NCBI GenBank assembly: GCA_029379265.1 | Contig: JAQYWN010000005.1 | Coordinates: 1-32,787 of the forward strand | DNA from: Rhizonema sp. NSF051 | GTDB taxonomy: Bacteria > Cyanobacteriota > Cyanobacteriia > Cyanobacteriales > Nostocaceae | Length of the DNA: 32,787 nt | Reading direction: 5' to 3' | Shown here: positions 1 to 32,787 of the stretch, piece by piece | How positions within the stretch are numbered: the stretch's first letter is position 1 | Layout: the number at the start of each line of letters is the position of its first letter | Program-made: the position numbers and the translations under genes | Notes under the pieces: generated by a model | The model's input: the letters and a program-made list of their open reading frames with translations, nothing else | Told to the model about the DNA's origin: nothing | The model's database searches: none

Positions 1-49
1 TAATATATCTTATCAAGATTTACAGACATCGTGCTTGGTGTAATGTTTA

Positions 50-115
50 GTAGGGGCGGGTTGAACAATATGAACCTAGAAGTAGGTAGTGATTTGCACC
101 TTTTCCCCGCCTATA
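50..115. repeat. Dispersed GTAGGGGCGGG-type hairpin repeat, copy 1
   Basis: The stretch starts with gtaggggcggg and ends with ccccgcctat, so its ends can pair as a long-loop hairpin. It resembles the elements at 6199-6266, 6656-6786 and 13171-13236. It lies downstream of adk, in a gap of at least 171 bp that holds no gene I can see. It may sit between adk and the next operon gene outside the window. Membership of the same family is my inference from the shared arms. Confidence 0.5.
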
Positions 116-171
116 CAGTAGTTATTAGTACTGTTTGAAAAAAACAACCAATAACTAACTACTAACATCAG

Positions 172-726
172 TTACGAAACAATGACCTTTTTCAGTTCAG
201 AAGTGACTTCTTCTAGGGACTGGTTGCCATTCACTACAAGGAGTTGCTGGCGATCGCCATAGTAGTCAATCAAAGGTGCAGTTTCAGAGCGGTAGACTTC
301 TAAACGACGGCGAATCACTTCTTCAGTGTCGTCTTTTCGCCTTCTTTCCAATAAACGTGCTACTACAACATCATCTGGCACTTCTAAATTGACGACCTTT
401 TTGCTATCCTGATTAAGGTCTTGCAGTAATTCCTCTAGGAAAGATGCTTGATTAACAGTGCGGGGAAAGCCATCAAGAATCCAACCTGGGTTAACATCGG
501 GTTGTCTGAGCCGCTCTAGCACCATATCCTGCACGAGTAGGTCGGGAACTAACTCACCTCTATCTACATAACCTTGAGCTTTAATACCCAAAGAGGTTTG
601 TTCTTTCATCGCTTGACGCAATATATCACCTGTAGAAATATGAGGAATATTACAGTTGTCAGCTAATGTTTTAGCTTGAGTTCCTTTACCCGCCCCTGGC
701 GGTCCCAAGAAGATTAGTCGCGTCAC
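172..726 (-). CDS. adk: Adenylate kinase
   Basis: This is a cytoplasmic enzyme that interconverts ATP plus AMP with two ADP. The 184-residue protein opens with the P-loop [10 protein letters not shown] (about residues 8-17) and carries the AMP-site segment STGDILR and the DGFPRT motif. The LID is the short form without a zinc-binding domain, which fits the length. The start is GTG at 724-726 and shares one base with the secY stop (TAGTG), pointing to translational coupling. Its place after secY as the last visible gene of the spc-type cluster is the usual bacterial order. Confidence 0.97.
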
Positions 727-2042
727 TATTGTTTCACCATTCCTTCGTAGCGCTGAGAAATCAGGTAGGTTTGAATTTGTCTAGCAGTATCAATCGCCAC
801 ACCAACCAAAATTAACAAAGAGGTAGCACCAAAACCTCTAAAAGTTTTGACGTTCAAAGCACTTTCTACTGCGGTTGGGATAATAGCAATCAAACCTAAA
901 AAGATAGCACCCAAAAAAGTTAGTCTATTCAACACACGTTCAATATACTCAGTCGTTGCCTTCCCCGGACGAATCCCAGGAATGCTGGAACCCATTTTCT
1001 TCAAGTTCTGCGCCACATCCACCGGATTGACAATCAACGAAGAATAGAAGTAGCTAAAGAAAATGATTGAAACTAAGTAGATTAGAGCATATGCCCAAGA
1101 CCCAGAAGCGCCTGGAACAAGATAAGTTCTAACTATTTTGGAGTAATCTGGGTTGTGGATAAAGTTTTCTATCAAAAGTGGTAAACTCAGAACCGCTGCG
1201 GCAAAGATGATCGGCATTACGCCTCCTTGATTGAGCCGCAGTGGTAAAAAACTTCGCTGTTCTGCCAAGACACGCCGACCGACCTGACGACGCGCTGAAA
1301 TAATTGGGATGCGACGCATTCCTTCTTGGACAAAGACGATCCCGACAATCGTCGCGAGGAAAAGCAGCATGAGCACAACTACGCTCCCGACTGTTTCTCT
1401 TCCTCCTGTCTGAGCAAAATTGATCGTATCGCCCAATGATTTAGGCAGTGTCGCCACAATGTTGACAAAAATCAACAAAGATGCTCCATTCCCAACACCA
1501 CGCTCTGTAATCAGTTCAGATGCCCACATCACGAACATTGAACCTGCAACAAGAGCGAGCGCTGTCTCAGCTACAAAAATTGGACCGAAATCCAAGGCAA
1601 AGCTTTTAAGCCAGAAAGAGGCGATAAAGACACTTTGAATAATTGCCCAACCTGCGGCGACATAGCGGGTAATTTGGGAAATCTTCCTTCGTCCTGCTTC
1701 ACCTTCATTTTTCTGATAATTTTCTAAAGCTGGGATAGCAGCAGTCAGCAACTGGATAATAATAGAGGCGTTAATGTAAGGCAAAATGCCCAAAGCAAAA
1801 ACACCTAAAGCAGAAAGACCGCCTCCGGAGAAAATATCCAAAAAGCTTAATACTTGTTGGTTGCTACCTCCAAGAGCTGCTCGAAACTGCTCTCGATTAA
1901 TACCTGGTATTGGTATGTGTATACCCAATCGAACCAAAAACAAAATACCGACGGTAACAAGCAGCCGACCTCTTAGCCCTGCTGCTTGCGCCATTTGCAT
2001 AAAAGTTTCTTGAGCCGTTGGGGCTTTATCTCGACTGATCAT
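726..2042 (-). CDS. secY: Preprotein translocase subunit SecY
   Basis: SecY is the channel-forming subunit of the Sec translocon. In cyanobacteria it serves the plasma and thylakoid membranes. The 438-residue protein is strongly hydrophobic, with about ten membrane segments expected for the family. Visible family signatures include [14 protein letters not shown] near the N-terminus, [18 protein letters not shown] in the plug/TM2 area, and the cytoplasmic loop ARRQVGRR. The ATG start at 2040-2042 fits the family N-terminus. Its stop overlaps the adk start by one base. A 71-bp gap separates it from rplO. Confidence 0.98.
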
Positions 2043-2113
2043 AAAGGGCTACCTTGATAGTGAAGTAAAGCGCGTGGCTAGAGTAGATGTATTTAGGTGC
2101 CATGTTCGTTAAC

Positions 2114-2560
2114 TCACTCTAAAACTTCACAACTCCCACCAGCTGCCTCAATTTTGGTACGAGCTGCGCCTGTAAATGCTGCTGCTTTAACCTTAAGCGC
2201 AATATTCAATTCCCCATTCCCTAAGATTTTTAAAGGTCCTTGATCGCCAGTAAGAATACCGGCTTCTTTTAACGAGGTTAATGTGACCTCTGTATCAGCA
2301 GGAAGGGAGGCTAGCTTTTCTACATTGATCGTAGTGTATTTTTTACGATTAATGAGAGGAAAGCCCTTCAACTTAGGTATCCGGCGGTATAATGGCTGTT
2401 GACCACCCTCAAAACCCGGTCTAGTACCAGAACCAGAGCGAGATTTTTGACCTCGCATACCGAGACCAGCACTGGCACCTTGACCTGCAGAAATACCTCG
2501 ACCTACACGACGACGGCGTTTCTTTGAGCCTTTTTGCGGACGAACATCATTGAGTCTCAT
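2114..2560 (-). CDS. rplO: 50S ribosomal protein L15
   Basis: L15 is a late-assembly protein of the large subunit. The 148-residue product has the expected very basic N-terminus ([13 protein letters not shown]), the Gly-rich [13 protein letters not shown] stretch and the RRIPKLKGF motif, and ends in a compact beta domain. It sits directly downstream of rpsE. The gene rpmD (L30), which lies between them in E. coli and Bacillus, is absent here, as is known for cyanobacteria. The length is normal. Confidence 0.97.
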
Positions 2561-2597
2561 AATCTTAATATTGTGTAAGACTGTGTAATGATTATTT

Positions 2598-2652
2598 ACA
2601 TAATTGTTAATTGTTAGTTGTTAATTGCTGTTAACCACTAACTATTAACCAC
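2598..2652. repeat. AT-rich short-repeat hairpin between rpsE and rplO
   Basis: The left half repeats ttgttaattg/ttagttg units. The right half has complementary taaccactaactattaacc units, so the gap can fold on itself. Similar tracts fill many other gaps of this operon. This is the short tandemly repeated type common in heterocyst-forming cyanobacteria. Confidence 0.5.
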
Positions 2653-3180
2653 TTATATGTAAAGATTTTCTATGGGAATACCTCGGTCTTCGGCTACTTC
2701 TGCAAAGGTACGCAGTGTAGACAAGGCATTAACCGCAGCTCTAGCATTATTAAGTGGATTGTTTGATCCAAGTTGTTTAGCTAAGATATTGCGAACTCCT
2801 GCCAACTCCAAAACAGTACGGACTGCGCCACCGGCAATAACCCCAGTACCAGGTGCGGCCGGTCGCATCATTACCTTTGCACCGCCACCGACACCATCAA
2901 TTGGGTGCGGAATGGAGTTAGATTTAGTGATTGGTATATCAATGAGATGTTTTTTGCCGTCAGCTACGCCTTTTTTTACGGCACCAATAACATCTGAAGC
3001 TTTGCCTACTCCGACGCCTACTTGACCGCGTTCGTTTCCAACAACAACGATCGCTCGGAAACTCAGTTTTTTACCTCCTTTGACGACCTTGCTTACCCGT
3101 CGGATCTGAATGACCCGTTCTTGCCAGTTTGTTTCTTCTTTTTTTGTCCGATTGGTTTTACGACGATTAGCTGTTGCCAT
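2653..3180 (-). CDS. rpsE: 30S ribosomal protein S5
   Basis: S5 is a small-subunit protein involved in decoding fidelity and the mRNA entry helicase activity. The 175-residue protein has the dsRBD-like N-terminal domain ([26 protein letters not shown]) and the C-terminal segment with [20 protein letters not shown] Lys/Arg-rich N-terminal extension (about 25 residues) is typical of cyanobacterial and plastid forms. ATG start at 3178-3180. rplR lies 68 bp upstream and rplO about 90 bp downstream. Confidence 0.98.
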
Positions 3181-3248
3181 AATGAATTACTCAGAATTGT
3201 TAATTGCCAGTCTTCTATTAGCACTCATTGAGCCATTAGCGATTGACT

Positions 3249-3611
3249 TTAAAAATCTAAACCAGCTTCTCGCGCCGCTTCAGCTAATGCTTTAATCCGA
3301 CCGTGATAAAGATTACCACCGCGATCAAAAACGACTTTAGTGATCCCTTTTTCTTTTGATCGCACTGCGATTAATTTGCCAACTTCTGCCGAAGCTTCGC
3401 AGTTGGACCCTGAAGCTAATTTGGATTTCAATTCTGGTTCTAAACTTGAGGCTGCTACTAACGTATGCTGTAGTGTATCGTCAATAATTTGAGCATAAAT
3501 ATGCTCGTGGGATCGAAATACAGCTAGCCTTGGACGTTCTGTAGAACCATTAACTCTGCCACGAATGCGTCGATGGCGACGCTGCTTTGATTGTCTACGA
3601 GTTAACTTCAT
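3249..3611 (-). CDS. rplR: 50S ribosomal protein L18
   Basis: L18 binds 5S rRNA in the central protuberance. The 120-residue protein shows the basic N-terminus ([15 protein letters not shown]), [17 protein letters not shown], and the C-terminal [20 protein letters not shown]. Only two bases separate it from the end of rplF, so the two are very probably translationally coupled. The length is normal for the family. Confidence 0.98.
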
Positions 3612-3613
3612 TT

Positions 3614-4159
3614 TTACTTCTTGCTCTTACCAGTCTTACCTGCTTTACGTCTTACCACTTCACCGGCATAGCGAATACCTTTACCTTTATAAGGTTCTGG
3701 TCGGCGAACATCACGAATTTTAGCGGCTGTGTTGCCAACCTCTTCTTTGTCATAACCACTCACTATGACGTTGGTATTATTTTCCACAGCAAACTGAACT
3801 CCTGCTGGGGGAGCAATTTGCACTTGGTGGCTATAACCCATGTTCATAACTAAGTTACCACCTTGAACTTGTGCCCGGTAGCCAACTCCTTGGATTTCCA
3901 AACGCCGTTGAAATCCTGTAGAAACTCCTTCAACCATGTTGGCAACCAAAGTACGGCACAAACCGTGAAGTTGTCTGGAAGTGCGAGACTCATCCTGACG
4001 GGTTAAGAGTAATGTTTCTCCTTCTTGGGAGACTGTAACATTCGTCGGCAAATCGCGATGAAGTTCACCTTTAGGACCTTTAACAACAACTTTTGTGCCG
4101 TCTACAGTCACTTGTACCTTGGCAGGAATTGTAATTGGGCGTTTACCTATTCGAGACAT
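3614..4159 (-). CDS. rplF: 50S ribosomal protein L6
   Basis: L6 sits near the GTPase-associated centre of the large subunit. The 181-residue protein begins MSRIGKRPI and has the two repeated L6 folds. The conserved C-terminal [13 protein letters not shown] motif is complete, followed by a Lys-rich tail. ATG start at 4157-4159, with a gaga-type ribosome binding site just upstream. A 126-bp repeat-filled gap separates it from rpsH. Confidence 0.98.
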
Positions 4160-4164
4160 AATTC

Positions 4165-4283
4165 TCCTTTTGTTAATTGTTGGTTGTTAGTTGTTAATTA
4201 TTAATTTTTAGTTGTTGGCAGTCATTAATGACGACTAACGACTATCGACTAGCAACTATCGACTAACTACCTACTAACATCGT
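4165..4283. repeat. AT-rich repeat-filled gap between rpsH and rplF
   Basis: The left part is built from ttgttaattg, ttggttg and ttagttg units. The right part has complementary tcattaatgacgactaacgac, gactatcgac and aactatcgac units, forming an interrupted hairpin. No ORF of note is present. Confidence 0.5.
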
Positions 4284-4285
4284 AC

Positions 4286-4687
4286 TTACCAAACATAAGC
4301 CAGCACTTCTCCACCCAAGTTTTGCCGTCGTGCTTCTCTGTCGGTCATTATGCCACTTGATGTAGAAATAATGGCAATGCCAATACCGCCTAGTACTCGT
4401 GGTAATTCTTTTTTGGTAGAGTATACGCGCAAACCCGGTTTGCTAACCCGCTTCAAAGTAGTGATCAGAGGTTGACGATGCTTGCCCTTATATTTTAAGG
4501 AGATCGCTAGATTAATTTTTACTCCCTCTCCGATTTCTTCAAAATCCCCAATAAAGCCTTCCTCTCGGAGTACTTTTGCAATACTACGAGTCATTCTTGT
4601 CGCAGGCACTTGTGTCGTTTGATGCCTCGCTAGGTTGGCATTGCGGATGCGCGTCAGCATATCTGCAATAGTGTCGTTAGCTGCCAT
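4286..4687 (-). CDS. rpsH: 30S ribosomal protein S8
   Basis: S8 binds the central domain of 16S rRNA. The 133-residue protein starts [16 protein letters not shown] and ends with the family signature [14 protein letters not shown] and GGEVLAYVW. It begins only 21 bp after rplE. In many bacteria rpsN (S14) lies between these two genes; here it is absent, consistent with the cyanobacterial arrangement in which rpsN is elsewhere. Confidence 0.98.
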
Positions 4688-4708
4688 CGTTTCCTCATTT
4701 AAATGAAC

Positions 4709-5257
4709 TTATTGATCTCTAAAAGGCATTCCCATCTCTTTAAGTAAAGCACGACCTTCTTCGTCGTTCTTTGCTGTAGTGATGATAGAAATATCCATTC
4801 CTCGGACTTGATCGATGCTATCGTACTCGATTTCTGGAAAAATCAGTTGCTCTCTGAGTCCTAAAGTATAATTGCCGCGTCCATCAAAGCTTTTGGGACT
4901 AATCCCACGAAAGTCTCTAATTCTAGGTAACGCTAGACTAATTAATCGGTCGAGAAAGGCATACATCCTTTCCCCTCTGAGAGTCACCATAATACCTACA
5001 GGCATACCTTGGCGAAGTTTAAAGCCTGCGATCGCTTTCTTTGCCCGCGTTACGACTGGTTTTTGACCGCTAATCAGAGCAATTTCACTTAAAGAAGCTT
5101 CTAAGGATTTAGCATTTTGAGCTGCTTCCCCCATACCTCGGTTAAGCGTAACTTTGATCACCTTCGGTACTTGATGAATGTTTGTGTACTGAAACTGATT
5201 GTTCAGTTTGGGGACTATAGAGTCTTGGTAAAGCGTTTTAAGTCTTGTTGTTGGCAT
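4709..5257 (-). CDS. rplE: 50S ribosomal protein L5
   Basis: L5 is a 5S rRNA-binding protein of the central protuberance. The 182-residue product contains [11 protein letters not shown], the [18 protein letters not shown] signature, [12 protein letters not shown] and the C-terminal [18 protein letters not shown]. The length matches the bacterial family. It is preceded by a 137-bp gap with a small inverted repeat (5343-5381) and followed closely by rpsH. Confidence 0.98.
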
Positions 5258-5342
5258 AGTTTTAAGAGTGATTATCCCTGGGCTTTGTCAGGGAACGTTG
5301 TTGGTTCTAGGGTTGAGTGTAGTTATCTATTAGTGAAGAATT

Positions 5343-5381
5343 GTTAATTGTTTGACTAATTACTGATCATTAACAATTAAC
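5343..5381. repeat. Short inverted repeat between rplX and rplE
   Basis: gttaattg at 5343-5350 pairs with caattaac at 5374-5381, a perfect 8-bp stem within an AT-rich tract of the operon-gap repeat type. Confidence 0.45.
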
Positions 5382-5394
5382 TATTAACCTACAA

Positions 5395-5742
5395 CTATTT
5401 ATCGATGATTTCGCCAGTTTTCTTCAGCATCCGTACTTTCTTTCCTTCCGAGGTGAAGGTATAACAAATACGACTAGCAACGTTTTGTTTGGTGGAATAG
5501 AGCATCACGTTAGAACTATGAATTGGAAATTCCTGAGTGACGATGCGCCCGGATTCTCCTTCTTGCTGTGGTTTTACGTGCTTAGTTTTAATATTGACAC
5601 CTTTAACAACAACTTTGCTAAGTTGGGGAAATGCTTTAACGATTTCACCGACTTTGCCTTTGTCTTTTCCGGCAATCACCTGTACGGTGTCGCCAGTTTT
5701 GACATGCATTTTGTGGAACTGTTTTTCTATTTTTAGCGACAT
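5395..5742 (-). CDS. rplX: 50S ribosomal protein L24
   Basis: L24 is an assembly-initiating protein of the large subunit. The 115-residue product carries the KOW motif ([18 protein letters not shown], about residues 17-34) followed by [15 protein letters not shown]. Its ATG shares one base with the rplN stop (TAATG), a classic coupled arrangement. The length is normal. Confidence 0.98.
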
Positions 5743-6110
5743 TACAGCACCTCCGGAGCCAAGGACACAATTTTTGTAAAGTTTTTGTCCCGCAGTTCTC
5801 GTGCAACCGGACCAAATACTCTGGTTCCTCTAGGATTGCCGTCTTTGTTAATAATAACTGCTGCATTGTCGTCGAAACGAATACTCATCCCACTGTCTCG
5901 ATTGATATTGTGTCGAGTGCGGACAATCACTGCTTCCACAACGTCTGATTTTTTGACAGCCATATTCGGAATTGCATCTTTGACAACAGCAACAATCTTA
6001 TCACCGACAAAACCGTAACGGCGGTTTCCTGCGCCTAAGACACGGATGCACATTAATTTGCGGGCACCGCTATTATCAGCAACATTAAGGTAACTTTGGG
6101 GTTGAATCAC
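5742..6110 (-). CDS. rplN: 50S ribosomal protein L14
   Basis: L14 lies at the subunit interface and contacts 16S rRNA (bridge B8). The 122-residue protein starts [19 protein letters not shown] and contains [13 protein letters not shown] and the C-terminal [20 protein letters not shown]. The length and termini are typical. Its stop overlaps the rplX start by one base. Confidence 0.98.
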
Positions 6111-6198
6111 GTTCTTATCTCCCTTTATGTGTTGTTAGTTATTAGTTGTTAATTGTCAGTTTTTGGCTTTCGGTTATCAAAAACTGTGACTAACGACT

Positions 6199-6266
6199 GT
6201 ACGGGCGGATTGGCGTCTGATTGTTCGTTTTTACTCACAAGTTACTAAATTAAACCCACCCCTACT
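6199..6266. repeat. Dispersed GTACGGGCGG-type hairpin repeat, copy 2
   Basis: gtacgggcgg at 6199-6208 and taaacccacccctact at 6251-6266 are the degenerate ends of the same family seen at 13171-13236. It fills the gap between rpsQ and rplN and ends six bases before the rpsQ stop codon. The preceding 70 bp are AT-rich gtta/gttatta repeats. Confidence 0.5.
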
Positions 6267-6271
6267 AACTT

Positions 6272-6520
6272 TTAACTATTTTTGGTACTGAGAATCTCTT
6301 TGAGTGTCCAGCGCTTAGTCTTACTCAGGGGTCTAGTTTCTTCAATCCGAACGCGATCGCCTATTTTGCACTGATTGTCTTCATCGTGAACTTTATAGCG
6401 CTGGGTTTTCACTACAATTTTGCCGTACTTAGGATGGGGAGCGCGGTTTTCTATGGCGACAACTACAGTTTTCTGCATTTTGTCGCTCACAACTAAGCCA
6501 ACTCGTTCTTTAACTGCCAT
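6272..6520 (-). CDS. rpsQ: 30S ribosomal protein S17
   Basis: S17 is a primary 16S rRNA-binding protein with an OB fold. The 82-residue product reads [20 protein letters not shown], then [14 protein letters not shown] and [18 protein letters not shown]. All are signature segments of the family. The length is typical. It lies between rpmC and rplN, its standard place. Confidence 0.98.
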
Positions 6521-6655
6521 GATTTCCGTTCTTTAGTTTTAGTTATGAGTTATGAGTTAAAAATGCCAGAGTACTTTTTACTTGACTCCTAACTCCTGTA
6601 CGGGCTGGTTTAATCAGATAACGTACATCAGTATAGAAAATTGCTCAAGAAAACT

Positions 6656-6786
6656 TACTGTACGGGCAGGTTTCATGAGAAAACTTGCCTACTCAATAAA
6701 ATCTTCCTTGAAAACCTACTGTACGGGCAGGTTTCATGAGAAAACTTGCCTACTCAATAAAATCTTCCTTGAAAACCTGCCCCTAC
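6656..6786. repeat. 61-bp tandem duplication within a GTACGGGCAGG dispersed repeat
   Basis: Two near-identical 61-base units start with tactgtacgggcaggtttc at 6656 and 6717. Each contains catgagaaaacttgcctac and aataaaatcttccttgaaaa. A more diverged relative precedes them (from about 6596, gtacgggctggttt). The block ends with aaacctgcccctac at 6773-6786, whose last bases include the rpmC stop codon (6783-6785). It fills the gap between rpmC and rpsQ. Confidence 0.75.
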
Positions 6787-7001
6787 TGACTTTGTGTAGC
6801 CGCTTTCCGTTTCCGTTCGCCTTCTACTGTTAACAACTGAGCTAGACGGTGGCGAGCATGTTTAAATTGATGAGGTTTTTCTAGTTGTCTGGTAGCTTTT
6901 TGCAGCCGCAACTGAAATAGTTGCTTTTTGACGGCTAAAATTTCCCCGTTCAATTGTTCGTCACTTAATTCTCTGGCGTCTGAAATTTTAGGAAGAGGCA
7001 T
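6783..7001 (-). CDS. rpmC: 50S ribosomal protein L29
   Basis: L29 lies at the peptide exit tunnel. The 72-residue protein has the helical-hairpin signature LSDEQLNGEILAVKKQLFQL and KHARHRLAQLLTV. Its C-terminal tail (GERKRKAATQSQ) is close to the family length. The stop codon lies inside the right end of a dispersed repeat, so the repeat abuts or slightly shaped the very C-terminus. It begins three bases after rplP. Confidence 0.96.
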   Translation of the reverse strand: MPLPKISDARELSDEQLNGEILAVKKQLFQLRLQKATRQLEKPHQFKHARHRLAQLLTVEGERKRKAATQSQ

Positions 7002-7004
7002 AAC

Positions 7005-7433
7005 TTATACCTGAGGCGTCTCTTCTGGAGAGCGCATAATAAACTTGGTTTTAATTGGCAATTTGTATGCTGCCAAACGCATGGCTTCTCGAGCCGTTTC
7101 TTCGGTAACTCCACCAATTTCAAACATAATCCGTCCTGGTTTGACGACAGCTACCCAAAATTCAGGTGAACCTTTACCGGAACCCATCCGAGTTTCTGCG
7201 GGACGCATGGTAACTGGCTTATCTGGGAAAATCCGAATCCAGATTTTACCACCCCTGCGAATATAGCGAGTCATTGCCCGACGGGAAGCTTCAATTTGCC
7301 GGGAAGTTATCCATGCTGGCTCTAAGGCTTGGAGCGCAAAATCACCAAAGTTTAGATTGCTACCGCGTGTAGCCATCCCTTCCATTCGTCCGCGCTGTTG
7401 TTTGCGGAATTTAGTTCTTCTAGGACTTAACAT
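7005..7433 (-). CDS. rplP: 50S ribosomal protein L16
   Basis: L16 helps position tRNA near the A site. The 142-residue protein starts [17 protein letters not shown] and includes the signatures [31 protein letters not shown] and [10 protein letters not shown]. The length is standard. The 3-bp spacing to rpmC is tight. A repeat-filled gap precedes it toward rpsC. Confidence 0.98.
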
Positions 7434-7451
7434 GATTTATTACTTGAGTAG

Positions 7452-7512
7452 TGTTAGTTGTTAGTTGTTAGTTGTTAGTCGTTACTAATGACAACTAACT
7501 ATTAACAACTAA
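7452..7512. repeat. Heptamer tandem repeat hairpin between rpsC and rplP
   Basis: Four perfect tandem copies of tgttagt lie at 7452-7479. They are followed by complementary acaactaactattaacaact units ending at the rpsC stop, so the RNA can fold into a long imperfect hairpin. The 7-base period fits cyanobacterial short tandemly repeated repetitive (STRR) sequences. Confidence 0.65.
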
Positions 7513-8268
7513 CTATCCTTCGTTTGAACGGTCTTCAAATTGCTGGCGACGGCGTTGTTGTTGGCGGCGACGGGGTTCGCGTTCGCGAGATGTTGGTTGA
7601 GAGGGGGCTTCTTCCTGTCCGGGAATTATTTCTCCCTTAAATACCCACACTTTAATTCCAAGAATGCCATAGACAGTTTTGGCTGTGCAGTATGAGTAGT
7701 CAATGTCTGCCCGTAAAGTATGTAGAGGAACTCTGCCTTCACGAGTCCACTCTGTTCGGGCAATTTCCGCACCGTTGAGACGACCACCCACTTGAACTTT
7801 GATACCTTGCACTCCTGCACGTTGGGCACGCTGAATAGCTTGCCGCACGACTCGTCGGAAGGATACCCGACGTTCTAACTGTTGAGCAATGTATTCCGCA
7901 ATCAGGTAGGCATCAGCGTCAACTCGTTGCACTTCAACTACGTTGATCCGAATTTGGCGATTACCACCCAATGCTTGTTGGAGTCCGACACGCAACGATT
8001 CTATACCTTGTCCACCGCGACCGACGACTACACCAGGTCGAGCTGTGCGGATCTCTAAATCGATTTGGTCAGCTTTGCGATCAATCCGCACTTCCGAGAT
8101 TCCGGCATTGTTTTGAGCGTATCTTCCCAGCTTGTCTTCTATATATTTACGAAGTTTATAATCTTCTTGCAGAAGTTCTGGATAGCGGTCGGAATTAGCA
8201 AACCAACGAGATTGGTGTTCTTGGGTAATTCCTAAACGAAAACCTACTGGATGAATCTTTTGTCCCAC
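7513..8268 (-). CDS. rpsC: 30S ribosomal protein S3
   Basis: S3 forms part of the mRNA entry channel. The 251-residue product has the N-terminal [13 protein letters not shown], the KH domain with [10 protein letters not shown] (about residues 75-84), and the C-terminal domain with [18 protein letters not shown]. The tail is unusually rich in Arg and Gln ([15 protein letters not shown]), extending beyond the bacterial core as in many cyanobacterial S3 proteins. rplV lies 52 bp upstream. Confidence 0.98.
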
Positions 8269-8320
8269 AAATGCTTCCTCTAAAATTTCTTCCTGTACAC
8301 AATTTTTCGTTTAGGTGTGC

Positions 8321-8680
8321 TTATTTAGCTGTGTTATCAGCAGCCACCGCCACAGTGATATGGCACGTTGGCTTGCGAATTTGGTAAGCTCGACCTTGTG
8401 CTCTTGGTTGGAACCGTTTCAACACTGGACCTTGGTCGGCGTATGCTTGAGTCACTTTAAGAAGCGCTCGATCTAACCCTGCATTGTGTTCCGCATTAGC
8501 CGCCGCACTTCTTAAAACCTTCAAGACTGGATCGCAGGCTCGGTAAGGCATAAATTCAAGGATAATGAGCGCTTCTCGGTAGGAACGCCCTCGAATTTGA
8601 TCGAGTACGCGACGTACTTTATAGGGAGACATGCGTATAAAACGCGCGATCGCTTTGACTTCAGTAGTATCAGTAGCCAT
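8321..8680 (-). CDS. rplV: 50S ribosomal protein L22
   Basis: L22 lines the peptide exit tunnel with its beta hairpin. The 119-residue protein contains [20 protein letters not shown], the AAANAEHN segment, and the hairpin region [20 protein letters not shown]. The length is typical. An AT-rich repeat (ttagttgttcattgttaatt and complements, about 8699-8756) separates it from rpsS. Confidence 0.98.
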
Positions 8681-8756
8681 ATATTTTCTCCAACTTTGTT
8701 AGTTGTTCATTGTTAATTGTTGATTGTAAGAATGCAATTAACAATTACCCAATTAA

Positions 8757-9035
8757 CTATCTCCCCGCTTTTTTATCACTTTTGGAGTGACCTCTAAAGC
8801 TACGTGTAGGTGCGAATTCACCTAATTTGTGTCCTACCATCTGGTCTGATACGAAAACAGGAACGTGCTGGCGCCCATTATGAACAGCGATGGTGTGACC
8901 TACCATTTCCGGTAAGATTGTTGAAGCCCGCGACCAGGTTTTGATGACTTCTTTTCTGTTGTTTTCATTAAGCCGCTCAATCTTTTCCAGAAGATGATCG
9001 GCAACAAAAGGACCTTTTTTTAGAGAACGACCCAT
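8757..9035 (-). CDS. rpsS: 30S ribosomal protein S19
   Basis: S19 binds the head of the small subunit with S13. The 92-residue product starts [16 protein letters not shown] and includes [20 protein letters not shown] and [15 protein letters not shown]. All are strongly conserved in the family. The length is exact for the family. A 137-bp AT-rich gap separates it from rplB. Confidence 0.98.
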
Positions 9036-9172
9036 AGTTTTATTTCGGATGAGAGGAGTTATTTTTTCGGATGAACGGATGCTTGTATTGACGAGTTTCT
9101 AATCAATTAAGATCAACTTTTTAACTCATTAGGAACCCATCATCTAAAACCCAAAATCTAAAATTTTAAATT

Positions 9173-10036
9173 TTATGATTCGCGTCCACCACGACCGCGC
9201 TTGGAAGACTTGCGGCGACGACGTACAATCAACTTGCTACTGGGTTTTTTCGGTTTGCGTGTTTTCAAACCCAAAGCAGGTTTACCCCAAGGTGTCACAG
9301 GTCCCGATCTCCCGATGGGTGCTCTACCTTCACCACCACCGTGGGGATGGTCTACTGGGTTCATGACACTACCTCTAACGGTAGGACGGCGACCTTTCCA
9401 ACGGTTTCTTCCTGCTTTACCCAAACTTAGGTTGCGGGCCTCGATGTTGCCTACTTGTCCGATGGTGGCGTAGCACTCGCGCCGGATCATGCGGACTTCT
9501 CCTGAAGGTAACCTCAGAGTAACGTAGCTACCCTCTTTTGCCATCACCTGAGCTGTGGCACCTGCTGAACGAACGAATTGAGCACCTTTTCCAGGTGTTA
9601 GTTCGACGTTATGAACGTTGCTTCCCAAGGGAATGTTAGACAGGGGTAAAGCATTACCATTTTCGATTGGAGCATCGGAACCTGCAATAATTGTTGTTCC
9701 CACTGCCAAACCTTGGGGATGGAGAATGTAACGCTTTTCGCCGTCTTGGTATTCTAAAAGGGCAATCCGCGCATTCCGGTTTGGATCGTATTCAACTGCT
9801 ACAACTTTAGCTGGAATACTACGCTTATCCCGTTTAAAGTCAATAATGCGATAAAGACGTTTGTGTCCGCCACCCCGGTGCCGACAGGTAATACGCCCTT
9901 GATTATTTCGACCTTTGCGGCGATGTATGTGTTCTGTTAGTGATTTCTCAGGCTTCGATTTCGTAATTTCAGCAAAATCAGAGATCGTTACCTGACGAGT
10001 ACTGGGGGTATAAGGGCGAAAAGAACGGGTACCCAT
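9173..10036 (-). CDS. rplB: 50S ribosomal protein L2
   Basis: L2 is a 23S rRNA-binding protein needed for subunit joining and peptidyl transfer. The 287-residue protein contains [14 protein letters not shown], the SH3-like core, and the hallmark [18 protein letters not shown] near the C-terminus, followed by a very basic tail ([16 protein letters not shown]). The length is slightly above the bacterial average and typical for cyanobacteria. ATG start at 10034-10036, followed by a heptamer-repeat gap toward rplW. Confidence 0.98.
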
Positions 10037-10044
10037 AGAAGTTC

Positions 10045-10138
10045 TTGGTTGTTAGTTATTGGTTATTGGTTATTGGTTGTTGGTTGTTGGTTATTGGTTG
10101 TAATAACTACTAACCACTAACCACTAACCACTAACCCA
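10045..10138. repeat. Heptamer STRR hairpin between rplW and rplB
   Basis: Six tandem heptamers (ttattgg or ttgttgg) run from 10056 to 10097. They are followed by three taaccac heptamers and a partial fourth (10111-10138). The two blocks are largely complementary, so they can form a long imperfect stem. It is the clearest STRR tract of the window. Confidence 0.75.
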
Positions 10139-10146
10139 AAACCGAG

Positions 10147-10461
10147 TTACACGTCAGGGAAGAGAATTTGTCTGATCTTCTCTACGTCAGATGCTGCTAC
10201 TGTAACAATGGCTCGTTTATACTGAGGTTTGAAACCTACAAACTTACCAATCCGCCGCTTTTTACGCGGTGGCATCATGGTGTTTACACTTGTCACCTTG
10301 ACGGTAAACAGATTCTCAATTGCAAATCTGATTTGTGGCTTAGTTGCCTTTGGACTGACTTCAAAAGTGTACTTATTCTGCTCCATCAGGATAGTCGCCT
10401 TTTCTGTGACAATTGGGCGACGCACTAAGTCAGCAAGATTGCGCTCGTCAAACTTAGCCAT
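10147..10461 (-). CDS. rplW: 50S ribosomal protein L23
   Basis: L23 sits at the tunnel exit, where trigger factor and SRP dock. The 104-residue protein includes [20 protein letters not shown], the [20 protein letters not shown] segment, and [20 protein letters not shown]. The start ATG lies eight bases inside the end of rplD, a typical coupled overlap. The length is normal. Confidence 0.98.
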
Positions 10462-11086
10462 TGTAGACCTCCTGAATTTTTTCTAACGCTGACGCCGTTA
10501 CAACAATTTTGTCGGCATGCAGGATGTCATATACATTTAATTGATCTGCAACAATTAACTTTAAATTTTCGACGTTCCGGGCTGACAAATACACCATTTC
10601 TTGACGTTCCGGCACGATTAACAAAGTTGTGCTGGTTTTGTCTACTCCCCAGCGAGCGATCGCTTCCACTAACTCTTTGGTTTTGGGACGTTGTAGCTGT
10701 TCGTTAAATTCTTCTACCACAATTAAATCGGCAATCCGACTAGCAAATACTGTCCGCAGTGCTAAACGTCGCTCTTTCCGATTCATTTTCAGGTTAAAGT
10801 CTCTGGGCTTTGGTCCAAAGATGACACCACCACCCCGCCACAATGGTGAACGAATCGAGCCAGCACGAGCACGACCTGTCCCTTTTTGCCGCCAAGGTTT
10901 GCGACCTCCTCCTCTGACTTCAGAGCGAGTTTTTGTACTGGCGGTTCCCTGACGAGCGTTAGTTGTTTGCCTTACCAAAGCTCTATGCACAACATGAACT
11001 GCTGTTTCTTCCTTGGCAACCCGCAAGTCGAATGTCTTTTCCCCGACTTGTTCTCCTTGCCAATTTTTGACTACACACTCTAGCAT
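10454..11086 (-). CDS. rplD: 50S ribosomal protein L4
   Basis: L4 reaches into the exit tunnel and is important for assembly. The 210-residue protein has the signature [19 protein letters not shown] with [16 protein letters not shown] following, and a C-terminal Rossmann-like half. In E. coli L4 also represses the S10 operon. I see no basis to claim that here. It overlaps rplW by eight bases. Confidence 0.98.
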
Positions 11087-11099
11087 TTTCGTTTTTTTG

Positions 11100-11170
11100 T
11101 TCGTTGTTAATTGTTAACCGTTGATTGTTAAAGAGTTGATTGTTGATTGCTATTAACCATTAACAATTAA
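11100..11170. repeat. AT-rich repeat gap between rplD and rplC
   Basis: The gap contains gttgttaattgttaaccg and ttgattgttgattg units and, on the right, complementary attaaccattaacaattaac. It has the same operon-gap repeat style as the other tracts. Confidence 0.5.
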
Positions 11171-11806
11171 CTACTTACCAACTAGGTTTGCCGGCGCAAT
11201 ACTCAACAATGCGCCCGGTTTACCGGGAACGGAGCCTTGGATTAGCAATATATTGCGCTCTGGGTCTACTCGTACCACAGTCAGCTTGCTAATTGTCACG
11301 CGTTTCCCACCCAAACGTCCTGCCATGCGCTTTCCTGGATATACGCGACCGGGAGTTGTACCAGCACCAATCGAACCTGGTTCTTTATGGTTTTTGGAAC
11401 CATGAGACATAGGTCCCCGACCAAAGTTATGCCGTTTCTGGTTGCCAGCAAAACCGCGACCGATACTTGTCCCACTGACATCTACAATCTGACCTGCACT
11501 AAAAATATCAGGATTAATCTGTTGACCTAAAGTATATTCACCGGAGTTATCAACGTGATACTCCCGTAAATGACGCAATCCAGGTGCAGATGATTTAGCT
11601 AAATGTCCTAGTGATGGTTTATTTAACAACTTTGGCTTTACTTCGCCATAGCCTACTTGAATGGCGGAGTAACCGTCGGTCTGTTTCGTTTTTACTTGTG
11701 TAACTGTGCATGGACCCGCTTTAACGATGGTCACAGGAATGGCAACTCCTGCTTCATCAAATATTTGAGTCATGCCCAGTTTAGTGCCGAGAATACCTAC
11801 AGACAC
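11171..11806 (-). CDS. rplC: 50S ribosomal protein L3
   Basis: L3 initiates large-subunit assembly and reaches to the peptidyl transferase centre. The 211-residue product starts [17 protein letters not shown] and includes the signature [17 protein letters not shown] and [13 protein letters not shown]. The start codon is GTG (11804-11806), preceded on the minus strand by an aaaggggag ribosome binding site. It is the first gene of the visible cluster. rpsJ (S10) does not precede it, as is usual in cyanobacteria where rpsJ follows tufA. Confidence 0.98.
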
Positions 11807-12648
11807 AGTTACTGGCTCCCCTTTTAATTGTTAATTTGAGTTGCTGATTTTTGAGGACAAGATGCAACAAAACGCCAATGAGGCTTACTGTCACTGACCT
11901 CTGAAGTCTGTACAGCTTAGGTAAAACTGTTCAAACTTCTTGGTTGTCTCCACTAATTGTTTGTACTGATTTGATAACGTGTATTTTTACTTACTTCGTT
12001 ACCAGTACATCCAAAAGTAATTCCCACAATGGAAGGAGATAACTTCTCGATTTTCAATGCAATGCGTTGGAGCTTTGAGCTTTGTGCAGCAATGCTTTGA
12101 GCCAAGCTATTGCTTTGGCACTTTTTAGTTTCAATAGGACTTAAGCGATCTTATTGCGCCCAGTATCCATTTTCAACAGACTCAAGCAGTGCGAAAAGCG
12201 CGCCAAGACTGCTCAGCTTTTACTTCTAGTTAATTACCTTAAACAATTGTTTAAAGTTTGCCTACTTTTTTGAGGATATACAGGCTTCCATCCACCTTTC
12301 ACCTTAAGGTTAGCTTTGGTTTTCACCCAAACACTCCTAAGTTGACATTAAGGCTTTTCTAGTTTAACAGTCTCTAACCAATTTCAGCTAGTTTATTCCG
12401 ATCAAAATTTTAATCATCAACGTTTGATGCTAATTTCAGCCGGAAATGCTAACAAATGTGCAACCTGAGCTAAAAAAATGGTCACGATCTTAGAGTATAA
12501 GTTATTCAACTAAATTTGTCCAGATTATTTTCAGAAATTCTTAAGGTGCTTCCCTTATCCCTACACATAACCCAAAACACTTTGACTTCTTAGCCTTATT
12601 CTTCGTAAATAATAGTAGATATTCAAGTGGGAAGGAACAAAACAATCT
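11807..12648. promoter_or_regulatory. Divergent intergenic region: S10-operon leader and ndhN upstream region
   Basis: These 842 bases lie between the divergently transcribed rplC and ndhN and contain no convincing ORF. They must hold the promoter of the ribosomal cluster, and probably a long leader, plus the ndhN promoter. At 12055-12130 there is a locally repetitive tract (gcaatgcgttggagctttgagc, agcaatgctttgagccaagc). An ndhN ribosome-binding region, gggaaggaac, lies about 12630-12640. I cannot place -10/-35 boxes with confidence. Confidence 0.5.
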
Positions 12649-13125
12649 ATGGCACTCATTACCACTGGCAACGGTTTGATTCGCGATCTGGAAAAATTTG
12701 GTTCTATTGGTGTTTACGTACCTCTGGAAGGGGGTTTTGAAGGTCGGTACAGACGTCGGTTGCGTGCAGCTGGCTACACTACACTCCATATTACTGCTAG
12801 AGGATTGGGGGACGTAGCTGCTTACCTCACAGGAGTTCATGGAGTTAGACCTCCTCACCTTGGTAAAAAAACTACTGCTAATGGTGCTGCAGTCGGTTCT
12901 GTATATTATCTACCGCCAATTATCGGCTATCAACTAGAACAGTTGCCACCCAAGTCAAAAGGTCTACTGCTCTGGATTATCGAAGGTCATATTCTTTCCG
13001 ATCAGGAGGTAGAATTTTTGTCGGCTTTACCCAGTTTGGAACCAAGAGTGAAAGTGGTCATCGAGAGGGGTGGCGATCGCTATTTCCACTGGAAGCCCCT
13101 ACAAAAAACCCTGCTAGCTAGCTAG
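12649..13125 (+). CDS. ndhN: NAD(P)H-quinone oxidoreductase subunit N
   Basis: NdhN is a peripheral subunit specific to the cyanobacterial and plastid NDH-1 complex, on the stromal/cytoplasmic side. It serves cyclic electron flow, respiration and CO2 uptake. The 158-residue protein begins MALITTGNGLIRDLEKFGSI and has YVPLEGGFEGRYRRRLRAAG, ITARGLGDVAAYLTGVHGVR and RPPHLGKK. These are the strongly conserved N-terminal stretches of the family. A gggaaggaac site precedes the ATG. The 3-prime end is followed by a dispersed repeat shared with the convergent acetyltransferase gene. Confidence 0.96.
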   Translation: MALITTGNGLIRDLEKFGSIGVYVPLEGGFEGRYRRRLRAAGYTTLHITARGLGDVAAYLTGVHGVRPPHLGKKTTANGAAVGSVYYLPPIIGYQLEQLPPKSKGLLLWIIEGHILSDQEVEFLSALPSLEPRVKVVIERGGDRYFHWKPLQKTLLAS

Positions 13126-13170
13126 AAAAAGTTATGAGTTATGAGTTTTGATTCCTGACTCCTAACTCTT

Positions 13171-13236
13171 GTAGGGGCAGGTTTAACTAGATAACAGACT
13201 ACCCAATAAATATTGATAGGTAAAACCTGCCCCTAC
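13171..13236. repeat. GTAGGGGCAGGTTT dispersed hairpin repeat, copy 4 (best conserved)
   Basis: A perfect 14-bp inverted repeat has its left arm gtaggggcaggttt at 13171-13184 and right arm aaacctgcccctac at 13223-13236. It sits between the convergent ndhN and acetyltransferase genes and touches the stop codon of the latter. It could act as a two-way terminator or simply be a mobile intergenic repeat. Confidence 0.75.
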
Positions 13237-13707
13237 TCACAACTCGATCAACATTTCCCTCGTGCCAGTTCTAAAACCACATGAAGCAAACAATTGCCGA
13301 GCTGCTTCGTTAACCTCTGCCGTATCAAGGCGAATTTGTTTGACACCCATCTGATCAAAGCGTTCAATACTGAGCATCACCATCTGCCGTGCAATTCCTT
13401 GATGACGATATTCTTGCTCAACCCAGATCTCGTGGATAAAAGCGAATTCCTGCAAACGGTAAATCGGTACTTCACGTTCAACTATCGCTGCGAGAAACCC
13501 CACCAGCCGCAGTTCATCCTCAGCTACCAGAAGCACGCTTCGCTCCTGACTAGCCAGCCGCGTTAACCATCCTTCATAACGCTGTTCTGGATGTGGTAAA
13601 AAACCAAATTTGGCAGAGTCCCAAGATTCGTGTAAAGCACAAATCTTAGCAACCATCGGTAAAATTGCAGGTACGTCAGTTATTGTGGCAGAGCGAATTA
13701 TTAGCAT
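13237..13707 (-). CDS. GNAT-family N-acetyltransferase
   Basis: The 156-residue protein is a single GNAT domain, predicted to move an acetyl group from acetyl-CoA to an unknown amine. The acetyl-CoA binding motif A is visible as IWVEQEYRHQGIARQMVM (Q/RxxGxA, about residues 94-111). The strand before it (FIHEIWV) and the C-terminal NEAARQLFASCGF (motif B) are typical. The N-terminus IRSATITDVPAI is the usual GNAT opening. Its substrate cannot be told from the sequence. It is convergent with ndhN. An approximately 600-bp gap upstream carries two small-RNA candidates. Confidence 0.9.
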   Translation of the reverse strand: MLIIRSATITDVPAILPMVAKICALHESWDSAKFGFLPHPEQRYEGWLTRLASQERSVLLVAEDELRLVGFLAAIVEREVPIYRLQEFAFIHEIWVEQEYRHQGIARQMVMLSIERFDQMGVKQIRLDTAEVNEAARQLFASCGFRTGTREMLIEL

Positions 13708-13769
13708 ATAAGCGGTTGTAAATCAAGGAAATAAACAATCAAGAAAGTTAAAAAGAGGCATTTTAGCTT

Positions 13770-13887
13770 GAGGAAAGGGGGTCAAACCCCATAGACACTT
13801 GATCCCCAACTTGCTTAAGATTAGTGTTCTCACAAAAAATAACACCTACGCCAGTTTTTGCACCGTATTTACTGGCGTTTTTGTCTT
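13770..13887 (+). ncRNA. Candidate small RNA, copy 1 of a tandem pair
   Basis: This stretch and 13928-14040 are paralogous. Both begin with a G-rich hairpin (ggggtcaaacccc here), have an atagaca/gtagaca segment after it, an unpaired cacaaaa segment, and end in the same terminator-like hairpin. The conserved end reads cgccagtttttgcacc, then a short variable spacer, then ttactggcg and a T-run. The noncoding nature, tandem duplication and terminator suggest a transcribed small RNA. I do not recognise the family. The 5-prime end is a guess. Confidence 0.45.
13848..13882 (+). terminator. Terminator hairpin of small-RNA candidate 1
   Basis: acgccag at 13848-13854 pairs with ctggcgt at 13872-13878, followed by a T-run (13878-13882) ending in gtctt. 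This is the form of an intrinsic terminator on the plus strand. Confidence 0.65.
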
Positions 13888-13927
13888 AAAGAGAATTGGC
13901 AATTACGAATAACAAAGAAGTAGCCAC

Positions 13928-14040
13928 AGCAGGGGGTTTAACCCTGTAGACAGTTCGTTAACAGTTTGTATATAGTGGGTTTTCACAAAACCGATAATAC
14001 TCGCGCCAGTTTTTGCACCTTACTTACTGGCGCTTTTCGT
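13928..14040 (+). ncRNA. Candidate small RNA, copy 2 of a tandem pair
   Basis: This is a second version of the element at 13770-13887, about 155 bp downstream. It has the G-rich hairpin agggggtttaaccct, gtagacag, ttttcacaaaacc, and the shared terminator hairpin with the near-identical loop agtttttgcacc. The two copies differ mainly between the first hairpin and the terminator. Because the terminator loop is conserved as well as its stem, selection beyond plain termination is possible. The alternative is a dispersed repeat that happens to carry a terminator. Confidence 0.45.
14003..14037 (+). terminator. Terminator hairpin of small-RNA candidate 2
   Basis: gcgccag at 14003-14009 pairs perfectly with ctggcgc at 14027-14033, followed by tttt then cgtct. 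Intrinsic-terminator-like. Confidence 0.65.
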
Positions 14041-14306
14041 CTCTAAGTGAAATTTATACTAATAAGGCTCGGATTGTCCCTTTGAAGATCGGAACGACCT
14101 TAAGGACGAAGTGCGAACACGGCGAAATAATTTAAGATAAAGTGGCGGGCAATAAAACTCAATAATTGTCCTTTGTCATTAGTCTTTGGTTATTAGTATT
14201 ACACTCGTACAAATGACTTTTGACGCCCTCCTCCTCGCTCCTTTTAAGGGTGCGATGAGTTTAACCTCGATCTTTAATCGGGATTTCCACACTCCCATAA
14301 GGTTTT

Positions 14307-14858
14307 ATGAGACGTAAATCTACAGGTAGAACAACTACTGCTACTAATACTACTACGACTAAATCTCCTGGTTTCAAATCCCCCATGTTTAATTTCAGCA
14401 CCATAGCAGTTATGGCGGGTATACTTATTTTAGGAATTGGGATTGGAATTGCTTTTAGCTCCACAGCGACCTTTTCACCAGAAAATGTCGCTTCCCGTGA
14501 ATTTATTGATACTAAAGCGCCAAACCCAGAGCTTTGCGTACAGTATGGAGCCAGTGCTATGGTCATGGATGCCAGATTGTTTGTGACTCTTAACCCCTTT
14601 AATGTCTACGTTTCTCAACCGAGTATGCGTCCTGGATGCGTTATTCGTCAAACCGACTGGGCGATTTTAGAGCAAAAGAAGCTTGTGTCCTCAGAACAGG
14701 TGAGAGATTGTAAGCAACGGTTAAACACCTTTGGCTTTACAGGTGACTTAAACAGTGACAGACCTGATATTAGGTGTATTTACCAGAATGAGGCTGCTCA
14801 AAATTTCTTTATCGCACAACCAGGAGCAGTTCAGTCGCAGGAGACGCAAAGATTTTAA
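14307..14858 (+). CDS. DUF3172-family membrane-anchored protein
   Basis: The 183-residue protein has a Thr/Lys-rich cytoplasmic N-terminus (residues 1-30). One transmembrane helix follows (TIAVMAGILILGIGIGIAFS, about 32-51), then a soluble domain of about 120 residues with ASREFIDTKAPNPELCVQYG, FNVYVSQPSMRPGCVIRQ and a C-terminal RPDIRCIYQN. I recognise this as the cyanobacterial/plant DUF3172 family, whose function is unknown. Four Cys in the soluble part could matter. The ATG is preceded by ataagg. Upstream lies the small-RNA pair, and downstream a palindromic repeat. Confidence 0.8.
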   Translation: MRRKSTGRTTTATNTTTTKSPGFKSPMFNFSTIAVMAGILILGIGIGIAFSSTATFSPENVASREFIDTKAPNPELCVQYGASAMVMDARLFVTLNPFNVYVSQPSMRPGCVIRQTDWAILEQKKLVSSEQVRDCKQRLNTFGFTGDLNSDRPDIRCIYQNEAAQNFFIAQPGAVQSQETQRF

Positions 14859-14873
14859 GGAAGTTAGAACAGT

Positions 14874-14907
14874 CCTGAGTACTCAGTACTGAGTACTGAG
14901 TGCTGAG
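14874..14907. repeat. Palindromic tactgag repeat tract
   Basis: Overlapping units of the type gtactgag/ctgagtactcag run over about 34 bases. They create nested perfect palindromes such as actcagtactgagt. A T-rich stretch (attatttttt) follows, so it could also terminate the DUF3172 transcript. This is a common short repeat style in filamentous cyanobacteria. Confidence 0.6.
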
Positions 14908-15031
14908 CGTATTATTTTTTAGTCTATTCATAGATTGTACTTAGCTGACAGGAGAAAAGGTAGATATACTCTTGCCAGCTGCTTCGGTGTGGCTGCGATC
15001 GCACTCTTTTCAGAACTCAGGACGAATAATT

Positions 15032-16156
15032 CTAAGGATTGGGGTTCGTCAAAGGTTGACCAAACTCAACGACTCGTGAGTTAGGGGAAGATGATGAATA
15101 GTTAGGGATATTTGGGGCAGGAAAATTAGATGTAGGTAAAGGAGAAACACTGTTGATATTGTGTTGATATGGGAAACTTGCTGGCGGCAGAACAGGGTTA
15201 GGTAGTTGAGAGGGGTTATCAGAAGTTAGGGGCGGCACACTGATAAAAGAGGGCTGTTGAAGGTTATTGATTGTTGGGGGTAGGGTTGTGAGTGGCGGTA
15301 AGCTGCTAGTTGGTGGTACGTTAGTGGGTGCTTGTGGAGAGTTGTTGACATTTGGTGGCAAGTTATTCGGTATTTGTGGAGTGTTCTCGTAGGTAGCTGG
15401 TGAAAGGTTCCTCAGGGGTTGTGAAGTGAGAACTGGTGGTAGATTACTGGGTGGTAGTGGAGCGTTGTCGATAGTTGGTGGTAGGTTAGTGGGTAGTTGT
15501 GGGGCGTTGTAGACAGTTGGTGGTAGGTTAGTGGGTGGTTGTGGGGCGTTGTAGACAGTTGGTGGTAGGTTAGTGGGTGGTTGTGGGGCGTTGTCGATAG
15601 TTGGTGGTAGATCATTGGATTGGGATGGATCTCTTAACGCGTTATCGGCACGTTCACTAGTAATTAAAGGACGCAATACCCAGCGAGTAGGGTTTGGCCA
15701 GGAAACGGGTTGTAGCTGTACCTGATGTGGATTTAAAACAGTTCCTGGTGCTAAATCCATAACAATGCGAGTTGTGCCAGCTTTTAATTGGGAAACGCGA
15801 ATGCTTTGGATTGGGCCATAAAAATTTTGTTTGGTAGGAACGTAACCCAACTTAGTGGCTGGCAAATCTATAACAAGACGAGAAGGTTGGCGGAGGTAAA
15901 AGTAGTGAGGTTGTGAAGCGGCTGTAAGAGTGATTTCTAGTTGCGAAGCTTCTGGAGAAAAGCGCCAATCCTGGAGCATTGCTGTTGGAGTGGTAACAAG
16001 GCTGCTCTTTTTGGATGAGTTGACTTGTAAACGCTCTCTAGGTGGCTTACTGGAAGCGATCGCTAAGCTGTGAAACATCATTAAGTACAAGACAAACAAG
16101 CTAATTCCATGTCTGCACCATCGAAAAATTTGTTGATTCTTTAATTGCTGGTTCAT
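15032..16156 (-). CDS. AMIN-domain secreted protein with Pro/Asn-rich repeat tail
   Basis: The protein is about 374 residues from the ATG at 16154-16156, chosen over an upstream TTG because an aggtg site precedes it. It has a basic N-terminus and a hydrophobic signal segment (GISLFVLYLMMFHSLAIA). An AMIN domain follows at about residues 60-165 (LRQPSRLVIDLPATKL, IQSIRVSQLKAGTTRIVMDL, RWVLRPL), which in other proteins binds cell wall. Beyond that lies a low-complexity tail of PPT-NAPQ-PTNLP repeats, with no catalytic amidase domain. A role in the periplasm or at the envelope is inferred. Confidence 0.75.
   Translation of the reverse strand: MNQQLKNQQIFRWCRHGISLFVLYLMMFHSLAIASSKPPRERLQVNSSKKSSLVTTPTAMLQDWRFSPEASQLEITLTAASQPHYFYLRQPSRLVIDLPATKLGYVPTKQNFYGPIQSIRVSQLKAGTTRIVMDLAPGTVLNPHQVQLQPVSWPNPTRWVLRPLITSERADNALRDPSQSNDLPPTIDNAPQPPTNLPPTVYNAPQPPTNLPPTVYNAPQLPTNLPPTIDNAPLPPSNLPPVLTSQPLRNLSPATYENTPQIPNNLPPNVNNSPQAPTNVPPTSSLPPLTTLPPTINNLQQPSFISVPPLTSDNPSQLPNPVLPPASFPYQHNINSVSPLPTSNFPAPNIPNYSSSSPNSRVVEFGQPLTNPNP
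15439..15606. repeat. 42-bp tandem repeats coding a 14-residue unit
   Basis: Four units start at 15439, 15481, 15523 and 15565, each 42 bases. The two central ones are nearly identical. They code the unit PPTVYNAPQPPTNL (Val/Ile and Tyr/Asp vary) on the minus strand in the AMIN protein tail. More diverged units flank them. Confidence 0.85.
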
Positions 16157-16447
16157 TGCTACACCTGTTAACAAAAATTATGTCTATAACGTTAATCACT
16201 TTATGAGTGAAAATTATATCTTTGAATGCAACTGCCGCTCCGATTGTTCTGGAGATTTTTGTCGTATTGCTGTAAACGCAATAACTCTAGAGAGTTACTC
16301 AGTTTTATTTGACGCATGAAACGTTTGTCAACTGCTTGGCTGTAGATTAAGAACCATTAACACCCCATCAGGTAAAGCTCGCTCTTGGGAAGATCCCCCG
16401 GCAGACTTTACGTAAAATTATGTTTATTCACGCCAACTTATTTATTT

Positions 16448-17059
16448 ATGTCTGTGCAATTACAGGAAGTCAGAATTTGCTTTTTTGGTGAGTCGTTTGT
16501 TAATGGGACTGGCGATCAGTCATGCCTGGGATGGACTGGAAGAATATGTGTTGATGCGAATAAAAAAGGTTATGATATTACTTACTATAATTTAGGAGTT
16601 AGGCGGGAAACAAGTACTGCGCTTGAAAAGAGATGGTTCCCTGAGGCTTCCTATCGGTTACCTAAAGAATGTGATGGAAGAGTAGTATTCTCTTTTGGGG
16701 TTAACGATACAACGATTGAGAATGGAAAAACTCGCGTAGAGTTAACAAATTCACTTAAAAATGTACATAACATTTTAAGTGGAGCTAAAGAATTATATCC
16801 AGTTTTGATGGTTGGTCCGCCACCCTTGTTAGAGCGAGAACAGAATCAGAGAATTGCCGATTTATCAAATCAGTTTGCTTTAGTGTGTAATGCACTCTCT
16901 GTGCCATATCTAAATGTTTTTCCTACATTGGAAAAATCGAATATTTGGAGAGATGAGGTGAAAGCTAATGACGGCGCTCATCCAAGAGCAGCAGGTTATA
17001 CGATCCTAGCAGAAATCGTGCAAAATTGGGACGCTTGGTTAAATTGGTTTGATGGGTAA
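16448..17059 (+). CDS. SGNH/GDSL-type hydrolase
   Basis: The protein is about 203 residues from the ATG at 16448. An earlier in-frame TTG at 16385 adds a non-family leader, so I prefer the ATG. Block I is FFGESFVNGTG, with the nucleophile Ser in a GES variant of GDS. Block II Gly lies in NLGVRRETS, block III is FGVNDTT (oxyanion Asn), and block V is DGAHPRAAGY, giving the Asp-His pair. It is predicted to hydrolyse an ester or acyl bond of unknown substrate. There is no signal peptide, so it is likely cytoplasmic. The downstream gene is rca, in the same direction. Confidence 0.88.
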   Translation: MSVQLQEVRICFFGESFVNGTGDQSCLGWTGRICVDANKKGYDITYYNLGVRRETSTALEKRWFPEASYRLPKECDGRVVFSFGVNDTTIENGKTRVELTNSLKNVHNILSGAKELYPVLMVGPPPLLEREQNQRIADLSNQFALVCNALSVPYLNVFPTLEKSNIWRDEVKANDGAHPRAAGYTILAEIVQNWDAWLNWFDG

Positions 17060-17185
17060 GTTATGGTAAGCAAGCAAAAGCGCCGACTGAATAACAAGCA
17101 TAGATTTCAACCAAAAGATAGGTGAGCAACTGTAGCCAAAAAAACTTAACATTGATTTAAGAAGAACTCTCTATTACCCAGGATT

Positions 17186-18646
17186 ATGAGCTACTACATC
17201 TCTCCTCGCTTTCTTGACAAACTTGCCGTTCATATTACCAAAAACTTTATCGAACTTCCTGGCGTTCGAGTTCCCGTGATTCTAGGTGTTCATGGACGTA
17301 AAGGCGAGGGAAAGTCTTTTCAATGTGAGTTAGTCTTTGAGAAAATGGGTATTGAGGTGACTCACATATCTGGTGGAGAACTTGAAAGCCCAGATGCGGG
17401 CGATCCTGCACGTTTGATTCGCCTGCGTTATCGAGAAACAGCAGAACTCATTCGTGTGCGCGGTAAAATGTGCGTGCTAATGATTAACGACTTAGATGCA
17501 GGTGCTGGACGTTTTGACGAAGGGACTCAGTACACTGTTAATACTCAGTTGGTCAATGCCACACTGATGAATATTGCCGATACTCCCACCAATGTACAAC
17601 TTCCTGGTAGTTACGATTCAACGCCTTTGCATCGCGTGCCAATTATTGTGACAGGTAATGATTTTTCCACTCTGTATGCACCTTTGGTAAGAGATGGGCG
17701 GATGGAAAAATTCTACTGGGAACCCGATCGCGACGATAAAGTGGGAATTGTTGAGGGAATTTTTGCAGAAGATAAACTTCCGCGTCAACAAGTTGAACAA
17801 CTCGTCGATACTTTTATCAATCAGTCGATTGACTTCTTCAGTGCTTTGCGATCGCGCATCTACGACGAACAAATCCGTAATTTCATCCACAAAATAGGAT
17901 TTGAGCGCATCTCGTTACGTGTTGTAAATAGCACAGAAAAACCACCAGAATTTAACAAACCCGATTTTAATTTATCTCGCTTGGTTGAGATGGGTAAGTT
18001 GATGGTTACTGAACAAAAACGGGTGGAGAATTCCCACTTAGTTGACGATTACAATCGACTCAACAGAAAAAATTATCAACCAGTTGCACCTCAAGAAGTG
18101 ACACCAGTACCAGCCCCGGTGCCAAATGGCTTGACAAAAGTAGATAATTCATCATCAACGTTCAATTACAATCAAGACTATACCAAGCAAAAACCAACCC
18201 CTCAGCCAAATAGCTTGACAAAAGTTGATTATCCTTCAACGTTCAATTACAATCAAGACTATACCAAGCAAAAACCAACCCCTCAGCTAAATAGCTTGAC
18301 AAAAGTTGATAATTCATCAACCTTCAATTACTATCAAGACCATAGCGAGCAAATACCAAGTACGCCCATCAGCCAAGAAACATTAGGGCAGATGCGGCAA
18401 ATTTTTGCTCAAGGATATCGTATTGGAATTGAATATGTAGATGAAAGACGCTTCCGTACAGGTTCTTGGCAAAATTTTGCCGAGCATCAAATTGATAATA
18501 TGGCGGAGGCGATCGCTATTTTGGAATCTTGTCTCAGCGATCACAGTGGCGAATACGTGCGTATAGTAGCAGTCGATACTAGAGTCAAGAAGCGGATGGT
18601 GGAAACGATTGTCCAACGTCCAAATGGTAGAATTAGTGACTCTTAA
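17186..18646 (+). CDS. rca: Rubisco activase with C-terminal SSUL domain
   Basis: The 486-residue protein is a AAA+ remodelling ATPase that releases inhibitory sugar phosphates from Rubisco. Walker A is GVHGRKGEGKSF (about 34-45), Walker B is CVLMINDLDAG (96-106), and RMEKFYW follows the sensor region. The AAA+ module ends near residue 290. A repeated linker follows, then an RbcS-like SSUL domain (about 396-486; YRIGIEYVDERRFRTGSWQ). In Nostoc-type cyanobacteria this tail recruits Rca to Rubisco condensates and carboxysomes. No Rubisco genes are adjacent here. It ends about 90 bp before the convergent LprI gene. Confidence 0.95.
   Translation: MSYYISPRFLDKLAVHITKNFIELPGVRVPVILGVHGRKGEGKSFQCELVFEKMGIEVTHISGGELESPDAGDPARLIRLRYRETAELIRVRGKMCVLMINDLDAGAGRFDEGTQYTVNTQLVNATLMNIADTPTNVQLPGSYDSTPLHRVPIIVTGNDFSTLYAPLVRDGRMEKFYWEPDRDDKVGIVEGIFAEDKLPRQQVEQLVDTFINQSIDFFSALRSRIYDEQIRNFIHKIGFERISLRVVNSTEKPPEFNKPDFNLSRLVEMGKLMVTEQKRVENSHLVDDYNRLNRKNYQPVAPQEVTPVPAPVPNGLTKVDNSSSTFNYNQDYTKQKPTPQPNSLTKVDYPSTFNYNQDYTKQKPTPQLNSLTKVDNSSTFNYYQDHSEQIPSTPISQETLGQMRQIFAQGYRIGIEYVDERRFRTGSWQNFAEHQIDNMAEAIAILESCLSDHSGEYVRIVAVDTRVKKRMVETIVQRPNGRISDS
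18125..18367 (+). repeat. 81-84-bp tandem repeats coding the Rca linker
   Basis: Three units start at 18125 (84 b), 18209 (81 b) and 18290 (about 78 b). They code 26-28 residues with the motif NSLTKVD, then STFNYNQDYTKQKPTPQ. The first two are nearly identical in DNA and the third has drifted, indicating recent tandem expansion between the AAA+ and SSUL domains. Confidence 0.9.
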
Positions 18647-18738
18647 GGTTTAAACTCTGATGTCGGCAAGGTAGTCGCTCTCCTGTGACTGCCTTGCAAC
18701 TCGACAAAATTCATGAGTATAGCTGAAGTGCTGAATGC

Positions 18739-19149
18739 TTACCGAGAGGACAAATAATCGCGTAAATCTTTTGTGCGTTGTTTTGTGACTCTTTCTCTGC
18801 ATCCGTTGCGGAAGATTTCATAACCTGTGCCACCACGATTGTCATAGACTTCAAAATCACAGTTGTTATCACGAAACTTAATCCAAGCTTGCTGTGCGGT
18901 AATGAGTAACTGTCTTGCCTCACCGTTTAAGTTTGATATAACTTGTTGATACACCTGATTGAGTTGTTTGTCTGCTGCTTGATAGGACTGTTGAGAACAA
19001 TACTTCATTGTTACTGTATTGTTTGCCTTGGAACAATCAATTTTCTGTGCGATCATCTCTTTTAGTATAATTCTTGCAGAAACTGGGATTGATAAAGATG
19101 CATGAGCGAAGCTTGCTACCAGAATGATCCTGACAAATTTTGTATACAT
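18739..19149 (-). CDS. LprI/DUF1311-family secreted protein
   Basis: The 136-residue protein has an N-terminal signal segment (FVRIILVASFAHASLSIPVSA). A lysozyme-inhibitor LprI-like (DUF1311) domain follows, with DCSKANNTVTMKYCSQQSYQ, the ADKQLNQVYQQ helix, QQAWIKFRDNNCDFE and a C-terminal GCRERVTKQRTKDL. Four conserved Cys are visible, as expected for an exported fold with disulfides. In mycobacteria the family namesake inhibits lysozyme; the role here is unknown. It is convergent with rca and divergent from mutS. Confidence 0.82.
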   Translation of the reverse strand: MYTKFVRIILVASFAHASLSIPVSARIILKEMIAQKIDCSKANNTVTMKYCSQQSYQAADKQLNQVYQQVISNLNGEARQLLITAQQAWIKFRDNNCDFEVYDNRGGTGYEIFRNGCRERVTKQRTKDLRDYLSSR

Positions 19150-19503
19150 AGAGTTGAGCCAACAGACAAAAGTTTCTTTTGCTACTTTATAGCTAAAAAA
19201 TACTGTGATGTAAATTAGTAATTTTTTCTTTGAAAGTCCGGATACTCAACCCCACACCTCCTCGCTTTCTAGGAGGGTAGGTTTATACTTAAGTCATAAG
19301 TATTCATGCGAACATAGGATAAGTTTTTCTATTGACAATATCTGAGTATCAAAAATGTTAATGATTCTGTGGTTGATAACAGAAATAGCAAACAAAGACT
19401 TTAATCATGATTTATTCCACAAACCTTCAAAAAATTAGGAGTAATGGTTTTAACAAGCTATAATTTTATATTGGCAAGTTGCTATGTGTAGTGATTGACA
19501 TCC
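19150..19503. promoter_or_regulatory. Divergent upstream region of the LprI gene and mutS
   Basis: These 354 bp are AT-rich and without a gene. They contain one small stem, cctcct at 19257-19262 with aggagg at 19271-19276. Promoters for both flanking genes must lie here, but I cannot assign boxes. Confidence 0.4.
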
Positions 19504-22116
19504 ATGACAACGAATCGCACTGCATCCCAAACAACGGAACCCAATGACTCGACTGCGCCTCACGCTGATACTCGCGTCGTGGATCGCACCAGGCTGAGTA
19601 AAATGTATCAGCACTATGTGGAGACGAAGGATAAGTATCCTCACGCGCTGTTGCTGTATCGGGTGGGAGATTTCTTTGAAACTTTTTTTCAAGACGCAGT
19701 GACTGTCTCTCGGGAACTGGAACTTGTCTTAACCAGTAAGCACGCTGGGGAAGTAGGTAGAGTCTGCATGACAGGTGTTCCCCACCATGCTTGGGAACGT
19801 TATACAACTCAACTGGTGGAAAAAGGGTTTGCCGTTGTCATCTGCGATCAAGTGGAAGACGCAGCGGAAGCCGTCGGTTTGGTGAAGCGTGAAGTCACTC
19901 GCATTCTTACCCCCGGCACTTTGTTGGAAGAGGGAATGCTAAAATCAAGTAGCAATAATTACCTATGTGCTGTGGTGATTGCTGCTGAGCATTGGGGTTT
20001 AGCTTATGCAGATATTTCAACAGGTGAATTCCTCACATGTCAAGGTAGCAATTTAGAGAATCTTACACAGGAATTAATGCGCTTGCAGCCAGCAGAAGTG
20101 CTATTTCCGACTAATGCGCCAGATTTGGGGATTTTGCTTCGTCCGGGAGAAAAATCGACACATTTACCGGAATGTTTGCCACCATCATTTTGCTATTGCT
20201 TGCGATCGCAAACTCCGTTCTCAATTGGGGAAGCGAGAACGAGATTGTTGCATAAATTCAAAGTGCGATCGCTTGAAGGGCTTGGCTGTGAACACCTCAC
20301 CTTAGCAGTCCGTGCAGCAGGAGGTCTTTTAGAATACCTAGAAGATACGCAAAAAGAAAACTCAGTTCCTTTGCAGCCACTTCGCACCTACACTCTCACT
20401 GACTTCTTAATTGTTGATTATCAAACCCGTCGGAACCTGGAAATTACGCAAACCGTCCGCGATGGCAGTTTTGTGGGTTCCCTCATGTGGGCATTGGATA
20501 GAACGAATACGACAATGGGCAGTCGGGCGTTACGAAGGTGGTTGTTGCAACCTTTACTTGACATTAAAGGTATTCGCTCTCGGCAAAACACAATTCAAGA
20601 GCTAGTAGAAAACACAGCTTTACGTCAAGAGTTACAGCGATTGTTGCGGCAAATTTACGACTTGGAACGGTTGACAGGACGCGCGGGTTCTGGTAAAGCG
20701 AATGCGAAGGATTTAGTCGCTTTAGCAGATTCACTATCACGCCTGCCGGAATTATCTCGCATTGTAGCTGAGACTCACTCACCCTTTCTCAAGGCTTTGC
20801 AGAAAGTTCCACCTGTGTTGGAAGAACTGGCACGAAAATTACAACTTCATATTGTCGAGTCACCGCCCATATATCTGACAGAAGGTGGGTTAATTCGCCC
20901 CACTGTCAATCCCCAGTTGGATGAGCGGCGTAGTTTGGTAGAGGAAGATCACCAATGGATTGCTAATTTAGAAGTTGAGGAGAGAGCAAAGACGGGAATT
21001 TCTACGCTGAAGGTGGGATTTAACAAGACTTTTGGATATTACATCAGTATTTCTCGTTCTAAAGCTGACCAAGTTCCATCAGATTATATCCGCAGACAAA
21101 CTTTGATGAATGAGGAGCGCTACATCACTCCGGAATTGAAGGAAAGAGAAGCGCGGATTCTGACGGCAAGAGATGATTTGAATAAGCTGGAATATGAGAT
21201 TTTTGCAGCGTTGCGGCAAGAAGTGGGCGAACAAGCAGAGGTGATCCGTAATATTTCCCGTGCAGTGGCAGCAGCAGATGTGTTGTGTGGTTTGGCTGAG
21301 TTAGCGGTTCATCAGGGTTACTGTTGTCCATCGATGATTTCTGGACGGGCGATCGCGATTGTGGAGGGGCGTCATCCAGTGGTGGAACAGTCTCTGCCTG
21401 CGGGGTTTTTTGTGCCGAATTCTACTAGTTTGGGTAAAGAGTATGTGAACCGCCAAGACGCTAAGGAAGCCAAGGAAGAGGAGAGGCAGGGGAATCCCTC
21501 TCCCGATCTTGTCATCCTTACGGGGCCTAACGCCAGTGGCAAGAGTTGTTATTTGCGTCAGGTGGGGTTGATTCAGTTGATGGCGCAGATTGGTAGTTTT
21601 GTGCCTGCGAAGTCTGCGACTTTGGGTGTGTGCGATCGCATTTTCACTCGTGTCGGTGCAGTAGATGACTTGGCAACGGGTCAATCGACTTTTATGGTAG
21701 AGATGAATGAGACGGCGAATATTCTCAACCATGCAACATCTAACTCACTGGTGCTGTTAGATGAAATTGGACGCGGAACGGCAACTTTTGATGGGCTTTC
21801 AATTGCTTGGGCAGTGGCAGAGTACTTGGCAGCAGAGATTTGCGCCCGCACGATTTTTGCGACTCACTACCATGAGTTGAACGAACTAGCTTCGCTGTTA
21901 ACAAATGTCGCTAATTATCAGGTGACGGTGAAGGAGTTGCCTGATCAAATTATCTTTTTGCACTCGGTACAACCAGGAGGTGCTGATAAGTCCTATGGGA
22001 TAGAGGCAGGAAGGTTGGCGGGTTTACCAGCAGTGGTAATCAAAAGGGCAAAGCAAGTCATGGGGCAGATTGAGAAACACAGTAAAATTGCGATCGGTTT
22101 GCAAAATATGGATTGA
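19504..22116 (+). CDS. mutS: DNA mismatch repair protein MutS
   Basis: The protein is about 870 residues from the ATG at 19504 (a TTG three codons earlier is possible). MutS recognises mismatches and recruits MutL. The mismatch-binding motif is GDFFETFF (Phe-x-Glu, near residue 58), in the N-terminal clamp domain. Connector, lever and clamp regions follow. The ATPase has Walker [10 protein letters not shown] and Walker [17 protein letters not shown], then THYHEL. Just before the Walker A a short insert with [10 protein letters not shown] resembles a translated dispersed repeat. Full length otherwise; no mutL nearby. Confidence 0.97.
21447..21478 (+). repeat. In-frame dispersed-repeat insert in mutS
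   Basis: The run encodes [11 protein letters not shown] and has an internal gacgctaaggaagccaagga near-duplication (gac/gaagc-ctaagg-aag). It lies in the variable loop between the clamp/lever part and the ATPase, where cyanobacterial MutS proteins vary in length. I recognise this peptide as a recurring translated intergenic repeat in cyanobacteria; this is from memory, not from a search. Confidence 0.45.
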
Positions 22117-22274
22117 GTTTTTGTAAATTAACTAATTATTTGGGTTCTTGTCCGCGTTGACAAATTTACGTCGTCAAATACTATTGGCTAACCATTAACA
22201 AAATCATGACTTACGCAAAAATGGTCAAAAAGCTTAATACAATGCCTATAGACCACAACTTTCTAGGTATCTCT

Positions 22275-22478
22275 CTACTGCATTTTCTCAAGCAATACTA
22301 TATCCTGCTTCAACACATCATTTAGCAAGTCACTCAACTCAACCCCCTTTGCTTCTGCTCGCTTGGCAAAAAATTCCACTACCTCATCAGCCAAATAAAT
22401 AGGTATTTTTAACGTCATATCCTCGCGGTAAAACTTTCCTCGCTCCGCTCCCGAAAAATCATATTCAGGCTGCATCAT
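22275..22478 (-). CDS. Antitoxin-like small protein, ribbon-helix-helix type
   Basis: The 67-residue protein reads MQPEYDFSGAERGKFYRED at the N-terminus, then TLKIPIYLADEVVEFFAKRA and a helical C-terminus (LSDLLNDVLKQDI). The EYDFS-RGKFYR opening followed by a short strand and two helices is the form of CopG/BrnA-type antitoxins and of a common cyanobacterial family. No toxin gene flanks it: mutS ends 158 bp to the left and an HsdS relic begins at the right. An orphan or degraded toxin-antitoxin pair is likely. Two ATG codons are in tandem at the start. Confidence 0.7.
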   Translation of the reverse strand: MMQPEYDFSGAERGKFYREDMTLKIPIYLADEVVEFFAKRAEAKGVELSDLLNDVLKQDIVLLEKMQ

Positions 22479-22496
22479 ACTCCTCCCTCATAGTTT

Positions 22497-22666
22497 CCTT
22501 TTCAATTCTAGTCCCACCTATCTCCAAACGACGCCGCATCGTTGCCTACCTCAATGAACTCCATGCCAAGGTAGATATAATGAAGCGACTCTGAGAAGAG
22601 GTGATGAAATAATTTGATGCGCTGTAACCTTTTATACTTGACAAAGGATTCAAAGGGGAACAGTAA
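22497..22666 (+). pseudogene. Relic of type I restriction specificity subunit HsdS (C-terminal end)
   Basis: One frame reads ILVPPISKRRRIVAYLNELH, AKVDIMKRL, then a stop, EEVMK, a stop, FDAL, a stop, PFILDKGFKGEQ and a final stop. Normal HsdS tails read like LPPL-EQRRIVAYLDEL, AKVD-LK-LQ and LDALLPSILDKAFKGEL, so the match continues through three in-frame stops (22592, 22610, 22625). Only the C-terminal coiled-coil spacer region remains. No hsdM or hsdR is seen. This indicates that a type I system once lay here. Confidence 0.8.
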
Positions 22667-22695
22667 ATATTTGGTATATAAAATAACAACTTAGT

Positions 22696-22920
22696 ATGAA
22701 GTCAGAAGACTTTCAAAATAGCCCAACAGGTCGATTAGTGCAAATTATACAAGGAGAAAATCCTTGTTTTGCTTTTGTTCCAAACCCTTTACCACCAGTG
22801 CTAGAACTCGATACAGAAATTTGGCGCACACTTTCTGATGCTGACCGAGCCTTGGGTGAACTTGCAGGATTAGGACGTACTATGCCCTCGCTGCTTACCG
22901 TAGAGAAAGACAGGAATTAA
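22696..22920 (+). pseudogene. Truncated Fic/DOC-family protein, N-terminal Fic_N fragment
   Basis: The 74-residue ORF starts MKSEDFQNSPTGRLVQIIQG, then CFAFVPNPLPPVLEL and LSDADRALGELAGLGRT. This is the standard N-terminal module of Fic-type AMP-transferases. The next expected part (NPHLLIRPF and the SSRIEGT inhibition motif) and the whole Fic core with HPFxxGNG are missing. After GRTM the frame runs into unrelated sequence and stops. It is therefore a relic or non-functional fragment. The ATG start fits the family. It is joined to a different relic in another frame. Confidence 0.75.
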
Positions 22921-23072
22921 ATTCCAACGCCAGCGAACTCAATGATGATGACCAGTGGCTACTTTTTGTCCTAAATACGATCGCTAGACATCCCACCTAA
23001 AAAGGAGAATACTGTCTTACCATAGCCGGATTAATCTTATTCGGAAATGCGATCATCAGCAATCAAAGGTGA
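22881..23072 (+). pseudogene. Possible relic of an AlbA_2/Schlafen-type ATP-binding protein
   Basis: In one frame the segment reads YALAAYRRERQELNSNASEL, NDDDQWLLFVLNTIARHPT, a stop, KGEYCLTIAGLILFGNAIIS, then a stop. The LTIAGLILFG piece, preceded by an R-ER-N-L-D pattern, resembles the region of RecG-like/AlbA_2 proteins with a conserved LT-AGLLLFG. The remaining protein is absent. The call rests on a short motif and is tentative. It is fused out of frame to the Fic_N fragment. Confidence 0.35.
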
Positions 23073-23332
23073 TGCCAAAAAGCCGGAAACAACGTGTTTA
23101 CGTTAACACACAAGATGGTTATTTTGTACAGTGCTTAAGTCCTACAGACCTCATGTCTCAACTTAGAAGATTCTAAACTAGAAAAAACAAAAAAATAATA
23201 CACCTGGAAAGGGCCGGTCATACAGACTACAAACATTACCTTGAAAACGCCGACACTTGTTCTCAGCCAGATTTAGACAAAGCTGAACACTTACAATCGG
23301 TGATGGGTAAAGAGCCTGATTTTGCCATATAA
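23072..23332 (+). pseudogene. Unrecognised small ORF interrupted by one stop
   Basis: A frame opens with ATG and reads MPKSRKQRVYVNTQDGYFVQ, CLSPTDLMSQLRRF, a stop at 23174, then continues TRKNKKIIHLERAGHTDYKH, YLENADTCSQPDLDKAEHLQ and SVMGKEPDFAI to a stop. The two halves share a frame and a natural-looking composition, so it may be one small gene broken by a nonsense change. I do not recognise the family. Confidence 0.3.
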
Positions 23333-23439
23333 AGACAAAAATTAGCTTGGGAAATTTAGATTGAGATAAATAGTGGGCTTATCGTAAATTTTAAATCATT
23401 CATAGTACTCCATAGTCTCAACTTTTCACAAACAAACGT

Positions 23440-23523
23440 ATGCTCAAAATTTTAGTTACTTTCGGGATTACTTCTATTCTCGTTGTCAGTGGAGTTTTAG
23501 TCGTCAAAGAACCTAAAACTTAA
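23440..23523 (+). CDS. Possible 27-residue single-membrane-helix peptide
   Basis: An ATG-initiated ORF reads LKILVTFGITSILVVSGVLV then VKEPKT. It is one strong membrane helix with a positively charged end. There is no clear ribosome binding site (acaaacgt precedes the ATG) and it lies in a decayed, gene-poor stretch. It could be a small membrane protein, a TisB-like toxin or noise. Confidence 0.3.
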   Translation: MLKILVTFGITSILVVSGVLVVKEPKT

Positions 23524-23904
23524 GAGGCTGATTTTGCTCTTACCTCACGTTATTTTCAGTAAATATACGTATAAATACGAAGAGACCGAGGAAGATAGCA
23601 CAAAAATTGAGTAGAACGACAATTTATTTTTAAAGTTTTTAGTAATATTTTCAGCTTAAATAACAGCTACTTGCAATAGTGAAACTACGGATGTTGCAGT
23701 TGAATTAAAAAATTCAAGCAACCTTATCTGGTGAATTACCACACCTGTACTAACGATCCGCTTAATTCTCAGCGGCAGTAACTCTAGTTAAGGACTCATT
23801 AAAAACAGGTTACAACTCATAGCGATAGCCAAGGAATACTAGTGGATAGCACCAGTGGGTGTGAATCAAAGCAGATCTCAAAAAAAATTTAAGAGGAAAC
23901 GACT
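23524..23904. other. Gene-free stretch upstream of hicA
   Basis: These 381 bp are AT-rich with many stops in all frames. I see no recognisable gene. The end holds the hicA ribosome binding site (aagaggaaac, 23891-23900). The composition and the isolated readable scraps suggest decayed coding sequence. Confidence 0.4.
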
Positions 23905-24132
23905 ATGCCTAAGAAGATTAAGGAGTTAAAACATTGGTTACGCCAATTAGGTTTTACTGAACTCCCAGGAAAAGGAAGCCACACTAACTGGATACATCCA
24001 TTATATGCTGGAAAGCTAACGGTTTCAGGGAAAGATAGTTCGGACGCAAAACTCTACCAAGAAAAGGATGTGCAACAAGCGGTAAAAGAGGTAAAGTCCA
24101 AACAACAGCAGGAAAAGCAGGAAGATGAGTAA
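23905..24132 (+). CDS. hicA: HicA-family mRNA interferase toxin
   Basis: The 75-residue protein has the dsRBD-like HicA fold: MPKKIKELKHWLRQLGF, then GKGSHTNWIHP with the catalytic His of the family in GSHT, and LTVSGKDSSDAKLYQEKDVQ. HicA toxins cleave mRNA and are held by HicB. A good aagaggaaac site precedes the ATG. The C-terminus is Lys/Gln-rich (KSKQQQEKQEDE) and overlaps hicB by eight bases. It appears intact. Confidence 0.85.
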   Translation: MPKKIKELKHWLRQLGFTELPGKGSHTNWIHPLYAGKLTVSGKDSSDAKLYQEKDVQQAVKEVKSKQQQEKQEDE

Positions 24133-24343
24133 ATTTAAGTATCAAATGTTGATTCAATGGTCTGAAGAAGACAACTGCTTCTTAGTTGGATTTCCTGATT
24201 TTCCTGGACAGCGTTGGCGGACTCATGGCGATACTTATGAAGAAGCTGTGACAAATGGCATTGAAGCGTTAGAATCCCTAGTTGTGGCTTACGAAGCTAC
24301 AAATGAACCACTTCCACAGCCAACTGTTAATCAAGTTGCCTAA
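24125..24343 (+). CDS. hicB: HicB-family antitoxin
   Basis: The 72-residue protein has the HicB partial RNase H-like fold: YQMLIQWSEEDNCFLVGFPD, then FPGQRWRTHGDTYEEAVTNG and IEALESLVVAYEATNEPLP. It binds and neutralises HicA. No separate DNA-binding domain is visible at this length, so autorepression may be weak or may depend on the HicA complex. The ATG overlaps the hicA end, the usual toxin-first order of hicAB with coupled translation. Confidence 0.85.
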   Translation: MSKFKYQMLIQWSEEDNCFLVGFPDFPGQRWRTHGDTYEEAVTNGIEALESLVVAYEATNEPLPQPTVNQVA

Positions 24344-24433
24344 CCTTAGCTTGTTACCAAATGTTTCAGAATTGCTATACAGCCTGCAAGTTAAACTTCT
24401 TTTATTTTTAATTTCATGCAGTGATACTAGTCA

Positions 24434-24652
24434 TTACTCAATAATTTCGTCATATTGATTGGTGTCGTCTGACTGCAATTGTTCCATCTCCACCAAGACT
24501 TCAGGCAAACTTTTTTCATCAAGCCATTAATGACGTTCTTTGGTACAATCTCCTTTTCCGGGACTAAAATATTGAACAAATCGAATAGTATCGGTAACTC
24601 CCAGAAAATTTATTAAGGCCTCGTAGCCCTGTTTGATAATTTCATTTGATGG
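24434..24652 (-). pseudogene. Stop-interrupted relic of a small cyanobacterial protein family
   Basis: On the minus strand one frame reads PSNEIIKQGYEALINFLGVT, DTIRFVQYFSPGKGDCTKER, H, a stop (24527-24529), WLDEKSLPEVLVEMEQLQSD, DTNQYDEIIE and stop. I recognise the IRF-QYF-PG-GDYT-ERHQWLD pattern as a recurring small cyanobacterial protein, often in toxin-antitoxin-rich places. The stop falls where the family has Gln (CAA to TAA). The natural start is also missing. Function unknown. Confidence 0.65.
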
Positions 24653-24818
24653 TGATTATGTAACTGTCCGAGGTGTTAATGTTTTTACTGCAAATGGTGG
24701 TGCGTATTCAGCTGCAATAAGTCAAGGCAAACTTTTGGTTAGGTATAATCCCATCTGAAGTCAGTAATTCTCGATTGAATCACATACAAAATACTTTGAC
24801 CGCGTTCTTGATTGGCAT

Positions 24819-24842
24819 CCCTCTCCCAAACTTGGGAGAGGG
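24819..24842. repeat. CCCTCTCCC hairpin repeat
   Basis: ccctctcccaa at 24819-24829 and ttgggagaggg at 24832-24842 form an 11-bp perfect stem with a 2-base loop. The flank gctgggggtgagggcg is typical of a widely dispersed intergenic repeat in bacteria. It may also stop transcription between the relic zone and the helicase locus. Confidence 0.7.
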
Positions 24843-25221
24843 GCTGGGGGTGAGGGCGAGTATTGAGAACCGCCATAGATAAATGAGAGCGCGATCGCAT
24901 ACCACGACTTTTTTAGTAACCATGTACGAAAAAAGAAGATTTCCGTTTCCCCCAAGACGGGAAGGTGAGGAAATGCGATCGCCACTGAACTCACTCGTGA
25001 AATTACTGCCTTGCTTCAGCATATCTCGAGAATTTACACAATTGCTATTTAAACCTTTTTAATCTTTCTCAGAGATATTTCGGATGCTGAAATGTTACAT
25101 CTGAAACTATAACTGTCAAGCAAGTAGTAATAAATTTTATTTTGGCACGTTGGAATTAAGTAGTGAGAAATCCATTCTGACTACCTATTTTCTGCTGCCT
25201 TTACACCAAAACAGGGAAACG

Positions 25222-26886
25222 ATGACAGAAATCTTGACCCCCACACCCGGTTCTATAGTCAGTTGTCGCCGTCGGCAGTGGGTTGTGCTGCCTGCTGAAA
25301 ATAAAGATGTGATTCGATTGCGTCCCTTGGGTGGCAATGAAGACGAAATCGCGGGAATCTTTCAGTTGCTGGGGCTGGAAACTCTTGAACCTGCAATATT
25401 TCCCTTGCCAAGTTCAATTGGGGTCAAAGATCATACATCGGCACTCTTACTGATGGATGCAGCTCGTCACTTACTACGGAGTGGGGCGGGGCCATTTCGC
25501 TGCTTGGGACGGTTATCGCTGCGTCCCCGTCCTTATCAGTTAGTCCCTTTATTAATGGCATTGCGATTGGCAACAGTCAGATTACTGGTAGCAGATGATG
25601 TTGGTATCGGTAAAACTATTGAAGCTGGATTAATTGCCCGTGAACTCTTGGATAGAGGTGAGGTAAAGCGGATTGCAGTTTTGTGTCCTCCGCATTTGTG
25701 CGAGCAGTGGCATACTGAATTACGAGAAAAATTTCATATTGATGCGGTGGTGGTACGCTCGGGTACGGCTTCTAAGTTGGAGAGGGCAATACCTAATAAT
25801 TCTCATATATTTAGTTATTATCAACACCTGATTGTCAGCTTGGACTATGCTAAGGCTGAACGTCGCCGTGCAAGTTTTGTGACACACTGCCCTGATTTGG
25901 TGATTGTGGATGAGGCACATACTTGTACTCGTTCCAGTAATAAGAGTACATCCCAGCAGCAACGTCATCAACTTATTCAGGAAATTGCTCATAAAAGCGA
26001 TCGCCATTTATTGCTCCTGACAGCGACTCCTCACAGTGGTATTGAAGAGGCTTTTCTGTCGCTGCTAGGTTTACTCAAGCCTGAGTTTGAACATGTGAGC
26101 TTAGATAGACTGACTGAGCAACAGCGAACTCAGCTAGCAAGTCATTTTGTGCAACGGCGGCGGGCAGATGTCAAGCAGTGGTTGGGAAATGAGACTCCTT
26201 TTCCGGAAAGAGAATCAGAGGAAAAGCCTTACAAGTTATCGAAGGAGTACAAGCAGTTATTTGAGGATGTCTATAACTTTGCTCGTGGGCTGGTAAAAAC
26301 GACGACACAAGACATGAGCTATGCCCAACGTCGGGGACGTTATTGGGCAGCTTTGGCTTTGATTCGTTGCGTTATGTCTTCCCCTGCTGCCGCAGTCGCA
26401 ACATTAAACCGTCAGGTGAGTAAATCCGGTGGCGAAATACTTGCCGATTTAGACGAAGACTTGATGAGTTCCTACGTCTACGACTCTACAGAGCTTGAGC
26501 AAGTTGTTGATGCACCTCCCACTGTCGTCGTCGAACAGGGACAACAAAGTTATGGTGATGCAGATAAACGCAAACTCAGAGCTTTTGTGCAAGCAGCTGA
26601 TAAGTTACACGGTGAGAAAGACCAAAAGTTGCAATCATGTATTGCTTTCATCCAAAGTTTACTCTCAGACGGTTATAACGCGATTATTTGGTGTCGCTAT
26701 ATTGCCACAGCGAAATATGTTGCTGATGCTCTGAAGCAGAAACTAGAGAAGAAGGGTAGTCAAATTCGCGTCATTGCCATCACTGGAGAACTGTCAGAGG
26801 ATGAGCGAGAAATCCGCCTTCAAGAGTTAAGGGTTTGCGAGTTACTTTTCGCTTGTTTGATGAAAACTGGCGGGGAGAGTATTTAG
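25222..26886 (+). CDS. DrmD-like SNF2-family helicase, C-terminally truncated
   Basis: The 554-residue product starts at the ATG at 25222, with aggga before it; the longer TTG form (25150) adds a non-family leader. It resembles DISARM DrmD: an N-terminal domain (SIVSCRRRQWVVLPAENKD, RLRPLGGNEDEIAGI), then the SNF2 core with Walker A ADDVGIGKT (124-132), VDEAH (229-233) and TATPHSG (267-273). The second RecA lobe starts (IIWCRYIATAKYVADAL, ITGELSEDEREIRLQEL) but ends abruptly at residue 537. A 17-residue out-of-frame tail follows. Motifs V and VI are missing, so ATP-driven activity is unlikely. The cut coincides with the methylase N-terminal loss. Confidence 0.75.
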   Translation: MTEILTPTPGSIVSCRRRQWVVLPAENKDVIRLRPLGGNEDEIAGIFQLLGLETLEPAIFPLPSSIGVKDHTSALLLMDAARHLLRSGAGPFRCLGRLSLRPRPYQLVPLLMALRLATVRLLVADDVGIGKTIEAGLIARELLDRGEVKRIAVLCPPHLCEQWHTELREKFHIDAVVVRSGTASKLERAIPNNSHIFSYYQHLIVSLDYAKAERRRASFVTHCPDLVIVDEAHTCTRSSNKSTSQQQRHQLIQEIAHKSDRHLLLLTATPHSGIEEAFLSLLGLLKPEFEHVSLDRLTEQQRTQLASHFVQRRRADVKQWLGNETPFPERESEEKPYKLSKEYKQLFEDVYNFARGLVKTTTQDMSYAQRRGRYWAALALIRCVMSSPAAAVATLNRQVSKSGGEILADLDEDLMSSYVYDSTELEQVVDAPPTVVVEQGQQSYGDADKRKLRAFVQAADKLHGEKDQKLQSCIAFIQSLLSDGYNAIIWCRYIATAKYVADALKQKLEKKGSQIRVIAITGELSEDEREIRLQELRVCELLFACLMKTGGESI

Positions 26887-29705
26887 AATTGTCGCCTTTA
26901 AATGGTGATTTATTCGGTTCCAATACCCTACAAGCGTTGGATGATTGCGCCATTGATAATCACGATTTACTAGTAGCGATTCGGCATTTGTCGCTGTACC
27001 AACAAAAGGGACAATTGCGACGCGTGAATTATGCTGCTTTGGATGTGGAAGAATTAGGAAGTGTGTATGAAAGTTTGTTGGATTTTCACCCTCAGGTAAT
27101 CCAGCGTCAGGGGTTATATAAATTTGATTTGGTGTTAGGAAGCGATAGAAAAACCACTGGATCTTATTATACTCCACCACAACTCGTCCAACAACTCATC
27201 AAAACTGCATTAGAACCTGTTATTGAAGAGAAGGTTCGTAGTGCTTTACCAGATGCGCTAAAGCGTTACGAACAAGCACTCCTCAGTCTCAAAATTGTCG
27301 ATCCCGCTTGCGGCTCAGGGCATTTCCTCCTCGCTGCAGCACGTCGCCTTGGTAAAGAATTAGCTAAAATCCGCACTGGAGAAGCAGAGCCCGGATATCT
27401 ACCGTTACGCCAAGCAATTCGAGATGTGATTCAAAACTGTATTTATGGGGTGGATATCAACCCTTTGGCAGTAGATTTATGCAAAGTGGCGCTATGGATT
27501 GAAGGCTTTGCTAGTGGGATGCCACTCAACTTTTTAGATCACAGAATTAAGTGTGGCAATTCCCTCGTGGGGGTATTGGATATCAGTTGTCTGGAAGAGG
27601 GAATTCCCGATGAAGCATACAAAGCTGTGACGGGGGATGATAAGAAGTTATCAACACAGTTTAAAAAGCGGAATCAGAAAGAACGGGATAACCAGGGACA
27701 ATTATCGATATTTGAGAAATTGGAAGGCGATCGCGCACAGTATGCTGAAACTGCGCGGGAGTTAGGAGAAATTGCCGAAACCACACCGCAACAAGTCAGG
27801 CAAAAACAAGCGCAATACCAGCAAAGTCGTGAAAATCCCGGTTGGTGGCGAGACTATTCAGCGTGTAATTTATGGACAGCTGCATTTTTTATGCCACTAA
27901 CAGAACATAATTTACAATTATTCCCCACCACAGAAACGCTAACTCAGCTATTGCGGGGTAATTTATCAACGCAAAGGATAGTAGAGGCGGCGAATAAGTT
28001 AGCGGAGGAGAAGCACTTTTTCCACTGGTGCGTCGAGTTTCCTGAAGTGTTTGAGGTGGGTGGTTTTGATTGCGTGTTGGGAAATCCACCTTGGGAACGG
28101 ATTAAGTTGCAGGAGAAAGATTTTTTTGCGGCTCGTAATGCTGATATTGCTAAAGCTAATAAGGCAGAACGAGAAAGATTAATTAAGCTGTTATATAAAA
28201 ATAAGCCAGAGTTAGCACATGAATTTGAGCAGGCAAAACATGATGCTGAGACACAGAGTAAGTTTCTTCGTGAGTCTGGAAATTTTCCAACAACTGCTGT
28301 AGGGGATGTTAATACATATGCTTTATTTACTGAAAAAAAATGGTTGCTTACTAATAAAAAAGGATGGGTTGGTTGTATAGTCCCATCAGGAATTGCTACT
28401 GATGATTCTAACAAGATTTTTATCCAAAAAATAGTAAAAGGTTACGCTCTTGCGAGTTTCTATGATTTTACGAATAGAGGGTATATTTTTCCAGATTTAG
28501 AAAGTACACATTCATTTTCTTTATTAACGTTTTCAAGAAGAGAAGTTAAGGAAGTAAAACTAGCAGCACAGCTATGGAAAACAGATGACATAAGAAGAAT
28601 TGGCAGGGTTTATAGTCTCAAAGTTGAAGATATTAAAAAACTTAACCCAAATACCTTAAATCTTCCAATCCTTAAAACAGTTAAAGATGCTGAATTCATC
28701 AAAAGTATTTATCAAAATGTTACTGTTTTGGTAAATGAAAGTTTACACAATAACCGTTGGGGTATTTATTTCTTACGGATGTTTGACATGACAAATGATT
28801 CTGTGTCCTTTTTCTGTAAGAGAAATCAACTAGAGAAAGATGGATGGATTCTTGAAAATAATTTAATGAAGAAAGACAACCTTACTTATCTTCCTTTATA
28901 TGAGGCAAAATTGACAGACATTTTTAACCATCGTGAATCCACTTTTTCTGGAATCCCAGCGCAAGATATGTATGGTACTCGTCCCCGTACTAATAAAGCT
29001 GACTTAGAACAGCTTCAGAATCCTGACTGGATAGTTTTGCCAAGATATTGGGTGTCTCAAGAAGAGGTTTTAGTAAGAGTTCCAGAATTTTGGAAATATT
29101 CATGGTTAATTGGCTTTCGGAATACTATAAGTGCTGTTGCAGACTCAAGGAGTGTTAGATTTACGATTATTCCTAAATTTGGTGTTGGTAATTCCATGCC
29201 ATTAGTTTTTTCAGATCAAAATCCCAAAAAAGTAAGTGCATTAGTTGCTAACTTTAATTCGTTAATTCTTGATTACGTCGCAAAGCAAAAAGCAAGTGGT
29301 GGAAATTTAAACTTTTACGTTGTCCGACAACTACCCATCCTTCCCCCAGAAACATACACCCCAGAAGACACAGAATTCATCAGTACCCGCGTACTCGAAC
29401 TCGTCTACACTGCTTGGGATATGCAGCCCTTTGCCAAAGACATGGGATGCGATCGCGAACCATTTATTTGGAACAGCAACCGCCGTGCATTATTAAGAGC
29501 AGAATTAGACGCATATTACGCCAAACTCTACGGACTCACCCGTGATGAACTGCGTTATATTCTCGATCCTACTGATGTCTACGGCGAAGACTTCCCTAGT
29601 GAAACATTTCGGGTGTTGAAGAACAATGAGATTCAGCAATTTGGAGAGTATCGCACGCGAAGGTTAGTTTTGGAGGCTTGGGATAAGATGTTCGGTAAAT
29701 CTTAA
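26835..29705 (+). CDS. Eco57I/PglX-like adenine-N6 DNA methylase (DISARM DrmMI-like), N-terminally truncated
   Basis: The 956-residue ORF starts at TTG 26835, which overlaps the preceding helicase ORF. SAM-binding motif I is DPACGSGHF (156-164). The later VDINPLAVDLCKVALWIEG is motif-like, and catalytic motif IV is NPPW (417-420). A target-recognition-like region and C-terminal domain end in GEYRTRRLVLEAWDKMF. Relatives carry some hundreds of residues before RVTFRLFDENW; here that part is gone and the frame enters from helicase sequence. The start codon is therefore only nominal. In DISARM this enzyme marks host DNA. The catalytic half is intact, but expression is uncertain. Confidence 0.8.
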   Translation: MRVTFRLFDENWRGEYLELSPLNGDLFGSNTLQALDDCAIDNHDLLVAIRHLSLYQQKGQLRRVNYAALDVEELGSVYESLLDFHPQVIQRQGLYKFDLVLGSDRKTTGSYYTPPQLVQQLIKTALEPVIEEKVRSALPDALKRYEQALLSLKIVDPACGSGHFLLAAARRLGKELAKIRTGEAEPGYLPLRQAIRDVIQNCIYGVDINPLAVDLCKVALWIEGFASGMPLNFLDHRIKCGNSLVGVLDISCLEEGIPDEAYKAVTGDDKKLSTQFKKRNQKERDNQGQLSIFEKLEGDRAQYAETARELGEIAETTPQQVRQKQAQYQQSRENPGWWRDYSACNLWTAAFFMPLTEHNLQLFPTTETLTQLLRGNLSTQRIVEAANKLAEEKHFFHWCVEFPEVFEVGGFDCVLGNPPWERIKLQEKDFFAARNADIAKANKAERERLIKLLYKNKPELAHEFEQAKHDAETQSKFLRESGNFPTTAVGDVNTYALFTEKKWLLTNKKGWVGCIVPSGIATDDSNKIFIQKIVKGYALASFYDFTNRGYIFPDLESTHSFSLLTFSRREVKEVKLAAQLWKTDDIRRIGRVYSLKVEDIKKLNPNTLNLPILKTVKDAEFIKSIYQNVTVLVNESLHNNRWGIYFLRMFDMTNDSVSFFCKRNQLEKDGWILENNLMKKDNLTYLPLYEAKLTDIFNHRESTFSGIPAQDMYGTRPRTNKADLEQLQNPDWIVLPRYWVSQEEVLVRVPEFWKYSWLIGFRNTISAVADSRSVRFTIIPKFGVGNSMPLVFSDQNPKKVSALVANFNSLILDYVAKQKASGGNLNFYVVRQLPILPPETYTPEDTEFISTRVLELVYTAWDMQPFAKDMGCDREPFIWNSNRRALLRAELDAYYAKLYGLTRDELRYILDPTDVYGEDFPSETFRVLKNNEIQQFGEYRTRRLVLEAWDKMFGKS

Positions 29706-29706
29706 G

Positions 29707-29770
29707 GTTCGTAGTTGCGCTTCAGCGCCTCTTGATCCTGATGAAGATGCGCTGAAGCGCAACTACGAAC
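29707..29770. repeat. REP hairpin 1 (perfect 22-bp arms)
   Basis: The left arm (29707-29728) begins gttcgtagttgcgcttcag and the right arm (29749-29770) ends gcgcaactacgaac. The arms are exact inverted copies with a 20-base loop. It begins two bases after the methylase stop codon. It is the same repeat as the three others below and is probably mobilised by the nearby RAYT. Confidence 0.9.
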
Positions 29771-29780
29771 AAATTATAAG

Positions 29781-29840
29781 GAATTTGGGGAATATCGTGT
29801 GCGAAGGTTGGTGTTGGAGTCTTGGGATAGGAGTTCGTAG
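29781..29840 (+). pseudogene. Second, diverged copy of the methylase C-terminal tail
   Basis: The frame reads EFGEYRVRRLVLESWDRSS and stops inside the next REP. The true methylase end just upstream reads QFGEYRTRRLVLEAWDKMF. The copy has about a dozen differences over 50 bases. It may be a recombination remnant of another allele, or a duplication of the tail with its REP. Confidence 0.7.
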
Positions 29841-29890
29841 TTACGTTGTCTTCGCTCAAGATTTGAATGCGCTGAAGCGCAACTACGAAC
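29833..29890. repeat. REP hairpin 2 (left arm degenerate)
   Basis: The right arm at 29869-29890 is identical to hairpin 1 (gcgctgaagcgcaactacg and aac). The left arm at 29833-29845 keeps only gttcgtagtta and then diverges. It lies eight bases before the RAYT stop codon. Confidence 0.85.
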
Positions 29891-29897
29891 AAATTAT

Positions 29898-30488
29898 TTA
29901 GCGATCCCAGTCTTTACCGTAATCTTTTAGCGGATATTTAGTCCAACAACTGCGTAACCAATCTCTTCCATGATTTTCTAAATACCAATGAACGCTAGTT
30001 TCAACCCAATTATAAGGAGATTCTGCCCAATTATGTTTTACAGGATTGTAATGAATATAGTTTAAGGTTGTGTAGTAATGTCTTTCAGAACGAATGGCGC
30101 GATCGCTAAAGGAACACCAAACTTTACCAGTGACATTATCTTCAATATTCCATTGGCGGGCAAGAGAACCGTGAATTGAGCGGAATAATTGGCTTAACAG
30201 TTTGAAGTTAACGTTTTTTGTTAACAAATGATAATGATTAGGTAAAACTACCCAACCAAGTATTTCTATTTCTTCATATGTGAACTTTTCAAACAATGCA
30301 TTCAACAGTTGCTGACGACGTTCCTTAGTATTTATCCGACATTTATGTTCATAACAAGTAGTCGTTATCAAGTAAAATTCACTGTCTTGTATTGGATGTG
30401 GTGGCGAGTGTGGAGGATAACCTTTCGCCAATCTTTCTTGAACAAGTGTTCTTTTTTGTTCCTGAGTCAGTTTCCGATATTCGTACAT
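29898..30488 (-). CDS. REP-associated tyrosine transposase (RAYT, Y1-type HUH)
   Basis: The 196-residue protein is a TnpA_REP-type single-strand transposase of the IS200/IS605 superfamily. The HUH-type metal motif is LPNHYHLL (His-x-His, near residue 82-89). The second half has YTTLNYIHYNPVKHNWAESP, a RAYT hallmark, with nearby Tyr residues as candidates for the nucleophile. The N-terminus SEFYLITTTCYEHKCRI is also characteristic. Length is normal. It is bracketed by REP hairpins on both sides that it likely recognises. It is on the strand opposite to the surrounding defence genes, as expected for an insertion. Confidence 0.9.
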   Translation of the reverse strand: MYEYRKLTQEQKRTLVQERLAKGYPPHSPPHPIQDSEFYLITTTCYEHKCRINTKERRQQLLNALFEKFTYEEIEILGWVVLPNHYHLLTKNVNFKLLSQLFRSIHGSLARQWNIEDNVTGKVWCSFSDRAIRSERHYYTTLNYIHYNPVKHNWAESPYNWVETSVHWYLENHGRDWLRSCWTKYPLKDYGKDWDR

Positions 30489-30503
30489 ATGGTATCGTCT
30501 TAA

Positions 30504-30596
30504 GTTCGTAGTTGCGCTTCAGCGCATTCAACTCTCTTTACGAAGACAGCCATCAAGATTCGTAGTTACTGAGAGCGCTGAAGCGCAACTACAAAC
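30504..30596. repeat. REP hairpin 3, upstream of the RAYT
   Basis: The left arm at 30504-30525 is identical to that of hairpin 1. The right arm at 30575-30596 differs by one base (acaaac for acgaac). The loop is longer and contains a second partial left arm (ttcgtagttact near 30560). It starts 15 bases upstream of the RAYT start codon, so gene and repeats make one mobile-looking unit. Confidence 0.9.
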
Positions 30597-30674
30597 AGAA
30601 TGCATGAATTTTGAATAGCCGTAATAATACGGTTGCGTGAGGCACTCTACTTAAAATAATATCAATAACAAAAT

Positions 30675-32774
30675 ATGAAACTTCCAATAAAACTACAGGA
30701 TTTATTACAGCAGGATGAACGTGCGATCACAGCCGCGAGTACTTTTCTTAGTCAAAAGCTAGCAATTCTAGATTGTACGAGTATTGAGTCAGTTACGCCA
30801 GAACAATTAGCTCTTTTATTCTCTAGCATTCCGGAAATTTGGGATTTAACAGATATTGAAGAAGTGTTGGATTTTTCGACAGTTAATACAATTCTCAGTC
30901 ATCAACTTCGAGAGTGGATTAATAAACGAGGAAGTACAATTCAGTCAAAATCAATTACGAATTATGAATTCAAACAGAATTACCTGGACATTTTCAACTT
31001 CCGGAATGAAGTCATTGGAGACTATCGCCGCTATATTGAAAGCTTCTTAAAAATTCGCGATGCTAAAGTAAAAGCTTTTGTAGATGCCGAATTGGATAAA
31101 GGGCAATTGTGGACTGAACCTTTAATACAACTCAATCCTACCTACAAAAAAGGTGCAATTGTTAGTGAATTGGTGCAACAGCGAGTTCTTCATGAAGAGT
31201 GCGATCGCTACTTCTCTAAATATACTTTCCACTACCATCAAACACAAGCGTTCCACACGGCACAACGTCAAGAACCCTTTGTTGTCACCACAGGAACAGG
31301 TTCTGGGAAAAGCATGACTTACGTTGTGCCTATCTTTAATGATTTACTCCACCATCCGGAAATTGAGGGAGTGAGGGCAATCTTAGTTTATCCTATGAAT
31401 GCCTTAATTAACTCCCAAAAAGAAGAACTCGACAAATTTTTGCGCCAGATTCCTAACACTCACATTCGCGTTGAACAGTACACTGGACAAGAAGATTTAA
31501 CGAAGAAAACCGAAATTCAAAATAACCCTCCCCACATTTTACTGACCAACTATGTGATGCTAGAGTTAATGCTCTCTCGCACTCATGAAAATAAACTGGT
31601 AGAGTCTCCCAATTTAAAATTCCTCATACTCGATGAACTCCACACCTATCGGGGAAGACAAGGTGCAGACGTTGCCATCTTAATTCGCAAACTCCGCCAA
31701 CGCAGCAAAAATCATCATCAAATACTCTGTATTGGCACGAGCGCCACTATGTCAACGGAAGGTTCTCGCGAACAACGCCGTCAAGTTGTGGCGGATGTCG
31801 CTAGTAAGTTATTTGGTGTGGAAATCAAACCTAGCAATGTTATTGATGAAACTCTAGAGCGTTCTATCAAACGTGCTGAACCTACTATAGAGGAACTACG
31901 CCAAAGTATCCAAGCTGGTTTACCAAACGAGTCAGCACAAACGTTGGAGAATTTCCAACAGCATCCCCTCAGCGACTGGATTGAGATGAACTTCGGGTTG
32001 AAGGAAGAAGTCGTCGATGGGGTAACGGAGAATAAGATTATTACTTTCCCAACAAAATCTGCTCGGCTTGCGGCTGCATCTACTGGGAAATACACGACAT
32101 CTTCTCAAAAATCTGTGAGTTATGTTCGCCGTATACCAATTACGCTTCAGGAAGGTGCGGAGAAATTGGCTCAAGTTTGTAGTTGTGTGGCGGCAGATGA
32201 TGAAGATGCGCTGAAGCGCAACTACGAACAATGTTTGAAGGTTCTTAAACAGATGTTTCTGTGGGGAAGTAAGACTAAGGGATTGGCTTTTCGCCTGCAT
32301 CAGTTTATTTCTCAAGGGGGTAGTGTTTACGCCACGATTGAACATCGAGACAAGCGTCTTCTCACTCTTGAAGGTCAGTATACAACGACTGAAGACCGCT
32401 TGTTGTATCCGCTTGTTTTTTGTCGGGAATGCGGACAAGACTATTACGTTGTGCGCTACGATGCTGATAAGCAAATTGTCTTGCCTCAGTTACCGACGGC
32501 GTTGGATGTCAGCCCTGATGATGCAGATATTACTGAAGGTTATCTTACTTTAGATGAACGGGAACTTTGGGATGAAGGTGATGAAGATAGGCTTCCTGAC
32601 TCCTGGTTTAACGAAACTAAGAAGAAAGGGCGGGTTGCCAAGAAGGATTACATGCGGTTTATTCCCCGTAAATTGCAAGTGTTACCTAATGGCAAGACAA
32701 GTTCTCTGTTGCAGGGAACGAGTTGTTGGTTAACTCAGATCTTGCACCTGGAAACTTCAATGTTAATTCCTTGA
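30675..32774 (+). CDS. DEAD/DEAH helicase of the DUF1998-linked type, C-terminus lost
   Basis: The 699-residue ORF has an N-terminal region (FRNEVIGDYRRYIESFLKI, LNPTYKKGAIVSELV) known to me from large helicases in DISARM-like loci. The helicase domain has Walker A TGTGSGKS (206-213), VYPMNAL (about 238-244), DELH (320-323) and GTSATMS (354-360). A Cys-pair segment FCRECGQDYYVV follows near residue 580. The second RecA lobe and the DUF1998 zinc part expected in such 1500-2000-residue proteins do not follow. After LLQGTSCW the frame turns non-family and stops at 32774. It is therefore truncated or frameshifted; the sequence after 32787 is not seen. Confidence 0.72.
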   Translation: MKLPIKLQDLLQQDERAITAASTFLSQKLAILDCTSIESVTPEQLALLFSSIPEIWDLTDIEEVLDFSTVNTILSHQLREWINKRGSTIQSKSITNYEFKQNYLDIFNFRNEVIGDYRRYIESFLKIRDAKVKAFVDAELDKGQLWTEPLIQLNPTYKKGAIVSELVQQRVLHEECDRYFSKYTFHYHQTQAFHTAQRQEPFVVTTGTGSGKSMTYVVPIFNDLLHHPEIEGVRAILVYPMNALINSQKEELDKFLRQIPNTHIRVEQYTGQEDLTKKTEIQNNPPHILLTNYVMLELMLSRTHENKLVESPNLKFLILDELHTYRGRQGADVAILIRKLRQRSKNHHQILCIGTSATMSTEGSREQRRQVVADVASKLFGVEIKPSNVIDETLERSIKRAEPTIEELRQSIQAGLPNESAQTLENFQQHPLSDWIEMNFGLKEEVVDGVTENKIITFPTKSARLAAASTGKYTTSSQKSVSYVRRIPITLQEGAEKLAQVCSCVAADDEDALKRNYEQCLKVLKQMFLWGSKTKGLAFRLHQFISQGGSVYATIEHRDKRLLTLEGQYTTTEDRLLYPLVFCRECGQDYYVVRYDADKQIVLPQLPTALDVSPDDADITEGYLTLDERELWDEGDEDRLPDSWFNETKKKGRVAKKDYMRFIPRKLQVLPNGKTSSLLQGTSCWLTQILHLETSMLIP
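32175..32229 (+). repeat. REP hairpin 4, inside the helicase ORF
   Basis: The right arm (32208-32229) is identical to that of hairpin 1, and identity extends to about 34 bases including gatgaagatgcgc. A degenerate left arm (gtttgtagttgtg) begins at 32175. It is read in frame as part of the helicase, coding DEDALKRNYEQ. Confidence 0.85.
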
Positions 32775-32787
32775 CTAAGTGCTAGGT

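Follow-up and report, generated by a model that had tools for sequence, protein, structure and literature searches.

A 2.3-kb deletion that very probably truncated armA and armB and inactivated an ARMADA-like anti-phage operon in a Rhizonema genome

In the genome of Rhizonema sp. NSF051, a member of a genus of lichen partners, a gene encoding an SNF2-type helicase runs into a methylase gene with an overlap of 52 bp between the two open reading frames. The question raised by this locus is whether the overlapping frames form a compact functional gene pair, reflect a fault of the assembly or are the scar of a deletion. The analysed window, i.e. the whole stretch of 32,787 nucleotides, is contig C618 of a 7.9-Mb draft genome (G000) consisting of 1,010 contigs, and the junction was read from this assembled sequence. 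The genus set comprised four genomes, namely that of the window and three sisters: Rhizonema sp. PD38 (G001, JAQYWP010000047), an uncultured Scytonema bin (G002, CALMVQ010000319) and Rhizonema sp. PD37 (G003, JAQYWO010000125). The latter, which is of the same genus and displays approximately 90-93% DNA identity to the window, provided the comparison locus (L032). A genome of another genus (G010) was also included, and G013 served as the reference for the losses in G010 and for the length of armC. The literature searched contained no publication on Rhizonema genomes from Dictyonema. The explanation most strongly favored by these comparisons is that a natural deletion of 2.3 kb cut both armA and armB and thereby inactivated a cyanobacterial operon resembling the anti-phage system ARMADA (ArmA-ArmB-ArmC; Bell et al. 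2025, PMC12458937). The features of the window are listed in Table 1.

Table 1. Coordinates of the junction, the gene remnants and the repeat copies in the window
Feature	Position	Strand	Basis or remark
armA remnant, SNF2/RapA (BrxHII/DrmD-like) helicase, truncated	25222..26886	+	comparison with relatives
Deletion junction	26830..26831	.	2,301 bp of G003 missing; 1 bp common to both breakpoints
armB remnant, Eco57I/PglX/DrmMI-like adenine methyltransferase	26835..29705	+	comparison with relatives
armC remnant, YprA/DruE-like helicase	30675..32774	+	comparison with relatives
22-bp element copies	29707-29728, 29749-29770, 29869-29890	-, +, +	
22-bp element copies	30504-30525, 30575-30596, 32208-32229	-, +, +	second copy inexact

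The junction and the missing segment

Upon DNA alignment with the PD37 locus, the left flank of the join pairs up to position 7191 of L032 and the right flank from position 9492, each at approximately 90-93% identity. The window is collinear with this relative on both sides of the join and is shorter by 2,301 bp. As judged from the PD37 sequence, the missing segment carries the helicase C-terminus, the helicase stop codon, a short spacer and about 350 methylase codons; helicase motifs V (VLVATDCLSEGVNLQ) and VI (REGRIDRYGQ) both fall inside it. The 5' part of the helicase gene is joined at 26830/26831 to the 3' part of the methylase gene in a different frame. No fusion protein is produced because the joined frames are offset, and the overlap of the two reading frames is a mechanical outcome of the same offset. 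A preliminary description of this DNA had attributed the shortening of both genes to one event near 26831, a proposal supported by the DNA of the relatives, in which a single internal deletion accounts for the join. Its reading of the residues was also accurate. The helicase, described as family-like until LQELR and then ending in a 17-residue tail, is family-like up to ...EIRLQEL; the next codon (AGG, encoding R, where the intact sister genomes have K) straddles the join, and between it and the stop codon at 26884-26886 lie exactly 17 unrelated residues, VCELLFACLMKTGGESI. The methylase frame, said to start family-like at that same point and to lack its N-terminal domain, does so with LRVTFRLFDENWRGEYLELS at 26835, the upstream part being absent.

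Comparison with the relatives thus confirms the deletion scar in the sequence as assembled. The segment was searched for in the rest of the G000 assembly and no copy was retrieved, the only matches being a weak one of 75 bp and a dispersed repeat of 29 bp; a relocation elsewhere in the genome was rejected on this ground. A programmed frameshift linking the two frames was set aside, as no slippery heptamer was seen at the overlap on inspection by eye. The junction was also looked for in the three sister genomes, where it is absent, and occurs only in the genome of the window.

An assembly or library artefact, in which a chimeric read or a mis-join would have skipped 2.3 kb truly present in the organism, might be suspected in a draft of 1,010 contigs, the more so as the odd 3'-terminal sequence of armC sits at a contig end. 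However, the homology at the join is limited to 1 bp and therefore provides no repeat on which an assembler could have collapsed the sequence, which renders an assembly collapse through a repeat unlikely. The skipped segment is moreover found on no other contig, and three other assemblies (G001, G002 and G010) display independent clean deletions at the same locus. The artefact as a whole is accordingly considered improbable.

Gene remnants and their selective history

In intact relatives, the pair consists of a SNF2/RapA helicase of about 950 aa and an Eco57I-type methyltransferase of about 1,300 aa, usually separated by tens of bp to approximately 150 bp, and such full-length, closely spaced genes are found in many Nostocales and other cyanobacteria. 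In the window, the helicase reading frame spans 25150-26886 and the more likely start of armA is the ATG at 25222 rather than the TTG at 25150, because the homologues start there. The remnant keeps about 536 family residues of the 943-951 or so present in the intact proteins; motifs V and VI are gone, and the helicase motor is thereby deprived of its second half. The armB remnant is deprived of some 343-358 N-terminal residues; its frame is open for 956 codons and retains motif I (PACGSGHFL), NPPW and the C-terminal specificity region. Its first in-frame ATG, at 27519, is located downstream of motif I, so that a product bearing this motif would have to begin at TTG or GTG. The armC gene is family-like to about position 32732 (residue 658 of 1,788 in G013) and then turns into an unrelated tail next to the end of the contig; the 1,130 or so further residues of the gene were not found in the assembly of the window.

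Several other irregularities were observed around these genes. The region 22117-25149, which precedes the helicase, consists of short open frames in patchwork form; compared with the sister genomes, it shows large insertions and deletions as well as displaced pieces. Positions 28333-29262 of armB are about 70% identical to the sister genomes or unalignable, between flanks at 88-92%, as would be expected if a target-recognition region had been exchanged. Just downstream of armB, at 29779-29832, the end of this gene (29635-29688) occurs a second time in diverged form (81%), perhaps as a duplication remnant. Finally, 32732-32787 matches, in the opposite orientation, the interval from methylase to armC of another genome, G006 (49 bp, 90%), and the change at this point may represent an inversion or second rearrangement, or else a contig-end chimera.

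The proposed sequence of events is as follows. An illegitimate, near-blunt recombination would have deleted 2.3 kb, taking approximately 40% of armA at its 3' end and 27% of armB at its 5' end and inactivating the operon. In the E. coli ARMADA operon, the loss of any single gene abolishes protection (PMC12458937), and since every gene is essential in that operon, the ArmA and ArmB remnant proteins are presumed to be non-functional. With armA, armB and armC each truncated, the window copy does not have all ARMADA components intact, and the operon is very probably dead in this genome.

The alternative is that the short genes still work, either as a functional minimal overlapping pair or at least as a stand-alone methylase produced from the truncated armB. 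Re-initiation could take place at TTG 26889, which closely follows the stop codon of the helicase and is preceded by GGGGAG, and the armB frame is open with its catalytic motifs preserved. The ratio of nonsynonymous to synonymous change (omega) of 0.18 on the window branch also does not differ from that of the sisters (Fisher p = 0.48). Against this, no ATG precedes motif I, the N-terminal domain is a conserved part of the intact homologues, motifs V and VI are gone from the helicase remnant, and the low omega would be equally explained by a recent deletion. The preliminary description had pointed to the occurrence of the same short proteins in relatives as one observation against the deletion; none of the relatives has them, the two proteins being full-length with a short spacer between their genes, and a conserved short overlapping gene pair was rejected for this reason. 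The same account had ranked an inactivation scar above a minimal overlapping pair, a ranking supported by the full-length genes of the relatives and the single deletion. A functional pair or stand-alone enzyme is therefore held to be very improbable, and so is the specific case of a truncated armB persisting under selection as a DNA methylase without its N-terminal domain; if true, the latter would mean that a defence operon had been pared down to its modification enzyme.

The substitutions on the window branch bear on the age of the deletion. They amount to 22 nonsynonymous and 34 synonymous changes in the aligned part of armB and to 12/19 and 9/16, respectively, in two overlapping parts of armA. 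The resulting omega of 0.17-0.18 departs strongly from neutrality (p between 2e-5 and 3e-10), and the armB ratio does not differ from that of the sister branches (the Fisher test given above). Both remnants are free of stops. A long-standing neutrality of the remnants is rejected by these values, and, if the background omega is taken as 0.12, a neutral interval exceeding about 20% of the branch is disfavored. Because the remnants still show purifying selection, the deletion is probably recent. A retained function of a remnant is the less likely reading of the low omega; for armB it would give an equal signal and has no other support.

Lesions and repeats across the genus

The locus is broken in all four genomes of the genus, each time by different lesions. 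In PD38, two copies of a stretch of about 11 bases containing GCGATCGC bound a loss of 1,004 bp, and a further 1,545 bp, likewise running from armA into armB, is missing as well. Losses of 517 bp and 266 bp are found in the Scytonema bin. In PD37 the helicase is full-length and armB contains an in-frame TAG. Outside the genus, comparison of G010 with G013 reveals losses of 1,109, 674, 3,654, 1,526 and 703 bp in the former. Relaxed selection on the operon within the genus may have permitted this repeated decay.

The left breakpoint of the window and the right end of the 517-bp loss in G002 are no more than one base apart, and G010 has a third breakpoint about 35 bp away. Under uniform placement the chance is approximately 0.02 per coincidence, a post hoc figure, and the proximity could denote, instead of random decay, that this site of armA is a deletion hotspot or undergoes directed rearrangement. 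The breakpoints nevertheless share no common sequence motif or consistent homology, many others are scattered, and the test was picked after the data were seen and concerns few events. We consider such a hotspot most doubtful and retain independent deletions as the preferred reading.

A dispersed 22-bp element, GCGCTGAAGCGCAACTACGAAC, containing a palindrome-like GCGCTGAAGCGC part, is also present in the region (Table 1). It occurs in 25 exact copies in the genome of the window and in 13, 6 and 19 copies in the sister genomes, with none for a control pattern; it was looked for in ten homologous loci outside the genus and none was found there. Some copies are in frame inside genes, encoding the peptide ALKRNYEQ: one in armC adjoins an insertion absent from the relatives and another, in PD37 armB, falls within the segment deleted in the window. 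The element looks like a mobile repeat of the genus entering coding sequence.

Relation to known defence systems

The preliminary description had named the two genes DrmD and DrmMI, after the DISARM system, an assignment replaced here by the ArmA-ArmB pair of ARMADA. The intact helicase homologue matches the DrmD/BrxHII/DpdE models and the Pfam domains SNF2-rel_dom and Helicase_C, in line with the BrxHII/RapA-like helicase of ARMADA, and the adjacent methyltransferase matches Eco57I/N6_Mtase, DrmMI and PglX, in keeping with the PglX/YeeA-like methyltransferase of ARMADA. In most relatives the pair is followed by a DruE-like helicase of about 1,800 aa with DEAD, Helicase_C and MZB domains. This agrees with the report that the ARMADA helicase-methylase pair precedes a YprA-like helicase in many cyanobacteria (PMC12458937). 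Intact helicase homologues score 392 and 377 bits, against a curated cut-off of 610 for DrmD, and the genes scanned in L035/L036, L040 and L043, whose neighbourhoods are intact, include no DrmA, DrmB or DrmC. Membership of DISARM was rejected in view of these scores, the missing DrmA/DrmB neighbours and the position upstream of the large YprA/DruE-like helicase. As the PADLOC-DB 2023 defence library used here had no ARMADA model among its matches, ARMADA fragments can be misread as DISARM.

By gene content, order and domains, the locus fits an ARMADA-like operon. It shares with ARMADA a BrxHII/RapA-like helicase and a PglX-like methyltransferase. The third gene would correspond to the unsplit, DruE-like YprA helicase of ARMADA with its C-terminal Vsr-type nuclease; the 1,788-aa DruE-like protein weakly matches the Vsr-type model MTES_1575 at its C-terminus (21.5 bits, below the cut-off of 38.2). 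A ParE/RelE-UvrD (GajB-like) gene is likewise present in some relatives (L040 and L043), although it lies there between the methylase and the YprA-like helicase and not at the end, and in the window all three genes are truncated. Class 1 DISARM (DrmD-DrmMI-DrmA-DrmB-DrmC) has the homologous SNF2 helicase and adenine methylase in common with the locus, whereas the YprA-type helicase is here a single protein of about 1,800 aa that most resembles DruE. The locus provides a well-resolved example of a multi-gene phage-defence operon dying by clean kilobase deletions, each of the four genomes compared within one cyanobacterial genus being hit differently, whereas both genes have stayed intact in many relatives outside it. 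This is an ordinary pseudogenisation of a defence operon, whose one unusual trait is that different lesions broke it in four of four genomes. Like other cases of pseudogenisation by large clean deletions, it shows near-blunt losses of 0.3-3.7 kb that leave conserved flanks, and differs from them in nothing of principle; here, several lineages were hit at one operon.
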